DNA of 64,000 bases, taken from NCBI GenBank assembly GCA_002162095.1, contig CP021424.1, positions 1,116,001-1,180,000 on the forward strand, read 5' to 3'. The notes under the pieces were generated by a model. The model was given only the letters and a program-made list of their open reading frames with translations, did no database searches and was not told where the DNA came from. This DNA comes from Armatimonadetes bacterium Uphvl-Ar2. Its GTDB lineage: Bacteria > Armatimonadota > Fimbriimonadia > Fimbriimonadales > Fimbriimonadaceae. How positions within the stretch are numbered: position 1 is the stretch's first letter; each line of letters starts with the position of its first letter. Both the position numbers and the translations under genes were made by a program. Below are positions 1-64,000 of this stretch, in pieces.

Positions 1-364
1 GAGAAATTGTTCCAGGATTAGATTCCTCGGCCCATCTCAGAATCTTGGGCCAATTCTTGATTATGCGAGCGGCATCATCATAGATTGCCATTTGGGTCTT
101 GCCCGTACGGATGTAGAGCGCCTTTGCATCCGAAGCTCGAATGCTAGAGTGAATCACCCGATTTTTACGCTGATTGAGATCGCGACTGACGATAATCCAG
201 CCTTCTTTGCAGGCAACCGGTATCCAGACCTCATCCGGCGTACTTGGATCGAAACGCTCTCGAAGGGCAATACATTCGTGACCGGGACCAACAAGTTCGT
301 TTAATGCTCTCGCCAATCTGAACGAAATGTCGTTATCGAATAGGAACGAGCCATTGGGCCACAT
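1..364 (-). CDS. PIN-like (DUF5615/VapC45-type) toxin, 3' end cut by window edge
   Basis: Translating the minus strand from the ATG at 364 gives an uninterrupted frame of 121 codons that runs off the window. It begins MMWPNGSFLFDNDISFRLAR, followed by DEVWIPVACKEGWIIVSRD. The early Asp-containing FLFDND strand and the later (I/V)VSRD are the acidic motifs of the PIN-like DUF5615 ribonuclease family, the toxin partner of DUF433 antitoxins (VapBC45 type). Its ATG shares one base with the antitoxin stop (TGATG), so the two are translationally coupled. Known of the family: Mg-dependent RNase activity. Inferred here: RNA cleavage when free of its partner. The C-terminal acidic residues cannot be checked because the gene continues beyond base 1. 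Confidence 0.82.
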   Translation of the reverse strand, partial: MWPNGSFLFDNDISFRLARALNELVGPGHECIALRERFDPSTPDEVWIPVACKEGWIIVSRDLNQRKNRVIHSSIRASDAKALYIRTGKTQMAIYDDAARIIKNWPKILRWAEESNPGTIS

Positions 365-1011
365 CACAAAAGCGATATCTCGAATTCTCTGGAGTCCAAC
401 ACCGACTCAACATTGGTTCCGTACCACCAGGCAACGCTTTCAGCGGAGTCCCCACCTTCGGTCGCTTGGTAAAGGACATAGGTGCTCGTGCCGGAGTTCG
501 TGTCGATTGGTTTTCCAAAGGAGCGGCGAGGATCTACGACCACTGCCCGCTCACGACCCAATGGGTGCCATTCCGAAGCGAGGTCACCCGTGTGGACAAG
601 CTGTTCTGCGATTCTATCGGCAAACACAAAGCCTTGACCCGAGAGACATTCACGCCACTCATCACTCTCTTGCAAGAGGATTTCTCTAGCGCCTATCGCA
701 AATCGCTTCGTGGCAAACGGATACTCAGTCTCCCATTGCTTGGAATACTTGGCGGAAACTTGTCGAATGGTCTCCAACTCAACCCGTCGTTCACGAAATC
801 CCTTGACGTACATCAACTCCACCAAGTCACCGAACGTGAGAAGTGAATCCCTTCCCCCGGCAATGACAGGTGCGTATGCCTTGACCTCGGACTTCAGGTT
901 CTCCGTGTAACCCTGCACCCATCGGGCAAGAGTGCGCCTCTCGGTTTTCAGCAGTCTTGCTGCGTCACCGATGGAATACAACCCAATATTCGAAGCGGCA
1001 CCCTCAATCAC
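364..1011 (-). CDS. Antitoxin with N-terminal helix-turn-helix and C-terminal DUF433 domain
   Basis: 215 residues. The N-terminus (SIGDAARLLKTERRTLARWV) is a MerR-like helix-turn-helix. The C-terminus (GKPIDTNSGTSTYVLYQATE, then VAWWYGTNVESVLDSREFE) follows the DUF433 pattern GKP-x-GT-x-(V/I)-x2-L with AxxYG and a final alpha segment. DUF433 proteins neutralise DUF5615 PIN-like RNases, and the toxin frame starts at the last base of this stop codon. The start is GTG at 1011, six bases after a TAGAAT -10 element, so the message is probably leaderless. The HTH suggests autoregulation of the operon (inference). Base composition is visibly more A/T-rich than the genes to the right, consistent with acquisition. 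Confidence 0.82.
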   Translation of the reverse strand: MIEGAASNIGLYSIGDAARLLKTERRTLARWVQGYTENLKSEVKAYAPVIAGGRDSLLTFGDLVELMYVKGFRERRVELETIRQVSAKYSKQWETEYPFATKRFAIGAREILLQESDEWRECLSGQGFVFADRIAEQLVHTGDLASEWHPLGRERAVVVDPRRSFGKPIDTNSGTSTYVLYQATEGGDSAESVAWWYGTNVESVLDSREFEISLL

Positions 1012-1046
1012 TATCCTATTCTACGACTAAGTTCGACCGAAAGCAA
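1012..1046 (-). promoter_or_regulatory. Toxin-antitoxin promoter, leaderless type
   Basis: Minus strand: -35 TTGCTT (1046-1041), 17-nt spacer, -10 TAGAAT (1023-1018), six bases, then the GTG start at 1011. No Shine-Dalgarno sequence fits between -10 and GTG, so transcription should start at or next to the start codon. Confidence 0.6.
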
Positions 1047-1096
1047 CTTGTCCGGCTGAACGGCTCGACTATAGTGCAACCTCGAGGCCGCAGCCC

Positions 1097-2209
1097 TTAG
1101 AACCGGAAGAACGTGCCCGCCATCAGGCGGTTGGCGCTGCCCACGGCGAGGTTAAACCCGCCCAGCGACGCCCCGACCGTCCAGCCGTCCAGAGTGGAAT
1201 AGCCCGCCCGCGCGCCAAATCCCCGCGCCAACTGCCAATCCGCGCCAAAGCGTCCTTCAGTGCGCCCGGAGCCAATGCCCACCAGGTCGGCGGCCAGGCC
1301 CATCGTTTCGCGCTCCTGCCAGGCCACGCCCAGGCTCATGGTGCGGCGGTAGGCATCAATGCGGCTAAAGCCATCGCCCGGATCAATCGTGGCGCCTTGG
1401 TCCGGCTGGAACGCCTGGAACGACACATCCGGCGACACGAGGTTGTTGATCACCAGTGCCCCCTGGAACCGCTGCCCCGGCCCAAATGTGGTGTGCATGC
1501 CCAGGTCGAGGGCGAAGCCCTCCTTCTTGAGGAAGTCGCTCCCCGCCATCTCCGGCGCGGCGGTGTTGATCGCGTTGCCCGAGGTGATTTGGGCTTCGTT
1601 GGCGATGTGGTGGCTGTAGTAGGTGGTCACAAACCGCCCCATCAGGCCGACGGCCATTTCTCCGTTCGGGCCACTCGAAATCACGCGCCCGTAGCCAAAT
1701 TGCAGCTCGCTCTGCCCCACGCCGTAGGCGTCCAGTTGCATGCCCGCTTCGGGGGCCGTCAGGTTCGAACCTGCCCGCACCCAGCGCTGGAGGGCATCGT
1801 TCGGACGGGTGGTTACGAGCGCGACCCCTTCCGCCCCGAAGTGGAAGCCCGAAGCCGTGAAGCCCAGCCCCAGCGTGCCGCCGATGTCCGTCTTGCTATC
1901 CCCAAACTGCCGGGCCAACCGCACGATGCTGTCGGCATCAAAGGCACCTTTGTCGATGCTACTCACAAAGTCAGAGGCATCGCCCAAGTCCACGCCGTCG
2001 GCAAAGTAACCAAAGGAAAGGTCGCTAAACCGGAACCGTTGTTGCCACGCGAGCTGGGCGGGGTTAGCGGGGCGGCTGCTGGCCAGATTGCCTCGGAAGG
2101 CCAAACCAGCATTGCCCATCCCGGCGGCGCGAGTGGTGCCGAACGCAAAGTCGGACGCCGAGGCCAAAGCGGCCAGAGGCAACAAAGCGAGGCAGGCGAG
2201 GGTTTTCAT
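1097..2209 (-). CDS. TraF-like/PorV-like outer-membrane beta-barrel protein
   Basis: 370 residues with a Sec signal peptide (MKTLACLALLPLAALASASD). The body starts with the GTTRAAGMGNAGLAFRGN pattern and the NPA(Q/A)LAW motif seen in the conjugal transfer TraF_2/PorV/UPF0164 family of outer-membrane barrels. It is rich in alternating aromatic/Gly strands and ends in FFRF, a C-terminal Phe as expected for BAM-dependent barrels. Despite the family name nothing nearby suggests conjugation. Upstream on the minus strand are AAGGTG before the ATG and a TAGAAT about 40 bases away. Predicted location is the outer membrane; the transported substrate, if any, is unknown. Confidence 0.7.
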   Translation of the reverse strand: MKTLACLALLPLAALASASDFAFGTTRAAGMGNAGLAFRGNLASSRPANPAQLAWQQRFRFSDLSFGYFADGVDLGDASDFVSSIDKGAFDADSIVRLARQFGDSKTDIGGTLGLGFTASGFHFGAEGVALVTTRPNDALQRWVRAGSNLTAPEAGMQLDAYGVGQSELQFGYGRVISSGPNGEMAVGLMGRFVTTYYSHHIANEAQITSGNAINTAAPEMAGSDFLKKEGFALDLGMHTTFGPGQRFQGALVINNLVSPDVSFQAFQPDQGATIDPGDGFSRIDAYRRTMSLGVAWQERETMGLAADLVGIGSGRTEGRFGADWQLARGFGARAGYSTLDGWTVGASLGGFNLAVGSANRLMAGTFFRF

Positions 2210-2217
2210 GTGACACC

Positions 2218-3012
2218 TTGCGGCCGGAGCCGCTTACCCTCATTCTACTGCCCCGGGTCGCGGCCCAGACAAATTCACGAGGTTTTTGTGGGAGGGGGCA
2301 ATCTTGGCACCGGTTTTGCAGACCTCTCCCCCGGCTCCCCACCGAAGAAGATTTTCGGAGCTGTGAAGACGCCCGCCTGGCCACTGGTGGCAAGACGTAC
2401 GGCTGGATTGACCCGATCAAGCGCGACATGAACACCAGCGGCAACAAGTACGCCGTGAACCCGGACCGCCGCGACAATGCCAAGCCGATGGCCGGCGAAA
2501 GCAGCAGCACCGGCACCCTGCGCGAAGTGTTCACCGCTCGCCCGCTGGACTACATCCTGGATAGCGAAGACTGCGCCAGCTGGAGCCTGGACCTGAAGCT
2601 CGGCAACGGCCAGTTCATCAAGAGCGACAAGAACAGCAAGACCCCGGAAATCGCGATCCTGGAGCGCGGCATATACAGCGACCTGAAGGTGAAGGCCATT
2701 GTAAGCAACGGCGGCCAAATCACCACCACCAAGAGTGTGTTCCTCAGCCGCACCGCTCAGCGCTACACAAACTTCAAGTTGGACACGCTAGAAATCGCCG
2801 GTGCCCAAATGGTGGGCGTGTTGGGCCCCAGCCTCGACTCCCTCGGCCCGATTGAAGGACAAGTGATCGGCCTGCAAATCTCCAGCGACGCCTCTTACGG
2901 CGGACCGGACCAGGTGGGTGTAGCGACCAACACCGTGCCGGAACCGGGCACGATGATCGCCCTGGGTGCGGGTCTCGCCGCCCTGGCTCGCCGCCGACGC
3001 AAGACGGCGTAA
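2218..3012 (+). CDS. PEP-CTERM sorting-signal protein, 5' end unclear or truncated
   Basis: The C-terminus reads VPEPGTMIALGAGLAALA followed by RRRRK: a PEP motif, a transmembrane helix and a basic tail, the exosortase-recognised PEP-CTERM signal. The middle (TYGWIDPIKRDMN, then NPDRR) resembles the malectin-like domain common in such proteins (YGWN...RDRN...SPDxRYDT). The open frame can begin at TTG 2218, but its first 50 residues are not a signal peptide and overlap the promoter region of the divergent gene. ATG 2430 is the first ATG in frame, well inside the domain. So the export signal is missing: the gene is either 5'-truncated or frame-shifted upstream. No exosortase gene is in the window. 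Confidence 0.6.
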   Translation: MRPEPLTLILLPRVAAQTNSRGFCGRGQSWHRFCRPLPRLPTEEDFRSCEDARLATGGKTYGWIDPIKRDMNTSGNKYAVNPDRRDNAKPMAGESSSTGTLREVFTARPLDYILDSEDCASWSLDLKLGNGQFIKSDKNSKTPEIAILERGIYSDLKVKAIVSNGGQITTTKSVFLSRTAQRYTNFKLDTLEIAGAQMVGVLGPSLDSLGPIEGQVIGLQISSDASYGGPDQVGVATNTVPEPGTMIALGAGLAALARRRRKTA

Positions 3013-3035
3013 GCCAAACCGAAGCCTTTTCCGTT

Positions 3036-3068
3036 CCCTGCCTCGCGTGAGGTGGGGATCATTTTTTT
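3036..3068 (+). terminator. Rho-independent terminator after the PEP-CTERM gene
   Basis: CCCTGCCTC pairs with GAGGTGGGG (two G-T wobbles) around a GCGT loop. ATCA and a run of seven T follow. Confidence 0.6.
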
Positions 3069-3139
3069 GCGTTGCACTTGTCTTAGGCCCAACGAATCGA
3101 CGCGAAGTTGTTCACGTCCGTTGGCCCAGGTACATCATC

Positions 3140-3466
3140 ATGCGTTGTCTGTCCATTCTCGCCGTGGCCGCTGTGGCCTGGTCGCTCGCTGCCTGTGATG
3201 CCGCCCCGAACACGAAATCGGTGGCCGAACTCAACGACCTTTACCAAAAGATTGAGCCCGGGATGGCCGAAGCGGATCTCAAGACGGTAGCCGGAGAACC
3301 GACCAAGAAGGAGCCCAAAGACGAGGCCACCGAGTGGCTAAATAGCGAAGCGGGCCTCAACACGTCCTTCCTGAGCGTGCTGGTGCAAGGAGGGGCCGTG
3401 GTCAAGGTCACTCTCCGCGACCGGACCAACTCCAGCCAAGAAGCGCAGACCAAGCCTGCCGAGTAA
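3140..3466 (+). CDS. Small lipoprotein with BamE/SmpA-like fold
   Basis: 108 residues from ATG 3140. The longer open frame upstream has no signal peptide, whereas MRCLSILAVAAVAWSLAAC from 3140 is a lipoprotein signal with lipobox LAAC. The mature part contains KIEPGMAEADLKTVAGEPT, the helix-loop pattern (GMs..eV...GEPt) of the BamE/SmpA and DUF3862-type fold, then three beta strands ending VVKVTLRDR. It is probably tethered to a membrane facing the periplasm. BamE itself belongs to the outer-membrane assembly machine, but this small fold is used widely, so no specific role is claimed. Confidence 0.65.
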   Translation: MRCLSILAVAAVAWSLAACDAAPNTKSVAELNDLYQKIEPGMAEADLKTVAGEPTKKEPKDEATEWLNSEAGLNTSFLSVLVQGGAVVKVTLRDRTNSSQEAQTKPAE

Positions 3467-3483
3467 GCGGCTAGGTACCCTCA

Positions 3484-3502
3484 GGGGCGCGTGGAGCGCC
3501 CC
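3484..3502 (+). other. GC-rich hairpin enclosing the start codon of the next gene
   Basis: GGGGCGC (3484-3490) and GCGCCCC (3496-3502) form a perfect 7-bp stem. The 5-base loop GTGGA (3491-3495) contains the GTG start codon of the DUF2071 gene. TTCTT follows, so it could also act as a weak terminator for the lipoprotein gene. Confidence 0.5.
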
Positions 3503-4195
3503 TTCTTAACCGCCGCCTGGCGGAACCTCGTGGTCGTCAACTGGGAGGTCTCGCCGGATCTACTGGTGCCCTTGGTGCCGGTCGGCACGGTGCTGGATAC
3601 CTTCCAGGATCGGGCGCTGTTGAGCTTGGTGGCGTTTCAGTTTTTAGAGACGCGGGTGCGCGGGGTCGCCATCCCCGGGCACATCAACTTCCCGGAGGTG
3701 AACTTGCGGATTTACGTGCGGCGAGAGCTGGAGGGCGAAACCCGGCGCGGCGTGGTGTTCATCAAGGAACTGGTGCCCCGCTGGGCAATTGCCACCGTGG
3801 CCCGGACGGTCTATGGCGAGAACTACCACGCGGTGCCTCTCTCCGGTGAAATTGACGACCCCCACTTTCGCTACAACTGGCGATGCGCCCGCCAGCGCCA
3901 GCATGTGGCGGTGGAGGTCGGACCGGAGCGACTTCCCCTGGCCGAAGGGTCGGAGGAAGAGTTCGTGCTGGAACACTACTGGGGGTACGCCCGTCACGGC
4001 AACCTCACGCGGGAGTACCAAGTCACGCACCCTCGCTGGGAATCCCGCCCCGTGCTCAACCTTGACCTCCACTCGGATTACTCGCCCACTTACGGGGCAG
4101 AGTGGGGGCGCGTGCTGCAGGGCGAGCCGCGCTCGGCCATGTTTGCGGTGGGGTCGGCGATCACCGTTCAGCCCGGCCGGCCGTTATCCACCTGA
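3491..4195 (+). CDS. DUF2071 (YqjF-like) family protein
   Basis: 234 residues. The N-terminus RPFLTAAWRNLVVVNWEVSP matches the DUF2071 signature (RPFLTAxWRxLxxLNyxVxPxLLxP), which fixes the GTG start at 3491. LVAFQFLETRVRGVAIPGH and NFPEVNLRIYV are further family landmarks. DUF2071 proteins are cytoplasmic single-domain beta-barrels (acetoacetate decarboxylase-like fold) without an established reaction. No signal peptide or membrane segment is seen. The 3' end overlaps the end of mutS by 12 bases on the opposite strand. Confidence 0.75.
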   Translation: MERPFLTAAWRNLVVVNWEVSPDLLVPLVPVGTVLDTFQDRALLSLVAFQFLETRVRGVAIPGHINFPEVNLRIYVRRELEGETRRGVVFIKELVPRWAIATVARTVYGENYHAVPLSGEIDDPHFRYNWRCARQRQHVAVEVGPERLPLAEGSEEEFVLEHYWGYARHGNLTREYQVTHPRWESRPVLNLDLHSDYSPTYGAEWGRVLQGEPRSAMFAVGSAITVQPGRPLST

Positions 4196-6757
4196 ATCCG
4201 GCTTGCGGAAGCGCTGCTTCCACTCGGCCAGGGTCATCATGGCCTCCAGCGGGGTCATCTGGTTCACGTCCAGGGCCTCCAGGGCTTGCTCAACGGGCGA
4301 AGGCTCGGCTTCGAACAAGCTCAACTGCAGTCGCTGGCGCTCCACCGGCATGGCCGGCGCTGGCCCTTTCTCCAGGTCTTGAAGGATAGCCTGGGCGCGC
4401 CGTACCACCGGGCGCGGCACCCCCGCCATGCGGGCCACCTGCAGGCCGTAGCTCTTGTCAGCCCCGCCCCGCACCACGCGGTGCGTCCAGATCACTTCGT
4501 CGCCCCGTTCTTGGACCTCCACCCGATAGTTGGCGATCTCCGGGTGCGCATCCTGCAGCGCATTGAGCTGGTGATAGTGGGTGGCAAAGAGGGTCTTGGC
4601 TTCGAGTTCGGCCAGCGATTCCACCATCGCCCAGGCAATCGCCAGGCCATCGTAAGTGCTGGTGCCTCGCCCCACTTCGTCCAGGATCACCAGGCTCTGG
4701 CGGGTGGCGTTGTTCAGGATGTTCGCGCTCTCCACCATCTCGACCATGAAGGTGCTTTGGCCCAGGGCGATCTCGTCGCGCGCGCCGATGCGGGCAAAAA
4801 TCCGGTCGCAGAGCGCCAAGCGGCACGCCGCCGCCGGCACAAACGCCCCCATCTGCGCCATCACTACAAACAAGGCCGCCTGCCGGAGATAGGTGGATTT
4901 TCCGCTCATGTTGGGCCCGGTGAGCACGATGAGGCGGGTGGTTTCGTTCAGCTCCAGGTCGTTGGGGACGAAGGAGGCCGAATGGTGCGCCACCACCGGG
5001 TGCCGCCCTTCCTGAATCCAGATCTCGTCATCGTCGCTCAGTTCGGGGCGCACATCGCCCCGCCGCACGGCGGTGTCCGCCAGGCCCGCCAGCACGTCCA
5101 GTTCGGCGATGGCGCGGGCGGTGCCCAGTAGCGCAGTGCTTTCGCTCACCACCCGGTTGCGGAGTTGCTGGAAGAGGTCGCTTTCCACCGCCACCGCCTT
5201 CTCATCCGCGCCCAGCACGGCACTTTCGTGCTCCTTCAGCTCGGCGGTGATGTACCGCTCCGCGTTGGCGGTGGTCTGCTTGCGGATGTAGTGGTCCGGC
5301 ACCCGGCTGGTGTGGACCTTGCTGACCTCGAGGTAGTAGCCGAAGACACTGTTGTAGCCCACCTTCAGGCGGTCAATGCCGGTGGCTTCCCGCTCGGCCG
5401 TTTCCAGCTTCGCGATGTAATCTCGTCCTTCCCGGGCCTTGTCACGCAGGGTGTCCAGCGCCACGTTGTAGCCGGGCTGGATGAAGCCTCCTTCGCGCAG
5501 AGTGGCGGGGGGCAGATCGGTGATGGCGAGCCGGAACTCGTGCGCCAGGTCATGGTGGTCATGCACCTGCGCGCGGAGTTCGGCAATGCGGCCGCGATTC
5601 ACCCGGCGCAGAGCGTCGTCGAGGTCGGGCAGGGCCAGCAGCGCATCGCGTAGCGCCGCCAGGTCACGGGGCGAAGCCAGCCCGCTCATGCACCGGCTCA
5701 CCAGTCGCTCGACGTCCGCCACCCGGGCCAGGGCGACGCGGGCATCGGCGCGGGCGGCAGCGTTCTCAATCCAGTGCTGCACCGCATCGTGCCGGGCGGC
5801 AATGGCCGCTTTGTCGCGCAGGGGCTGCTCTACCCAGCGGCGCATCAGGCGGCCCCCCATCGGGGTCACGGTGCTGTCCAGCACCGAAAGCAGCGTGTGC
5901 TTGATGCCACCGTCGTGGCTGTTTTGAGTCAGTTCCAGGGCGCGGCGCGTGCTGGGGTCAATGACCACGAACTCGTCCACCTCGTAGGTGGCGATGGCGT
6001 CGATGTGGCTGGTATTCAGCCCGTTCCGGTGGGCGTAATCCAGGGCCATGGCGGCCGCGCGGACGGCCTGCTTGCGCTCGGCGATCCCGAATCCGCCCAG
6101 ATGTGTAGTGCGGAACTGCTCCGTCAGCCGCCTCTCCGCCCCGGCTGAGGTGGGCGCATTGACGTAGGTTACGGCGCAGCCAATCGCTTCAAAGAGTTCC
6201 GCCGGGAGCGTCTCCTCGTCCTGCGGCAGCAAGGCTTCGGCGGGGTTCAGGCGAGCCAGTTCTTGGGCCATGCGCGCCTCGCTGGCCTCACCCGCGAACT
6301 CGGTGGCCAGGAACTCACCCGTGCTCGGGTCCAGCAGCGCCCAGCCGATGCAATGCCCGTCTCGGGCCACCGCCACCAGGAAGTTGTTGACCCGCGCCGA
6401 AAGCAGGGCATCCTCCACCAACGTGCCGGGGGTCAGCACCCGCGTGACCTCGCGGCGTACTAAGCCCTTGGCCGTCTTGGGGTCTTCCACCTGGTCGCAC
6501 AGGGCCACCTTCTGCCCGGCCTTGATCAGCCGGGCCAAGTAGCGCTCCACCGAGTGATGCGGCACGCCCGCCATCGGGATGCGCCCCGCTTCGGCATCTT
6601 CTCGCCCGGTCAGCGTGATTTCGAGGATTGCGGCGGCCGTCTCGGCATCTTTGCCATAGAACTCATAAAAGTCACCGACGCGCATGGCGACCAGAGTGCC
6701 CGGATGGGCGTCCTTGGCCTCGAAATATTGCCGCATCATGGGGGTTCGCGGCCGCAC
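4184..6757 (-). CDS. mutS: DNA mismatch repair protein MutS
   Basis: 857 residues from GTG 6757. Order: mismatch-recognition domain with GDFYEFYGKDA (the Phe-x-Glu wedge), connector, core and clamp domains, then ATPase with Walker A TGPNMSGKSTYL, Walker B VILDEVGRGTSTYDG and TLFATHYHQL. It recognises base mismatches and small loops and recruits MutL. An open frame extends to 6943 but that extension is unrelated to MutS. GTG 6757 (VRPRTPMMRQYF) lies eight bases after a TATCCT -10 element and keeps the conserved TPMMRQY start. The gene is divergent from the yvcK operon with 34 bases between starts. Confidence 0.95.
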   Translation of the reverse strand: MRPRTPMMRQYFEAKDAHPGTLVAMRVGDFYEFYGKDAETAAAILEITLTGREDAEAGRIPMAGVPHHSVERYLARLIKAGQKVALCDQVEDPKTAKGLVRREVTRVLTPGTLVEDALLSARVNNFLVAVARDGHCIGWALLDPSTGEFLATEFAGEASEARMAQELARLNPAEALLPQDEETLPAELFEAIGCAVTYVNAPTSAGAERRLTEQFRTTHLGGFGIAERKQAVRAAAMALDYAHRNGLNTSHIDAIATYEVDEFVVIDPSTRRALELTQNSHDGGIKHTLLSVLDSTVTPMGGRLMRRWVEQPLRDKAAIAARHDAVQHWIENAAARADARVALARVADVERLVSRCMSGLASPRDLAALRDALLALPDLDDALRRVNRGRIAELRAQVHDHHDLAHEFRLAITDLPPATLREGGFIQPGYNVALDTLRDKAREGRDYIAKLETAEREATGIDRLKVGYNSVFGYYLEVSKVHTSRVPDHYIRKQTTANAERYITAELKEHESAVLGADEKAVAVESDLFQQLRNRVVSESTALLGTARAIAELDVLAGLADTAVRRGDVRPELSDDDEIWIQEGRHPVVAHHSASFVPNDLELNETTRLIVLTGPNMSGKSTYLRQAALFVVMAQMGAFVPAAACRLALCDRIFARIGARDEIALGQSTFMVEMVESANILNNATRQSLVILDEVGRGTSTYDGLAIAWAMVESLAELEAKTLFATHYHQLNALQDAHPEIANYRVEVQERGDEVIWTHRVVRGGADKSYGLQVARMAGVPRPVVRRAQAILQDLEKGPAPAMPVERQRLQLSLFEAEPSPVEQALEALDVNQMTPLEAMMTLAEWKQRFRKPDSGG

Positions 6758-6780
6758 GGACTGGCAGGATACATGATGCT
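6758..6780. promoter_or_regulatory. Overlapping divergent promoters for mutS and the yvcK operon
   Basis: Minus strand: TATCCT (6771-6766), eight bases upstream of the mutS GTG. Plus strand: TACAAT (6775-6780), ten bases upstream of ATG 6792. Both -10 elements lie within 15 bases, so the polymerases should compete. Confidence 0.5.
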
Positions 6781-6791
6781 TGGCTACAATG

Positions 6792-7211
6792 AAGGGAGAA
6801 ATGGGCAAGTTCTTCCTCCGCTGGGTCATTCTCGTCGCGGCGCTCATGGGCGCGGCCACGGCGACGGGCGCGATCATGACCGTGATGGGCTGGCATAGCG
6901 GCTTCCGCGTAGAACTCGAACCCGTAAGCACGACCACCATCATTCAGCTCTTCTTGGGCGCGGGCTTGCTGGCCTTGGTCTCGGCCGTTTTAGGGCCGAT
7001 CCTCAAGCTGATGACGCTCCCCCTCAACTGCATGACGCTGGGCCTCTTCACGCTCATCATCAATGCCGGTCTCTTTATGCTGGTGGGCAGTTGGGGCATC
7101 GGGTTTGTGGTGGAAAACTTTGGCAGCGCACTGGTCGGCTCGATCCTTTTTGCCGCCATCAACGGAATCCTGGAAAAACTCTTCGTTCGCGAGGACGATA
7201 AGCGAGACTAA
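6792..7211 (+). CDS. YvlD-like four-helix membrane protein (phage holin 4_2 superfamily)
   Basis: 139 residues, start at ATG 6792 (MGKFFLRWVIL) with AGGGAG close upstream. Four hydrophobic helices are visible. The motif ILKLMTLPLNCMTLGLFTL is diagnostic of the YvlD/Phage_holin_4_2 family (LLKLLTLPLTxLTLGLF). Despite the name these are ordinary inner-membrane proteins in many bacteria; no phage genes are adjacent. First gene of a tight operon: yvcK starts three bases after its stop, suggesting an envelope-related role shared with YvcK (inference). Confidence 0.75.
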   Translation, partial: KGEMGKFFLRWVILVAALMGAATATGAIMTVMGWHSGFRVELEPVSTTTIIQLFLGAGLLALVSAVLGPILKLMTLPLNCMTLGLFTLIINAGLFMLVGSWGIGFVVENFGSALVGSILFAAINGILEKLFVREDDKRD

Positions 7212-7214
7212 CGC

Positions 7215-8558
7215 GTGGGCAAGCGAGCCGGAACTTACCACCGTTGGCGTCGCCGCCTGGCCCCGGCCCGGAATCTGAGAACTCCCTTCTTCCGGCTGGG
7301 GCTCGGCGTCTTCGTAGGGCTCATCGGGCTCGTCCTTAGTTTTCAATCCCTCATTCTCCCGGGCGTCTTGGCCGTGGATGGCTGGTGGATTGAGTTCAAT
7401 CGCCGGATCTTTGGCAACGAGCGGGCGGAATACGCCACTCACTTCCTGGGCGGCATCCTCATCTTCGGGGGCATCGCGGTGGCCATCTCGGGTTATCGCA
7501 TGGGCCTGCGCCGACTGCGGGAGATGCTGGACCCCAGCACCGTGAACACTGGGCCGGGTTCCGGGCCGACCGTGATGGACGCCTATAAGCGCCGCGCGCA
7601 GCTCGCCTTGGGGCCGCGCGTGGTGGCCATTGGGGGTGGCACGGGGCTCAGCACCCTCCTGCGAGGCCTCAAGAATCACACCGCCAACATCACCGCGGTG
7701 GTGACGGTGACCGACGACGGGGGCAGCAGCGGCCGTTTGGTGCAAGAGATGGGCATCCTCCCGCCTGGCGACCTGCGTAACTGCCTGGTGGCCCTGGCCA
7801 ATGCCGAAGGCCGCATGACGGACCTCTTTCAGCACCGTTTCCGCGATGCTGCCGGCTCTCTCTCGGGCCACAGCATCGGCAACTTGCTCCTCGCCGCCCT
7901 GATTGACCAAGCCCGGGGCGACGTGGACGAGGCTCTGCGCGTAGCCAGTGAGGTTCTCAACATTCGCGGTCGCGTGGTGCCCACCACCACCCGCAGCGTG
8001 GTGCTGCGCGCCCAGATGGAAGACGGGAGCGAACTGACCGGCGAAACCCGCATTGCGGCCTCGGACAAGCGCATCCGCCGCCTCTATTTGGACCCCCCCC
8101 ACGTGGAACCCCACCCCGCCGCGCTGGAGGCTATCGCCGAAGCGGACCTCATTATCATTGGCCCGGGGAGCGTGTACACCTCAGTGCTTCCCAATCTTTT
8201 GGTGGAAGGCCTGGCCAATGCCCTCAACCAGGCTAAGGTGCCGCGCGTGTACGTGTGCAACGTGATGACGCAGAAGGGCGAAAGCGACTCCTTCACCGCC
8301 GCTGAGCACATCATGGCCCTGGAGGCCAACATCCCGACCCGGGTGGTGGACCACGTGCTGGTGAACACCGGGGTGCCGAGTTCGCAGGCCCTGGAACGGT
8401 ACCGCGAGAGCGCGCAGGAGTTCGTCGCCCCCGATATTGACCGGATCCATGCCCTGGGCTACATCGTGGTGCCGGGTGACCTGATGAGTGAAACCGACGT
8501 GGTCCGCCACGACCCCGTGCGCCTGGCCAACCGCGTGATGGACGTGCTCTACCGATGA
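7215..8558 (+). CDS. yvcK: YvcK-family (gluconeogenesis factor) protein with two N-terminal membrane helices
   Basis: 447 residues. Residues about 25-48 and 75-95 are transmembrane helices. From about residue 135 the YvcK/CofD-like fold begins: VVAIGGGTGLSTLLRGLK, TVTDDGGSSGRL, LPPGDLRNCLVALA, GHSIGNLLLAAL and IIIGPGSVYTSVLPNLLV. YvcK proteins bind UDP-sugars and support cell shape and peptidoglycan precursor supply under gluconeogenic growth. Bacillus YvcK lacks membrane helices; membrane-anchored forms occur in some other phyla. The start is GTG 7215. It overlaps gmk by four bases (ATGA), so the two are translationally coupled. Confidence 0.9.
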   Translation: MGKRAGTYHRWRRRLAPARNLRTPFFRLGLGVFVGLIGLVLSFQSLILPGVLAVDGWWIEFNRRIFGNERAEYATHFLGGILIFGGIAVAISGYRMGLRRLREMLDPSTVNTGPGSGPTVMDAYKRRAQLALGPRVVAIGGGTGLSTLLRGLKNHTANITAVVTVTDDGGSSGRLVQEMGILPPGDLRNCLVALANAEGRMTDLFQHRFRDAAGSLSGHSIGNLLLAALIDQARGDVDEALRVASEVLNIRGRVVPTTTRSVVLRAQMEDGSELTGETRIAASDKRIRRLYLDPPHVEPHPAALEAIAEADLIIIGPGSVYTSVLPNLLVEGLANALNQAKVPRVYVCNVMTQKGESDSFTAAEHIMALEANIPTRVVDHVLVNTGVPSSQALERYRESAQEFVAPDIDRIHALGYIVVPGDLMSETDVVRHDPVRLANRVMDVLYR

Positions 8559-9127
8559 GCCTGGGGCAGTTAATCATCCTAAGCGGCCCGAGCGGCGTGG
8601 GCAAAGACACGGTGCTGGACCGCTGGCGCGCCCGCAACCCCCTGGTGAAGCGCGTGGTGACCTACACTACCCGGGCTCCGCGCCCCGGCGAAGAGGATGG
8701 TGAGGATTACCATTTCCGATCGAGCTCAGAGTTCTTAGCTTTGGCCGAACAGGGTGCCTTCCTCGAATGGAAAGAGGTGCACGGTAACCTTTACGCCACG
8801 CCCCTGGCCGATATGGAGCAGATGCTGGCCGACGGCCTGTGGGCGATCCTGAAGATCGACGTGCAAGGTGCGGCCGAAGCCGTGCAAAGACGCCCGGATG
8901 CACTTTCTATCTTCCTGCTGCCCCCCTCGCGCGAGGAATTAGAGCGACGCCTGCGCGGCCGGGGCACGGAAGACGAAGCCAAGGTGCAGCAACGCCTGGA
9001 GAACGCCCTGCGCGAGCTGGACGCCGCCGGGGACTATGCCCACCAAGTGGTGAATCTGGACGTAGAAACCTGTGTGGACGACCTGGAACGGATCGTCCGG
9101 GAGCACCTGTGCCCACCGTCGTCTTAG
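8555..9127 (+). CDS. gmk: Guanylate kinase
   Basis: 190 residues. P-loop LSGPSGVGKDTVLDRW at the N-terminus, then TTRAPRPGEEDGEDYHF (GMP-binding), GAFLEWKEVHGNLYATP and the lid/C-terminal region. It phosphorylates GMP to GDP with ATP in the cytoplasm. The start overlaps the yvcK stop (ATGA) and the 3' end overlaps coaBC by 19 bases. The gmk-rpoZ-coaBC order common in bacteria is kept except that no rpoZ lies between. Confidence 0.95.
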   Translation: MSLGQLIILSGPSGVGKDTVLDRWRARNPLVKRVVTYTTRAPRPGEEDGEDYHFRSSSEFLALAEQGAFLEWKEVHGNLYATPLADMEQMLADGLWAILKIDVQGAAEAVQRRPDALSIFLLPPSREELERRLRGRGTEDEAKVQQRLENALRELDAAGDYAHQVVNLDVETCVDDLERIVREHLCPPSS

Positions 9128-10332
9128 GCATCACCGGCAGCGTGGCCGCCTACCGCGCCGCCGACCTGGCACGCGACCTGATGCGAGCGGGGTTCACCGT
9201 GCGCGCCTGCCTCACCGAAGGTGCGCAGGAGTTCGTGCAGCCGGCGTTGTTCGAGGCGCTCACCGGGCAACCGGTATTGCAATCGGCCTTTGACGAGCCC
9301 GAACCCGGGCGTATGGCGCACATTGATTGGGCGCGGCAGGCGGATCTCTTGCTCATCGCCCCGGCTACCGCGCACACTCTCAACCGCCTCGCCGCTGGTA
9401 TCGCCGATGACATGCTCACCACCATCGCCCTGGTCTATGATGGCCCCGTGGTGGTGGCCCCGGCCATGAACCCCAGCATGCTGGCCCACCCGGCCACCCA
9501 GGCCAGCCTGCAGACGCTGCAAGAGCGCGGCGTGGTGGTGGTGGACCCCGTGGGCGGGCTGGTGGCCTGCGGCGAAGAAGGCCAGGGCAAGCTGGCTGCC
9601 AACGAGACAATTTTGCAGACCGCCCTCGCGGCCGCCCAGCAGGGAAAGGCCCTGGAGGGCCAGCGCGTGCTCATCACCAGCGGTCCCACCCAGGAGGCGA
9701 TTGATGATGTGCGCTACCTCAGCAACCGCAGCAGCGGGCGCATGGGCGCGGCCCTGGCCCAAGCCGCCCTGATGCAGGGCGCCGAGGTGACCGTGGTGAC
9801 CGGCCCCACCGCCGTGAGCCTGCCCGGCCGGGCGCGGGTGATCCGCGTGAAATCCGCCCTGGAAATGCAAGCCGTCGTGCTGGCCGAAGCCCCGACCACC
9901 CACTGGGTGGTGGGCGCCGCCGCCGTGGCCGACTACCGCCCCGTGCAACGCCTGAGCGGCAAGCGCCGCCGCGACGGTGACCGCTGGATGCTGGAACTCG
10001 AACCCAACCCCGACATCATTGCCAGTGTGGCCGCCATGGCCCCCGAGGCCATGCGCATCGCCTTTGCTGCCGAGAGTGGCGAAGACCTGGACTATGTGCG
10101 CCAGAAAGCCGCTCGCAAGGGGGTGCACGCCATCGCCATGAACGATGTCTCCCAGCCCGGTATCGGGTTCGAAAGTGAGTTCAACGCCCTCAGTCTCATC
10201 ACCCCGGCGGGGGTGGAGCAAAGCGGGCACCTGCCCAAGCTCGGCTGCGCGCAGTGGTTGTGGGCGCGGTTACTCGCGCACCATCACGAGGGTGGCCTTC
10301 GCGCCGGTCTCGCCCGCGAAGTTGTGGACTGA
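9109..10332 (+). CDS. coaBC: Bifunctional phosphopantothenoylcysteine decarboxylase/synthetase CoaBC
   Basis: 407 residues from GTG 9109 (PTVVLGITGSVAAYRAADLA). CoaC half: GRMAHIDWARQADLLLIAPA with the active-site His, PAMNPSM, and CGEEGQGKLA with the catalytic Cys. CoaB half: VLITSGPTQEAIDDVRYLSN followed by RSSGRMG, VGAAAVADYRP, and a nucleotide/4'-phosphopantothenate pocket ending NDVSQPGIGFESEFN. It performs steps two and three of CoA synthesis (FMN-dependent decarboxylation after CTP-dependent ligation). The last about 20 residues run into the oppositely oriented gene, giving a 63-base convergent overlap. Confidence 0.94.
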   Translation: MPTVVLGITGSVAAYRAADLARDLMRAGFTVRACLTEGAQEFVQPALFEALTGQPVLQSAFDEPEPGRMAHIDWARQADLLLIAPATAHTLNRLAAGIADDMLTTIALVYDGPVVVAPAMNPSMLAHPATQASLQTLQERGVVVVDPVGGLVACGEEGQGKLAANETILQTALAAAQQGKALEGQRVLITSGPTQEAIDDVRYLSNRSSGRMGAALAQAALMQGAEVTVVTGPTAVSLPGRARVIRVKSALEMQAVVLAEAPTTHWVVGAAAVADYRPVQRLSGKRRRDGDRWMLELEPNPDIIASVAAMAPEAMRIAFAAESGEDLDYVRQKAARKGVHAIAMNDVSQPGIGFESEFNALSLITPAGVEQSGHLPKLGCAQWLWARLLAHHHEGGLRAGLAREVVD

Positions 10333-10929
10333 CGCCTCCAGCCGCTGGGGGGTGCCGGTCTTGGCGTCCAGGGTCCAGGTGCCGGTGGCGGTGGCGCCGT
10401 TGGTGCCCTTCTCCCGGTAGTTCATGGTCACGGTGGCCAGGCCATCGCGCTGGGAGGCCAGAACGTAGCGGATGTCCGCGCCCACCTTCAGGCCGTTCGC
10501 GCCCGGCTCCACCATCACGGTCCAGCCTTCGCCCACTTGCACCGCCTTGGGCGGGGTGATGAAGGTGGTGAGATAGGTGAGTTGGGCGGCATTGGCGGCG
10601 GCCGCGCTGGCGGGTTCCCACCGCACCAAGAGCCCGTTGGGGCCAAACCAGGCCGCCTTCTCGCGCGGGGTTTCGTCCAGCAGGCTATCTGCGCCCACCG
10701 TGATGCGGGTGCCAAGGTTGCGGCTGCGCATCATGTAAGTGCCATCCGGGCGCACCGAGGCCACGCTGCGCTCGATGCGGCCCTCGCTCTGCAGGCTGTT
10801 GGCGGCTTCCACGCGCATGGTGAGGGCGTAGACCGCTTTGTCGCCCGCGCGGGTTTCGGTGCGGAGCGACCAGGCTTCCTGCGTCCACAGGGCCCCGGCC
10901 AGGGGGAGCAAAGCGAGGAACGGTGCCAT
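10270..10929 (-). CDS. Secreted protein of unknown function
   Basis: 219 residues with a signal-peptide-like start (MAPFLALLPLAGALWTQEAW). The rest is predicted beta-rich: LRTETRAGDKAVYALTMRVE, VGEGWTVMVEPG and an RYVLASQRDG strand, reminiscent of secreted proteins that test how a converted value behaves, but no known domain is recognised. CACAAT lies eight bases upstream of the ATG as a possible leaderless -10. The 3' end overlaps coaBC by 63 bases. Probably periplasmic. Confidence 0.65.
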   Translation of the reverse strand: MAPFLALLPLAGALWTQEAWSLRTETRAGDKAVYALTMRVEAANSLQSEGRIERSVASVRPDGTYMMRSRNLGTRITVGADSLLDETPREKAAWFGPNGLLVRWEPASAAAANAAQLTYLTTFITPPKAVQVGEGWTVMVEPGANGLKVGADIRYVLASQRDGLATVTMNYREKGTNGATATGTWTLDAKTGTPQRLEASVHNFAGETGAKATLVMVRE

Positions 10930-10992
10930 GGGTATCTATTGTGACGGCTGAAAAAGGCGCGAGATTCATTCGCCTTAGCCCGCAATCCCCCT

Positions 10993-11004
10993 TATAATAC
11001 GAAT
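10993..11004 (+). promoter_or_regulatory. Leaderless -10 element
   Basis: Consensus TATAAT at 10993-10998, six bases (ACGAAT), then the ATG at 11005. There is no Shine-Dalgarno sequence. A weak -35 (TTCGCC, 10969-10974) lies 18 bases upstream. Confidence 0.65.
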
Positions 11005-12357
11005 ATGTACGGGTTGCCGTTGATTCTTGCGATGGGATGGCTGGGGCAGCAAGCGGGCACGGCGCCGGCTCTGCACCCGGAGGCGGATGCGTTCCGCGCG
11101 GGGGATAAGGCGTACATTGTGGCTCCGGCCCGGCCGGTTGCCAACTTTGATTACGTGATTTCGGCCTCTCAATCCGGGTCGTACAATGAATGGTTGCTGG
11201 TCAACCATCGGCGGCGCACGGAACAAGATTCTTCGCCCTGGCAAGCCAATACGTCTCCGGCGGCGGAGCAGAGTTTTTACAACGTGCGCCAGCATCAGGC
11301 TCGCCCCTTCCCGCCCGAGCTGCGGGGCAAGGTCGGCCAGTGGCGATTACAATCCGCGCAGTTCGACATTGTCATTTTGGAACTCAGCGAGGTCCCCCAG
11401 AACGACTATGAGCGCAATGTACTCGAAACCTGGATCGTGAATTGCCGGACCGGGAGAACGATGCAACTTCCCGCAAGATCAGGAGCAAGAGTCTTAAGCG
11501 AGGACTGGTTCCTGTTCATAGATGAAACCGGCTTGTATTTCTTGAATTGGAACAAGGAAACTCGGCCCATCAGCCTTGATCTGGCTCAATACGTACCTTT
11601 ACCCTCAAAGAACCCGCTTGAGATGCTCTTTCGGAAGCGAGGCGAAGACCAAGAGGTGGAGTGGTATGTCCTTTCAGGTGACTCAGGCACGATGGCTCGC
11701 ATTTCAAACGAAGAAGCTAGATCCAGACAGTCCGATTATCGTCCAAGCATTCGGATGATTCCGGTGCTGGATGTTGCCCACACCAGGTCTCAGTCCATTT
11801 GGGTGCGTGGATTCACTTCGGTCGATGCCGGAGATTTGAGTTCATCGGCGGTGTTTCATCTCGGCCCAGAGGGCCAACTCCCTCATGAGCTAAACACAAG
11901 ATCAAAGTTGGCCAGCGAGGTGATTGGGCGCGACTACATCATGAGTGCTGGAATCTCCAGCGAACTCAACAATGCTCGACACTACGCCTGGTATGTCCGC
12001 GATCATCAGTTTATGGTGCGAACGATTGTCGAAGTGCCTCTTACAGAATACGAGGCTTTCGTGCGTGACGTCGTGCAAAAGCGTGCGATGGAACTGGCGA
12101 GGACAACGGTGTTAGCCTTCCACGGTCACGCCAGCATGAATGATGAGAAGCTACCGTCGAGTGCAGAGTGGCGCGATGTGCTTGCGCCGCACCTCAAAGA
12201 TCGGAGCTTGCTGGACCGAGTCACTTACCTCGGTAACGGGCAAAAGCTCTCTGAGATAACGGACTTCCGAGATGGGCTTATGGGCTACGTGGACACCCCT
12301 TATGGCCGCGCCACCTTTGCCTGGGACAGCAGCGTCCGCTGGGTGCCCCGCCCCTAA
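11005..12357 (+). CDS. Secreted protein, first of a tandem paralogous pair
   Basis: 450 residues with a short hydrophobic N-terminus (MYGLPLILAMGWLGQQAG). Shared with the next gene: the N-terminal motif ALHPEADAFRAGDKAYIVAP ending RPVANFDYV, and the C-terminal VTYLGNGQKLSEI, GYVDTPYGRA and DSSVRWVP. The C-terminal part (about DEKLPSSAEWRDVLAPHLKD) resembles the end of planctomycete/armatimonad prepilin-like proteins (DNDDRLPxxxxW...LxPY). The middle of the gene is more A/T-rich than both ends. Function unknown; probably exported to the periplasm or cell surface. Confidence 0.7.
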   Translation: MYGLPLILAMGWLGQQAGTAPALHPEADAFRAGDKAYIVAPARPVANFDYVISASQSGSYNEWLLVNHRRRTEQDSSPWQANTSPAAEQSFYNVRQHQARPFPPELRGKVGQWRLQSAQFDIVILELSEVPQNDYERNVLETWIVNCRTGRTMQLPARSGARVLSEDWFLFIDETGLYFLNWNKETRPISLDLAQYVPLPSKNPLEMLFRKRGEDQEVEWYVLSGDSGTMARISNEEARSRQSDYRPSIRMIPVLDVAHTRSQSIWVRGFTSVDAGDLSSSAVFHLGPEGQLPHELNTRSKLASEVIGRDYIMSAGISSELNNARHYAWYVRDHQFMVRTIVEVPLTEYEAFVRDVVQKRAMELARTTVLAFHGHASMNDEKLPSSAEWRDVLAPHLKDRSLLDRVTYLGNGQKLSEITDFRDGLMGYVDTPYGRATFAWDSSVRWVPRP

Positions 12358-12382
12358 CCCCCACGAATTCTAGGAGACAATC

Positions 12383-13738
12383 ATGAAACTGAACCGCCCC
12401 ACCCTGGCCCTGGCGCTGCTTTGCGCGGCCCTTACCGCCCCGGCGCAGACCGCCCTCCACCCGGAGATTGACGCCTTCCGTAGCGGCGACAAGGCGTATG
12501 TGGTCGCCCCGCCCCGCCCGGTCGCGGCCTTCGACTACGTTGTGGAGGTGCAGCCTTCGTTCGATGGAGCTGAATGGATGTTAGTGCAGCACCGAAGTCG
12601 GCGCGCCCAAGACGGCGCCGCCCACATCACCGAGTCGGATTACATGCGTCCAACTGAAACGAGCCTCTACCACCCAGGGCGAAACATGGTCCGCCCCCTC
12701 CCGAGCACGTTGCCTCAGGGGCAATTGTTCCTCGACAGTGGCGTGGGAGATGTGGTGCTTCTGAGCATCATGCCGAGTGAGGCCGGTTCGCCCCCGACGT
12801 CACGCAAGTTCGCCCTGGACGTGCCCTCAGGCCGGTTGATGGAATTGTCAGATGAAAAGCACGTCTTGGTGGTGAACAACAACTGGTTCCTCACTCGGCG
12901 CGAAGATCAGCTCTCTCTGGTGAACTGGAACGGCGATCGACGTCCCATCCCCATGGACCAAACCCCGAGTCATATTCGGTCAATTGGCGAGCCCGGCCGA
13001 TTTGTCGTCGGCACCACTGACGCCAACCGGAGAATGAATTGGCATCTCGTCGACATCAATTCGGGCCGGATAGTACCCGCCGACAACGACACGGTCATCA
13101 AAGCCTATGACCTCATGGGAAACCCGCCTGGGCTCATGATTCTGCCGGAAGCTGACCGTCCGGAGTCTCACACGGCGTGGTTTGCTAACCCTGAGGGCAA
13201 AGAGTTCCTGGACTTTGCCAGCCCCACCTTCATATGGGGGACTGCCGACGGCCGACTGCCGCACGAACTGGATTCGCGCGCGGTGATTGCGGGTGATCTC
13301 GTCCAGTTTCGATATGGAGTTCCGGCCGGCTACGCCTCGGGGGCAGGGCGCAACTTGGGCGCCGCGTGGTATGTGCGCGACCGGATGATGTTTGTGAGGG
13401 CGGTGGAGGAGATGTCCATTGCGGATTACGCCAAGTACATCGCGCGATTTGTCCAAAACCGGGCCATGAACATGGCGAAGCAGGCGGGGGTGGCGCTGAA
13501 CATCTTTAGCGCGGACAACGAGGATCGCTTGCCGGAGAACGCGGGGTGGCGCGAGGCGGCTGGCCCCTATCTCAAGAACGACTCCATCCTGGGGCGGGTG
13601 ACGTACCTGGGCAACGGGGAGCGATTGACCGAGGTGCAGGACTTGCAGGGGGTGGTGGGGTTCATTGACACGCCCTACGGCCGCGCGAACATCTCCTACG
13701 ACAGCAGCGTCCGCTGGGTACCCAAGGTGACGCCGTGA
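12383..13738 (+). CDS. Secreted protein, second of a tandem paralogous pair
   Basis: 451 residues with a clear signal peptide (MKLNRPTLALALLCAALTAP, then AQT). AGGAG (12372-12376) is well spaced from the ATG. It is a paralogue of the preceding gene, 25 bases downstream: both have ALHPE.DAFR.GDKAY.VAP.RP at the start and VTYLGNG, DTPYGRA and DSSVRWVP at the end. The DNEDRLPENAGWREAAGPYL segment is like the prepilin-type C-terminal module, without the N-terminal prepilin cleavage site. The central region differs strongly between the copies. Function not recognised. Confidence 0.72.
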   Translation: MKLNRPTLALALLCAALTAPAQTALHPEIDAFRSGDKAYVVAPPRPVAAFDYVVEVQPSFDGAEWMLVQHRSRRAQDGAAHITESDYMRPTETSLYHPGRNMVRPLPSTLPQGQLFLDSGVGDVVLLSIMPSEAGSPPTSRKFALDVPSGRLMELSDEKHVLVVNNNWFLTRREDQLSLVNWNGDRRPIPMDQTPSHIRSIGEPGRFVVGTTDANRRMNWHLVDINSGRIVPADNDTVIKAYDLMGNPPGLMILPEADRPESHTAWFANPEGKEFLDFASPTFIWGTADGRLPHELDSRAVIAGDLVQFRYGVPAGYASGAGRNLGAAWYVRDRMMFVRAVEEMSIADYAKYIARFVQNRAMNMAKQAGVALNIFSADNEDRLPENAGWREAAGPYLKNDSILGRVTYLGNGERLTEVQDLQGVVGFIDTPYGRANISYDSSVRWVPKVTP

Positions 13739-13780
13739 GGTTGAGAGTACCCTGTTATATGTCACAATTATCGAACAACA

Positions 13781-16700
13781 GTGAGCAGAAAGCCAGACCT
13801 AATTAGCATTTTTGGCGAGGTGACGAGATCTTTCGTAAGTCTCTCTGATGCAAATCAATCGCTTCAGTTAGTGAATGAATGCACAAAGCATGCCCCATGG
13901 CTGCTTCCTGCTGGCACAACGGCAGCTCTTGCGGCACCAATTGTTCCTGTGCTTCTTATTGCAGCAATTGGCGCGCTTAATGCCTATGGCAACTACCAGG
14001 CATGGAAAGAACAGGCCAAACGCGACCAACTAATCGCAAACATCAAGCGAGATTTGCACGAACCATACAACACCGCGCGACAAATTGCTCTTGAACGATG
14101 GCCTGATACACCTGCGTTCGACGACCTGCAGATCGACTGGTTCCGGGTACTGGAGGCCATTACGACTGACGAAGCTGACCGGGTGATTCAGGAGATTCGC
14201 TCCACCAATCAACAATTCTGGAGTTGGTTTGCAGACTACATAAAGCCAATACTGAAGGAACTGCAAGCGGAAGTAAGATCGATCGACGCTATTCCGCTCG
14301 AGAAGCCAGAACCTATCAATGGCAATGAGTACCATTACGCGAATACGTCTATACCGTTGGTAGGCCGATCGAATGAACAAGCACTTTTGCAAGAGTTCTT
14401 GGAATGCGATCAGCCGATGGCGTGGATGCTCATGGTTGGCGGAGCCGGCAGTGGCAAGAGCCGGCTTGGCCTTTGGGCGCTAGAACAAGCGGAGGGCCTT
14501 GGATACGCAGCTGGCTTCCTCAATAAGGGCACGTCCTTCGAGTACTGGGATCGGTGGATCGTGCACCAAGACACTTTCATCATCGTCGACTATGCACTCC
14601 GCCGATCTGGAAATTTGACCAACGCGTTAGACGGCCTAAGTGGGAAGTGCAAAGGTCATAAACTACGGCTCTTGGTTATCGAAAGAAATCCCATCGGCCA
14701 TTGGATGTCCGAACTACAGGACGTTTTATGGCGCTTTGGCCCAATACCTATTGAGACCCCCTCACTCGCACCCAACACCCACGACACAATTAATCCACAA
14801 AAGCCCCCGTCGAGCGCACGATCCAACACATCATCCGGAACTCGACCTACTGGAGGTATGGCCGGCAAGAGCTCCGGGCCTGTGGGTGGTCCCCATATAG
14901 TCTTAGATTCCATGAATCGGGAAGGATCGACCGAACTTCTTACCTTGCTTGCCAAAGAAGCTAGACTACCTCCTGAATGGACAGCAGAGCGGCTAGTCGA
15001 TGCTCTTGAACTTGCTGACCCCACTCGTCGGCCACTGTTCGCACGCTTCCTTGTCGACGCAATAGTAGCCGACAAGTATCGACCTGACTGGATGGCACAA
15101 GACCTTGCTCGTCATGTACTCTATAATGATATAAGCAAGCGTTGGAAACCCCGGAACATAGATTATCTCCATGCTAATCTATCTACAGTAGCTTGTACAC
15201 TTAAAGGCGTTGATGTCAGCTGGCTGGACCAAATACAAGGCCTAGATGGGTTAGTTCCGCGCAGATCTTCTCGCACAGATGACGCGTGTCAGACGATATC
15301 ATCACTCGGCGGGGGCTATCGGGATTTACAATTGCCAAGTCACGAACCCGACACCCTTGCAGAACTTTACATACTAGATCGACTTACGGGACGCATTAAG
15401 GCCCATAATGACGAGAGTCCGGAGCAAGATACATCCAACATCTTAGCTTGCCTTTGGCATAGCCAACAGCAAGGACTATCCGCCAACTTCGATATTCACC
15501 GTAAGTTACTTGACTTGATGGGCAGACTAGCAAACAACTTTCGTAATCATCCCGGCCTGCCAACTGCGCTGACGGTGCCAGACGACCTCCCCAGCAGCGT
15601 CAAAGACGTCGTCAACTCAATTGTCTATGCACTGGATTTTACTGCTATTGATCCAGATGGCAAGATTCAGGGAACGAACTTGCCCTCATTTACGCCGGAT
15701 GCCTCAGCAGCCACAAGCTCCATCAGCCGAGCGACCTTCAGAGCTCAGGCACTATTTGCTGCAACGTATGGTAAGGAAACCACGCCTGGGGGCCAGACCG
15801 CTCTTGAACGACTACGAGAGTTGGCCTCAGAACATCGAGCTGAGCCCATGGTCCAGCACGAACTCGCAAAGGCATTGTTTAACTTAAACAATGATAGAGA
15901 AACAACTCCTGTTGGAGAAGCCGCACTTGAAGAATTGCGAGATCTTGCTTCGATACACTCTGCGGACAACAATATCCGGTTTCTTCTCGCTCAATCCCAC
16001 ACAAATGCAACGTGGAAGTTGTTATCGGTCAAGGAGCGCAGAGCACGTCTCCACGAAGCGAAGGTGCTTTCTGACGAGTATCCCCATGATGAGGCAGTAA
16101 GAGCACTATATGCCATGGCAATAACAAACTGTGTCGCAAGAGAACCTAGCTTTGACGCTAAGCTGCGATTGATCGATCAACTAGATAATCTTCAGGCAAG
16201 CTGGCCAGAGGAGATGCCAATACTAGTCGAGCTTGGCAAGGCCTTGTTTAATGCGGCATACGGTATTGAATCAACGGATTCAGGCTTGAGCTTACTTTCT
16301 AGACTGCGGTCTCTAGCTTTCAAGAACCCAGAGTGCGGGGATCTGGTCCTGATCCACGCAATGTTTCTCAACAACGCAATCGGAAAGGAGGAGAGGGTAG
16401 AGGAAAGACAGATGCTTCTCAAGGAATTGAAACTATTGGCAGCCAACTCCCCGAGCAGTGATTCCATTGTGTCTCAGTTAGCTGCCGGGCTTTACAACGC
16501 GACATTTGGCCGGGAACTCTGCAGGGAGTCGAGACGTGCTTTGGCTACTCTGCGCAAGTTATCAAGGTGGCATCCCAATCAGGCGAGTATCCGACGATTT
16601 CTCGCGATGGCTCTTAACAACAAGGTTTTCGAGGTGCTCGGAGACGCGGAACGGGGTGAATTGTTAGTCGAATTGCGGATTCTGCATTCGTCCTATCCCC

Positions 16701-16873
16701 TTGAGGAAGAATTGCAGACTCAATACGCAACCGCCCTTAGCAACGGCGTATTGAGAGCAAGAGACCCCGCTCTGAAGGCCAGGTGGCTTGACGATCTTGC
16801 GAGGCTCGCTAGGAGCTTCCCAGGTAACTCTGAGTTGAATGAGATTCGTCGAGTTGCAGGCAACAATTTTTGA
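13781..16873 (+). CDS. Membrane-anchored STAND-type P-loop NTPase with C-terminal 41-residue repeats
   Basis: 1030 residues from GTG. Residues 1-165: N-terminal region with one transmembrane helix at about 45-68 (AALAAPIVPVLLIAAIGAL). Then PLVGRSNEQALLQEFL and Walker A GGAGSGKS (220-227). Walker B FIIVD (266-270) continues as YALRR, and LRLLVIERNPIGHW follows; this VDYA...RLLxxxR...W order is typical of bacterial STAND ATPases. A Ser/Pro/Gly/Thr-rich linker spans about 325-370, then a helical region, and residues 657-1025 are nine 41-residue repeats. The architecture effector/membrane-NTPase-repeat sensor is that of many antiphage STAND proteins (Avs and relatives); a defence role is inference. 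The gene is much more A/T-rich than its neighbours and stands alone, suggesting transfer. The 220 bases after it hold nothing I recognise. Confidence 0.8.
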   Translation: MSRKPDLISIFGEVTRSFVSLSDANQSLQLVNECTKHAPWLLPAGTTAALAAPIVPVLLIAAIGALNAYGNYQAWKEQAKRDQLIANIKRDLHEPYNTARQIALERWPDTPAFDDLQIDWFRVLEAITTDEADRVIQEIRSTNQQFWSWFADYIKPILKELQAEVRSIDAIPLEKPEPINGNEYHYANTSIPLVGRSNEQALLQEFLECDQPMAWMLMVGGAGSGKSRLGLWALEQAEGLGYAAGFLNKGTSFEYWDRWIVHQDTFIIVDYALRRSGNLTNALDGLSGKCKGHKLRLLVIERNPIGHWMSELQDVLWRFGPIPIETPSLAPNTHDTINPQKPPSSARSNTSSGTRPTGGMAGKSSGPVGGPHIVLDSMNREGSTELLTLLAKEARLPPEWTAERLVDALELADPTRRPLFARFLVDAIVADKYRPDWMAQDLARHVLYNDISKRWKPRNIDYLHANLSTVACTLKGVDVSWLDQIQGLDGLVPRRSSRTDDACQTISSLGGGYRDLQLPSHEPDTLAELYILDRLTGRIKAHNDESPEQDTSNILACLWHSQQQGLSANFDIHRKLLDLMGRLANNFRNHPGLPTALTVPDDLPSSVKDVVNSIVYALDFTAIDPDGKIQGTNLPSFTPDASAATSSISRATFRAQALFAATYGKETTPGGQTALERLRELASEHRAEPMVQHELAKALFNLNNDRETTPVGEAALEELRDLASIHSADNNIRFLLAQSHTNATWKLLSVKERRARLHEAKVLSDEYPHDEAVRALYAMAITNCVAREPSFDAKLRLIDQLDNLQASWPEEMPILVELGKALFNAAYGIESTDSGLSLLSRLRSLAFKNPECGDLVLIHAMFLNNAIGKEERVEERQMLLKELKLLAANSPSSDSIVSQLAAGLYNATFGRELCRESRRALATLRKLSRWHPNQASIRRFLAMALNNKVFEVLGDAERGELLVELRILHSSYPLEEELQTQYATALSNGVLRARDPALKARWLDDLARLARSFPGNSELNEIRRVAGNNF
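15749..16855 (+). repeat. Nine tandem 41-residue (123-base) protein repeats without indels
   Basis: Each unit starts near (A/G/F)L(F/Y/N)N at positions 1-4, has leucines around 19-25 (for example LERLRELA), usually Pro at position 30, and ends with a hydrophobic helix (for example VQHELAK). Unit starts: residues 657, 698, 739, 780, 821, 862, 903, 944 and 985. The spacing is exactly 41 every time. This suits a two-helix TPR/HEAT-like superhelix. Confidence 0.8.
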
Positions 16874-17093
16874 GCCTTAATGGTGCCCAATCAGCATTGC
16901 CTCTATAATCCTCAGTCTGGCTGGATTGTCAAAGTCTGTTGGCTATTGTGGTCAAGTATCCCTAAGGCCATGGCCGATCTTGTTATGTCGGGACTTCCAG
17001 TGCGCATGATCCGCACTCTTAAACCCTAAGTTAGGATCACTTTCTACCCTGAAGTCCGAAACTCGAGTTCCCATTGCAACTTAGGCTGCATGT

Positions 17094-18122
17094 TTACAAC
17101 GTCACGCCGGCGTAGTCGCTCAGGCGGCGCAGGTCGGCCATCAGCCCGGCAAACTGCGCCTGGTCCAGGGTCTGGCTGCCGTCGCTCTTGGCTTCGGCCG
17201 GGTCCGGGTGGACCTCCACCATAATCCCGTCCGCCCCCGCCACCATGGCCGCCTTGGCCATGCCGGGCACAAACTTCGCCACCCCGGTGCCGTGGCTCGG
17301 GTCCACAATCACCGGCAGGTGCGTCTGCGCCTTCAGCACCTGCACCGCCGTCAGGTCCAGCAGGTTACGGGTGTACGTGCGGTCGAAGGCGATAATCCCC
17401 CGCTCGCACATGATCACGTTGGGGTTGCCCTCGTTCAGCACGTATTCCGCCGCCAGCAGCCACTCGTCAATGGTGGCGCTGGGGCCGCGCTTCAGGAAAA
17501 CCGGCCGCTGGCTCTTGCCCGCTTCAATCAGCAGGGGGTAGTTCTGCATTGAGCGCGCGCCAATCTGCAGGATGTCCACGTGCTCGGCCACCACTTCCAC
17601 CATGTCGGCGCTCATCACTTCGGTGATCGTCACCAGGCCGGTTTCGCGCGCCACCTGCTGGATGATCTTGAGCCCTTCCACGCGTAGGCCCTGGAACGAA
17701 TACGGACTCGTGCGCGGCTTAAACGCCCCGCCCCGCAGGATGCGCGCGCCGCACGCCTTCACCATCAGCGCGGCCTCGCGGTACTCCTCGTAGCCTTCCA
17801 CGCTGCAGGGGCCGGCCATCACGGCAAAGTGGCCCGCGCCTATCTTCTCGTCGCCCACTTGGATGAGCGTGGGGTCGCGGTGGTATTCCTGCGAAGCCAG
17901 CTTGTAGGGGTGGCTGGTTTCGCTGATTTTGTTGACGCCTTCCAGGCGGCTGAGCACGCCTTCCAGCGTCATGCGCTGGTCGGGGGTGAGGCTGGCCGGG
18001 ATGCCGATGGCGGTGCGGTCATCGCCGGGCATCACCAGCGGCTCAAGGCCCTTGGCGCGAATCGCATCGGCGACGGCTTGAATCTGGGCCTCAGTGGCCC
18101 CCAGCTGCATCACGACGATCAT
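17094..18122 (-). CDS. aroF: 3-deoxy-7-phosphoheptulonate (DAHP) synthase, type I-beta
   Basis: 342 residues. The N-terminal about 70 residues form the ferredoxin-like regulatory domain (MIVVMQLGATEAQIQAVADA). The TIM-barrel core has MAGPCSVEGYEEY, RGGAFKPRTSPYSFQG, FLKRGPSATIDEWL, IMCERGI, PVIVDPSHGTG and GIMVEVHPDP. It condenses PEP and erythrose-4-phosphate, the first step of the shikimate pathway; the ferredoxin-like domain normally gives feedback control by aromatic amino acids. It lies 24 bases downstream of the helicase gene on the same strand, so it may be co-transcribed with tatC and the helicase. Confidence 0.95.
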   Translation of the reverse strand: MIVVMQLGATEAQIQAVADAIRAKGLEPLVMPGDDRTAIGIPASLTPDQRMTLEGVLSRLEGVNKISETSHPYKLASQEYHRDPTLIQVGDEKIGAGHFAVMAGPCSVEGYEEYREAALMVKACGARILRGGAFKPRTSPYSFQGLRVEGLKIIQQVARETGLVTITEVMSADMVEVVAEHVDILQIGARSMQNYPLLIEAGKSQRPVFLKRGPSATIDEWLLAAEYVLNEGNPNVIMCERGIIAFDRTYTRNLLDLTAVQVLKAQTHLPVIVDPSHGTGVAKFVPGMAKAAMVAGADGIMVEVHPDPAEAKSDGSQTLDQAQFAGLMADLRRLSDYAGVTL

Positions 18123-18146
18123 GGTATGGGGGCAAGGTACCCGCGT

Positions 18147-20396
18147 TTAAGGGGCAGGGGGCGGGAGTTCAGGCCCCCTGGCCAGTTGTTCTAGCCATTG
18201 TACGGTGCCTAGCTTGTCCAATGGCTCGTTGCGGCTTTCGCACCGGGGGCTCAGGATGCAGCGGGGGCACCCGTCTTCGCACTTACAATCTTTCACCATT
18301 TGGTGGGCTTGCTGCAGCCACGTTTCGCGGCGCTCATAGAGCGCTTCGGCAAACCCCACGCCCCCCGGCACGGCATCAAAGATGTAAAGCGAGGTGGTGA
18401 GCGTGGCGGGGTCGGCCACAAACCAGGCGTGGCCCAGGTCGTTGCGGTCCGCACCGCACAGCAGGGGGGCCAGGGCGTCCAGGGCGTGCTCCACGCCGTG
18501 CCACGCGCCCATCGCCTCCACCTCGGTGGCCAGGGGCACCTCCAGGCGCACGGCCACCGTGCTGTATTGCTGGGTGGGGAGTTCCAGTTGCTCCTCGTCA
18601 ATCACGCGGCGGCTGCGGGCTTCCAGGCGGCGGTAGCCGGTCACGCGGCTGGTCACCTGCACGCTGCACAGCTCCCACAGGTGCCCCTCGGCGGATGCGG
18701 ACTGGATGACCATGGTGCGCTCCACCAGGCTCTCGCTGATGGGCTCGGTCTCCTCATCTTCGGGCACGTCTTCGGTGAGGATGGCCTCGTGCCGGGCAAG
18801 GTCCAGCTTGGCCACCCGGTAGGCGTTGCCCCGGTGAAGATAGATCGCGCCCTCGTGCACTTCGCGCAGTGCCCGCCAGAACTCGATCGCCCCCATCTCT
18901 TGGCCGTCCTTCCACAGGCGGATCTGGCGGTTGTCGGTGTTTCGGATACTGACCCGCGAGGCCGGGCTGTGGGGGTGCGCCCAAAACCAGCGTCCCGCCC
19001 CGTATTGCAGCTCGCCTTCTCCGGTCAGTTCATCCCGCAAGGCCTGCACATCGTCGGGCCACGCGGCGCTCTCGGTCTGGTCAAACGCACGCTCGTGGGC
19101 CAGGCACGAAATCTGCGCGCGCCCGACAAAGGGGTTCTCCCACCGGCAGGGCGAGGGCTCGGCGGGGCCGAACACCGTCTCCAGCGGGTGCCGGCAGAGG
19201 TGGATTTCCAGCGGGTCGCTGTGCGCCACTAGCACGGTGAGCCCCTCGCGGCCGCTGCGCCCGGCGCGGCCCGATTGCTGGCGATAGCTGGCCCGCCGCC
19301 CCGGCCAACCATTGATGACCACGGCGTCCAGCCCCCCGATATCCACCCCGAGCTCCAGCGCATTGGTGCTCACCAGGCCACGCAGCTGCCCGGAGGCAAA
19401 CGCCCGCTCGATGGCGCGGCGCTCCTCCGGCGTGTAGCCGGCGCGGTAGCTCTCCAGACTTCGGGGGTCCAGGCCCTTCTGTTCGGCGTAAGGGCGGGCG
19501 CGGCGCAAGACCCGCTCGGTGGTGCTGCGGCTACGGCAGAAGGTCAGCACCCGCTGGCCCTCGGCCATCAGGTCCACCATCAGGCGGGCGGTGGTCTCGG
19601 TGGCGCCCAGGCCAACCACTTCCGGCGGCTCCAAAAAGACGTGAGTGTGCGCGCCCTTGGGGCCGTCGTCGCGGCTCACCACCAGGGGGCTTTGCCCGCA
19701 CAGGTCGCGCATCACCTCGGCGGGGTCGGCGATGGTGGCGCTGGTGGCGATGACAGTGGGTGCACGGCCACTCGCCCATTCGGCCAGGCGCAGCAGGCGG
19801 CGCAGCACCCAGGCCACGTGCGCCCCAAAGATGCCGCGGTAGGCGTGCATTTCGTCCACCACCACGTAGCGCAGGCTCTTGAAGAAGGTGTTCCAGGGCT
19901 CGTGGTTCGGCAGGATGCCCTGGTGCAGCATGTCCGGGTTGGTCAGGATCACCTGGGCGTGGCGGCGGGCGCGGGAACGCTCATCGCGCGGGGTATCGCC
20001 GTCGTAGAGCGCCACCGGGATGGGCGCATCGGGCATCAGCTCGTGCAGGCTGCGCAGTTGGTCTTGGGCCAGGGCTTTGGTGGGGAACAGCACGATCGCC
20101 CGGGCGCGGGGCTCGCTCAGGCAGGTGTGCAGCACCGGCACTTGGTAGGTCAGGCTCTTGCCGCTGCTGGTGCCGGTGGCGGTGACCACGGGTTGCCCCT
20201 GCAGGGCCGCCGCAATGGCCGTGGCTTGGTGCCGATAGGGTCGTTGGAGGCCCCGGGCTTGCAGGGCAGCCAGCAGCCGGGGGTGCAGGTTCTCGGGCCA
20301 TTCGCCGTAGACCGGATCGACCCCGGGCGTGGTGACCACATGGGCAATGCCCTCACCCGAATAGGCGAACGGAGGGGTTGGGTCCAACCGTGTCAC
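18147..20396 (-). CDS. DEAD/DEAH-box helicase with C-terminal Cys cluster (MrfA/YprA-like)
   Basis: 749 residues from GTG. Superfamily 2 helicase: RHQATAIAAALQGQPVVTAT then GTSSGKSLTYQ (motif I), VVVDEMHAYRG (motif II, DEMH), TSATIADP (III), LVSTNALELGVDIGGLDAV (V) and QQSGRAGRSGR (VI). A DUF1998-like C-terminal domain carries CKCEDGCPRC, the four-Cys metal-binding cluster of Bacillus MrfA (mitomycin repair factor) and Hrq1-type helicases. Probable role: ATP-dependent 3'-5' DNA helicase in repair of bulky or crosslinked lesions. It starts three bases after the tatC stop. Confidence 0.88.
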   Translation of the reverse strand: MTRLDPTPPFAYSGEGIAHVVTTPGVDPVYGEWPENLHPRLLAALQARGLQRPYRHQATAIAAALQGQPVVTATGTSSGKSLTYQVPVLHTCLSEPRARAIVLFPTKALAQDQLRSLHELMPDAPIPVALYDGDTPRDERSRARRHAQVILTNPDMLHQGILPNHEPWNTFFKSLRYVVVDEMHAYRGIFGAHVAWVLRRLLRLAEWASGRAPTVIATSATIADPAEVMRDLCGQSPLVVSRDDGPKGAHTHVFLEPPEVVGLGATETTARLMVDLMAEGQRVLTFCRSRSTTERVLRRARPYAEQKGLDPRSLESYRAGYTPEERRAIERAFASGQLRGLVSTNALELGVDIGGLDAVVINGWPGRRASYRQQSGRAGRSGREGLTVLVAHSDPLEIHLCRHPLETVFGPAEPSPCRWENPFVGRAQISCLAHERAFDQTESAAWPDDVQALRDELTGEGELQYGAGRWFWAHPHSPASRVSIRNTDNRQIRLWKDGQEMGAIEFWRALREVHEGAIYLHRGNAYRVAKLDLARHEAILTEDVPEDEETEPISESLVERTMVIQSASAEGHLWELCSVQVTSRVTGYRRLEARSRRVIDEEQLELPTQQYSTVAVRLEVPLATEVEAMGAWHGVEHALDALAPLLCGADRNDLGHAWFVADPATLTTSLYIFDAVPGGVGFAEALYERRETWLQQAHQMVKDCKCEDGCPRCILSPRCESRNEPLDKLGTVQWLEQLARGPELPPPAP

Positions 20397-20399
20397 CCC

Positions 20400-21212
20400 C
20401 TAGCACGGGGGCGCATCAAGCTGATTGAGCGCTGCATCTCGGCCTGCGCTCTTCATGCTCCAGGTGGCCGCAAACACGCCCAAATAGAACAGCGCGATGA
20501 TGGGGACTGCCATCGCCGCCAGCGAAATCGGGTCGCTGCCCGGCGTGATGATGGCCGCCACGATGATATTGCTCACCACCACGTGCTTCCAGTAGGTGCG
20601 CAGAGTTTCGGGCGTCACCAAACCCAGGCGGGTGAGGAAGAACACCACCACCGGCATCTGGAAGGCGAGGCCAAAGCCCAGCAGAGTCTTGACCACCAGC
20701 ATGATCATCTTGCCCGGCTCTTGGTACACCTCAAAGCCGCCCGCTTGGGCATAAACAAAGAACCACTGGAACATGGCCGGCAACGTAAACCAACCGATGG
20801 TGAGGCCCAAGAGGAAGAGCACCAAGCACACCGGGGTGAGCATGAGCACTGGCTTGCGCTCGGTGGGTTTGAGCCCGGGGGCCACAAACGCCCAGATCTG
20901 AGAGACCGCGTACGGCAAGGCCAGAATCAAGCCCAGATAGAACGAGAGCTTGATCTGGAGCATGAACGGCTCCGTGATATGGGTGGTGACTTCCTTATAG
21001 ACCAGCCCCTTGGGCACCGAACTGCGGACGAGTTGGTCGATGAAGTCGTAGGTCGGCCATACGAAGATCCAAGAAAGGACCATTGAGATCATGATGGCAA
21101 TGACCACCCGGATCCCCCGGGTGCGAAGCTCGTCGAGGTGTTCGGCTAAAGTCGCGCGCAGCTCCTCCTGAGGGGAAGAGCTGCGCGGCGTGTCACGACG
21201 AGCGAGAGGCAT
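20400..21212 (-). CDS. tatC: Sec-independent (twin-arginine) translocase subunit TatC
   Basis: 270 residues, six membrane helices. The N-terminal HLDELRTRGIR is the TatC signature that contacts the twin-arginine motif, and FVAPGLKPTERKPVL is the conserved loop. It receives folded Tat substrates at the inner membrane together with TatA/TatB, which are not in this window. It heads a minus-strand set with the helicase and DAHP synthase and lies 13 bases after the end of the Gly-rich secreted protein gene. Confidence 0.95.
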   Translation of the reverse strand: MPLARRDTPRSSSPQEELRATLAEHLDELRTRGIRVVIAIMISMVLSWIFVWPTYDFIDQLVRSSVPKGLVYKEVTTHITEPFMLQIKLSFYLGLILALPYAVSQIWAFVAPGLKPTERKPVLMLTPVCLVLFLLGLTIGWFTLPAMFQWFFVYAQAGGFEVYQEPGKMIMLVVKTLLGFGLAFQMPVVVFFLTRLGLVTPETLRTYWKHVVVSNIIVAAIITPGSDPISLAAMAVPIIALFYLGVFAATWSMKSAGRDAALNQLDAPPC

Positions 21213-21225
21213 GCCTCAGTTTCGC

Positions 21226-22794
21226 TTAGCGTTCCAGCGTGCGGGTGATGCGAGCGGAGATTCTCATCAGCCGACTGCCGGAGCGAGCGCCCCCAGCGGC
21301 TGCGTTCCCGGCTTGGCCAGCACCGAAGCGCGAACCCGCGCCAAAACCAGCCCCGTCGTCGCCACCGCGACCACCCGGGCCGCCATCACCGCCACCCGGC
21401 CGGTTCTGCCAGATGCTGATGACTTCACCCTTGTTGTTGAACTGCGGGTTGAACTCGTACAGGTTACCATCCATCATGAAGTTGAGCGAACCCGGGAACA
21501 TCATCGGCGAGTTGAAGTTGTCTTCCGCCAGTTCCCCGCTTTGGCCGCCACCGCCGCCACCGGACGCACCGGCACCCGGTCGTCCGGCCGAGCCCGAGCC
21601 TCCCGTGTTTCCACCCACGCCGCCCGCCGGGGCCGCCACCGCCATGGTGGTGGTGTATTCAAGGACCGAGTTCAGGACCACCCCGACCGTCAGGTCAAAG
21701 TAGTAGATTTCCTTAAGCGTCAGACTATTTCCGGATGCGCCGCTGGCAGCTTCTGCCGCGCCACCTGAGAAGGCGTTCAGGGCAACATCGGCTTGCCCAA
21801 CTTCCATGGTGATTTTAGCGCAGGGTCTTCCTTGGAACCATTCAAAGTTTTGGAGCGTGGCCCGGGCCGGAATCGGAGATCCAAAGAATGTTCGAGCGTC
21901 AGCAAGCTTCTCAATGCCGCCGTCTGCATCCAGCAAGGCGCCTTCCCATACGTCACCTGGGTTCACGGGTTCCGCCGGCAAGACCGGCATCGGAACAAAG
22001 GCGTAAAGGTGAACGAGCGAGCGACTCGCACCGGTGCTCTCAATGCCCGCCGAAAGCGGGATTCCACTGAAAATTTCGCGTCCCGTGTCCGTCATGCGCA
22101 TATACCACGGGGCCATGTCCGAGCGGTAATACTTCTTCGGGGTGGTCTCCCCGCTTGCGGTGATCCAGGCGTAATCCTTGCCCGTATCCGGGCGAACTTG
22201 GACACTGATCAAGGCTTCGCGACCCGTGGCACCCGAGTAGGTGTTGTGAATCGCGTAGGCCATGCGGAATCGCTCTTCTTCGCGACCCATGAGAGTGCCT
22301 TGGCGGCCCGAGTTGCCACCCATCGTCAAGGATGAGCCGACGCGGATTTCTTGCTCAAGCTTGGTCTCATAAATTCGCTCGGTGTTTGCCGCGAATCGGT
22401 AGCGGAGCAGCTTGCCTTCGATACCCGGCGTGATGCTGGTGTAGTTGTCCACGTTCAGGCGGATCGAGCTTCGATCGCGCTCCACCGGCGGCTCACCATC
22501 TTGGTAGAGCACCACGTCCAGCGTCATTTCGCCATCCGGGATGCGCATCTCCTTGGTGTTCAATTCGTACACCGCGTCCGCTCCTTCCACCTTCGGAATC
22601 ACAGCTTCCACGAACTTGCCGTTGATCAGAATGCCCAGATACGAGCCTTCCGTCATGCTGTTCAGCGGGATCCGGACCTTGACGGTTTCGCGGACGGTGG
22701 AGCCATCCACCGGACGACGAATGGTGAAGGACCCTTGAGCCCAGGCCGACCCGGCCAGGGCGGCGATCAGTAACGTACCTGCCAACTTATTCAT
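21226..22794 (-). CDS. Secreted protein with Ig-like N-terminus and Gly-rich C-terminal third
   Basis: 522 residues with a signal peptide (MNKLAGTLLIAALAGSAWAQ). Next comes an Ig-like beta-sandwich (FTIRRPVDGSTVRETVKVRI), then a long central domain of unknown type (MAPWYMRMTDTGREIFSGIP is a landmark). From about residue 400 the chain is rich in Gly, Ser and Ala, interrupted by DNFNSPMMFPGSLNFMMDGN and FNNKGEVISIWQNR. It ends in the basic SRLMRISARITRTLER. Probably exported, with a flexible C-terminal part. No enzymatic motif is seen. Confidence 0.7.
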   Translation of the reverse strand: MNKLAGTLLIAALAGSAWAQGSFTIRRPVDGSTVRETVKVRIPLNSMTEGSYLGILINGKFVEAVIPKVEGADAVYELNTKEMRIPDGEMTLDVVLYQDGEPPVERDRSSIRLNVDNYTSITPGIEGKLLRYRFAANTERIYETKLEQEIRVGSSLTMGGNSGRQGTLMGREEERFRMAYAIHNTYSGATGREALISVQVRPDTGKDYAWITASGETTPKKYYRSDMAPWYMRMTDTGREIFSGIPLSAGIESTGASRSLVHLYAFVPMPVLPAEPVNPGDVWEGALLDADGGIEKLADARTFFGSPIPARATLQNFEWFQGRPCAKITMEVGQADVALNAFSGGAAEAASGASGNSLTLKEIYYFDLTVGVVLNSVLEYTTTMAVAAPAGGVGGNTGGSGSAGRPGAGASGGGGGGQSGELAEDNFNSPMMFPGSLNFMMDGNLYEFNPQFNNKGEVISIWQNRPGGGDGGPGGRGGDDGAGFGAGSRFGAGQAGNAAAGGARSGSRLMRISARITRTLER

Positions 22795-22901
22795 GCACGA
22801 ACTCCGATGCGTGAGGAACGCAGTCTACTCCCTCATACGCAGAACCGTACGCGTATGTTACTCCCTAGACGTTTTGCGGGGCTAGGGGGTCGGAGAGAGA
22901 A

Positions 22902-22913
22902 TAAGATAGACAT
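22902..22913 (+). promoter_or_regulatory. Leaderless -10 element of pcrA
   Basis: TAAGAT (22902-22907), six bases (AGACAT), then ATG 22914. No Shine-Dalgarno sequence is present and no clear -35 was found. Confidence 0.55.
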
Positions 22914-25136
22914 ATGTCTCTCCCTTTTGATCTGAACTCCCTAAATCCTGAGCAAAAACGCGCCGTGGAGTGCAACGGCGGCCCACTCATGGTGTTTGCG
23001 GGGGCCGGATCAGGGAAGACCCGGGTGGTGACCTGCCGCATCGCCAAGCTGATTGCGGAAGGGGTGCCCGCCAGCCGCATCATGGCCGTGACCTTTACCA
23101 ACAAGGCCGCCCGCGAGATGCGAGAGCGCCTGGAGCAAATGGTCGGCGAGGAAGCCAAGTACCTGTGGATGGGCACCTTCCACTCCACCTGCGCCAAGTT
23201 GCTGCGGATGGACGGGGCGGCCATCGGGATTGACCGCAACTTCGTGGTCTACGACGATACAGACCAGCTAAGCATCGTCCGCGACCTCATCAAGCGCCGC
23301 AACCTGGACCCGAAGGCGATCCAGCCGCGCGCGGTGCTGGCCGAAATCAGCCGGGCGAAGGAACGACTAGAGAGCCCCACCAAGTACGCCGAAACCGCCG
23401 CTGGCTTCTTCCCCAAGATCGTTGCAGATATCTATAAGGAATATAACGATGCCCTCCGCCGGGCCAATGCGCTCGACTTCGACGACATCCTGCTCTACGC
23501 GGTGCGTCTGCTGGAGCAGGCCGAAAGTGTGCGCGAGAAGTATCAGGAACGCTTCCTACACGTGATGGTGGACGAGTACCAAGACGTGAACATGGCGCAA
23601 TACCGCCTGACCCACCTTTTGGCGGCCAAGCACCAGAACATCATGATCGTGGGGGACGACGACCAGAGCATCTATGCGTGGCGCGGGGCGGACGTCTCTT
23701 TGATGCTGCGATTCGGGAGCGATTACCCCGATGCCCAGGTCATCACGCTCGCGCAGAACTACCGCTCCACCCCCAATATCCTCAAGGCCGCCCACAGCAT
23801 CATCCGCCACAACCACGGCCGCAACGAAAAGCAACTGTGGACCGACAACCCGGAAGGCGCAAGCGTGCGCATCCGGGGCTACGGCACCGAAAACGACGAG
23901 GCGATGGCGGTGGCAGACTCAATCCTGCGGGAAGTGCGCACGGGCAAGCGCACCTACGGCCAGTACGGCGTGCTCTACCGCACCAATGCCCAGAGCCGGG
24001 CGCTGGAAGAAGCCTTCCTCACCATGCGCATCCCCCACGTGCTGGTGGGTGGGCAGCGATTCTACGACCGCAAGGAAATCAAGGACGCAATGGCGTACCT
24101 GCGGTTGGCCTGGAACCCCGCCGACGACGCGTCCTTCCGGCGCATTGTGAATGTGCCCGCCCGGGGCATCGGGGCGACCACCGTGGACCGCATTGCGCAG
24201 TACGCCAGTAGCCTGGGCCAATCCATGCGCGACGTGATTGGCGACCCCACCTACCGCGCCACCCTGACCAAGCGCGCCGCCACCGCCCTCGGCGACCTAC
24301 ACCGCTTGCTCGAAGCCGCCACCGCCCTGGCTACCAGCGGCCCGGTGACGCCGGTGCTCCAGATTCTGCTGGACAAGAGCGGCTACCTGGATGAACTCCG
24401 CAATGAGCGCACCGATGAATCCATCAGCCGCCTGGAAAACTTGCAGGAACTCCTGAACGTGACGACCCAGTTCGACGAGGGCAACGTGGATGCCGACGAG
24501 GCCCCCACGCTCGGTGGTTTCCTTGAGCAAGTCGCATTGGTGAGCGACGTGGACATGCTGAAGGAGAGCGGCGAGGCCGTGACCCTGATGACCCTTCACA
24601 GCAGCAAGGGTCTGGAGTACCCGGTGGTGTTCCTGACCGGGATGGAGGAGGGCGTGTTCCCACACTCTCGTTCCCTGGGCGATGACCGGCAGCTAAGCGA
24701 GGAGCGCCGCCTGTGCTACGTGGGCATGACCCGCGCGCGAGAGGAACTGCACCTCACCTATGCGCGCCGGCGCAGCACCTTTGGGCAGGCCAACTTTAAC
24801 CACCGCTCCCGGTTCTTAAACGATTTGCCGGCGATGGAAGTGGATGACGATGCCGGCTACGACCACGAGAGCATGGCCCCCACCCGCCGCGTGGAATCGG
24901 AGCGCATGGGCACCTACCGGGTCATCGAGGCTCCCCGCCCGCAGGCCGAGGCCACCACGCCGTGGCAGGCTCCCTTCACCGTGGGCCAACGGGTGGAGCA
25001 CCGCAAGTTCGGGATGGGCGTGGTGATTGCCTGTAACCCGCTGAAGAACGACGCCGAGGTGACGGTGGCGTTCAGCGGCGCTACCGGCATCAAGAAGATG
25101 GTGCAGAGCTTCGCCAAACTCGAAGCGGTATCTTGA
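22914..25136 (+). CDS. pcrA: UvrD/PcrA-type ATP-dependent DNA helicase
   Basis: 740 residues. Superfamily 1A motifs: LNPEQKRAVE (Q motif), FAGAGSGKTRVVTCRIAKL (I), AVTFTNKAAREMRERL (Ia), VDEYQDVNMAQYRL (II), VGDDDQSIYAWRGAD (III), QNYRST (IV), TLHSSKGLEYPVVFLTGMEE (V) and RLCYVGMTRAREEL (VI). The C-terminal PFTVGQRVEHRKFGMGVV is the Tudor-like RNA polymerase-binding domain of PcrA/UvrD. It unwinds DNA 3'-5' in nucleotide-excision repair and transcription-coupled repair. The next gene begins within its stop codon. Confidence 0.95.
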   Translation: MSLPFDLNSLNPEQKRAVECNGGPLMVFAGAGSGKTRVVTCRIAKLIAEGVPASRIMAVTFTNKAAREMRERLEQMVGEEAKYLWMGTFHSTCAKLLRMDGAAIGIDRNFVVYDDTDQLSIVRDLIKRRNLDPKAIQPRAVLAEISRAKERLESPTKYAETAAGFFPKIVADIYKEYNDALRRANALDFDDILLYAVRLLEQAESVREKYQERFLHVMVDEYQDVNMAQYRLTHLLAAKHQNIMIVGDDDQSIYAWRGADVSLMLRFGSDYPDAQVITLAQNYRSTPNILKAAHSIIRHNHGRNEKQLWTDNPEGASVRIRGYGTENDEAMAVADSILREVRTGKRTYGQYGVLYRTNAQSRALEEAFLTMRIPHVLVGGQRFYDRKEIKDAMAYLRLAWNPADDASFRRIVNVPARGIGATTVDRIAQYASSLGQSMRDVIGDPTYRATLTKRAATALGDLHRLLEAATALATSGPVTPVLQILLDKSGYLDELRNERTDESISRLENLQELLNVTTQFDEGNVDADEAPTLGGFLEQVALVSDVDMLKESGEAVTLMTLHSSKGLEYPVVFLTGMEEGVFPHSRSLGDDRQLSEERRLCYVGMTRAREELHLTYARRRSTFGQANFNHRSRFLNDLPAMEVDDDAGYDHESMAPTRRVESERMGTYRVIEAPRPQAEATTPWQAPFTVGQRVEHRKFGMGVVIACNPLKNDAEVTVAFSGATGIKKMVQSFAKLEAVS

Positions 25137-25768
25137 GCACAACTTTGCGCGGAATTCGGAGGGGACTCGTCGGGCTGGCGGCACTCGTGATGGCGAGTGC
25201 GGGGCTCCTGGGCGGGTGCCGGAACCAACCGCTTTCCACCCTCATGCCGCTCTCTCTCAACCGGGAGTGGACGTACGATGTTGGCCCGGTGCTGCAGGCC
25301 CGCGTGCGAACTTTGGCCGTGAAAGGGCGGGTGCCCGTGAGCCAGAGCGAAGGCTGGCGACTGGAAACCCCCGAGGGCGAAAGCCACCTCGTGTGGGAGA
25401 ACGGCGAGCTCTTGGCCTCTCAGTGGGGCGGGGTGCGGTTTTCGCCGCCCCTCACCCTGATTCCGGCCGCCGAGCAAGCGGAATGGAACGGCACGATGGG
25501 CTGGCCGGGGGCGGAGACCAGAGCCTCGGCCGTTATCACCCGCAAAGTGGTGCGCGAACTCTGGCGCGGGAGCGAACGCGACCTGCACGAGGTCATCCAC
25601 TCGTTCCGAGGTGAGAACGCCATCGAGATCGACAGCGCTTACCTCCGGGGAGTCGGCCTCATCCGGCAGGACGTCTATGAAAACGACCTGCAAGTGCGGC
25701 GCCTGCGGCTGCTCGCCCGCGAATCCGGCGAGACGGCTACCAAGGACCCCGCCAAAGACCCGAAGTAA
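25133..25768 (+). CDS. Lipoprotein of unknown function
   Basis: 211 residues from TTG 25133, which overlaps the pcrA stop (TTGA). The N-terminal RRGLVGLAALVMASAGLLGG followed by Cys is a lipoprotein signal with lipobox LLGGC. The mature chain (LNREWTYDVGPVLQARVRTL ... GWRLETPEGESHLVWENGEL) is beta-rich with no recognised domain. Translational coupling to pcrA may only reflect gene packing. The stop is four bases from the convergent end of lexA. Confidence 0.65.
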   Translation: MSTTLRGIRRGLVGLAALVMASAGLLGGCRNQPLSTLMPLSLNREWTYDVGPVLQARVRTLAVKGRVPVSQSEGWRLETPEGESHLVWENGELLASQWGGVRFSPPLTLIPAAEQAEWNGTMGWPGAETRASAVITRKVVRELWRGSERDLHEVIHSFRGENAIEIDSAYLRGVGLIRQDVYENDLQVRRLRLLARESGETATKDPAKDPK

Positions 25769-25772
25769 CCGC

Positions 25773-26402
25773 TTAGGCGTAGGTGCGGAGCAAGCCGATG
25801 ACCCGCCCGACGATGCTCACGCTCTCGCTGGGGTAGATCTGCTCCCGGTAGGCCGGGTTAGCCGGGATCAGATGGATATCGGGCCGCTGGAACTTGATGC
25901 GCTTCACCGTCGCCTCGCCTTCCACCATCGCCGCCACCAGATCCCCGTTGCGGGCGTCGTCCTGGCGGCGCACCACCACGAGGTCACGCTCGAAGATGCC
26001 TTCTTCAATCATCGAGTCGCCCTTAACACGGAGCAAGAAAGCCTCGGGCGAACCCTTCAGCATCCCGGACGGCACGGGCAGATACTCTTCGATATGGGCT
26101 TCGGCCGTGATCGGCGCCCCCGCCGCAATCTCACCCAGCAAGGGCAAGGTGCGGAAATTGACTTCCGGCGCGACCACCGATTGGTAGTCCGGGTGCAGGA
26201 TGCGGATGGAGCGCGGCGTGTTCTCTCGCCCAATCGCACCCTTCTTCTCCAGCGCGTCGAGGTGGACCGTCACGCCCCGCAGAGAGCCAATTCCGAACTT
26301 GTCGCCGATTTCTCGAATGGAAGGCGGATAACCCACCGATCGCGTGTATTCCGCGAGGAAGGCGAGAATCTCGCGCTGTCGATCCGTCAGTCCCTTGGCC
26401 AT
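25773..26402 (-). CDS. lexA: SOS response repressor LexA
   Basis: 209 residues from ATG 26402 (MAKGLTDRQREILAFLAEYT), with AGGAG just upstream; the longer frame to 26450 reads through the promoter. The winged helix has PPSIREIGDKFGI. The S24 protease domain has the Ala-Gly cleavage site in GEIAAGAP, the catalytic Ser in GDSM and the catalytic Lys in ATVKRI. It represses DNA-damage genes and self-cleaves when RecA filaments form. A strong promoter with flanking inverted repeats lies upstream, as expected for autoregulation. Confidence 0.95.
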   Translation of the reverse strand: MAKGLTDRQREILAFLAEYTRSVGYPPSIREIGDKFGIGSLRGVTVHLDALEKKGAIGRENTPRSIRILHPDYQSVVAPEVNFRTLPLLGEIAAGAPITAEAHIEEYLPVPSGMLKGSPEAFLLRVKGDSMIEEGIFERDLVVVRRQDDARNGDLVAAMVEGEATVKRIKFQRPDIHLIPANPAYREQIYPSESVSIVGRVIGLLRTYA

Positions 26403-26410
26403 AGTGCTCC

Positions 26411-26463
26411 TAGCAGACGTGAGTATACGCACTCTTTGTCTACATGTCAAGCCTTGTCTGCTA
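26411..26463 (-). promoter_or_regulatory. lexA promoter with flanking 8-bp inverted repeat (candidate operator)
   Basis: Minus strand: -35 TTGACA (26450-26445), exact 17-base spacer, -10 TATACT (26427-26422). TAGCAGAC (minus, 26463-26456) and GTCTGCTA (minus, 26418-26411) are perfect inverted copies flanking the promoter, 37 bases apart. Neither the CGAAC-type nor the CTGT-N8-ACAG LexA box is present. Confidence 0.6.
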
Positions 26464-26552
26464 AAAAGTTTACGGGGACGCTAGACCCTGCCCGCGCCCG
26501 ACCGGGAACCATCGTCTAAAATTGAGCCCTTAACTTCCTTAGGAGTCCATCC

Positions 26553-28283
26553 TTGTCGATCGTACAAATTCAAGAGCTTTTCCAAAAGAAGGGTTGCCAA
26601 GTCGTTCTGGGCATCGTGGCGCTGTTCGTCATGGTCGGGTTGCTCGTTACGGGCCAATGCGCGGGCATGAACAATGCCGGAGCCGGCCCAGACACCGAAT
26701 CCATCGTCTCGGTGGACGGCAATCGCCTGACCTTCCGCGAATACCAGTCGCTGGTGGATCGCCAGCAAGAGCAAGCGTCCCAGCAGTTCGGCGGCTTCCA
26801 GCTTCCGCAGTCCTATCTGCTCATTCAGCGCCCGCAGGTGCTCACCGGGGCCGTGCGGCTCCTCGCCTTCCAGTCCATGGCCAAGGCTAAGGGCTTGAAG
26901 GTGGACGAAGCGAGCGTGACCGCGTTCTTGGAGACCGAACTGGATGGCCAGATCAACATCGAGAAGGCCACTCTGATCAAGGAGGGCAAGCTGAAGCAGG
27001 ATGCCGACCAGGCCGCGTTTGATGCTGCGTTCAAGGCCAAGTTCACCCGCACCCCCAGCGAAATCAAGACGGAGCAACTGAACCAGATCAAGAACCAGTT
27101 CCAGACCGATCCGGTGGAAGCTGTGCGCAGCCAAACCCCGCTGATGCTGATGAACCAGATCACGGCGGGCATCAAGATCAGCGACGAAGAACTGAAGGCG
27201 TCTTTCGACAACTTCACGGTAGAGGCCATGGCATTCAGCAAGCCCGACATGCCGGAAGACGAGCGCGAAAAGAAGGCCGAAGAAGCCAAGACCGCGCTGG
27301 CCGGTGGCAAAGCCTGGGCCGACGTGGCCAAGCAGATGGCCATCACTCCGGAAACCAGCACCTTCACGCGCAGCGAGATTGAAGCCCAAGAAAACGTTAA
27401 GTCTTTGCTCGACCTCAAGGCGGGCCAGGTCAGCGACGTGCTGATGACCCCCAACGGGCCGACGATCTACCGGCTGACGAAGATTGAGCCCAAGCTGCCG
27501 AGCGACTTTGAAGCCAACAAGGAATCTCTGCGGCGCTCCCTGGCGCAGGGCCGCGCCGCTGACCAGCTGAAGAAGGAAGCAGATGCCCTGATCGCCTCGG
27601 ACAAGGTGAAGTGGAACGACAAGGGCTTCAAGCTGATGTTTGACCTCGGCATGGCCCTGGAAGACCCCAAGATGCAGGCCAGTGCCGCTGAGCGCAAGGC
27701 CCGCATGCAGGCGATCGAATCTGAAGCGGTGACGCTGGCCAACTCCACCGAGCCGGGTTCCGGCTTTGCCCCGCAGGTTCGTCTCATCGCCCAGCAGGTG
27801 TATTGGAACGACCTGACCGACCAGGAGAAGAGCACCATGCGCAAGGACCGCATCGAGGCGCTGGAAGACTTCTTCACCTACAGTGAAGATTCGGCCTTCC
27901 GCCTGGAACTCTACGACCTGTACATGGCCGAAGGCGACAAGGATAACGCCGCCCAGCAACTGGCGGCGGCCGTGGACAGCGGGATTGGCTACGACCAGAT
28001 GGGTCAACAGCAGATCAGCGAAATCCGAGGCAAGCTCTTTGAAGCGGAAAGCAACAAGCGACTCGAGCCTGAGCAGCTGGAAGCCGTGAAGAAGGCGCTC
28101 AAGACCTGGGCGGCCAACAAGGCAGACTACGACAAGGAGCAAACCGCGATCGCGGAAGAGCAAGCCAAGATCGACGCCGAGATGGAAGCCGAACGCAAGA
28201 AGATGGAAGAGGAAGACAAGAAGGCGGGCAACGCCCCTTCCAACCCCACCACGCCGACGAACCCGGCCCCGAGCAACCCTTAA
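26553..28283 (+). CDS. Membrane-anchored SurA/PpiD-like periplasmic chaperone (parvulin-type rotamase)
   Basis: 576 residues from TTG 26553, seven bases after AGGAG. A short cytoplasmic start, then one transmembrane helix (VVLGIVALFVMVGLLVTG). The SurA_N-like helical region begins IVSVDGNRLTFREYQSLVDR. A degenerate parvulin-like segment is around EKKAEEAKTALAGGKAWADV and LLDLKAGQVSDVLMTPNGPT. The C-terminus is a charged coiled coil (EEQAKIDAEMEAERKKMEEE) ending in a Pro/Asn/Thr-rich tail. It is probably a folding helper for exported proteins, tethered like PpiD. Catalytic isomerase activity is uncertain because the parvulin domain is weak. Confidence 0.75.
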   Translation: MSIVQIQELFQKKGCQVVLGIVALFVMVGLLVTGQCAGMNNAGAGPDTESIVSVDGNRLTFREYQSLVDRQQEQASQQFGGFQLPQSYLLIQRPQVLTGAVRLLAFQSMAKAKGLKVDEASVTAFLETELDGQINIEKATLIKEGKLKQDADQAAFDAAFKAKFTRTPSEIKTEQLNQIKNQFQTDPVEAVRSQTPLMLMNQITAGIKISDEELKASFDNFTVEAMAFSKPDMPEDEREKKAEEAKTALAGGKAWADVAKQMAITPETSTFTRSEIEAQENVKSLLDLKAGQVSDVLMTPNGPTIYRLTKIEPKLPSDFEANKESLRRSLAQGRAADQLKKEADALIASDKVKWNDKGFKLMFDLGMALEDPKMQASAAERKARMQAIESEAVTLANSTEPGSGFAPQVRLIAQQVYWNDLTDQEKSTMRKDRIEALEDFFTYSEDSAFRLELYDLYMAEGDKDNAAQQLAAAVDSGIGYDQMGQQQISEIRGKLFEAESNKRLEPEQLEAVKKALKTWAANKADYDKEQTAIAEEQAKIDAEMEAERKKMEEEDKKAGNAPSNPTTPTNPAPSNP

Positions 28284-28302
28284 GCTCGGGATTGACCGAA
28301 AG

Positions 28303-28342
28303 CCGCTCGTGCCCTACCCGGGTGCGGGCGGTTTTCTTTTTT
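28303..28342 (+). terminator. Rho-independent terminator after the SurA/PpiD-like gene
   Basis: 12-bp stem CCGCTCGTGCCC/GGGTGCGGGCGG (three G-T wobbles), loop TACCC, then TTTTCTTTTTT. Confidence 0.85.
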
Positions 28343-28383
28343 CTGCCTACGCGGGCGGCGGCAGGGGCAGGTACACCAGCGAC

Positions 28384-29064
28384 ATGGCAGAACTCTGGAT
28401 GGTGGCCGGACCCATTGGGAACCTCGGCGACCTCTCGCCCCGGGCTTCGGAGATTCTGCAGGCCGCGACGCTGTGGATCGTGGAAGACACGCGGGTGTCC
28501 TCGCGGCTCGCCGCCCACCTCGGCGTCAAGCCGGTCTACAAGGTGCTGAACGACCACACCAGCCCCGCCCGCGTGCAAGCCCTGGCCGACGAGATTGAAA
28601 GCCACGAGCAAGCCGCCCTGCTGACCGATGCGGGCACGCCGGGCATCAGCGACCCCGGTGCCGAACTTGTGCAAGCCTGCCTAGAGCGCGACATCCGAGT
28701 GGACGGCATCCCCGGCCCCAGCGCGGTCACCTTTGCCCTTTCGGTGTGCGGGTTCTACGCGCAGCGGTTCGCCTTCCTGGGGTTCTTGCCGCGCAAAGCG
28801 GGTGACATCCAGCGCACCCTGGCTCCCTTCGCCGAGAACAGCATGACCCTGGTTCTTTTTGAAAGTCCCCACCGGCTGACAAAGGCCGCTCGCATGTGGG
28901 CCGATGCCCTCGGCAATCGCCGCGTAGTGGTGGCTCGCGAACTCACCAAACGCCACCAGGAACTGTGGCGCGGCACCCTCGAAGAGTTGGCAGGGGCCCC
29001 CCGCGAGTGGAAGGGCGAAATTACGGTGGTCATCGAAGGTCACCGCCGCTTGATTGTCGAGTAA
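28384..29064 (+). CDS. rsmI: 16S rRNA (cytidine-1402 2'-O)-methyltransferase RsmI
   Basis: 226 residues. The start is ATG 28384 (MAELWMVAGPIGNLGDLSPR); the longer open frame begins inside the upstream terminator. Tetrapyrrole-methylase fold: GPIGNLGDLSPRA, VEDTRVSSRL, LLTDAGTPGISDPGAELVQA, IPGPSAVTFALSVCGF, FLGFLPRK and LFESPHRL. It methylates the 2'-OH of C1402 in the 30S decoding centre using SAM. TACACC lies six bases before the ATG as a weak leaderless -10. Confidence 0.94.
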   Translation: MAELWMVAGPIGNLGDLSPRASEILQAATLWIVEDTRVSSRLAAHLGVKPVYKVLNDHTSPARVQALADEIESHEQAALLTDAGTPGISDPGAELVQACLERDIRVDGIPGPSAVTFALSVCGFYAQRFAFLGFLPRKAGDIQRTLAPFAENSMTLVLFESPHRLTKAARMWADALGNRRVVVARELTKRHQELWRGTLEELAGAPREWKGEITVVIEGHRRLIVE

Positions 29065-29133
29065 TGAGACGGGTACCTTAAGCCAAGAATGTATCTCGGG
29101 TGGATTCTGTCTGCCTGAAGGGTTCGAAGTTTT

Positions 29134-30063
29134 ATGCGACGTCTCACCGCGCTGTTGTTAGGAATGGTTCTGGCCGTCTGTTCGATGGCTCAGGTCACGA
29201 TGCCTGATACCTACCGTCTTCAACCGGAAGACTTGCTGCGCATTCAGGTGTACGCCCAAGGAACGGATTTTGAACTCCTCGTGGATGTTCCGGTCGGCCA
29301 AGATGGCAACATCACGGTGCCGTTTGTAGGGGTCATGCCCGCCACCGGTCTCACGACGGACGAACTCGCGAACAACATTCGCGCTCGGTTCCAACAGGAA
29401 TTCCGACTCCGCGACCCCAAGATTGGTGTGGCCCTGCTCAGTGCTCGGCAACGCAAAGCGGGGGTTACCGGAGCGGTGAACCGACCTGGCACCTTTGTGA
29501 TGCGCCCTGGCGCTACGGTGCTGGACCTGCTGGCCGATGCGGGCGGCTTCATCCCCGACCGCGCTGACCTGCGCCGCGCCACCCTGCGCCGCAAGGGTTC
29601 GGATGAAATCATCCCGCTCGACCTCTACGCCCTGATGGTGCAGATGGACACGAGCCAGAACTATCCGATCATGGATGGCGACACGCTCAACGTGCCCGCC
29701 AACGTCCGCAATCGAATCTTTGTGCTGGGCGCCATCCGCGCGCCGGGCGAATACGCCTTCCGCGAGCAAATGACGGTGCTGGACGCCTTCGTCACCTCGG
29801 GTGGTCCGATTGACCGCGTGACCAAGGCGAGCGACATCAAGATTTTCCGCCGCGACCTTTCGGCTCCGGGCGGCACGCGCACCCTCAAGGTGGACCTGGT
29901 CCGCTTCCTGGAGCGCAACGACTACATCCAGAACATCGAGCTTGAGCCCGGTGACGTGATCTACGTCGGCAAGACGCAGAACCTGGACCCGGCGCTGGTC
30001 CGCCAGATCGCCGACGCCCTGTTCATCCTGGACCGCGTAGGAATTCGGCTGTTCAGCTTCTAG
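29134..30063 (+). CDS. Polysaccharide export protein (Wza-like, Poly_export + SLBB domains)
   Basis: 309 residues with a signal peptide (MRRLTALLLGMVLAVCSMAQ). The Poly_export domain begins YRLQPEDLLRIQVYAQ and has GNITVPFVGVMPATGLTTDE. Two SLBB domains follow (VTGAVNRPGTFVMRPGATVL with DLLADAGGF, and FVLGAIRAPGEYAFREQMTV). Proteins of this kind line the periplasmic or outer-membrane passage for capsule or exopolysaccharide. There is no lipobox Cys at the cleavage site, unlike Wza. A second SLBB protein is at 49673. The gene stands alone, ended by a terminator. Confidence 0.87.
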   Translation: MRRLTALLLGMVLAVCSMAQVTMPDTYRLQPEDLLRIQVYAQGTDFELLVDVPVGQDGNITVPFVGVMPATGLTTDELANNIRARFQQEFRLRDPKIGVALLSARQRKAGVTGAVNRPGTFVMRPGATVLDLLADAGGFIPDRADLRRATLRRKGSDEIIPLDLYALMVQMDTSQNYPIMDGDTLNVPANVRNRIFVLGAIRAPGEYAFREQMTVLDAFVTSGGPIDRVTKASDIKIFRRDLSAPGGTRTLKVDLVRFLERNDYIQNIELEPGDVIYVGKTQNLDPALVRQIADALFILDRVGIRLFSF

Positions 30064-30090
30064 TGCAAATCCAGTTCAACCAAATCAGTG

Positions 30091-30123
30091 GCTCCGGAGT
30101 GATAATTCACCCGGAGCTTTTTT
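30091..30123 (+). terminator. Rho-independent terminator after the SLBB gene
   Basis: GCTCCGGAGTGA pairs with TCACCCGGAGC (one bulged A), loop TAAT, then six T. Confidence 0.88.
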
Positions 30124-30139
30124 GCTCACGGAGGCCCGT

Positions 30140-30742
30140 GTGGTTAAGCTGAGATTCCTTGACTATCACTCAGAAGAAAGCCACAAGGCAGTTGCCGCAT
30201 TCTTTCAATACGCCAGGGGACTCGAAGGGGCAATCCCAGCCAGCCTGATGGCTCTGATGAATCAACAATTAGGTGTCGATGATGGCCTTCTGTACCGTGT
30301 TCGCCATGATCGCCAGCGCGGCATCCTCCGGTTGTTCATTCGATGCGGGGACTTCCCCATAGGCTATTACGACTTGGTTCTGAGCTATTACGACGCCGAA
30401 ATTTCACCCGAATGCGACCAACTCCTTGCTAACGTGGTGCGAACCACCTTCAGCGACCGAATGTATACGGCCGAACTCTACTTTTACGAGTTTGAGGTCA
30501 TGGAAAACAATCTGATCGCTCACAGACTGGTCTTCCACGACGGCAACTATAGTTGGGGTGAAGCTCAAGCTCGAAATTGCAGCGGGGAAGATCATCTAGT
30601 GATAGAAATCCAGAGCCCTAAAATCGAGTGGAAAATGATCCCCAAACCGAAGGGCCGGTCCTTCCATTGGGAAAAGGACCGGTACCCCGGTGGCCCAGCA
30701 CTGGAGCTGAAAGTGCGAAGGATTCAGCTAGACGATGACTAG
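30140..30742 (+). CDS. Protein of unknown function, A/T-rich orphan
   Basis: 200 residues from GTG 30140, preceded by GGAGG at a good distance; the frame is open from 30122 but that overlaps the terminator T-run. No signal peptide or membrane helix. Landmarks are FDYHSEES-like LRFLDYHSEESHKAVAAFFQ, RLFIRCGDFPIGYYDLVLSY and LYFYEFEVMENNLIAHRLVF. The long beta-hairpin layout is reminiscent of DUF4085-type or immunity-like proteins, but I cannot assign a family. Composition is more A/T-rich than flanking genes, and its stop directly abuts the stop of the next gene on the other strand. Confidence 0.65.
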   Translation: MVKLRFLDYHSEESHKAVAAFFQYARGLEGAIPASLMALMNQQLGVDDGLLYRVRHDRQRGILRLFIRCGDFPIGYYDLVLSYYDAEISPECDQLLANVVRTTFSDRMYTAELYFYEFEVMENNLIAHRLVFHDGNYSWGEAQARNCSGEDHLVIEIQSPKIEWKMIPKPKGRSFHWEKDRYPGGPALELKVRRIQLDDD

Positions 30743-31162
30743 CTACGAACGCACTTCGTAAGTGCTTTCAATCGGCGGAGAGAGGCGCAGGGTCGCCATC
30801 ACCGTGCAGTACTTTTCATCGCTGAGTTGGATGCTGCGCGCCACGGCCTCGGGGTCCACGTTCGGGCCGGTCACCACGTGCCGCACACTGAACTTGGTAA
30901 TCGGGCGGGGCCACTCCCCTTCCGGCGCGCGCTCGTAAGACACTTCCACGGTGTAGCTGCTCACTTCCTGGCGCTTCTTCTGCAGGATCGAGATGACGTC
31001 CATCGCGCTGCAGGCGGCCACACTGGCCACCAGGGCTTCCACCGGCGTCGGGCCGGTGCCACTGCCGCCACTCTCGGGGTGGGCATCCAGAACGATGCGA
31101 GCCCCACTCGGTGCATCCCCGGCGAAGCCCATCTTTCCATCCCATTGCAAATTGATGCTCAT
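30743..31162 (-). CDS. OsmC/Ohr family protein
   Basis: 139 residues from ATG 31162 (MSINLQWDGKMGFAG). OsmC fold: GARIVLDAHPESGGSGTGPT, PVEALVASVAACSAMDVISI with the first redox Cys, and SDEKYCTVMATL with the second. OsmC-like proteins reduce organic hydroperoxides through this Cys pair; the VEALVASVAACSAMDV form is closest to the YhfA-like branch, whose substrate is unclear. Cytoplasmic. Its stop codon abuts the stop of the convergent gene with no spacing. Confidence 0.87.
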   Translation of the reverse strand: MSINLQWDGKMGFAGDAPSGARIVLDAHPESGGSGTGPTPVEALVASVAACSAMDVISILQKKRQEVSSYTVEVSYERAPEGEWPRPITKFSVRHVVTGPNVDPEAVARSIQLSDEKYCTVMATLRLSPPIESTYEVRS

Positions 31163-31264
31163 ACACCTAGTAAGTCTCAATTCCGGCCCGCGCGATTCCG
31201 GGGTTAGGCCCCTCGCCTTACCAGCCTCATCACCCAGCCCCCGAAACCCACGCACAATGGCGGC

Positions 31265-31723
31265 GTGGTTGCCTACGTCAAGGATCTCAGCATCATCCTC
31301 GCCGGCCTCATTGCGCTGGTGACATTTATGACCGGGACGTGGCAGTTTATGCGGCAGGCCCGGTACACGCGGGTGCAGAACTTTCTGGAATTGCGCCGCC
31401 GCTTCCTGGAAGATCCAGTGTTCCGCGACCTTCTCAATCGGCTCGCCGTGAATGACCCCACCCTAGCCGAGGCCCCGATCCAGGATCGTCGCAACCTCGT
31501 GGGCTTCTTTGAAGAGATCGCCCTGATGATCAACTCCGGCGTGCTGCGCCCGCTGGTGGCCAACTACATGTTCGGCTACTATGTGGCCCTGATTGGGCGG
31601 AGCGAGCCGTTTTGGCAAGGGCTGGACCGCGACAGCGTCTACTGGACGGTGTTCCGGCGGCTGGAAGCCCGCCTCGCCAAGCTCGAGAAAGAAGCGGGCC
31701 GCGCCGAGCCGATCAAGTTCTGA
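31265..31723 (+). CDS. Small membrane-anchored protein of unknown function
   Basis: 152 residues from GTG 31265. One N-terminal transmembrane helix (LSIILAGLIALVTFMTGTWQ), then an alpha-helical cytoplasmic part (VQNFLELRRRFLEDPVFRDL ... RRNLVGFFEEIALMINSGVL ... YWTVFRRLEARLAKLEKEAG). This layout is common among small helix-bundle proteins next to a single anchor, but I recognise no family. The last 11 bases overlap the end of the PLP-enzyme gene on the other strand. Confidence 0.65.
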   Translation: MVAYVKDLSIILAGLIALVTFMTGTWQFMRQARYTRVQNFLELRRRFLEDPVFRDLLNRLAVNDPTLAEAPIQDRRNLVGFFEEIALMINSGVLRPLVANYMFGYYVALIGRSEPFWQGLDRDSVYWTVFRRLEARLAKLEKEAGRAEPIKF

Positions 31724-32927
31724 CGGCGGCTTCCACCACGTCCAGTAACCGGTCGATGTCCTCGTGCGAGTTGTAGTGCACCAGGCTGGCCCGCACCACG
31801 CCGGTCTCCAGCGAAATCCCGAGCGCCTGGCATAGCCGGTAGGCGTACATGTGCCCGTAGCGGATGGCCACGCCTGCAGTATCGGTGGCCTGGCAGATCG
31901 CCGGCGGCGGCACGCTCTCGTGCAGGAAGGATACGGTGCCCACGCGGCCCTCCGCCCCCTGCGGCCCAATGATACGGATGCCCGGGATGCCCTTGAGCCC
32001 GTTCACCAGTTGCGAGGTGAGAGACTGCTCGATGGTGCGGATGGTGTCGAAAGCTTGGGTGACCAGGAACTCGTCCGCCGGGGCCTCCGGGGCGCTGGTC
32101 AGCTCCCGGAAGTAGTCCGCCAGCGCCAGGATGCCCGCGCAGGATTCGTGATTCGCCCCGCCCAGTTCGAACTTGTACACCTGGTCGCGGGGGATGAAGA
32201 AGTGGTTGGGGCCTTCAAGCTCGGCCCAGGCGTCATGCCGGCCGTAGAGCATGGCCGCGTGCGGCCCGAACACCTTGTAATTGCTAAAGACGTACCAGTC
32301 CACATCCCACTCGCGGGCCTGCACGGCCAGGTGCGGGGCGTAGGCCACGCCGTCCACCATCACGCGGGCGCCGTACTGGTGGGCTAGCTTGGTGATGGCC
32401 GCCACATCCACCACCTCGCCCAGAAGGTTGCTGACGTGCGGGAAGGCCACCAGCCGCGTGCCACTGCTCAGCATCCGGCGTAGCTCTTCCAGGTCGCACT
32501 GGGCGGTGGTGGGGTCCACGCGCCAGGTGCGCACGTTGATGCCTTCGCGTTCCAGCTTGGCCCAGGGGCCGGCGTTGGCTTCGTGCGCGGTCTCGCAGAT
32601 GATGACCTCATCTCCGGGCTGCCAAACGCGGCGATAGCAGTCGGCGAGCATCGTCACCAGCTGCGTGGTGCTCGGGCCGATGGCGGTTTGTCCGGCGCCC
32701 GTGCCGCCTATCAGGGTCGTCGCCCAGGCGTGGGCGTCATTCACCACAGCCGTGGCGCGGCGGGAGACCTCATAGGGAGCCCCCAGCTGTACGTAGGAGT
32801 TCGTCATGTAGTCGGTCATCGCGTTGATGACCACGCGAGGGAGTTGGCTCCCCCCGGCATTCTCCAAGAAAACCAAATCGCGATCAAGCGCCGGGAAGGC
32901 AGCGCGAATGGCGGAGAAGGACATCAT
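31713..32927 (-). CDS. Class V aminotransferase, cysteine desulfurase-like
   Basis: 404 residues from ATG 32927 (MMSFSAIRAAFPALDRDLVF); the upstream extension of the frame reads through the divergent gene. Fold-type I PLP enzyme: FLENAGGSQLPRVVINAMTD, TTQLVTMLADCYRRVW, ICETAHEANAGPW, VAFPHVSNLLGEVVDVAAIT, VMVDGVAYAPH (the Asp that binds the pyridine N) and FSNYKVFGPH with the PLP-binding Lys. It is close to the cysteine desulfurase-related subfamily but lacks any suf/isc neighbours, so the substrate is undefined. CATACT seven bases upstream suggests a leaderless transcript. Confidence 0.85.
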   Translation of the reverse strand: MMSFSAIRAAFPALDRDLVFLENAGGSQLPRVVINAMTDYMTNSYVQLGAPYEVSRRATAVVNDAHAWATTLIGGTGAGQTAIGPSTTQLVTMLADCYRRVWQPGDEVIICETAHEANAGPWAKLEREGINVRTWRVDPTTAQCDLEELRRMLSSGTRLVAFPHVSNLLGEVVDVAAITKLAHQYGARVMVDGVAYAPHLAVQAREWDVDWYVFSNYKVFGPHAAMLYGRHDAWAELEGPNHFFIPRDQVYKFELGGANHESCAGILALADYFRELTSAPEAPADEFLVTQAFDTIRTIEQSLTSQLVNGLKGIPGIRIIGPQGAEGRVGTVSFLHESVPPPAICQATDTAGVAIRYGHMYAYRLCQALGISLETGVVRASLVHYNSHEDIDRLLDVVEAAVRT

Positions 32928-32940
32928 AATTGGGAGTATG
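32928..32940 (-). promoter_or_regulatory. Leaderless -10 element of the class V aminotransferase gene
   Basis: Minus strand CATACT (32940-32935), seven bases, then ATG 32927. Confidence 0.45.
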
Positions 32941-32994
32941 CGCGAGGTGCGCTCACCCTTTGTCGGGCGGGCGCCCCGCCCCGGACTTACGCTC

Positions 32995-34578
32995 ATGCGC
33001 CCACTTCTCGCCTTTGTCTTGTTGGCCAGTTCCCTGGTGGCCTGGGCCCGCCCGGCGGAGGAGGCCAACCCGGCCCTCACCGCCGTGCGTGCACTCTCAG
33101 CCAAAGGCGTTTCCGGTGCCGCCACGGCGGCCACCGGGCCGACGAAGTTCACCTACTCCGGGCAGCGCCTTCTGCTCAACGACTTTGTCAAGAACCTCTT
33201 TGACGATGCCGAAACCCAGCAGGTGGTGCGCGAGGCGCTGGTGCAGTTCCTCAATGACTACGACAAGGAAGCCGCCACCCGGGGTCGCGCGCACGATGTG
33301 GCCGGGGCCGCCGCCGACAGCCTGAGCCTGTTTGTCACCATCGTTTCGGGCAAAGAGATTCCGGACGAGCAGGTGACGAAGGCCACCGGGCAACTACGGA
33401 AGGCGCTGGACACGCCCGAGATGCGCTCGGCTACCGATCGCCAGAAGCAAGAGGTCAGCGAAACCCTGCTCTTGCAAGCCGGTTTGGCCGTGGTGCTGGC
33501 TGCGGGCGCGAATGACGAGAACCAAGACAGCATCGTGAACGCGGTGAACGAGATGACCAAGGCGCTGATCGGCGTCGAGGCCAGCAAGCTGTCCTTCAAC
33601 GCCGATGGCATCCGCATCCCGGCCACGGCGGGGGCCGCACCTGCCCAGCCCACCGCTCCTGCGGCCGCCGGGCTCGCCCCGGGGTTTGTCTACGCTGCGC
33701 CGGCCGACTTCAAGAAGAACGGCGCGTGGTACATCAAATCGACGGTTGAAAACCGCAGCTCGGCGGAGTACACCAACTGCCTCATCCGGTTCCCGAACGC
33801 CATCCCCGCCCAGGGCAACATGGGCGACGCCCTGCGCAAGCTGTGGGAAACCGAGGTGCCGGCCGAACTCAAAGAGCGTTACGGACCGCTGGTTTATCGC
33901 CGCTACACCGGGCAGAAGCTCCTTACCCAGTTCATCTTCGGCTCAGGTAAGGAGAATGGGCGCCGGACCGACACGGTCTTCACGATCTTCCTGGTCGACT
34001 GCGGCCGCTATTGGCAACCGGTGGTGATGGCACAAACCTACGAGGACACCGGGAGCTTCCTCGCGGGCGAATCCATGTCGGCCAGCTTCAGCTTCAACGA
34101 TTCGGTGATGTACGCCGAGCCGTTCCTCGCGTCGTTCCGTTGCCCGGGCCAAGAGCGGGCCTCGCTCGTGGACAAAGCGGCCATGGTTGGGGATTACCAC
34201 TTCGGGAGCGGGGCCAGCGCCTCGTGGATCAACACTTACACTGGCTCATCCTTCATGACGGCCGTTTCCTACGGCGGCGACCTCTTCCTGAAGGCCGACG
34301 GCACCTACAGCTATCGCTTTGCATCCGCTTCGGGCGTGGTGGGGGCGCAAACATTCGGCAGTGAGAATGCGAAGGGGCGCTGGTCCGTCGAAGGTGACCT
34401 CCTCACCCTGACCCCCACATCCGGCACCGTGACGGGCGTTCGTCAGTACCGCGTGGCTGGGGTCACTCAGTTTGCCGATGGCAACAAATCGCTGGTCCTG
34501 CTGGAACTGCGCGATCCGCCGATCCCCCAAAAGGTCTCGGATGGCAGCAACGTCTACACCACCAAGAAGGCGGACTAG
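32995..34578 (+). CDS. Large secreted protein, DUF6683-like N-terminal half
   Basis: 527 residues from ATG 32995, which gives a signal peptide (MRPLLAFVLLASSLVAWARP). The N-terminal half is helical: KFTYSGQRLLLNDFVKNLFD, DVAGAAADSLSLFVTIVSGK, LRKALDTPEMRSATDRQKQE; this order resembles DUF6683 family proteins (moderate confidence, from memory of the pattern). After an Ala/Pro linker near residue 215 a C-terminal half has VGDYHFGSGASASWINTYTG and ENAKGRWSVEGDLLTLTPTS, a lipocalin-like 'output' beta domain. It is two bases upstream of the TPR gene, so probably one operon. Confidence 0.65.
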   Translation: MRPLLAFVLLASSLVAWARPAEEANPALTAVRALSAKGVSGAATAATGPTKFTYSGQRLLLNDFVKNLFDDAETQQVVREALVQFLNDYDKEAATRGRAHDVAGAAADSLSLFVTIVSGKEIPDEQVTKATGQLRKALDTPEMRSATDRQKQEVSETLLLQAGLAVVLAAGANDENQDSIVNAVNEMTKALIGVEASKLSFNADGIRIPATAGAAPAQPTAPAAAGLAPGFVYAAPADFKKNGAWYIKSTVENRSSAEYTNCLIRFPNAIPAQGNMGDALRKLWETEVPAELKERYGPLVYRRYTGQKLLTQFIFGSGKENGRRTDTVFTIFLVDCGRYWQPVVMAQTYEDTGSFLAGESMSASFSFNDSVMYAEPFLASFRCPGQERASLVDKAAMVGDYHFGSGASASWINTYTGSSFMTAVSYGGDLFLKADGTYSYRFASASGVVGAQTFGSENAKGRWSVEGDLLTLTPTSGTVTGVRQYRVAGVTQFADGNKSLVLLELRDPPIPQKVSDGSNVYTTKKAD

Positions 34579-34580
34579 CG

Positions 34581-35423
34581 ATGCCAAGTTGGTTGAGTTT
34601 GTGGGATTACTCGGACCCGGTTGCGAGTGAAGTCCGACTGGGCGAGGCGGCCGAGGCGGCCACCGACCCCGACGAGGAACTGGTGCTACTTACGCAAGTG
34701 GCGCGAGCCCGGGGACTGCAGAAGCACTACGAGGCGGCGCAGGATTCGCTCGACCTCGTCGAAATGAGCCTGCCCGAGGGGGACGCGCCGTCGCGGTTCT
34801 ACTGGCTGCTGGAAACCGGGCGGGTGCTGCGTTCCAGCGGTCGGCCGCACGAGAGCCGCCCGTGGTTCGAGGCCGCCCAAGGCATGGCCGAGCGCCTGGG
34901 CCTGGAACACGGTGCCATTGACGCCGCCCACATGGTGGCGCTGGTGGCCCCGCCCGAGGAAGCGCTGGAACTGCACGACCGGGCCATTTCCATGGCGAAC
35001 GAAGCCACCGACCCCGATGCGCGGCGCTGGCGCGCGTCTCTGCTCAATAACCAGGCGTGGACCCGGTTTGAAAGGGGTGAGCACGAACTGGCCCTCGGCT
35101 TGTTTGCGCAGGCGGTGGATGCCCGCCGCGAGATGGGCGACGTGAAGGGCCTCGCCATCGCCCAGTGGTGCCACGCCCGGTGCCTGCGCGAACTCGGGCA
35201 AAACGACGAAGCCTGGGCGATCCAGCAAGTGCTGCACGCCACTGGCGAGCCGGATGGCTTTGTGGCGGAAGAGCTGGCCTACCTCAGCGAAGCCCGAGGC
35301 GACATGCCGCTGGCCGCGCTGCACGCCTTTGAGGCCACTACGCTTCTCAAGGTCATGGACCCCGACTGGCCGGAGCAAGAGCCCGAGCGTTACGCCAAGT
35401 TGCTTGAGCTCCAAAACCGCTGA
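34581..35423 (+). CDS. Tetratricopeptide-repeat protein
   Basis: 280 residues, cytoplasmic, no signal peptide. Several TPR-like helix pairs are visible: LTQVARARGLQKHYEAAQDS, LLETGRVLRSSGRPHESRPW then FEAAQGMAERLGL, LNNQAWTRFERGEHELALGL then FAQAVDARREMGD, and IAQWCHARCLRELGQNDEAW. Such proteins serve as scaffolds; no partner is obvious. It starts two bases after the secreted protein stop, indicating co-transcription. Confidence 0.75.
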   Translation: MPSWLSLWDYSDPVASEVRLGEAAEAATDPDEELVLLTQVARARGLQKHYEAAQDSLDLVEMSLPEGDAPSRFYWLLETGRVLRSSGRPHESRPWFEAAQGMAERLGLEHGAIDAAHMVALVAPPEEALELHDRAISMANEATDPDARRWRASLLNNQAWTRFERGEHELALGLFAQAVDARREMGDVKGLAIAQWCHARCLRELGQNDEAWAIQQVLHATGEPDGFVAEELAYLSEARGDMPLAALHAFEATTLLKVMDPDWPEQEPERYAKLLELQNR

Positions 35424-35432
35424 CAACCACAG

Positions 35433-35483
35433 AAAAATGCCCCCGATCCCATCGCTTGTGGGGTCCTCCGACCATCGGGGGCA
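35433..35483 (-). terminator. Branched, near-palindromic terminator
   Basis: On the minus strand ATCGGGGGCA pairs with TGCCCCCGAT (10 bp perfect). Inside are two small stems, GGTC-GGAG-GACC and CCCA-CAAGCGA-TGGG, which share one C. TTTTT follows directly on the minus strand; on the plus strand only AGCCTTTT follows. So it is stronger for minus-strand transcription although the upstream coding gene is on the plus strand. Confidence 0.55.
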
Positions 35484-35590
35484 AGCCTTTTGTGGCTGGG
35501 GTCGCTTCTGTACGTCTCGGTCCAGATGGCCCCGCTTGGGGATTGAACTTCTTCTCCCCAACACCCAATCTATCGCCTCATTTCGGCTGA
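35433..35590 (-). ncRNA. Candidate small RNA ending at the branched terminator
   Basis: The minus strand has three successive hairpins (TTGGGGA/TCCCCAA, GGGG.../...CCCC, then the branched 10-bp stem) ending in T5, with no minus-strand gene feeding into it. That is the layout of an independent non-coding transcript. It does not match tRNA, tmRNA, SRP RNA or 6S patterns that I can check by eye. The 5' end is a guess. Confidence 0.3.
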
Positions 35591-35732
35591 ATGGCCGTAC
35601 GTGAAATTTTTTACGGCAGATTCACGATCCGGCCGCCCGGACCAAAGCCGCGACGAAAAGTGAATGCTAGCAATTCTTCTGACTAGTAAGGCCGGGTGAA
35701 AGCTCGATATTCCCCCTGTAGGTCTTGCGAAT

Positions 35733-36359
35733 ATGTGGGGACGAAAGGGGATTGCATTAGGCATCGGGTTGATGGTGGCGGGCGCCGCCCAGGCCCAAGT
35801 GACGGGTTTGGCGGCCATGCCGATCTCAGACCGACTCGGGAAGGGCGAAATGGAAATCGGCGCTGTCATCGAGGGCGCCGAGCGAAAGATTGACCCGCGC
35901 TACTATCACAGCGCGTACATGGTGGTCGGGCTGGACGACTGGTTTGAACTCGGCACCGCCACGGATTACCAAGGCACGCAGTCCCTGGGCTTCAAGTTCC
36001 GTATGTGGGAAGACGAGGCTGGCCAGTGGGCAGTTTCGGGCGGCTGGGACGGTGTGCGGCCCAAGGAAGGCAATCCGTTCGTGGTGGGTTCCTATGCCAC
36101 CGGCAACTGCCGATGGCACGCGGGCTGGATGCGCGACAACGCTCATCGCGGCATGATCGGCCTGGATGGCGCCTTCAACGACCGTTGGAGTTGGGGTGTG
36201 GACCATATCGGCGGTGCCGAAGGGGCCACGTCGCTGGCGTTGTTCATCACCGAGCCGAAGCTGCAAGGCTGGGCGCTCACGGTCGCGGCCGGAGTCCCGA
36301 ACACCAAGGGTGCGGGCGTCACGCACAGCGCCACACTGGCCTACGTCGTGCGCTTCTAA
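35733..36359 (+). CDS. Predicted outer-membrane beta-barrel protein
   Basis: 208 residues with a signal peptide (MWGRKGIALGIGLMVAGAAQ, AQV). The mature chain alternates hydrophobic and polar residues in short strands (MEIGAVIEGAERKIDPRYYH, GRASD-like FELGTATDYQGTQSLGFKFR, WHAGWMRDNAHRGMIGLDGA) and ends LAYVVRF with a C-terminal Phe, consistent with a small (8-10 strand) outer-membrane barrel. No family recognised. It ends at a strong bidirectional terminator shared with the convergent gene. Confidence 0.65.
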   Translation: MWGRKGIALGIGLMVAGAAQAQVTGLAAMPISDRLGKGEMEIGAVIEGAERKIDPRYYHSAYMVVGLDDWFELGTATDYQGTQSLGFKFRMWEDEAGQWAVSGGWDGVRPKEGNPFVVGSYATGNCRWHAGWMRDNAHRGMIGLDGAFNDRWSWGVDHIGGAEGATSLALFITEPKLQGWALTVAAGVPNTKGAGVTHSATLAYVVRF

Positions 36360-36383
36360 AGCTGGCAGCCGGCAGAAATCAAG

Positions 36384-36417
36384 AAAGGCATCCCCACGAA
36401 AGGGGATGCCTTTCTTT
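36384..36417. terminator. Bidirectional terminator between convergent genes
   Basis: Perfect 12-bp stem AAAGGCATCCCC/GGGGATGCCTTT, loop ACGAAA, T-rich on both outer sides (TTTCTTTG on plus). Confidence 0.88.
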
Positions 36418-36435
36418 GTTTCGCGCAAGGTGAAC

Positions 36436-36735
36436 TTAGCGGACGCCGACTTGCGAGATGTGCACTGTGGTGGCGGTGGCTTCCGGGCTCAGCGGGATTT
36501 CGATCGTCTGGCCCACGTGAATGAAGCTGGGGGTACCGGCCACATTGGTGTGGTAGGGCGAAACGTAAACCGTGACGATCTTGCCGTTCACGTCCACGGT
36601 CCAGGTTTCGCGGACGAGCTTGCCGCGTCGGCCCGCGAAGGTCGACGTGCGCGTGACATGGGTGACTTGAGCGGAGACCGCGAAGGCCGGTTCGGCCGCC
36701 GGGGACGGAACATCAATGACGGGAAGAATGACCAT
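36436..36735 (-). CDS. Small protein of unknown function
   Basis: 99 residues from ATG 36735. No signal peptide or membrane helix. Beta-rich chain: VSAQVTHVTRTSTFAGRRGK, LVRETWTVDVNGKIVTVYVS, SFIHVGQTIEIPLSPEATAT. No family recognised. It is convergent with the barrel gene through the terminator and divergent from the chemoreceptor gene. TAACCT nine bases upstream is a possible -10. Confidence 0.6.
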   Translation of the reverse strand: MVILPVIDVPSPAAEPAFAVSAQVTHVTRTSTFAGRRGKLVRETWTVDVNGKIVTVYVSPYHTNVAGTPSFIHVGQTIEIPLSPEATATTVHISQVGVR

Positions 36736-36780
36736 GATGTGAAGAGGTTACGACAAGAACGACGCCAATTCTTCTCTTTC

Positions 36781-36840
36781 TTGTCAACTCCCCTAGTTTT
36801 GCTAGGGTAGGGCTCCAACAATTTTCCTGTACTGGGGAGA
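36781..36840 (+). promoter_or_regulatory. Chemoreceptor promoter with inverted repeat
   Basis: TTGTCA (36781-36786), 16-base spacer, TAGGGT (about 36803-36808). Between and overlapping the -10 is the inverted repeat CCCTAG-TTTTG-CTAGGG (36791-36807), a candidate operator. GGGGAGA precedes the ATG. Confidence 0.4.
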
Positions 36841-36842
36841 GT

Positions 36843-38783
36843 ATGAATATCCGGTTTTTGCTCATTGCGGTGACGGTTTTCGTCGCCATCGGCATCGCCA
36901 TTGTGAATTGGAAGGGACGCGCGGGACTTGAGCAAATGTTCGAGTCCTCGAGTGAACTCAAACAGATCAACTCGATGACCCGTAACCAAATGGAAGCGGA
37001 CATGATGCACGACGCCCTACGCGGTGAGGTGCTTGCCTTGGTCCTGGCTTCCGGCAAGGGTGACCTCGAAGGCCTGAAAGCCGCTAAGGCTGGAATTGCC
37101 GACACAAGTCAAACGTTCCGCGGCGCCTTGGCCGCCAATGAAAAGCTCAACCTGAGCTCGGCGACCAAGAAGAGCCTCGCCGATGTGAAGCCGCTCCTGG
37201 ATTCCTACTTAGGAAGCGCCGAGGCGATGGCCAAGGTGGCCTCGCAACCCGATGCCCTGGAACGCATGCTGCCGCAGTTTGACAAGGACTATGTGGCGCT
37301 CGCCGGTGGCATGGAAGCCGTGAGCGACGCCATTGAAGCCGAAACCAACGAGGTAATGAAGCACGCAGTGGATTGGCATGCCGAAGGTGTGCAGTTTCTA
37401 AACGTTGTTTCCATGGCGGTGGGTGGCCTCGCCTTTGTCTTCCAAATTCTTCTGACCCGTCGGATCATCAAGGGTCTCCGCGAAAGTGAACAAGGGCTGT
37501 CTTTCCTTACGGACGAGGTGACGCCGCGCCTCAAGGCGGGACTTGAAGACCTCGCCCAGGGTGTGCTTCGGGTGCCTACCGCCATTCCGACCATGCCGCG
37601 CTTGAGCACGAAAGGCGACGAACTCGGGCAGCTCAACGCCTCGATTCAGCGGGTCGTCAACGATGCCCGCGAACTTCACGCCTCGCAATCCAAGGCGATC
37701 CAACGCACTTCCGGATTGGTGCGCCAAATTCACGACGAGACCCGGACCATCCTGGAAGGCAGCGAAAACATCCGCATGGTGAGTGTGGAAGGTGCACGCA
37801 GCATGGAAGCGGTGGCCACTTCCGTATCTCACGTAGCCTCGCAAACGGACTCGGCGAATCAGCACGTCCAAGCGATGGTGCAAGAACTGGAGGCCCTCCA
37901 GCACGGGGCGCAGCGACAAGCGGTGGCCGTGAACGAATCCCGCACTGCCGTCGAGAGCACGGTACGAGCGATTGACGCGCTGAACTCGAATCTGAGCCAA
38001 ATGAACGAGGAGTCGGAGAGTGGCCAGAAGCGGGTGGATGAAGTGTCCTCTATCATGCGCGACATTGTCGATCAAGCTTCCCGTTCCGAGGAAATCGCCC
38101 GGAACCTCGACCGGCAAAGTCAAGCCATCGGCTCCATCGTGGAGACGATTGACCACATTGCCAACCAGACCAACCTCCTTAGCCTGAACGCAGCAATTGA
38201 AGCGGCGCGGGCCGGCGAAGCCGGACGCGGGTTTGCGGTGGTGGCCGAAGAAGTGCGGCGCCTTGCTACGGAGTCGGCCGAATCGGCGAGCCAGATTCGC
38301 CAATTGATTGAGGAAGCCCGGGTCACCGCCGAATCGATGGTGGAGGCCTCGCACAACACGTCTCAGGTCATCCACTCCGGGCAGGCCGAAGTGGAGCGAA
38401 CACGAGAAGCCTTTGACCGCTTCCGCAGCGTGGTCCAAGATGCCACGAACCGACTGCAGGTGGTCCAACAGTCGAGCGAGAACGTCATCCGCCAAACGGA
38501 TGTGATCGAAACTTCGGCTCAACGCAACGCCGATACGTGCAGCGAAATGGTGGCCTCTGTCCAATCGATGCAAGGCGACTTTGGCACGCTGCAGGAAGCC
38601 ACCGAAGAGATCGCCGCCAACTCCCAAGAGGTTGCCGCGAGCATGGAGGAGGCCTCCAACTCGGCGGAGAGCTTTGCGGAGCTTGCCTCGCGACTCTCGG
38701 AGATCGTGGCGCAGTTCCGGCTGGATGACGCCGGTGACACCACCGTAGCTGACGAGCCCCGCGCTCGCCGACGGGCCGCATAG
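36843..38783 (+). CDS. Methyl-accepting chemotaxis protein
   Basis: 646 residues. Transmembrane helices at about residues 3-21 ([17 protein letters not shown]) and about 185-205 ([17 protein letters not shown]) enclose a mostly helical sensor domain of about 160 residues. A HAMP-like segment is followed by a long methylation/signalling coiled coil with the conserved hairpin tip [20 protein letters not shown] then [17 protein letters not shown]. It controls CheA kinase in response to an unknown ligand. No che genes lie nearby. The chain ends in RARRRAA without a CheR-binding pentapeptide. Confidence 0.93.
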
Positions 38784-38819
38784 TCACCCGCCCGCGCTGA
38801 ATCCGGGTAAGACCGAGCC

Positions 38820-39398
38820 GTGCCCGCACGGCTCGGCATCCTGGTAAGCGGCAAAGGCCGGGGTTCGAACATGGCCAACCTCATCGAGGCTTGCCAAGAT
38901 GGCCGCCTACCCGCCGATGTCGGGGTTGTAGTGGCACCCCGTGAGGACACCCCCGCCGCCGCGCGTGCCCGAGACCTTGGCGTGCCCGTGGTGGCCATCT
39001 CACCCAAGAGCGAAGGCTTCGCCACGGCCCTTCTTGCCACTTTGCACACCTACAACGTCACCCACGTCTGCCTGGCGGGGTTTATGTCGATGGTGCCCGC
39101 CCCGGTGCTGGCGGCTTTTCCAGATCGGATTTTTAACGTGCACCCGGCCTTGCTCCCCAAGTTTGGCGGCAAGGGGATGTACGGGATGCACGTGCACGAA
39201 GCCGTGGTGGCGGCGGGAGAAACCGAGAGTGGCTGCACGGTCCATTTGGTCAACGAGCACTACGACGAAGGGCGGATTCTGCTCCAGTTGCGTTGCCCGG
39301 CGCTCCCGGATGACACCCCCGAAACCCTAGCCGCCCGGGTGCTGACCCTGGAACATCAAGCGTACGTCCAAGCTCTTCGCGACGCCCTCAACGCTTAG
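38820..39398 (+). CDS. purN: Phosphoribosylglycinamide formyltransferase PurN
   Basis: 192 residues from GTG 38820. LGILVSGKGRGSNMANLIEA is the GAR-binding loop, LAGFMSMVPAPVL and FNVHPALLPKFGGKGMYG carry the catalytic Asn and His, and HYDEGRIL carries the catalytic Asp. It transfers a formyl group from 10-formyl-THF to GAR in purine synthesis. No other pur gene is adjacent; it begins 36 bases after the chemoreceptor. Confidence 0.94.
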   Translation: MPARLGILVSGKGRGSNMANLIEACQDGRLPADVGVVVAPREDTPAAARARDLGVPVVAISPKSEGFATALLATLHTYNVTHVCLAGFMSMVPAPVLAAFPDRIFNVHPALLPKFGGKGMYGMHVHEAVVAAGETESGCTVHLVNEHYDEGRILLQLRCPALPDDTPETLAARVLTLEHQAYVQALRDALNA

Positions 39399-39403
39399 AT
39401 TTG

Positions 39404-39439
39404 TTGTGAAATCTTCGATGATCGTTGTATGATCGAAGG
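39404..39439 (+). promoter_or_regulatory. Promoter of the TlpA-like gene, leaderless type
   Basis: -35 TTGTGA (39404-39409), 18-base spacer, -10 TATGAT (39428-39433), six bases, ATG 39440. Confidence 0.6.
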
Positions 39440-39973
39440 ATGCGAAAGATGACGACATTCGCCGCTCTCACCACGGCGGCCATGCTGATGGCCTTCCCGC
39501 CGGTGGTGCAGAAGGAGCTCTACGCCGAAAACGACTTCCGGGGCAAGGCGGCCCCCAAGATTGAAGTGGAAACCTGGCTGGGCGGGGCCAACCCCGAGCT
39601 GAAGGGCAAGACCGTGCTCCTCGACTTCTGGGCGACCTGGTGCGGCCCGTGCCGCGCCACCATCCCCGAGCTGAACAAGTGGCAAGCCGAGTTCAAGGAT
39701 GATCTGGTGATCATCGGCCTGAGCAACGAGAAGCCGGAAGTGGTGAAGACCTTCATGGAAACCACCGCCATGAAGTACAGCATCGCCATTGACACCCAGG
39801 CGCGCACCTCCAAGACGGTGGGCGTCAAGGGCATCCCCCACGCCATGGTCATCACCCCGGACGGCGTGGTGCGATGGCAGGGCTTCCCAGGATTGGAAGC
39901 CGACCCGCTGACCACCGAAAAGCTGAAGAGCATCATCGCCGAGGGCAAGGCCCTGGCCCGCGGCGGCAACTAA
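39440..39973 (+). CDS. TlpA/ResA-like thiol-disulfide oxidoreductase
   Basis: 177 residues. ATG 39440 is chosen over the upstream in-frame start because the -10 TATGAT lies inside the longer version. N-terminal export signal (MRKMTTFAALTTAAMLMAFP). Thioredoxin fold with VLLDFWATWCGPCRATIPEL, cis-Pro in VKGIPHAMVI and GVVRWQGFPG. It is periplasmic and probably reduces disulfides in exported proteins (cytochrome maturation or similar); no ccd partner is in the window. It ends at a strong terminator. Confidence 0.88.
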   Translation: MRKMTTFAALTTAAMLMAFPPVVQKELYAENDFRGKAAPKIEVETWLGGANPELKGKTVLLDFWATWCGPCRATIPELNKWQAEFKDDLVIIGLSNEKPEVVKTFMETTAMKYSIAIDTQARTSKTVGVKGIPHAMVITPDGVVRWQGFPGLEADPLTTEKLKSIIAEGKALARGGN

Positions 39974-39989
39974 GGCTCGTAGACAAGAA

Positions 39990-40024
39990 ACCCCGCTTTC
40001 CGATGCGGAAGGCGGGGTCTTTTT
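39990..40024. terminator. Bidirectional terminator between the TlpA-like gene and the legionaminic acid operon
   Basis: 13-bp stem ACCCCGCTTTCCG/CGGAAGGCGGGGT (one wobble), loop ATG, then CTTTTT on plus and TTTCTT on minus. Confidence 0.9.
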
Positions 40025-40038
40025 GTGCCTGGATGAGC

Positions 40039-40680
40039 TTAGAGACTGAGGAATTGACGCACGATGCGCAGGCCGACATCGCCACTCTTCTCGGGGTGGA
40101 ACTGGGTGCCCATCACGTTGTCTCGACCCACGGCCGCCACCACTTCGTAGTCTTCGTAATCCACCGTGGCCAGCACATCCTCAGGGCGCTCGCATCGCGC
40201 CGAAAATGAGTGCACAAAGTAAACGCTCTCACCCGGCTGGACGGGGGCGAGCATCGTGCCCTCCCACACGCGCCCGTTGGGCACTTGCAAGCGGTTCCAG
40301 CCAATGTGCGGGATCTTGCGGCGGCCGCCATCGGCCTTGCGCGGGTCAATCGCCACCACCCGGCCCGGGAAAACGCCCAGTCCTTGGTGCTCGCCAAACT
40401 CCTCGCCGATATCGAACATCATCTGCATGCCCACACAGATGCCGAGGGTCGGGCGGCCGGTCTGAATGAACTCCAGTACGGGTTCGCGCAGGTGGCGCGA
40501 AGCAAGTTCCAGCGTGCACTGCCCAAAGGCTCCAACACCCGGTACCACCAAATGGTCAGCCTGGCGGATGACTTCGGGGTCACCAGAGAGCGTGACGTCG
40601 CCACCCTCATGAGTCAGGGCGCGGCACACACTCAGCAAGTTGCCGATGCCGTAATCCACCACCGTCACGCGTTTGCTCAT
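40039..40680 (-). CDS. HisH-type glutaminase for the sugar amidotransferase
   Basis: 213 residues. Class I glutamine amidotransferase: VVDYGIGNLLSVCRAL, VPGVGAFG, nucleophile Cys in GICVGMQMMFD, and His/Glu in GTQFHPEKS. It hydrolyses glutamine to ammonia. Although HisH-like, its position at the end of the legionaminic acid operon, beside a HisF paralogue and an N-acetyl sugar amidotransferase, indicates that it feeds ammonia to sugar amidination, as HisH2 does for WbpG in Pseudomonas. Its start overlaps the HisF-like stop by four bases. Confidence 0.88.
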   Translation of the reverse strand: MSKRVTVVDYGIGNLLSVCRALTHEGGDVTLSGDPEVIRQADHLVVPGVGAFGQCTLELASRHLREPVLEFIQTGRPTLGICVGMQMMFDIGEEFGEHQGLGVFPGRVVAIDPRKADGGRRKIPHIGWNRLQVPNGRVWEGTMLAPVQPGESVYFVHSFSARCERPEDVLATVDYEDYEVVAAVGRDNVMGTQFHPEKSGDVGLRIVRQFLSL

Positions 40681-41441
40681 ACTTCTCTCACCATTCTGCC
40701 CAAGCTGGCCGCGCGTTCCCGGATTGCGGCCGGGGCTACCCGCTCGTAATGCAATACGTGGGCAAAGGCCACGGCGTCCACATCGGCCCGCTCAATCACG
40801 GCGTCGAGGTGGTCAAGTTGCCCAAAGCCGCCGCTGATGATGACCGGCCGGTCCACGCCTTGCGTCACCTTCTCGGCGAGTTCGAGGTCAAATCCGCGCT
40901 GCGTGCCTTCCTGGTCAATGCTGGTCACCAGGACTTCACCCGCCCCGCGCTCGACCGCTTCTTGCACCCAATCCAGCACCTCGCGCCCCGTGTGCTCGCG
41001 GCCGTTGTCGGTAAAGCAGAGATACCCACCATTTGGTTGGCGCTTGGCTTCCACACTCACCATGAGCACTTGCTGCCCGAACTCGCTGGCGATCTCCTCG
41101 ATGAACTCTGGGCGGCGGATGGCCGCCGTATTCACGGCCACCTTGTCCGCGCCGGATTGCAGCGCCTGGCGCACATGTTCCAGCGTGCGCAAGCCGCCCC
41201 CCACCGTGACGGGGATGAACACATTGTCCACCGTTTTGCGCACAAGGTCGCTCAGCGAGAACCGGTCGTACAGGCTGGCCACGATGTCCATGTAAAGGAT
41301 CTCGTCCATGCCTGCCTCCGCGTAGCGGCGTGCCCAGTCTTCGGGGGCACCGGCAATCTTGCGAAGACCTTCCAGGTGCACCCCCTTGATGAGGTGCGGG
41401 CCCTTGATATCCAGCCGAGCGATGAGACGAAGGTTTCGCAC
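40677..41441 (-). CDS. HisF-like ammonia-channel partner of the sugar amidotransferase
   Basis: 254 residues, (beta/alpha)8 barrel related to imidazole glycerol phosphate synthase HisF: IARLDIKGPHLIKGVHLEGL, YMDIVAS, VTVGGGLRTLEHV, DKVAVNTAAI, VTSIDQEGT and ISGGFG. The first catalytic Asp (residue 11) is present. The second, Asp130 in HisF (AIDAKR), is Glu here (VSVEAKR, residue 131), and SIDRDGT has become SIDQEGT. It therefore probably no longer makes the imidazole ring and only channels ammonia from the HisH-like glutaminase. It lies three bases from the amidotransferase gene. Confidence 0.87.
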   Translation of the reverse strand: MRNLRLIARLDIKGPHLIKGVHLEGLRKIAGAPEDWARRYAEAGMDEILYMDIVASLYDRFSLSDLVRKTVDNVFIPVTVGGGLRTLEHVRQALQSGADKVAVNTAAIRRPEFIEEIASEFGQQVLMVSVEAKRQPNGGYLCFTDNGREHTGREVLDWVQEAVERGAGEVLVTSIDQEGTQRGFDLELAEKVTQGVDRPVIISGGFGQLDHLDAVIERADVDAVAFAHVLHYERVAPAAIRERAASLGRMVREV

Positions 41442-41444
41442 CGC

Positions 41445-42791
41445 TTAGACCTTCAGATATTCACCCGAAAGCGGCACGTATTCCCACACCTTGTAGCGCA
41501 GATCCCACTGCCCGTCGGCGTAGTTCCACAGGTGCGGCGAGCGGAAGGAGTCCGTCAACCGGTCGAAGTACGCGCGATCCATGATCGGCTGTTCGAACAT
41601 CCGGCTGGCTTCGGGGAATTCCGCTTCCGGAATACTGAGGTACTGGAAGATCTCCTCCGCAAACCGCTCAGGGAACTCATGGTCGAACTTACGGACCAAG
41701 GCCACTCCTTCTTCCCGTGTGATGTCGCCGTTGCGGATTTCCTGGCTGGCGTCGTACGTGGCGCGGCCAATCCCGAACTTGATGCGGGTGGTGAAGTAGT
41801 GGAAGTCGTCGATCCGGTCGTCGATCGAGTTGTACTTGCTGTAGGTGCCGGGAGTGCGCTCGGGCGAGGCCTCAAAGCCCCCGTGCTCCACGCTGTAGTA
41901 GTACGCCGACTGCGGGTGCCACTTGAGGTAGTAGCCCAGGTAGTGCACCTCAACGTTCTTAGCCGCCAGATCGTCCGGGTTGGCCGGCAGGTACGGGTTC
42001 AGCGCGCTTTGCTCGAGCCCAAACTTCTCCTTCAGGTCGCTCACCGAGGTGCCCCCCAAATAGACCTGGCTCTGATCGTCCATGGTGAAGTAGTCGTAGC
42101 TGCGGCGGGCGCTTTCGGTGTCGACTTGCGGGTTTCCGTACTCCGCTTCGTTCTCCCCGTAGAACACCAGCGGGATATCGTGTAGAAGCGCGAGGCGCGG
42201 GGCCATCGCCTTTTGTCCGATGATGAACGGCTGGAACGGGTGGAACAGGTTCTCTACGGCGAGGCGGGTGAGCAGCCGGTGGACGCGGCCATCAGGGGTG
42301 CAAAGGAAGTTGTCAAACCCGGCGTGGATCCAGCGCTGGAAGTTGCGCCAACCCCACTCGGTGTAGATGTGCGGCGCCCACGTGACGGTGAGCGGGTGCA
42401 TGTTGTACTTGGTGCGCAAAACGTGCGCGGCGTAGAAGCTGTCCTTGCCGCCGCTGCCGGGCACCAGGCAGTCGTAGCTGCCGTCGTGCTTGCGGTGGCG
42501 GTCGCAGAGCTCTTGGAGTTCGGCCTCGCGCTGCTCCCAGTTGATGGTGGCTTCCTTTTGCTCGGAAACGCGGCAAGCATCACACACGCCGTGCTCGTCG
42601 AAGTTGATGGTGGCCTTCTTGCTTTCGTTCGTGTGCTTGAACTCAACCGCCGAATTCGGGCGTTGGTTAGAAATCACACATTTGGCGCAAAAAGCAACGT
42701 CTTGAGGGAGGCCGTATTTGGTGGGTCTGTCGTCGCGATCTGGCGCGAACAGTGAGAGGTCAAGAGCACGTGAAGCCGGATAAAAACCCAT
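41445..42791 (-). CDS. N-acetyl sugar amidotransferase (WbpG/PtmG-like)
   Basis: 448 residues. Two Cys pairs (FCAKCVISNQRPNS; GVCDACRVSEQK) suggest a zinc site. The PP-loop ATPase motif is CLVPGSGGKDSFYAAHVLR. GQKAMAPRLALLHDIPLVFY and GENEAEYGN are family landmarks. It uses ATP and ammonia from the HisH/HisF-like pair to turn an N-acetyl group into an acetamidino group, as in Campylobacter PtmG/PseA and Pseudomonas WbpG. ATG 42791 is chosen; the frame is open to 42824, overlapping the aminotransferase gene. In this operon the substrate is probably a legionaminic acid intermediate. Confidence 0.87.
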   Translation of the reverse strand: MGFYPASRALDLSLFAPDRDDRPTKYGLPQDVAFCAKCVISNQRPNSAVEFKHTNESKKATINFDEHGVCDACRVSEQKEATINWEQREAELQELCDRHRKHDGSYDCLVPGSGGKDSFYAAHVLRTKYNMHPLTVTWAPHIYTEWGWRNFQRWIHAGFDNFLCTPDGRVHRLLTRLAVENLFHPFQPFIIGQKAMAPRLALLHDIPLVFYGENEAEYGNPQVDTESARRSYDYFTMDDQSQVYLGGTSVSDLKEKFGLEQSALNPYLPANPDDLAAKNVEVHYLGYYLKWHPQSAYYYSVEHGGFEASPERTPGTYSKYNSIDDRIDDFHYFTTRIKFGIGRATYDASQEIRNGDITREEGVALVRKFDHEFPERFAEEIFQYLSIPEAEFPEASRMFEQPIMDRAYFDRLTDSFRSPHLWNYADGQWDLRYKVWEYVPLSGEYLKV

Positions 42792-42808
42792 AAACACCAG
42801 ATGGAGGA

Positions 42809-43963
42809 CTAGAGTGTATGCCAAAAGGTTCGAACTGCGTCAACCACCCGGCGCAAATGCTCATCGGTGATGTGGGTCGAACACGGCAAGCTCAGAGATT
42901 CTCGGTTCAAGCGTTCGGCCACGGGGAAAGGGCCTTGGCCCAAATGAAGATAGGGCGGGCTGAGATGGTTCGGCTGCCACAAGGGCCGAGTTTGGATGCC
43001 CTGCGAGTCCAAATGACGCAGGAGCGGACGGCTATCCGGCGCAAACAGGGCAGTGTAGAGCCAACACGCGCTCGTAATGCCTTCGGCCTCTGGCATCGGT
43101 GTAAACCCTGCCAGGTCCTGAAAGGCCTCGTTGTAGAATTCGAAAACTTCGCGCTTCCGATTGAGGAATATGGGCAACTGTTCTAGTTGCGCCACTCCCA
43201 TGGCGGCCTGGATGTTGGTGAGGCGGTAATTGTAACCGACTGCCCCGTGAATAAATTCTACGGGCTCATCCTTCGCCGTGGTGGATAAGTATCGCGCTCG
43301 CTTCGCCACCTCGGGGTCAGAAGTGACCAACATGCCGCCCCCACCCGTGGTGATGAGTTTGTTGCCGTTAAAGCTAAAGCAACCCGATTGCCCGCGCGTG
43401 CCGATAGCCCTCCCCTCTTTGTCCAGTGCGCCCAGGCCTTCGGTGGCGTCTTCCACTACGGGGATCCCCATTTGGGTGGCAGACGCCAGAATCGGCGAAA
43501 GATCCACAGGGTGCCCCAGCAGGTGCACCGGCAAGATCGCCCCCACCCGCTGATTGCGCTGGGGATCGTAGGCGCCATCCTCTCGCTGCTCTAAGCCCTC
43601 GATGTACGCCACTGTCGCGGCGGCATCCATCTGCCAGGTTTGCGGGTCGGCATCCACAAACAACGGGGTGGCCTGGCAATAGGTGATCGCATTGATGGGC
43701 GCAATAAAGGTGAGGGTCGGTACCACCACCAGGTCGCCGGGTCGCACACCCGCCACCAACATCGCGATATGCAGGGCGGCGGTGCCGTTCATCATCGCCA
43801 CGGCATAGGGCGCGCCTACGGCGGCGGCAAATTCACGCTCAAAGCGGTCGACAAACGGGCCGGCGGTGCTCACCCAGCCGGTGGCAAAGCACTCCTGGAC
43901 GTATTCAGCCTCGCGCCCCCCCAGGTTGGGGACGCACAGCGGAATCGAGGTGCCCCCGCTCAT
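42809..43963 (-). CDS. legC: DegT/DnrJ/EryC1-type sugar aminotransferase LegC
   Basis: 384 residues from ATG 43963 (MSGGTSIPLCVPNLGGREAE), whose start overlaps the legB stop (ATGA). PLP enzyme of fold type I: MMNGTAALHIAMLVAGVRPG, VPTLTFIAPINAI, VVEDATEGLGA (Asp contacting PLP) and CFSFNGNKLITTGGGGM with the Schiff-base Lys. It transaminates the 4-keto sugar made by LegB to the 4-amino-4,6-dideoxy sugar (GDP-linked in the Campylobacter pathway). Context with legB, legH and legG supports the assignment. Confidence 0.88.
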   Translation of the reverse strand: MSGGTSIPLCVPNLGGREAEYVQECFATGWVSTAGPFVDRFEREFAAAVGAPYAVAMMNGTAALHIAMLVAGVRPGDLVVVPTLTFIAPINAITYCQATPLFVDADPQTWQMDAAATVAYIEGLEQREDGAYDPQRNQRVGAILPVHLLGHPVDLSPILASATQMGIPVVEDATEGLGALDKEGRAIGTRGQSGCFSFNGNKLITTGGGGMLVTSDPEVAKRARYLSTTAKDEPVEFIHGAVGYNYRLTNIQAAMGVAQLEQLPIFLNRKREVFEFYNEAFQDLAGFTPMPEAEGITSACWLYTALFAPDSRPLLRHLDSQGIQTRPLWQPNHLSPPYLHLGQGPFPVAERLNRESLSLPCSTHITDEHLRRVVDAVRTFWHTL

Positions 43964-44946
43964 ACGGCGTAAACGTCGGGGCGGTAGGCGTCCAGATGGC
44001 GTTCCAGCCACGCAATGGTGCTGCGGAGGCCATCTTCCAGCGAGACCTTGGGGGTCCAGCCCAGCGTGTTCTGCGCGAGCTGGAAATCGGCGAGCAGGCG
44101 CTCGACTTCGCTGGCGGCGGGACGTTGACGTTCGTCAGTCGAGACGACCTCGATGGGCTTGCCCACCAGTTCGGCAATCAGGTGCGCCAGGTCGCCAATG
44201 CTGATCTCACGGCCCGAACCGAAATTGAACGTGCCCCCGACCGCTGCGGGATGCGAACCGGCGGCCAGGAACCCTTCCACCGTGTTGCTCACGTAGTTGA
44301 GGTCGCGGGTGGGCGAAAGGCTGCCCAGTGCCACCTGCGTGCGGCCGGCCAGAAGCTGGCTGATGATGGTGGGGATGACCGCGCGGGCGCTCTGCCGGGG
44401 ACCGAAGGTGTTAAACGGCCGCGCCACCACGACGGGCAGTTCGAAAGACTTGTAGAACGACTCGGCGATCTTGTCCGCCCCGATCTTACTTGCCGAATAC
44501 GGCGATTGCCCCTGCAGCGGGTGATCCTCGCTGATAGGCACCGTAATGGCCGTCCCGTAGACCTCGCTGGTGCTCGTGTGCACCACGCGCGGGCGCCCTT
44601 GGTCCAGCGCGGCCTGCAGCACATTCAGGGTGCCCTCCACGTTGGTGCGCACGTAGCTGCGCGGGGCGCGGTAGCTGTAAGGAATCGCAATCAGCGCCGC
44701 GAGGTGGAACACCACTTCGCAGTCGCGCACGGCCGCCCGCACGCATTCGGCATCGCCGATGTCACCGGCAAAGACATCCATCTCCCCGACGTGCTCGCTC
44801 TGGTCCAGCCAACCCCAGCGGCCCGCGCCGTTGTAGTGCACCATCGCGCGCACTTGGGCGCCTTCTTTCACCAGTTGCTCGGCGAGGTGGCTCCCGATAA
44901 ATCCGCCCGCCCCGGTGACGAGTACTTTCCTTCCTTGGTAGTTCAT
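43960..44946 (-). CDS. legB: NDP-N-acetylglucosamine 4,6-dehydratase LegB
   Basis: 328 residues, extended short-chain dehydrogenase: VLVTGAGGFIGSHLAEQL binds NAD, VFHLAALIAIPYSY, STSEVYGTA and YSASKIGADK (catalytic Tyr-Lys), then ARPFNTFGPRQSARAVIP. It oxidises C4 and eliminates C5-C6 water to give the 4-keto-6-deoxy sugar, the committing step toward legionaminic acid. It begins seven bases after the ptmE stop. Confidence 0.9.
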   Translation of the reverse strand: MNYQGRKVLVTGAGGFIGSHLAEQLVKEGAQVRAMVHYNGAGRWGWLDQSEHVGEMDVFAGDIGDAECVRAAVRDCEVVFHLAALIAIPYSYRAPRSYVRTNVEGTLNVLQAALDQGRPRVVHTSTSEVYGTAITVPISEDHPLQGQSPYSASKIGADKIAESFYKSFELPVVVARPFNTFGPRQSARAVIPTIISQLLAGRTQVALGSLSPTRDLNYVSNTVEGFLAAGSHPAAVGGTFNFGSGREISIGDLAHLIAELVGKPIEVVSTDERQRPAASEVERLLADFQLAQNTLGWTPKVSLEDGLRSTIAWLERHLDAYRPDVYAV

Positions 44947-44953
44947 TTGCGTT

Positions 44954-46033
44954 TTAAACGCGGCCTTGTTGGATATCCACTTGGGCGCGCATGTAGTCGT
45001 CGTGATGCCCGATGTCGAGCCAATACTCGGTCACGGGGAAGCTGGCCACGGTTTGGCCCTCGTCCATCAGCCGGGCAATCAAATCGGTCATATCCATGCG
45101 CCCGCTCTCGCCCAGGTATTCGAAGGCGCGCGGATCGAGCATGTAAATGCCCGCGTTCACAAAGTGGACTATGGTCGGCTTTTCGTTAATGCCCACCACA
45201 ATGCCATCCCGCTCTTGGATGACGCCGTAGGGGATGTAAGTTTCGTGGGCGCGCACGGCCACCGTCATCAGGGCGCGGCACTCCTCGTGGTACGCCTTCA
45301 TGCGGCGGTAGTCCACGTTGGTCAGGATGTCGCCGTTCATCACCAGCATGGTGCGCTCAGGCCGCTCCAGCAAGCGAAGGGCACCGGCGGTGCCCAGGGG
45401 CTCATCTTCATGGACGTAGTCCATGTTCACGCCGAACTGCGATCCGTCGCCAAAGTGGCCGTGGATCACCTCGGGACGGTAGTGCGTCGTCACGCGCACA
45501 TCGGCAATGCCGCTGGTGCGCAGCCCCTTAATGATGTGCTCCAGCAGGGGACGGTCGCCCACCTTCAGCATCGGCTTGGGGGTGTCTTCCGTGAGGGGGC
45601 GCAGGCGGCTGCCAAAGCCACCGGCCATCACCACGGCTTCCAGGCCGTCGTCCAGGTCCGGCACCAGTGCGCGCATGGTGTGCATGCCCAGCACCGTGCC
45701 CTGCTGGTCCACCACAGGCACCTGCTGCACGGCGTATCGTTTCATCAGGCTCAGCACGTCAGCGGGGCTCGTTTCGGGGGTGACGGTGATGGGGCGCGGA
45801 CGCTGCTTGCGCTCGGGGCGATCCATCAATTCGGCCAGGCCGCAATCAAGAGTCCGGCCTCCCAGGATGGCGCGGCGGAGGTCGCCGTCGGTCATACTGT
45901 CCAGAATTCGCTGGTTTTCGTCCACCACCAGAACAATGCCGGTGGAGTTGTGGTCAATGGCCTGCAACGCATCGCGAACCGTTGCCGTCGACGGCAACGT
46001 CAGGTTCGCAAGCGTTTGAAATCGGCTTCTCAT
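44954..46033 (-). CDS. ptmE: CBS-domain nucleotidyltransferase PtmE-like (glucosamine-1-phosphate guanylyltransferase)
   Basis: 359 residues from ATG 46033, just after AAGGAGT. Two CBS motifs at residues about 15-115 (GIVLVVDENQRILDSMTDGD; VQQVPVVDQQGTVLGMHTMR). The sugar-nucleotidyltransferase domain follows with AVVMAGGFGSRLRPLTEDTP, KPMLKVGDRPLLEHII, VMNGDILTNVDY and FVNAGIYML. The CBS-plus-transferase form is that of Campylobacter PtmE, which makes GDP-GlcN, so this pathway is probably GDP-linked at the start. Nucleotide preference is an inference. Confidence 0.85.
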   Translation of the reverse strand: MRSRFQTLANLTLPSTATVRDALQAIDHNSTGIVLVVDENQRILDSMTDGDLRRAILGGRTLDCGLAELMDRPERKQRPRPITVTPETSPADVLSLMKRYAVQQVPVVDQQGTVLGMHTMRALVPDLDDGLEAVVMAGGFGSRLRPLTEDTPKPMLKVGDRPLLEHIIKGLRTSGIADVRVTTHYRPEVIHGHFGDGSQFGVNMDYVHEDEPLGTAGALRLLERPERTMLVMNGDILTNVDYRRMKAYHEECRALMTVAVRAHETYIPYGVIQERDGIVVGINEKPTIVHFVNAGIYMLDPRAFEYLGESGRMDMTDLIARLMDEGQTVASFPVTEYWLDIGHHDDYMRAQVDIQQGRV

Positions 46034-46074
46034 AGGACTCCTTCCCCTTTCTATCATAGCCTGAATCGAGGCTA
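46034..46074 (-). promoter_or_regulatory. Possible internal promoter and hairpin before ptmE
   Basis: Minus strand: inverted repeat TAGCCT-CGATTC-AGGCTA (46074-46057), TATGAT overlapping its 3' arm as a possible -10, then AAGGAGT before ATG 46033. It sits in the largest gap inside the operon (59 bases between legH and ptmE). Confidence 0.35.
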
Positions 46075-46092
46075 ACGCCCGGGCAATTCAGA

Positions 46093-46728
46093 CTACCCCC
46101 CCGTAAATCGGGCTGGGACCCCCACCGCGCGCACTTCGTCCGGTAGATCACTGGCCACCACGGCCCCCGCGCCTACCATCACATCTTTGCCGATCGAAGC
46201 CCCTTGTCGAATGACGGCTCCGGCCCCTATATGCGTTCGCTCTTGGATCGTGACGCGGCCTAAAACCGTGGCCCCCGGCGCAACGTGGACGAAGGGCCCG
46301 AGCGCGGCTTCGTGCTCGATGGTGGCGTTCGAATTGATGATCGTGTGCGGCCCCGTGGTCACGTTGGGGTTCACCACCGCCCCCGGTAGCACCACGGTTC
46401 CCGGGCCAAGCGTGGCGAATGGCGAAAGGATGGCCGTGGGGTGGACCACCGTGAAGGGTTGAAGGCCGGCGGCTTCGGCGGCCCGGGCGGCCATCTCGCG
46501 TGGCACCGTGTTACCCACACTCCCGATGCCGACCACGTAGTGGGTCACGCCGGCGCCGGGGAGGAGCGGAAGAAGATCGTCGCCGCCGAGAATGGGGTGG
46601 CCGAGGACTTGCTCACCCACGCGCGCGGCATCTGCATCCAGAAGCCCGTGGACATCCACGCCCAGGGCAATCAGGGCATCCAACACCACCGAAGCGTGAC
46701 CTCCGGCGCCAATCACAACGACACTCAT
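46093..46728 (-). CDS. legH: NeuD/PglD-type sugar N-acetyltransferase LegH
   Basis: 211 residues. Rossmann-like N-terminal domain (VVVIGAGGHASVVLDALIAL) followed by a left-handed beta-helix with hexapeptide repeats (ATLGPGTVVLPGAVVNPNVT, IEHEAALGPFVHVAPGATVL, THIGAGAVIRQGASIGKDVM), ending VPARFTGG. It transfers acetyl from acetyl-CoA to the 4-amino group made by LegC. Same architecture as Campylobacter PglD and LegH; operon context decides the name. Confidence 0.86.
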   Translation of the reverse strand: MSVVVIGAGGHASVVLDALIALGVDVHGLLDADAARVGEQVLGHPILGGDDLLPLLPGAGVTHYVVGIGSVGNTVPREMAARAAEAAGLQPFTVVHPTAILSPFATLGPGTVVLPGAVVNPNVTTGPHTIINSNATIEHEAALGPFVHVAPGATVLGRVTIQERTHIGAGAVIRQGASIGKDVMVGAGAVVASDLPDEVRAVGVPARFTGG

Positions 46729-46761
46729 AATGGGACCCCGACCCGCAACCGGGTCCAGAGT

Positions 46762-47916
46762 TCAATGCGGCGTGGCATCCGCAAAGGGCTTAACCACACT
46801 CAGCGAACTCCAATCCAACGTCGCTAGAGTTTGCACGATTTGGGGCGCGGCTTGCCCGTTTCCGTAGGGGTTGGGCACGCTTTTAAGGCTGGTTTTCATG
46901 TCCGGGTCGAAGGTGCGGGTCAAGGCGGCGGTGATGGCAGCGAGTTCACATTCCACATCCATGACGTGGGCGCTACGTATGCGGCCTGCCTGGCGGGGGC
47001 CGATGTTGACCGTCGGAATGCCGAAGCTCGGCGCCTCCAGCAAGCCGCTGGAAGAGTTCCCCACGCACGCCGCGCACAGGCTGAGAGCGGTGTAGTAGAG
47101 CTTCGCACCCAGGTTCTCCACCGGGATGACGAAGTCGCTGGCTCGGTTGGCCAGCACCTCGCGCACGGCCAGCCCGCCCGGGTCGGTGTTGGGCATCGTC
47201 CAGATCGTCGGCACGCCCACGGCCTCGATCGCATCCATCAGGGTGTGCGTCTCTTGGGCCGCCGTCTCGGGGGCCACCGTCACGGGGTGATAGGTGGTGA
47301 CAAAGAAGGGATCAGGGAGCGCCCGCCCCACGGCTTGCTCGAGTTCCGCCCGCTCCGCTCGGGGTAGCGACAGCACCAAATCCAGGGCGGGTGCCCCGCT
47401 CACCCAGACGCGGCCCGGTTGCTCGCCCATCTGGATCACGCGCTGTCGGTACGCCTCGGTGGCCGTGAAATGCAGGTGGCTGAGCTTGGTCAGGCTATGC
47501 CGCAGCACGTTGTCAATCGCCCCCTCGGTCTCCTCGCCCCCGTGCAGGTGGATGAGGGGGATGCGGAACGGGGTGGCCGCCACGGCGGCGGCGTGGGTTT
47601 CGTAGCGGTCGCCGAGGAGCATCACGGCATCGGGCTTGAGATCCTGATAAGCCTGAGCAAAGCCTTCCGTACCCCGCGCCATGCTCTGCGCGATGGCCTG
47701 CGGGTCGTCGGTGGGCATAGTCATTGGCACCCGCGCCGCCGCTGAGAACCCCCGGGCCTCGATCATAGCGAGCGTGTGCCCGTGGGCTTCGCTGAGGTGC
47801 GCGGCCGCCACGATCAGAAGGGGCTCGAACATGGGGTGGGCCTGCAAGGCACGCAGCACGGGCTCCAAATAGTTGAAGTCCGACCGCGCGACCGTGACGA
47901 CCCCGATTCGGATCAC
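46762..47916 (-). CDS. legG: NDP-sugar hydrolysing 2-epimerase LegG (NeuC family)
   Basis: 384 residues from GTG 47916, whose codon overlaps the legI stop (GTGA). NeuC/WecB fold: IGVVTVARSDFNYLEPVLRA, MLLGDRYETHAAAVAATPFR, IHLHGGEETEGAIDNVLRHS, YHPVTVAPETA, and CVGNSSSGLLEAPSFGIPTV then NIGPRQAGR. It releases the nucleotide and inverts C2 to give 2,4-diacetamido-2,4,6-trideoxymannose, the substrate of LegI. It belongs to the GlcNAc 2-epimerase type and not to PseG, arguing for legionaminic over pseudaminic acid. Confidence 0.9.
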   Translation of the reverse strand: MIRIGVVTVARSDFNYLEPVLRALQAHPMFEPLLIVAAAHLSEAHGHTLAMIEARGFSAAARVPMTMPTDDPQAIAQSMARGTEGFAQAYQDLKPDAVMLLGDRYETHAAAVAATPFRIPLIHLHGGEETEGAIDNVLRHSLTKLSHLHFTATEAYRQRVIQMGEQPGRVWVSGAPALDLVLSLPRAERAELEQAVGRALPDPFFVTTYHPVTVAPETAAQETHTLMDAIEAVGVPTIWTMPNTDPGGLAVREVLANRASDFVIPVENLGAKLYYTALSLCAACVGNSSSGLLEAPSFGIPTVNIGPRQAGRIRSAHVMDVECELAAITAALTRTFDPDMKTSLKSVPNPYGNGQAAPQIVQTLATLDWSSLSVVKPFADATPH

Positions 47917-48944
47917 TGCAGGTCGCTCCACGCCAGACGGTGACCCGCCGGGACATCTTGCCGCAGGGTGCGCCCGACCACGCGATCCCAATCGGCGGGC
48001 TCAATGCCCCCGGCCGGTCGCCGCAAGCCCACGTGGGCCTCCGTAAGTACTGTGCCCGCGGGGCAAGCCTGGGTCAACACCACACTCCGGCGCGCCACTT
48101 GCTTTGTATTCAGTTCAGCGGCGGTGGGGCGCTTACGCCCGTCCCCCAAGCACGATTCGATGTCGCGCACGCCCTGCACCAGGGTCTTGAGTTCATCGGG
48201 CTCCAGGCTCGCCGCGTGGTCTGGCCCGGGCAGGCTGCGGTCCAAGGTGAAGTGCTTCTCTAGGATGCACGCCCCCCGCGCCACCGCCGCCCACGCCACA
48301 GGGAAACCCAGCGTGTGGTCACTAAATCCAACCGGAAGGTGGAACGCCGCCCCTAAGGTGTCCATGGCCCGCAGATTCACCTCACTGGGGGGCGTGGGGT
48401 ACGCGCTGACGCAGTGCAAGATGGCCAGGGGACCCGCCCCGTTTTCGGTCAGGGTTTCCACCGCCGCTTCCACCTCACCGAGCGTGCCCATCCCGGTGCT
48501 GAGAATGGTCGCCCGCCCCTTGCGCGCCAGGTGCCGCAGGAACGGGATATTGGTGAGTTCGCCGCTCGGAACCTTTACTACGTCCATACCAAGGGCGTCC
48601 AGCATGTCCGCGCTGGCTTCATCGAAAGCGGTGGACATGAACCGGATGCCGCATTCTTCGCAGTAGGCTTTGAGCTCGGCAAATTGCGCGTCCGAGAACT
48701 CCAGCGACTTGAGCAAAGTGAGCTGATCCGGGGCCGTCTCCCCGGGCTTCTTCATGTAGTCGGCCAGGGGCGCATCCGCGCTGGCCAGGGCTTCGGCGCG
48801 GAAGGTTTGGAACTTCACCGCATCGGCCCCGCTGGCCGCCGCTACTTCCACCATTTCCTTGGCGCGGGCTAGGCTGCCGTTATGGTTCACACCGGCTTCG
48901 GCAATGATGAAGCAAGGCTTGTTTCGACCAAATGGTGACTTCAT
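47913..48944 (-). CDS. legI: Legionaminic acid synthase LegI (NeuB family)
   Basis: 343 residues from ATG 48944. TIM barrel of the PEP-dependent sialic acid synthases: FIIAEAGVNHNGSLARAKEM, DAVKFQTFRAEALAS, RFMSTAFDEASADML, VKVPSGELTNIPFLRHLARK, ILHCVSAYPTPPSEVNL, VGFSDHTLG and ILEKHFTLDRSLPGPDHAAS. The C-terminal SAF (antifreeze-like) domain begins RRSVVLTQACPAGTVLTEAH. It condenses the mannose derivative with PEP to the nine-carbon acid. ATGA overlap with legF. Confidence 0.93.
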   Translation of the reverse strand: MKSPFGRNKPCFIIAEAGVNHNGSLARAKEMVEVAAASGADAVKFQTFRAEALASADAPLADYMKKPGETAPDQLTLLKSLEFSDAQFAELKAYCEECGIRFMSTAFDEASADMLDALGMDVVKVPSGELTNIPFLRHLARKGRATILSTGMGTLGEVEAAVETLTENGAGPLAILHCVSAYPTPPSEVNLRAMDTLGAAFHLPVGFSDHTLGFPVAWAAVARGACILEKHFTLDRSLPGPDHAASLEPDELKTLVQGVRDIESCLGDGRKRPTAAELNTKQVARRSVVLTQACPAGTVLTEAHVGLRRPAGGIEPADWDRVVGRTLRQDVPAGHRLAWSDLQ

Positions 48945-49630
48945 AGCATTTCTCGGGTGGCTCCGGCGGCCAGCAAGGTCGCCATCTCCCAATCCTCCTC
49001 GGTGTCGATATCCACGCTGCGGAGCGCGGGCATCACGTAGGGTCGGGTTCGGGATGGCAGAAACTGTCGGGCGGCGCGGAGCACTTCGGTTCTCACAAGA
49101 TACATGGCTCCGTTCAGAAGCCAGGGGGCCTGGGTGTCTTGCCGCCGGGCGGCGGTGTCCTCGGTAAGCGGGGCCAGGTAGCCCTCATTGGTCTCCCGGC
49201 GGAAGTAGGTGAGAGGATGCGCCGGGCACACGCTCACCACGGCGTCAGTCTCCTCGTCCACCAAGCGGGCGGCCGCCCGGATGTCTTCCGCGGTGCGCAA
49301 GGGGGAGGTGGGCTGCAGCAAAAGCAGCCAGTCCACGGGGCCGTAAGCATCCAGGGCATGCAGGGCCACATCCAGCGAACTCGCGGTGTCGGTGGCGAGT
49401 TCGGCGGGCCGCAACCACGGCACTTCAGCCCCGGCCCCGCGGGCCACCGAGGCGATTTCCTCGCCATCCGTGCTCACCCACACCACCGTGGCCAGCCCGG
49501 ATCCCCGCGCCGCCTCGATGCTCCAGGCGATTAAAGGCCGCCCGCGAAAAGGCCGCACATTCTTGCCCGGCAAGCCTTTGGAGCCTGCCCGGGCAGGAAT
49601 CAGGGCCAGAACGGTGCCGATTTCGCTCAC
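48941..49630 (-). CDS. legF: CMP-legionaminic acid synthetase LegF (NeuA family)
   Basis: 229 residues from GTG 49630; the upstream part of the open frame overlaps the divergent SLBB gene. Cytidylyltransferase: ALIPARAGSKGLPGKNVRPF, SIEAARGSGLATVVWVSTDG, LLLLQPTSPLRTAEDIRAAA, LNGAMYLVRTEVLRAARQF and SVDIDTEEDWEMA. It activates the nine-carbon acid with CTP for transfer. First gene of the operon, with TAAACT eight bases before the GTG and no Shine-Dalgarno sequence. Confidence 0.92.
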   Translation of the reverse strand: MSEIGTVLALIPARAGSKGLPGKNVRPFRGRPLIAWSIEAARGSGLATVVWVSTDGEEIASVARGAGAEVPWLRPAELATDTASSLDVALHALDAYGPVDWLLLLQPTSPLRTAEDIRAAARLVDEETDAVVSVCPAHPLTYFRRETNEGYLAPLTEDTAARRQDTQAPWLLNGAMYLVRTEVLRAARQFLPSRTRPYVMPALRSVDIDTEEDWEMATLLAAGATREML

Positions 49631-49638
49631 GGAAGTCC

Positions 49639-49665
49639 AGTTTAGCCCCCTCGCCCCGGTATTCT
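49639..49665. promoter_or_regulatory. Divergent leaderless -10 elements for the leg operon and the SLBB-dehydratase genes
   Basis: Minus strand TAAACT (49644-49639), eight bases before GTG 49630. Plus strand TATTCT (49660-49665), seven bases before ATG 49673. The starts are 42 bases apart. Confidence 0.5.
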
Positions 49666-49672
49666 TGAGCGC

Positions 49673-51067
49673 ATGTCCGTCTTGGCCTCCGTGATGTTGG
49701 GGATGCTCCTGATTTCCGGTGCGGAAGGGACCCTCGCTCAGACGGGAGATCGCCCCGTCGCTCGCCTGCGGGTCGGCGATGAGATTGCCGTGCGCGTGGT
49801 GGCCATCCAAGGCTACGACGGCAACTACACGGTGCTAAGCGACGGCTCGGTAGTGGGCCTCGGTTTCGGGCGCATTGCCGTGGAAGGCAAGACGATCGCC
49901 GAAGTGCGCACCGCAATCACCGCCCGCATGCGCCGCATCCTGCGCGAGCCGGTGGTGGAAGTGGTGCTGGCCAAGCAGCGGCTCGAATACGTTTACGTGA
50001 GCGGTGTGAACCAGCAAAGTGCCGGACCGGTGGAACTGGCCGAAGGCATGGACCTGCGGGCGCTGATCTCCCGGGTGGCCCTGCCGGCTGAGGTTGACGA
50101 ATACGACGTGGCACTTTTCCGGCGTGGCGAGCGCGTGATCCGGCTGGACCTGGCGGGCGTGCTGAGCGGTTCGGAGAGCCTGGGGGCCACGATTCTTGAA
50201 CCCAATGACGTCGTGACCGTGGCGAAAGCCGACCGCGTCCGCGTGTGGGTGACCGGCAGCGTGGTGAAGAGCGGCGAACTGCTCCTGCGCCCGGGTTCGG
50301 ATGTCTACCAAGCCGTGGCCGCCGCCGGTGGCCCTCTGGCCGACATCATCAATGACCCCGATTTAGCCCTGAGCGTGCGGCGCGGCCCGGAGACGATCCC
50401 GGTCCCCACTCGCCTCACCGAAGGGCAAGCCCCCCTGGTGCTTCAGCCGGGTGACACAGTTTCCGTCACCGTCCCCACACCCATTCGGGTGGCGATTGGC
50501 GGCGAAGTGCTGCAACCGGACGAACTCAAACTCCGGCCTGAAACCACTCTCTCTCGCGCCCTGGCCCAGGCCGGTGGCCCCACGCCCATCGCCACGCTCA
50601 AGGATGTGCTGGTCATTCGGGGGCAAGAGGCGTTCCGCCTGGATGTCAGCGGCACCGTCACCGTCAACGGCCCGGTGCCCGAGTTCGTGTTACAAGATGG
50701 TGACGCCGTGTTTGTTCGCCGCAATGAGCGAATCGTGGTGGTGCTGGGCAAGGTGAACAAGGCCGGTGATGTCCGCATGGAGGATAACCGCGAGTACCGC
50801 CTGGCTGATGCCGTGGCCGCCGCCGGAGGTGTGGCCCCCAATGGCAGCACCATGCGCGTCTATCTCGCCCGCCGCACGGAATCCGGCCGCGTGGAAGTCG
50901 TGGAATACCGCCTCGAAGCATTCCTCAAGGACGGCAACATGGAGCAAAACCCCATCGTGCAAGAAGGCGACGTCGTGGTGGTCGGTGAGCCCAAGGGTTT
51001 GACGGCGGGGGCGGCGATTCAAGTGATTTCGGCGGCCTCAATCCTCCGCACGATCTTTGGCAACTAA
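49673..51067 (+). CDS. Polysaccharide export protein with several SLBB domains
   Basis: 464 residues with a signal peptide (MSVLASVMLGMLLISGAEGT). The Poly_export domain (RLRVGDEIAVRVVAIQGYDG, GSVVGLGFGRIAVEGKTIAE) is followed by SLBB-type domains at about residues 100-185, 190-265, 270-345 and 350-450 (for example VWVTGSVVKSGELLLRPGSD; VVLGKVNKAGDVRMEDNREY). The hydrophobic tail is GAAIQVISAASILRTI. It probably forms the periplasmic passage for a surface glycan, perhaps the one carrying legionaminic acid, given its divergent position. Confidence 0.86.
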   Translation: MSVLASVMLGMLLISGAEGTLAQTGDRPVARLRVGDEIAVRVVAIQGYDGNYTVLSDGSVVGLGFGRIAVEGKTIAEVRTAITARMRRILREPVVEVVLAKQRLEYVYVSGVNQQSAGPVELAEGMDLRALISRVALPAEVDEYDVALFRRGERVIRLDLAGVLSGSESLGATILEPNDVVTVAKADRVRVWVTGSVVKSGELLLRPGSDVYQAVAAAGGPLADIINDPDLALSVRRGPETIPVPTRLTEGQAPLVLQPGDTVSVTVPTPIRVAIGGEVLQPDELKLRPETTLSRALAQAGGPTPIATLKDVLVIRGQEAFRLDVSGTVTVNGPVPEFVLQDGDAVFVRRNERIVVVLGKVNKAGDVRMEDNREYRLADAVAAAGGVAPNGSTMRVYLARRTESGRVEVVEYRLEAFLKDGNMEQNPIVQEGDVVVVGEPKGLTAGAAIQVISAASILRTIFGN

Positions 51068-51079
51068 ACGGAGAAGACT

Positions 51080-52906
51080 TTGGCGACTGGCTGGCGATCC
51101 CTGATCCTTGACACCGTGCTGACGGTGATCGCCCTCTTTGTGGCCATCGCGCTCGGGGCAGGCCCGTCCGAAACCACATGGTGGCCCCTCGCCGGGCCGC
51201 TCAGCGTGGTGGCGCTCGGGGTTTACGCCTGGCGGGGCACCCACCGCAGTTCTTCTCGCCACCTTGGGGTCTTTGATATTCTCAATGTGGCCCTCGCCAC
51301 GCTCATCGTGGCCGTGCTCCAGGCTGTCATTCAGGCCGTGACGGGAGTCGGCAACCAGACTCCCGACCTCTACCGCGTTCCCATCATCACGTGGACATTT
51401 GCATTCTCCGGGCTCATTGCGGCGCGGGTGGCGGCCAATTTCCGCGAGATTCCGGGGTTCGGGGGCACCGATGCCGGCGCCGCCAACACTCTTATCGTCG
51501 GGGCGGGGGATGCGGGCGAAATCGTCTTCCGTGAGCTCAATCGCGGGGCGGAAGGCGGCTACCGGGTCGTTGGCTTTATCGACGACGACGCCGAAAAGCA
51601 CAACCTGCGCATCCACGGCACTCCGGTGCTGGGCGGCATCGACGACATCCCCGCTCTCGTTAAGCAGCACGACATCAAGGAGATTCTCATCGCCATCCCC
51701 AGCGCCAGCGGGGAGGTGAACCGCCGCATTTTCAAGGCCAGTAGTGGCACCGGCGCCCGAGTGCGCAACCTGCCCAGCATCGCGATGCTGGTCTACAGCG
51801 AGCGCCCGATGATGCCCCTGATGCGGGCGTTCCAGGTGGAAGACCTGCTCCGCCGTGCCCCCGTGCGCACCGATAGTTCCCGCGCCAAGGAGTATGTGGG
51901 CGGCGAGCGAGTGCTGGTGACAGGTGGCGGGGGAAGTATTGGCTCCGAACTCGTGCGCCAACTTGCCCCACTCGGCCCAGCCAGCCTTATTGTGCTGGGC
52001 AAGGGCGAAAACAGCGTCTTTGAGATTGACCGCGAACTCCGCGACAACGGCATTTATCAGCCCACGCCGGTGGTGTGCGATGTGCGGGATGCCCAATCGC
52101 TGGACATGGTGTTTAAGCAGCACTTGCCCCGGGTGGTGTTCCATGCGGCGGCGCATAAGCACGTCCCGCTGATGGAAGCCAACCCCATTGAGGCGGTGCG
52201 CAACAACGTTTTTGGCACCCTCAATGCGGCCGAGGCCAGTGTGCGGCACGGCGCGCACAAGTTCATCTTGGTCAGCACCGACAAGGCGGTGAACCCCGGC
52301 AACGTGATGGGCGCCACCAAGCGCGTGGCCGAGATGATCGTGCAGTCCTTGGCGGGGCGCAGCGAAACCGGCATGGCCATTGTGCGGTTTGGCAACGTGC
52401 TAGGTAGTCGGGGGAGCCTCGTGCCCATCCTCACCCGGCAGATTGCCAACGGCGGGCCGCTGACCGTGACCCACCCGGACATGACGCGGTACTTCATGAC
52501 CATCCCCGAAGCCGCGCAGCTCATTGTTCAATCCGGCGCGTTTGGCAACCAGGGCGAGATCTTCATCCTGGATATGGGGCAGGCCGTGCGCATCATGGAG
52601 CTGGCCGAAGACCTCATCCGCATGCACGGGCTGGTACCGGGGCAAGATATCGAGATCAAGATCACGGGCATCCGCCCGGGTGAAAAGATTCACGAAGAAC
52701 TGACCTACGCCGACGAGCCGCTGGAGCCGCTGGAAGACCCGCGCATCAGCCGGGTACAAAACACGGGCCGGATTGATTATCAATCCTTGCGCGCCGCCCT
52801 GGACCAGCTCGACAAGCTGTGCGACGAAGGCAACCAAGATACAGTGCGGGCCTTCCTTATGGAACTGGCTTGGGGCCGCGCCCTGCCGCCGGTCGCATTG
52901 GACTAA
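51080..52906 (+). CDS. Membrane-bound NDP-sugar 4,6-dehydratase (PglF/WbpM/CapD-like)
   Basis: 608 residues from TTG 51080, six bases after GGAG. Residues about 1-120 contain four membrane helices. A CoA-binding-like domain follows (NTLIVGAGDAGEIVFRELNR), then the dehydratase domain: VLVTGGGGSIGSELVRQLAP, HKHVPLMEANPIEAVRNNVF, LVSTDKAVNPGNVMGATKRV and FMTIPEAAQLIVQSG. The catalytic Tyr of ordinary SDRs is Met here (NVMGATK), as is normal for the FlaA1/PglF/WbpM family. It makes UDP-4-keto-6-deoxy-GlcNAc for glycans. Twelve bases after the SLBB gene. Confidence 0.9.
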   Translation: MATGWRSLILDTVLTVIALFVAIALGAGPSETTWWPLAGPLSVVALGVYAWRGTHRSSSRHLGVFDILNVALATLIVAVLQAVIQAVTGVGNQTPDLYRVPIITWTFAFSGLIAARVAANFREIPGFGGTDAGAANTLIVGAGDAGEIVFRELNRGAEGGYRVVGFIDDDAEKHNLRIHGTPVLGGIDDIPALVKQHDIKEILIAIPSASGEVNRRIFKASSGTGARVRNLPSIAMLVYSERPMMPLMRAFQVEDLLRRAPVRTDSSRAKEYVGGERVLVTGGGGSIGSELVRQLAPLGPASLIVLGKGENSVFEIDRELRDNGIYQPTPVVCDVRDAQSLDMVFKQHLPRVVFHAAAHKHVPLMEANPIEAVRNNVFGTLNAAEASVRHGAHKFILVSTDKAVNPGNVMGATKRVAEMIVQSLAGRSETGMAIVRFGNVLGSRGSLVPILTRQIANGGPLTVTHPDMTRYFMTIPEAAQLIVQSGAFGNQGEIFILDMGQAVRIMELAEDLIRMHGLVPGQDIEIKITGIRPGEKIHEELTYADEPLEPLEDPRISRVQNTGRIDYQSLRAALDQLDKLCDEGNQDTVRAFLMELAWGRALPPVALD

Positions 52907-52919
52907 GCCTGCCTAATGG

Positions 52920-52948
52920 ACCCAGACAGGCGTATACGCCTGTTGGGT
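52920..52948 (+). other. 16-bp perfect palindrome inside a longer hairpin
   Basis: CAGGCGTATACGCCTG (52927-52942) is a perfect palindrome. Outer ACCCA/TGGGT pairs extend it with one bulged G. No T-run follows immediately, so it suits an operator as well as a terminator. TTGACT (52952-52957) lies just downstream toward the ABC gene. Confidence 0.5.
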
Positions 52949-53046
52949 AACTTGACTTTTGCCGCCGCTCATCCTTCTTTCTGGCCGCGCTGGGTTAGTG
53001 ACGTTCCCCCGGCCCCTGACATCGGGAATCCCGACCTCTGGAATTT

Positions 53047-55224
53047 ATGCAAACGGCTTCCTTAACTCCGGGCGGAGCCTCCGCGCCGGAAATACCACTG
53101 ATTGACGTCACAAGCGATCTCGACGAAGATGGCTTGTACGGCGTCCGTCGGCTCGTGGTCACTGCCACCGAAGTGACAGTCTCCACTCCGACGGGCGTCC
53201 CCACCTGCCGCATCGCGCTCAGCGACATTGCCAAAGCTCGCCATGATCCCCTCGTGAGCGGGGGCCGCATGATTGTCACCCTCAAGAATGGGGTGATCAT
53301 CCCGGTTGTCAACTACTCGCTGGCCGTCAGCGAGAAGTTCAGCGAGGTCGCGCGCGGGATCGAGCAGCTTAGCCAAGGCGAAGAGCTCTCGATTGACATG
53401 CACGACGAGCTGAAGCGCTGCCCCAAGTGCGACCGCCTGTTGCCCGAAAAGGACGGCCCGTGCCCAGTGTGCGTGAACCGTAGCAAGACGCTGTGGCGCA
53501 TTTTTGGCTTCCTCAAGCCGTATAGCCGCGCGACCACCATGCTGGTGGCGGGTTCGGTTTGTACGACCGCGCTCAACCTCATCCCGCCGTACATCCAGAA
53601 GCAACTGGTGGACGGCTTTACGTCCAAATCGCTGGAAACGAGCGGCCTCTTGCAATGGATGGCCCTCTGGCTGGGCTTGGCCCTCGCCGGGAGCGGTCTG
53701 CAAATCTTTAACGGCCGGTTGATGACCTACTTGGCCACCCACATCAGCAAGGACCTGCGCGCCAGCACCTACCGTGCCATCGAGTACCTCAGCATGAAGT
53801 ACTTCGACCGCAAGCCGGTGGGGGCCATCGCCAGCCGCGTGACGCAAGACACCGACCGGGTGTGGCACTTCTTGGTGGACGGCTTCCCGTTCTTCATCAC
53901 CAACTCACTGATGGCGCTGGGCGTCATCGGGTTCTTGTTCAGCATCGACGCGGTCCTTGCCGCCGCGATCCTGGTGCCGATCCCGTTCATCTTGCTCATC
54001 AGCGTCCGGTACTGGAAGCCGATTAGCAACATGTTCTTTAAGGTGAGCCAGCGCATGGCCCGCCTGCACATGCAACTGAACGAATCGCTGAGCGGGATCC
54101 GCGTGGTGAAGGCGTTTGTCAGCGAAGACCGCGAGTTCAAGCGTTTTGACGAACGCAACAAGGCGTGGCAGCAAGCCGCCATGCAGGCCGACCAGAAGTG
54201 GTACACGGCCTTCGGCATGATGACCTTCGCCGCCAGCCTGGGCGCGCTCATCAACTGGACCGTGGGCGGCATGTTTGTGCTGCAAGGCCGGCTAACGCTG
54301 GGCGAGTTCATCATGGTCAACTCGCTGCTCATCATGGTGTACGGCCCCATGCAGTGGTTTGCGCAGGTGAACAACTGGTTTAGCCGGGCCATGGCCGGGG
54401 CGGAGCGCATCTTTGAGGTCATGGACATGACCCCCGAGAGCAACCGCGAACTAGAGCGCACCCTGGACATCCGGGGCGACGTGACGTTCGATGCGGTGCG
54501 GTTTGGCTACGACAAGAGCAACCCGGTGTTGAAGAACATGAGCTTCGACGTGAAGGCGGGCGAGATGATCGGCTTTGTGGGGCGCAGCGGGGCGGGCAAA
54601 TCCAGCACCATCAACCTCATCTGCCGGTTCTATGAACCCGACGGCGGGCGCATCCTGGTGGACGGCGTGCCGCTCAACGAGATCAACATCGCCAACTACC
54701 GCTCGCAGATTGGGATCGTGTTGCAAGAGCCGTTCCTGTTCAATGGCACCATTGCGGAGAACATTGCTTACGGCAAGCCGGATGCCTCGCTGGAGGAGAT
54801 CATGGTGGCGGCCCGCGCGGCCAACGCCCACGACTTCATCGTGAGCAAGCCGGACGGCTACGACAGCATCGTGGGTGAACGCGGCGTGCAGCTGAGCGGC
54901 GGCGAAAAGCAGCGCATCAGCATCGCCCGCGCCATCCTGCACAACCCGCGAATCCTCATCTTGGACGAAGCGACCAGCAGCGTGGACGTGGAGACGGAGC
55001 GGCAAATCCAGGAGGCCATCGGTCGCCTGGTGGAAGGCCGCACCACCTTCGCCATTGCCCACCGCCTGAGCACCCTGCGCAACGCCAATCGGCTGATTGT
55101 GCTGGAACGCGGCGAGATCGTGGAAATGGGTACGCACGAAGAGCTTATGCAACGACGAGGCGTGTTCTGCAACCTGGTGGAAACCCAACGCGCCGTGACG
55201 GAGATCATCGGGGTGGGCAACTAA
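53047..55224 (+). CDS. ABC exporter (fused membrane and ATPase domains) with N-terminal PH-like and zinc-ribbon regions
   Basis: 725 residues. Residues 1-115: beta-rich PH-like domain (LYGVRRLVVTATEVTVSTPT). Then a four-Cys zinc-ribbon, CPKCDRLLPEKDGPCPVC. Residues about 150-460: six-helix ABC exporter domain. The ATPase has Walker A GFVGRSGAGKSSTINLI, Q-loop LQEPFLFNGTIAENIAYG, signature QLSGGEKQRISIARAIL, Walker B ILILDEATSSVD and IAHRLSTL. It is half of an exporter dimer. The extra N-terminal modules and the DUF1854 partner mark the type annotated elsewhere as cyanophycin-metabolism-associated transporter; no cyanophycin gene is in this window. Substrate unknown. Confidence 0.88.
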   Translation: MQTASLTPGGASAPEIPLIDVTSDLDEDGLYGVRRLVVTATEVTVSTPTGVPTCRIALSDIAKARHDPLVSGGRMIVTLKNGVIIPVVNYSLAVSEKFSEVARGIEQLSQGEELSIDMHDELKRCPKCDRLLPEKDGPCPVCVNRSKTLWRIFGFLKPYSRATTMLVAGSVCTTALNLIPPYIQKQLVDGFTSKSLETSGLLQWMALWLGLALAGSGLQIFNGRLMTYLATHISKDLRASTYRAIEYLSMKYFDRKPVGAIASRVTQDTDRVWHFLVDGFPFFITNSLMALGVIGFLFSIDAVLAAAILVPIPFILLISVRYWKPISNMFFKVSQRMARLHMQLNESLSGIRVVKAFVSEDREFKRFDERNKAWQQAAMQADQKWYTAFGMMTFAASLGALINWTVGGMFVLQGRLTLGEFIMVNSLLIMVYGPMQWFAQVNNWFSRAMAGAERIFEVMDMTPESNRELERTLDIRGDVTFDAVRFGYDKSNPVLKNMSFDVKAGEMIGFVGRSGAGKSSTINLICRFYEPDGGRILVDGVPLNEINIANYRSQIGIVLQEPFLFNGTIAENIAYGKPDASLEEIMVAARAANAHDFIVSKPDGYDSIVGERGVQLSGGEKQRISIARAILHNPRILILDEATSSVDVETERQIQEAIGRLVEGRTTFAIAHRLSTLRNANRLIVLERGEIVEMGTHEELMQRRGVFCNLVETQRAVTEIIGVGN

Positions 55225-55679
55225 TGAAGCTGTTCTACGCTCCCGAGGGTCGCCTGCGGCTGACGATGGAAGACCGCAGCCACCTGGACGTGGTGCCCGC
55301 CTGGGCCGCACCCCGCACCCACCCGGATCGGTATCTCTCCTTGTTGGACAGCAAGGGCAAGGAGATCTTGATGCTGGAACGGCTAGAAGACGCCGGGGCG
55401 GACAACGTGGAAGTGCTGCGGCAAGAGCTCCGCCGCCGGTACCTTTACAGCCAGGTGCGGCGCGTGAATGCCGTGCGGATGGAGTTCGGGGCGACGTACT
55501 GGTCGGTAGAAACCGACCGGGGTCACCGCGACTTTGTGACGCAAAGCCTGCAGGAGAACGCGCAGTGGATTGATGAGGAGTTCTTGCTCCTCATTGATGT
55601 GGAAGGCAACCACTACCAGGTCAAGCCCGTGAGTGCGCTGGACCCGGATAGCCTTCGCCGCCTGCGCAGCGTCGTGTGA
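55224..55679 (+). CDS. DUF1854 protein, partner of the ABC exporter
   Basis: 151 residues, starting at the last base of the exporter stop (TAATG). Landmarks: APEGRLRLTMEDRSHLDVVP, RYLSLLDSKGKEILMLERLE, LRRRYLYSQVRRVNAVRMEF and TYWSVETDRGHRDFVTQSL. These match DUF1854, found next to this class of ABC transporter. It is a small cytoplasmic protein of unknown role, possibly a regulator or adaptor of the exporter (inference from tight coupling). A perfect hairpin follows the stop. Confidence 0.82.
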   Translation: MKLFYAPEGRLRLTMEDRSHLDVVPAWAAPRTHPDRYLSLLDSKGKEILMLERLEDAGADNVEVLRQELRRRYLYSQVRRVNAVRMEFGATYWSVETDRGHRDFVTQSLQENAQWIDEEFLLLIDVEGNHYQVKPVSALDPDSLRRLRSVV

Positions 55680-55686
55680 GTCTCGC

Positions 55687-55715
55687 CTCTCCCCGGGTTG
55701 CCGGCCCGGGGAGAG
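55687..55715. terminator. Hairpin between convergent genes
   Basis: CTCTCCCCGGG/CCCGGGGAGAG, 11 bp perfect, loop TTGCCGG. There is no T-run on either side, so termination may be Rho-dependent or the hairpin may act as a 3' stabiliser. Confidence 0.55.
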
Positions 55716-55726
55716 AGTGTGCTGGC

Positions 55727-58232
55727 CTACGGCACCACCGCTTCGAACGAGAGCAATCGAGTCACAGGCGTGCCGGTCAATGAATACACCGTTCCGGTTC
55801 TCTTGTTCACCGCAATGTAGGCTGCCGCTTGCTGACCATTCCCGTCGGTGTAACCATCGGTCAGGCCGCCTCCCACATTAATGTTCACGGTGTAAATGCG
55901 CCCATTGCGGAAAGCTCTGAGAGCGCCATTGTCCGCAAAGTAGATCGTCCCCGCATCATCACTCGCTAGAGAAAATGGGAGCTCGATTTGCCCCGGCTGC
56001 CCGTCGGAAGGGCCGTTGGTGCCGTCTCCAGCCACCGTCGTCACTTGCGCCGTCACCGGGTCGAGGCGCCGCAACCGTTTATTCGTGGCATCGGCAACAT
56101 AGAACTTATCGTCGCCCCCCTTTTCGATATCGTACGGGTTGTTAAACTGGGCAAGATCGAAGGTTGAATCTGCAAACCCCTGAGTCCCCGAACCCGCGTA
56201 GGTGGTAAAGCTCCAATCTGCTCGATTGCTGTAGTTCCCAGTACCACAGTAGCCCACAACGATGCGGTTGTTGTTAACGTCCGCAATGTAGAGCTTCTTG
56301 GCGGGCTCATCGAAGTAGATTCCAAATGCAGAGGCAAACCGAACGGTGTCACCGTTGCCGTTCGCCGTTCCGCCCGAGTTATCGGCGGCGCCACCAATGC
56401 GATAGTACGTGAAGGTATTCGGCGAGACATCGCCCGGGCTGCTAAAGCCTCCCGTCGCGAACCAGAGTGTGTTGCCAGAATTAAAGAAGAGCTTCGTACC
56501 ATCGGCCGACGCGGTCAATCCCGCCACGTTGTTGGGGAAAGCTGCAGTCTCCCCATTGCCTTCGGTGACTGCCGCATTGTTGAACACATTGCCAACGGTA
56601 TCCACCTGGCCGTTCGGGCGGTAGCGACGAATCTTGCGGCCACTGCCGATGACGATGTTGCCATTGTCAAAGGCGTGGATCGGACCGGCCACAGAGAAGC
56701 CCGCGCCGCGACCAATGCCGTCTTCAAAAAAGTCGCGTTCGCCCCCGGCCAGCAGGCGCGTGTAGACGTTCTCCGCCAGATCGTTGGTGCCGGCATCAAT
56801 GGCGATGGGGGCCACGCCGCCGCCCGCCACCGTGACGTAGAACGTCATGCCCGCTTCAAACTGGACCGTGAAGCCCACGTCCACCGTCATTTCTTGGTTT
56901 GGGCTGAGCTGACCAATGGTGTACATGGCTCGGCCCGAGGGGGTCGTCCACTCCTCGTTGGTGAAGGACACCGGTTGCGTGCTGGAGCCGCTCACAAAGT
57001 TCGGGAGAATGAGGCGGCGCACCCGGTGATTCAGGCTATCGGCCACCAAGAAACTGTTGCCATTGCCCTTGCTGGCCAGGAGCGGATCCGAGAACCGAGG
57101 ATTCAGGCCATCTATGAATCCGGCGATGTTGGGGCTGACATATTCCTGCGCCCAGCTGGCCAGCACATAGGGGTTACTACCATTGGGCACCCGCAACACC
57201 GTGATCTGATCATTGCTCGGGTTCGAAATGACGAGTCGCCCTTCGTTCACCGCAATCCCGAAGATCCCGGCCGGCAAAGTGCGGATCGAGGCCGTGCGGG
57301 CCGTCATCGGGTCCACCACGTAGACCTGCCCCGTGCTCCCGGAGGTAACCCCCAGGATGGGGCGGCCCTGAATGATGCCGTAGTCCACGCCGGTGGCGTT
57401 CGGCACGGTGGCCGCGAGGGTGGCCACCGGGGTCGCATTGAGGTTGGTGAGTTTCTTCACCTTGCCGTTGCCGAGATCCGCGACGTAGAGGTTGCCATCG
57501 CCGTAGCTCAGGCCGGTGGGGGTGTTAAAGAGGATGCTTGCCCCGGTGCCGATGCCATCGCCCGCCCCCGGGCCACCCGCTAGCACGGCCCCCTCGGAGC
57601 CATCCTTGCGCAGCTTGATGATGCGGTGCCGGTCACGCTCGATGAAGTAGATCCAGTCGCCCTGCGGGTCGCCGGTGATGCCGAAAACGTTCTGGTAGCC
57701 ACTGCCAATGGTGCTGACGGTGCCGTTGCGGATGCGGCGTATGCCGTTGCTGGCCCCTTGGGCCACGTACATCGTGCCATCGGTGTCTTCCCACACTGCG
57801 CGGGGGGTACCGATGGAGGCGCTGGCCACGGCCCCGTCGGTGAGGCTGTTGGTGCCGATTCCGGCTTCTGTCATCGCAGAGAAGTCGCTGGCGGCGGTGG
57901 AAAGCGAGGCCGTGAGCGGCTCATTCAATCCCAGTGGGATGCGCGTGGTGTTCTTGAACTTGAGGCGCAGCACCCGGCTGGAAACGCTGGAGCCAGGGAG
58001 CTGGAAGACTTCGGCGCTTTCCACCTTCACCGAGTTGCCTTGCCAGATGGCACGGCCTTCTGGACCAAGGTTGGTGACCTTCGCGGTGTTGGTGGTGGGG
58101 TCCACTTCGATCCGGGCCGTTACCCCCGCATCACGCGAGAAATCCGGGGCGAGAGGTACACCACCTCCGCCAATGAGAACCGCTCCCGCCTCCACATCCG
58201 GCAAGTACCAGGCCGGCTGACAATAACCACAT
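55727..58232 (-). CDS. NHL-repeat beta-propeller lipoprotein with apparent frameshift after the signal peptide
   Basis: The body is one open frame from 58204 to 55727 (825 codons from TTG) with many NHL-type blades: GTPRAVWEDTDGTMYVAQGA, FNTPTGLSYGDGNLYVADLG, PYDIEKGGDDKFYVADATNK then RLRRLDP, and AGDGTNGPSDGQPGQIELPF. A middle segment (QMEMTVDVGF-like PNQEMTVDVGFTVQFEAGMT) separates two propeller parts. The body frame has no export signal. In another frame, ATG 58232 encodes MWLLSAGLVLAGC then GGGSG, an ideal lipoprotein signal with GAGGGAG just upstream. Removing one G near 58185-58187 joins the two as LAGCGGGAVLIGGGGVPLAP. So this is a surface or periplasmic lipoprotein interrupted by a one-base frameshift, or a sequencing error. 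Confidence 0.75.
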
Positions 58233-58292
58233 GCTCCCTCGCATAAGTTGTGTATGTCTCGCTACACAAGGGATGAAGAATGCAACTAACTC

Positions 58293-58853
58293 TTATATCA
58301 GTTCCGGCAGCCAATCCGGGCGTCGCCACATATCGCGCCGCAGAAATGTGCACACCACATCCGTGTAGCGCCCGTTCTTAAAATTCGCCTCCGGCTTAAT
58401 CCCCCACACATGCGCCCCCAGGGCCTCCATCATGCGCTGGGTGGCCGTGTTGTAGGGGTAGTGCTCGCTGTAAAGCACACGCAGCCCCACGATATCGAAC
58501 GCATAGTACGCCCGCAAGTGCGCCGCTTCTTGCCCCAGCCCTTGCCCGCGCAAACTCGCCTCCCCAATCAAGCTCGCCGTCTCGCAGTGCCCCAACCGTA
58601 GGTCCACATCGCGCAGGGCCGTCCATCCAATGGGCTCCCCATCCAATGTCTCGATGGCGAAGTGGATCTCGTCCTCCTTCTGCTCGATCTCGGTGAACCA
58701 CGCCTCCATGTCATGGCCCGACTTCAGCCGCCAGCCCCCGGCCAGATACTGCGCGATGTCAGGATCTTGCCGCCATCGGGTCAGCGCCGCGAGGTGAAGT
58801 GAGCGTTCCAGCGGAACTAAGCGAATTCGGGGCCCTTCCCATCCGTACGGCAT
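58293..58853 (-). CDS. GNAT-family N-acetyltransferase (RimJ/RimL-like)
   Basis: 186 residues. GNAT fold: RIRLVPLERSLHLAALTRWR, IGWTALRDVDLRLGHCETAS, the acetyl-CoA loop GEASLRGQGLGQEAAHLRAY, then LYSEHYPYNTATQRMMEALG. It acetylates an unknown amine, perhaps a protein N-terminus or small molecule. The start is defined by TAGAAT six bases upstream of ATG 58853 with a good -35. Confidence 0.86.
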   Translation of the reverse strand: MPYGWEGPRIRLVPLERSLHLAALTRWRQDPDIAQYLAGGWRLKSGHDMEAWFTEIEQKEDEIHFAIETLDGEPIGWTALRDVDLRLGHCETASLIGEASLRGQGLGQEAAHLRAYYAFDIVGLRVLYSEHYPYNTATQRMMEALGAHVWGIKPEANFKNGRYTDVVCTFLRRDMWRRPDWLPELI

Positions 58854-58859
58854 GGTTCC

Positions 58860-58889
58860 ATTCTAAGGGACGCACCGAACGCCAGGCAA
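58860..58889 (-). promoter_or_regulatory. Promoter of the GNAT gene, leaderless type
   Basis: Minus strand: -35 TTGCCT (58889-58884), 18-base spacer, -10 TAGAAT (58865-58860), GGAACC, ATG 58853. The -35 touches the T-run of the preceding terminator. Confidence 0.65.
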
Positions 58890-58931
58890 AAAAAGGCCCG
58901 GATGAACGGAGAGGAGTTGTTCAGCCGGGCT
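58888..58931 (-). terminator. Rho-independent terminator downstream of the lpxB operon
   Basis: Minus strand: GCCCGG...CCGGGC plus inner TGAAC/GTTCA (one internal mismatch), 11-base loop, then seven T. It lies 217 bases past the lpxB stop. Confidence 0.85.
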
Positions 58932-58950
58932 AGTCGCGTTGGTGTGCTTC

Positions 58951-58972
58951 TCGCTTTGTGAGTCGCTTTGTG
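58951..58972 (+). repeat. 12-base-period direct repeat
   Basis: TCGCTTTGTG occurs at 58951-58960 and again at 58963-58972, separated by AG, inside the otherwise featureless stretch 58932-59147 between lpxB and its terminator. Confidence 0.5.
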
Positions 58973-59147
58973 GTGCTCCGCGCTCACTTGCTCTTCTGCT
59001 ATTCAGACTCTCGGTTGGTCTGACCGGTTTCAAGAGGTCCTAACGGAAAAATTTTCAAAAATCTTTCTTCAGGGCTTCGTTTGGCCGGGTGGGGTCGCGC
59101 CCCCGTCGGTCTCTCCGAAGTGGGGTTTGTCCTTGCTTTCTTCAACA

Positions 59148-60335
59148 TCAAGAGGAAGGGGAAGGTTCCAGCGGTGGGGCCAACCAGGCCAAAATCATCT
59201 TCGCGGACTGGTCGAGGGCGTCCGACGGCCCACAGAAGTCCTGCACTGCTCGCATCGCCTCGAGCTGGGCCTCACGCTCGGGTCCGTCCGCCAAGAGAGG
59301 TTCTAGGGCCGCGCGGATGGCCTCGGGGGTGGCAGCGTTCTGGATCAGTTCGGGCAAGGCCCCGCGCTGCAGCAGGATGTTGGGCAGGCTGATGAAATCG
59401 AACTTGGGCTTGCGGATGCGGTACTCCAGCTCCATCGTCCAAGGTCCGCGATAAGTCACCACGGTGGGCGTCAGGGCCAACGCCGCCTCGAGCGTGGCCG
59501 TGCCACTGCACACCACCGCCGCGCGGCTGGCCATCAGGGCCGCCCGCGCCGGACGTACCACGTCGCACTCGCCGCCGCCTGCCCGCACCCAAGCCTGGGT
59601 CACTTCGTCGCTGGTTACATTCGGCGCGGGCGCCAATCGGATCGGCACATTTAGCCCCTTCAGCGCCGGGGCAATCGCCCGGAGGTTGTGCTCAATCTCG
59701 TGGTGGCGACTGCCAGGGAGCACCGCAATGCCCGACCGCACCGCCGGGGCGTCTACTTGCTTCAGCATCTGCCGGAGAGGGTGACCAAACCAATGCGCGT
59801 TGGCCCCCATCTCCTGCAACATCGTGGCGCTCCAAGAGAAAGGCGTGATGATCGCGTCGGTCAAGCCCGGGAGGTCGGCCCCCTGCTTGGTACGCCGCCA
59901 CGAGCCCGGCGGGATGAAATACACCACCCGCCACCCCAGCGCCCGCGCCTGCCGGCACAGCTTGATATTGAGATAGCCGTAGTCAATGGGCACAAACAAA
60001 CCCGGTCGTCCCTGCCGGAGGTGCGCCACCGCCGCGCGGTAGCCCTGCCACACCTGTGGCACGACCTTAAGGCTCTCGATGATGCCCACCGCGCCCCAAT
60101 CCTGAGAAGAGGCCACCAAGTGCACGCCCGCCCCTTGGCTGAGCTGGCCACCTACGCCTTCCAGGTCTACATCCGGGCGCGCTTCGCCGATGCGGGAAGC
60201 GAGTTCGGCCGCATAGGCGTCGCCGCTGGCTTCCCCAGCGCTAAAGAAAACTCGCGTGTGCACGCCTGCCCCCACCTGGGTGAGAGCATCTGCGCCCGCG
60301 CGCTGCACGGCGGCCAGGGTGCCAATCTCCGACAC
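59148..60335 (-). CDS. lpxB: Lipid-A-disaccharide synthase LpxB
   Basis: 395 residues from GTG 60335; GTG 60263 (VHTRVFFSAGEASGDAYAAE) is the start that better fits the family. GT19 motifs: FFSAGEASGDAYAAEL, WGAVGIIESLKVVPQV, VPIDYGYLNIKL (usually IDxPDFNxxLA, so altered), VLPGSRHHEIEHNL, CSGTATLEAALALTPTVV and LPNILLQRGALPELIQ. It joins UDP-diacylglucosamine and lipid X to form the lipid A backbone. Last gene of the sigma-fabZ-lpxA-lpxB operon; lpxD, lpxC and lpxK are not in the window. Confidence 0.88.
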   Translation of the reverse strand: MSEIGTLAAVQRAGADALTQVGAGVHTRVFFSAGEASGDAYAAELASRIGEARPDVDLEGVGGQLSQGAGVHLVASSQDWGAVGIIESLKVVPQVWQGYRAAVAHLRQGRPGLFVPIDYGYLNIKLCRQARALGWRVVYFIPPGSWRRTKQGADLPGLTDAIITPFSWSATMLQEMGANAHWFGHPLRQMLKQVDAPAVRSGIAVLPGSRHHEIEHNLRAIAPALKGLNVPIRLAPAPNVTSDEVTQAWVRAGGGECDVVRPARAALMASRAAVVCSGTATLEAALALTPTVVTYRGPWTMELEYRIRKPKFDFISLPNILLQRGALPELIQNAATPEAIRAALEPLLADGPEREAQLEAMRAVQDFCGPSDALDQSAKMILAWLAPPLEPSPSS

Positions 60336-60347
60336 CGCGCGCTCCCC

Positions 60348-61136
60348 TTACGGCTGGTCGCCGCGCCCCATCTTGCCCTTGTAGAGCCGCTCTAGGAACG
60401 TGATCAGCTCTTGGACTTCGGGGGTGATTTTAACTTCACGCTGCACAATCTCCAGCGCTTCGCTCAGCGGGATTTGGCTGCGGAACAAGAGCTTCGCCGC
60501 CTTATGCAAGGCAAGCCGGCCTTCTTGGGTGATGCCCAACCGGCGTAGGCCCACCGCGTTGATGTCGCGCACCTTCTGGTCAATGCCTTCGGTGATCATG
60601 AAGGGCGGCACATCGCGCACGATGCGGCTCATGCCCCCTACCATGGCGGCGCGGCCCACGCGCACCCACTGGTGCAGGCCGGTAAGCCCTCCGACAGTGA
60701 CGTTGTTTTCAATGGTCACGTGGCCGCTGCAGCCCACGCTGTTCGCCAAAGTGATGTCGTTGTGGAGGGTGGAGTTGTGTCCCACATGCACAAAGGCCAT
60801 CAAGTAGTTGCGGTCGCCAATGGTGGTCGTATTGCCTTCGCCGGTGGCGCGGTGGATGGTGACGTACTCGCGGATGACGTTGTCGTCGCCAATCACTAGG
60901 TAAGTGGGCTCGCCCGCGTACTTGCGGTCCTGCGGGTCGCCGCCCAGCACGGCCCCTTGCTCAATGACATTGCGCTCGCCGATCGTCGTGCCGCCAATCA
61001 CGGTGACGTTGCTGGCCAGCTTCGAGCCCGCCCCAATCTTTACATTGGCGTGGACGACGCAGTAAGGCCCGATCTCGACATCATCGGCAATCTGAGCGTC
61101 CGGATCAATGACCGATGTCGGGTGGATCCTAGCCAC
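60348..61136 (-). CDS. lpxA: UDP-N-acetylglucosamine acyltransferase LpxA
   Basis: 262 residues from GTG 61136 (VARIHPTSVIDPDAQIADDV), the usual LpxA start; the open frame reaches ATG 61160. Left-handed beta-helix with hexapeptide repeats, GDPQDRKYAGEPTYLVIGDD, NVIREYVTIHRATGEGNTTT, the catalytic His in FVHVGHNSTL, and GGLTGLHQWVRVGRAAMVGG; helical C-terminus. It adds the first acyl chain to UDP-GlcNAc. It overlaps the end of fabZ by eight bases. Confidence 0.94.
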   Translation of the reverse strand: MARIHPTSVIDPDAQIADDVEIGPYCVVHANVKIGAGSKLASNVTVIGGTTIGERNVIEQGAVLGGDPQDRKYAGEPTYLVIGDDNVIREYVTIHRATGEGNTTTIGDRNYLMAFVHVGHNSTLHNDITLANSVGCSGHVTIENNVTVGGLTGLHQWVRVGRAAMVGGMSRIVRDVPPFMITEGIDQKVRDINAVGLRRLGITQEGRLALHKAAKLLFRSQIPLSEALEIVQREVKITPEVQELITFLERLYKGKMGRGDQP

Positions 61137-61587
61137 CGTTTTCGTTGCCCCCGGTGGCAATCAATTTGAAGGTCATCTCCATTTGGGCGGCCAGCTGACC
61201 ATCCACCGTGGCGACCCCCTTGATGCGACCAATACTGCTCTTGATCCACAACAACTCGATCTCGAGTCGGAGCTGATCGCCGGGCACGACTTGGCGCTTG
61301 AACTTGACGTTATCAATGGCCCCAATCACGGGCACCATGCCTCGATACGAATCCTGGCTCAGCAAAATCACCGCCCCGCACTGCGCCAGCGACTCGACAA
61401 TCAGCACCCCCGGCATAATCGGCTGCCCTGGGTAGTGGCCCTGGAAGAATCCCTCGTTGATCGTGACATTCTTGATGCCCACGCACCGCACTCCGGGTTC
61501 GACCTCGAGAATCCGGTCCACCAGCAGAATGGGGTAGCGGTGGGGCAACACCTTCATGATCGCGTTGATGTCAAGAACGCAAGCCAT
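61129..61587 (-). CDS. fabZ: 3-hydroxyacyl-[acyl-carrier-protein] dehydratase FabZ
   Basis: 152 residues from ATG 61587 (MACVLDINAIMKVLPHRYPI); the upstream frame extension overlaps the sigma factor. Hot-dog fold with LPHRYPILLVDRILEVEPG, and the active-site His/Glu in GHYPGQPIMPGVLIVESLAQ. It dehydrates 3-hydroxyacyl-ACP in fatty acid synthesis and competes with LpxA for the same substrate, so the fabZ-lpxA pairing is a common arrangement. Two bases after the sigma factor stop. Confidence 0.94.
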   Translation of the reverse strand: MACVLDINAIMKVLPHRYPILLVDRILEVEPGVRCVGIKNVTINEGFFQGHYPGQPIMPGVLIVESLAQCGAVILLSQDSYRGMVPVIGAIDNVKFKRQVVPGDQLRLEIELLWIKSSIGRIKGVATVDGQLAAQMEMTFKLIATGGNENGG

Positions 61588-61589
61588 TT

Positions 61590-62453
61590 CTAGAGAGATT
61601 GTAGCCCGGTGTCCGGCAGAAACTCCGCCAACCGACGCTGGCGGGCAATCATGCGCAGTTTTTGTATGGCCGTGATCTCGAGTTGGCGCACCCGTTCTTG
61701 ACTGAGCCGCAGGTGCCGGGCCATTTCCTCTCGGAAGTGCACCGAGTTGCCGGTGCTCATGCGCATGCGGATGACCTCGGCTTCGCGCTCCGTCAATTCG
61801 TTGAGACACTCTTCAAACTGCGCCCACAGTTCCTCGCTGAGCAGCAAGTATTCGGGGCTGTTGATTTCTTCATCGGGGATGGTGGCCCCCAGGGTGATGC
61901 CCTCGCCGCCCTTGGTGCGGGCATCCAGGCTGAGGAGTTCGGTTTGGTTGCTGAGCAGGGTACGCAGTTTCTCTACGTCCATGCCGACCCGTTCGGCCAG
62001 TAGCTCGGGCGTGATTTCGTGACCCATTTGGGCGAGGTACTGATCGCGCTCCCGCTCGATCCGCCGGAGCATTTGCTGCACGTGGGCGGGCACCCGGATG
62101 GTCTTGCCCTTGTTATCCAGCGCCCGCAGGATGGCTTGCCGGATCCAGTGCGTGGCGTAGGTGGAGAACCGGAAACCTCGATCGATATCAAACCGCTCCA
62201 CGGCCCGCATCAGGCCGAGCGCTCCTTCTTGGATCAAATCTTCCAGGGGCACCGCACCGTTCATATACGTGCGGGCAATATTGATGACCAGGCGCATGTT
62301 CGACTCGATGAGTCGCTTCCGAGCTTCTTCGTCCCCCGCCTGCGAGGCGCGCGCAAGAGTGACTTCCTCCTCATAACTGAGAAGGGGCGCACGCGTGAGA
62401 TGGCCCAGATAGCTGGACATCTCCCCGGAGGATTCCTGCCTGGATTTCGGCAT
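61590..62453 (-). CDS. RNA polymerase sigma factor, sigma-70 group (SigA/RpoS-like, no region 1.1)
   Basis: 287 residues. Region 1.2: SSYLGHLTRAPLLSYEEEVT. Region 2: ESNMRLVINIARTYMNGAVP, LEDLIQEGALGLMRAVERFD, RGFRFSTYATHWIRQAILRA. Region 3: VPAHVQQMLRRIERERDQYL. Region 4: LNELTEREAEVIRMRM and the HTH RLSQERVRQLEITAIQKLR. It lacks the acidic region 1.1, so it looks like a group 2 or small primary factor. It heads the fabZ-lpxA-lpxB operon, which suggests that its level is tied to envelope synthesis (inference). CATAAT is 11 bases upstream of the ATG. Confidence 0.9.
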   Translation of the reverse strand: MPKSRQESSGEMSSYLGHLTRAPLLSYEEEVTLARASQAGDEEARKRLIESNMRLVINIARTYMNGAVPLEDLIQEGALGLMRAVERFDIDRGFRFSTYATHWIRQAILRALDNKGKTIRVPAHVQQMLRRIERERDQYLAQMGHEITPELLAERVGMDVEKLRTLLSNQTELLSLDARTKGGEGITLGATIPDEEINSPEYLLLSEELWAQFEECLNELTEREAEVIRMRMSTGNSVHFREEMARHLRLSQERVRQLEITAIQKLRMIARQRRLAEFLPDTGLQSL

Positions 62454-62560
62454 GAAGTCTGCCTATTATGGCTCTTTATGCTTTGGCACCCCTGCCGGAT
62501 GCAGGCGGGCTCAGAAGTCGGGTCCGAGGGCCCGATTCGGTATCCTCCCCTCCGGGTGCC

Positions 62561-63547
62561 ATGACGGAAGAAGTTCTCATTCAGCGGCGCCTGCCCGAGT
62601 GGCAAAGGCTGGCCGCGCTCACGGCTAAAGCCGATGTCGGCTTTAAGAGTCTGGACAGCCAGGAGATGGTGGAGTTTGTGCGGCTGTACCGCCAGGCCTC
62701 GGGGGACTTGGCCTTCTTGGCCGCCCGCCCTACCAACCCGGACGTGGTGAACTTTCTCAACAGTGCCGTCTCCCGGGCCTATGCGGTTTTGTATCGATCG
62801 CCCCAGCGACGCTGGTGGCAGATGATCCGCAACGGTTTGGTCACCGGGGCGGATACGGTTCGGCGCCGCGCGAAGTTTATCGGCCTCGCCGCCGCGCTCT
62901 TTTTTGCGGGATGGATTGCCGCGTACTTCCTGATTGGGGCTCGGCCGGATTTGCGCCCGCTCTTGGTGCCGCCCGAGATGGAGATGGCCTTCGAGGCCTG
63001 GACATCGGGCGACCTGGAAGCGCGAACGTTTAGCGAAAGCATGGCGATGAGCGCGTTCTACGCCACTAATAACCCTCGGGTCGGGGTGGCCTCGGCCAGC
63101 CTGGGGTTGGCCTCCGGTGGGCTGATGACCATCGCCGCGATGTGGCAAAACGGCTTGGTCATCGGCGCGCTGGCTTACGAGACCAACCAAGTGGGGCGCC
63201 TGGGCTACATGCTCAGCTCCATCTATCCGCACGGCGTGCCCGAAATCGGCGGCATATTCATCACCGCCGCCTCCGGGTTTGTGCTGGGGTGGGCGTTTAT
63301 TCGCCCGGGCAATCGTCGCCGCGTGGATGCACTGAAAGAAGCGGGCAAGGACGCCTTCACTCTTCTGATCGTGGGGCTCGTTTTGATTTTTACCGCCGCT
63401 CCCATTGAGGGGTTCTTTAGCTTTTCCCCGGCGGTGCCCCAGCCGCTCAAGGTGGTGGTGGGCACGATCTTGCTGGCGGCTTACGGGACGTTCTTCTCGC
63501 GCTTTGGCCTGAACACTAACGCCACTGACGGGCGACCTTCGGCGTAA
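62561..63547 (+). CDS. SpoIIM-family integral membrane protein
   Basis: 328 residues from ATG 62561 (MTEEVLIQRRLPEWQRLAAL), with TATCCT (62541-62546) upstream; the frame is open from 62468 but the extension is Pro/Gly-rich and unlike the family. N-terminal helical region (YRQASGDLAFLAARPTNPDV), then about five membrane helices: FAGWIAAYFLIGA, GLMTIAAMWQNGLVIGAL, YPHGVPEIGGIFITAASGFV, FTLLIVGLVLIFTAAPIEGF. SpoIIM acts in septal peptidoglycan remodelling in sporulating Bacillus; homologues in non-sporulating bacteria have no settled role. The 3' end overlaps the next gene by 32 bases. Confidence 0.88.
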   Translation: MTEEVLIQRRLPEWQRLAALTAKADVGFKSLDSQEMVEFVRLYRQASGDLAFLAARPTNPDVVNFLNSAVSRAYAVLYRSPQRRWWQMIRNGLVTGADTVRRRAKFIGLAAALFFAGWIAAYFLIGARPDLRPLLVPPEMEMAFEAWTSGDLEARTFSESMAMSAFYATNNPRVGVASASLGLASGGLMTIAAMWQNGLVIGALAYETNQVGRLGYMLSSIYPHGVPEIGGIFITAASGFVLGWAFIRPGNRRRVDALKEAGKDAFTLLIVGLVLIFTAAPIEGFFSFSPAVPQPLKVVVGTILLAAYGTFFSRFGLNTNATDGRPSA

Positions 63548-64000
63548 GCAGCGTCGCCAAGTAGCGGGCGTAAGACTTGGCCCGGGTGGGCCGGCGGCGG
63601 ATGGCTTCTCCGTACGCTTGCCGCGCCCCCTTCAGGTCGCCGCGCAGGGCGCGTTCTGTGCCCAGGCAAACCCAGTTGTGGGCAAAGGCGTTGTCCAAAC
63701 CGGGCCTGGATTTGTCCTCGGCGCCTTCCCAGGTGGTGATCCACTCCCGAATGCGCCAACTGTCCTCGTCCATCTTGGTGGTGTTGCGGGCGGCGTTAGT
63801 GTCGTGCACGCGGTAGAACGTCAGCGGCTCATCCACGTGGGCGACCTCCCACCCACGCGCGATGCGCAGCCACATCTGCCAGTCCCCGCAGCCGTAAAAC
63901 TGGGGATCGAAGGGGCCGCTTTGCTCGGCGCACGCCCGCCGGAACAGCACGCTACTCGTGATGATCTGGTTGTGATCCACCAGCGTGGCCAATTGGTCAC
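63516..64000 (-). CDS. Family 2 glycosyltransferase C-terminal part with TPR-like tail, cut by window edge
   Basis: The frame is open through base 64000. The visible 161 codons begin with DQLATLVDHNQIITSSVLFR and continue GPFDPQFYGCGDWQMWLRIA, the acceptor-site region of GT-A family 2 enzymes (FDxxFxxxxDWxLWLRxA), and VDEPLTFYRVHDTNA. The C-terminal segment (NAFAHNWVCLGTERALRGDL then KGARQAYGEAIRRRP) is TPR-like. It probably transfers a sugar in surface glycan assembly. Nucleotide-binding and DXD motifs lie outside the window. Convergent overlap of 32 bases with the SpoIIM gene. Confidence 0.82.
   Translation of the reverse strand, partial: DQLATLVDHNQIITSSVLFRRACAEQSGPFDPQFYGCGDWQMWLRIARGWEVAHVDEPLTFYRVHDTNAARNTTKMDEDSWRIREWITTWEGAEDKSRPGLDNAFAHNWVCLGTERALRGDLKGARQAYGEAIRRRPTRAKSYARYLATLLTPKVARQWR

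Follow-up and report, generated by a model that had tools for sequence, protein, structure and literature searches.

The lexA promoter of the window, by which we mean the whole 64-kb stretch of DNA analysed here, raises the question of which sequence its repressor reads. The first-pass annotation had described a near-consensus promoter, TTGACA-17-TATACT, bracketed by an 8-bp inverted repeat, TAGCAGAC and GTCTGCTA, and devoid of any Firmicutes- or Proteobacteria-type LexA box. The first of these statements is exact, and the second was confirmed, as none of CTGT, ACAG, GAAC and GTTC occurs within 26403-26463. It had overlooked GTAGACAAA (26435-26443), which sits between the two octamer arms and is the best conserved element of the lexA promoter. 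The reading proposed here, to which we assign a probability of about 0.85, is that this promoter would carry LexA's own operator, and that LexA would repress itself and SOS genes through GTAGAC-N4-GTCTAC.

The gene (25773..26402, minus strand) encodes an SOS repressor of 209 aa, which matches the TIGR00498 model over its full length (E 1.5e-63; 214 bits for a cut-off of 111) and is the single match to this model in the 2.63-Mb genome. The protein can also be aligned along its length with solved LexA chains, its AAGAP, GDSM and TVKR falling on AAGEP, GMSM and TVKR. In this alignment the Ala-Gly cleavage site and the Ser/Lys pair of the S24 protease domain are present, and the residues concerned are those that we take to be catalytic. 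Judged by its sequence, the LexA of the window is thus a canonical one. Its recognition-helix segment is SLRGVTVHL. The closest named LexA (97%) is that of a MAG labelled 'Chthonomonas sp. UBA2785', and MAGs named as Armatimonadetes or Fimbriimonadaceae bacterium come next; the organism belongs to Armatimonadota and, judged by these relatives, to the order Fimbriimonadales. The lexA intergenic region is common to a divergent gene (26553-28283). The product of this gene is large and matches a peptidylprolyl isomerase model weakly, with a score below the cut-off.

Read on the lexA strand, the promoter region runs TAGCAGAC-AAGGC-TTGACA (26450-26445)-17 bp-TATACT (26427-26422)-CAC-GTCTGCTA-GGAGCACT-ATG (26402-26400), the 17-bp spacer between the -35 and the -10 being TGTAGACAAAGAGTGCG. 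On the plus strand, TAGCAGAC lies at 26411-26418 and GTCTGCTA at 26456-26463. Considered alone, this 8-bp repeat is not above chance. Within the window, the octamer has no exact copy besides the two arms at lexA, and the pair with arms 25-45 bp apart occurs once in the 2.63-Mb genome, as does its backward-read version. With at most one mismatch, the octamer has 21 matches in the window for 28 expected, and exact 8-bp inverted pairs at start distances of 8-60 show no excess (89, vs 90 in one shuffle). Any meaning of the repeat must come from relatives. The octamers were found in two of 57 lexA promoters, those of this genome and of its sister genome, where both arms are exact, and the exact octamer was on this count ruled out as the operator.

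A LexA match was obtained in 59 of the 61 genomes searched, none being found in G030 and G190, relatives of 1.5 Mb, and the lexA upstreams of 57 of them were read, leaving out G021 (a distant match only) and G043. GTAGAC is present in 52 of these 57 upstreams of the order and GTAGACA in 45, five having no GTAGAC; it stands mostly right after the -35 (TTGACN, 0-3 nt, GTAGAC in 37/56). The first-pass annotation had held that absence from relatives' lexA promoters and from other SOS genes would speak against its repeat. Such absence is true of the octamers and untrue of the half-site GTAGAC, which recurs at lexA as well as at recA, imuB and uvrA. TAGCAGAC is itself the half-site TA-GTAGAC with one change, and GCAGAC ranks 11th of 4096 half-sites. 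A 16-bp palindrome was suggested by the GTAGACAWA places common to this genome and its sister, which include uvrB, uvrA, nrdJ, two DinB_2 genes and a sigma-like operon, and was afterwards tested upstream of orthologues. The full box is GTAGAC-N4-GTCTAC, often flanked by TA, which is found at each end of 16 of the 49 recA/imuB sites.

The mean best match to this palindrome, out of 12 positions, was 9.48 at recA, 9.38 at imuB and 8.66 at uvrA (29 genomes each), 8.07 at lexA (56) and 7.69 at uvrB (29), with 7.05 in 86 control stretches taken 750-900 bp upstream of the recA, uvrA and uvrB alignments. imuB had no part in finding the consensus in relatives. When the half-site was permuted, 0/179 permutations did as well in each of the five SOS sets, against 135/179 in the control. 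Matches of at least 9/12 were found upstream of recA in 24/29 cases, of imuB in 25/29 and of lexA in 20/56, so that lexA, recA and a translesion polymerase gene share one box, as expected of an SOS regulon. A gap of 4 was the best of gaps 0-12 at recA, uvrA, imuB and, narrowly, uvrB. At lexA the best gap tested was 18, with a mean match of 9.21; in 19/56 lexA promoters, 18 bp separate one site's left half from the right half of the site that follows (19 bp here). An unguided motif search, run on each set separately, recovered GTAGAC at recA, uvrA, imuB and lexA, and did not return it from the uvrB set or the controls. uvrB, with its low mean match and its lack of a recovered motif, is therefore weak as a general target.

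A scoring matrix was built from the 49 sites with at least 9/12 among 58 recA/imuB upstreams (47 without this genome), to which the lexA, uvrA, uvrB and pcrA sets contributed nothing; its scores for recA and imuB are in-sample. Stretches of 150 bp scoring at least 12 were found at lexA (18/56), uvrA (7/29), uvrB (5/29) and pcrA (8/28) and in 0/86 controls, the scores upstream of uvrB, uvrA and pcrA being taken from alignment starts and not from verified start codons. One member of the near-identical own/sister pair was left out of the orthologue sets (L003, L293, L208, L238, L393, L422), and the pcrA set comprises 28 of 30 loci, L432 being left out too for its short upstream.

At the lexA promoter of the window, three sites of this type can be delimited, all on the minus strand. 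The proposed main LexA operator, box B (26413..26428), is GTATAC-TCAC-GTCTGC, agrees with the consensus at 10 of 12 positions, extends over the -10 and the likely point of transcription start, and is identical in the sister genome. Scored with the matrix of 47 recA/imuB sites from other genomes, it is the top site of the window (15.5, the next being 8.9). In 20 mononucleotide shuffles of the window, the mean maximum was 13.1 and the highest 20.6, so that a score of 15.5 alone is not rare and the weight of box B comes from its landing on the lexA -10. Site A (26428..26443), GTAGAC-AAAG-AGTGCG, contains GTAGACAAA and combines a strong left half with a poor right half; as a whole 16-bp site it scores -8.5 and ranks 2644 of 63985 in the window. 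Site C (26446..26461), GCAGAC-AAGG-CTTGAC, is a weak site before the -35, with a good left half and a poor right half (8/12; score 1.8, rank 99 of 63985). The two arms of the repeat fall into different sites: the proximal arm (26411..26418) reads GTCTGC-TA on the lexA strand and makes up the right half of box B plus its TA flank, and the distal arm (26456..26463), TA-GCAGAC on the same strand, holds the left half of site C.

Across the genome, GTAKACN4GTMTAC with at most one mismatch occurs at 12 places: at lexA, imuB (two), nrdJ, between rmuC and a divergent gene, at two DinB_2 genes, a small operon with a sigma-like gene, a DNA methylase gene and two hypothetical genes, and once in a long frame. 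imuB is followed by a PHP-domain gene resembling dnaE2, and the gene divergent from rmuC is glyoxalase-like by reading, its NCBIfam match being below cut-off. The sister genome has 10 places, which include counterparts of eight of the 12 (lexA, both imuB boxes, nrdJ, rmuC, both DinB_2 genes and the sigma-like operon). Weaker boxes, of 9/12, stand at this genome's recA, uvrA and uvrB. The first-pass annotation had seen no obvious copy at the nearby pcrA promoter, which is correct for the octamer; a possible weak box of the GTAGAC type, ATAGACATATGTCTCT (22906..22921, plus strand; 9/12, score 8.2 or 6.5), does lie across the start codon of pcrA and is likewise present in the sister genome.

Plain counting gives no enrichment of the box, since the backward pattern has 16 places in this genome against the 12 of the box, and across 41 genomes this control was as high or higher in most; an argument from plain counts was accordingly rejected. 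Nearly all the support for the box is in where it stands. The backward-pattern places that were read, 15 of the 16, all lie inside an ORF of 100 aa or more. For the box, 10 places were tested likewise: four are in no such ORF, one (781868) is in a long frame, and the other five are at or just before a gene start, under a covering ORF of doubtful reality. We use this contrast in location as supporting evidence only.

Some of these places merit mention in their own right. A single perfect box was found in this genome (L318, ~2206-2221). It lies before a small gene and the sigma-like gene, followed by a pilin-like gene; it is kept in the sister genome and may be an unexpected SOS target. At the DNA methylase gene (PF01555), the box GTATACGTATGTCTGC (L316, ~1525-1540) is 27 bp before the gene and has no counterpart among the sister genome's places. 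The boxes of the two DinB_2 (DinB superfamily) genes are at ~1501-1516 in both L089 and L087, the start codon lying inside the box in L089.

LexA usually represses from a box placed over the promoter, and cleaves itself when triggered by RecA. The sequences observed are conserved and stand at SOS genes, from which we infer that in Fimbriimonadales a LexA dimer binds GTAGAC-N4-GTCTAC, often TA-flanked, and that its binding represses. A dimer on box B would cover the -10 and the start point, bar RNA polymerase and thereby shut the lexA promoter. Further dimers would probably occupy half-site A, which lies in the spacer, and half-site C, located before the -35, making autorepression tighter. RecA on single-stranded DNA would then provoke self-cleavage of LexA, leaving the sites empty, and the emptied sites would switch on lexA, recA, imuB with its dnaE2-like neighbour, nrdJ, uvrA, uvrB and others. 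Armatimonadota, a little-studied group, would thus probably have an ordinary SOS response, run through their own dialect of the switch.

Other explanations of the locus have to be weighed against this one. The first-pass annotation had suggested that the two arms form a phylum-specific operator, or else two half-sites for looping. Both arms are exact in the sister genome and the spaced pair is unique in this one, yet the arms are missing from 55 of 57 lexA promoters, 8-bp inverted pairs are no more frequent in the window than expected by chance, and each arm belongs to a separate 16-bp site, so that we regard either form of this idea as very improbable. What survives of the phylum-specific operator is a non-classical type of half-site that recurs in the phylum and at SOS genes; looping between the arms is not borne out, one of them forming the right half of box B and the other the left half in site C. 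Slightly less probable again is that GTAGACAAA and the sequences next to it form a promoter element, such as an extended -35 or a site for an alternative sigma factor. The fixed place right after TTGACA in 37/56 lexA promoters would suit such an element, but in imuB and many recA promoters the same box, found between the -35 and the -10 at lexA, comes after the -10, and its two halves there form a palindrome with a constant 4-bp gap. A place that varies relative to the -10 fits an operator rather than a promoter element.

A damage-responsive regulator other than LexA could also bind the box. LexA enters our reading as the presumed binder, and G021 has a box at imuB with no clear LexA found, only a distant S24-type match, in a 92%-complete assembly. 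Against this, the half-site is almost always present at lexA itself (52/57) and goes with the LexA recognition helix, and we would place such a regulator on a par with the operator built from the two arms, that is, as highly unlikely. The least credible account is that the repeat and box B are meaningless. Inverted 8-bp pairs are indeed common and the plain box counts are not enriched, but the permutation tests, the unguided motif searches and the ranking of box B in the window leave almost nothing to chance.

LexA motifs differ between phyla (PMC8565304, PMC7739468). The Bacillus subtilis or Gram-positive box is CGAACN4GTTCG (PMC3091678). The Armatimonadota box resembles it in being an inverted repeat with a 4-bp gap and an inner AC-N4-GT, and in the association of LexA with lexA, recA and uvr genes, but its half-site is GTAGAC instead of CGAAC, and GAAC and GTTC are missing from the lexA promoter. 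The cyanobacterial (Nostoc) box, RGTACNNNDGTWCB (PMC3091678), shares the gap and the inner AC/GT, and its half-site GTAC is similar to GTATAC in box B; it is 14 bp long, whereas that of Armatimonadota is 16 bp, with an extra G between GTA and AC in the consensus GTAGAC. Compared with the E. coli box, CTGT-N8-ACAG (PMC8565304), function and SOS gene set are alike, while half-sites and spacing differ, CTGT and ACAG being absent here. Finally, the Balneolaeota motif, TTACACATATTTTWTACATA (PMC7739468), is also a phylum-type motif derived from promoter comparison; it is a direct repeat that was tested by gel shift, unlike the inverted repeat described here, which is known from sequence. The Armatimonadota box is best described as a variant of the Gram-positive/cyanobacterial N4 box. 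No earlier report of it was found in the literature searched, most subscription journals being outside the reach of that search. Between phyla, LexA changes its DNA target and keeps its job, and the Armatimonadota box, the draft regulon and the matching helix add a point to this picture, in a phylum most of whose genomes used here are metagenome-assembled. The box also offers a means of predicting the damage response of Armatimonadota genomes.

The relation between helix and site could be followed in 168 of 177 loci, those dropped having no N-terminal alignment, a short upstream or an identical upstream. GTAGAC or GTCTAC was found within 130 bp of lexA in 91/104 cases with an R-G helix and in 5/64 with other helices, counted over many phyla; related sequences are not independent, so that the p-values of this comparison overstate its significance. 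In Armatimonadota outside the order (n=39), the half-site accompanies the R-G helix in 26/32 cases and other helices in 2/7; outside Armatimonadota, the figures are 1/3 and 3/57. Some lexA promoters in other families of the phylum carry a full box between the -35 and the -10, for instance GTAGACTGTCGTCTAT and GTAGACATTGGTCTGC. Neither half-site is present within 130 bp of lexA for 13 of the 104 R-G LexAs. These include one family (f23; L372, L373) in which lexA apparently lies close behind another gene, an arrangement that may account for the absence there. Tentatively, and with the odds somewhat against the proposal as a whole, one may envisage a helix code: LexAs with S-[LI]-R-G-[VA] would read GTAGAC wherever they are found, and Fimbriimonadales lexA promoters would keep two abutting boxes with one good half-site each, 18 bp apart (19 here), autorepression then working through side-by-side asymmetric dimers and not through one symmetric box. 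The relation is made testable by the same helix class going with the same half-site in several families, while other classes mostly lack it.

Two minor observations concern lexA upstreams. TATGRCAY occurs 70-149 bp before lexA in relatives (e.g. L006, L013 and L022), and in 26/57 lexA upstreams in all; on the other strand (RTGYCATA) it resembles a -10, and it is perhaps the promoter of the divergent gene. Outside Armatimonadota, the lexA of a candidate division WWE3 MAG (L186) encodes the helix SIRGASVHL and has both GTCTAC and GTAGAC at its promoter.
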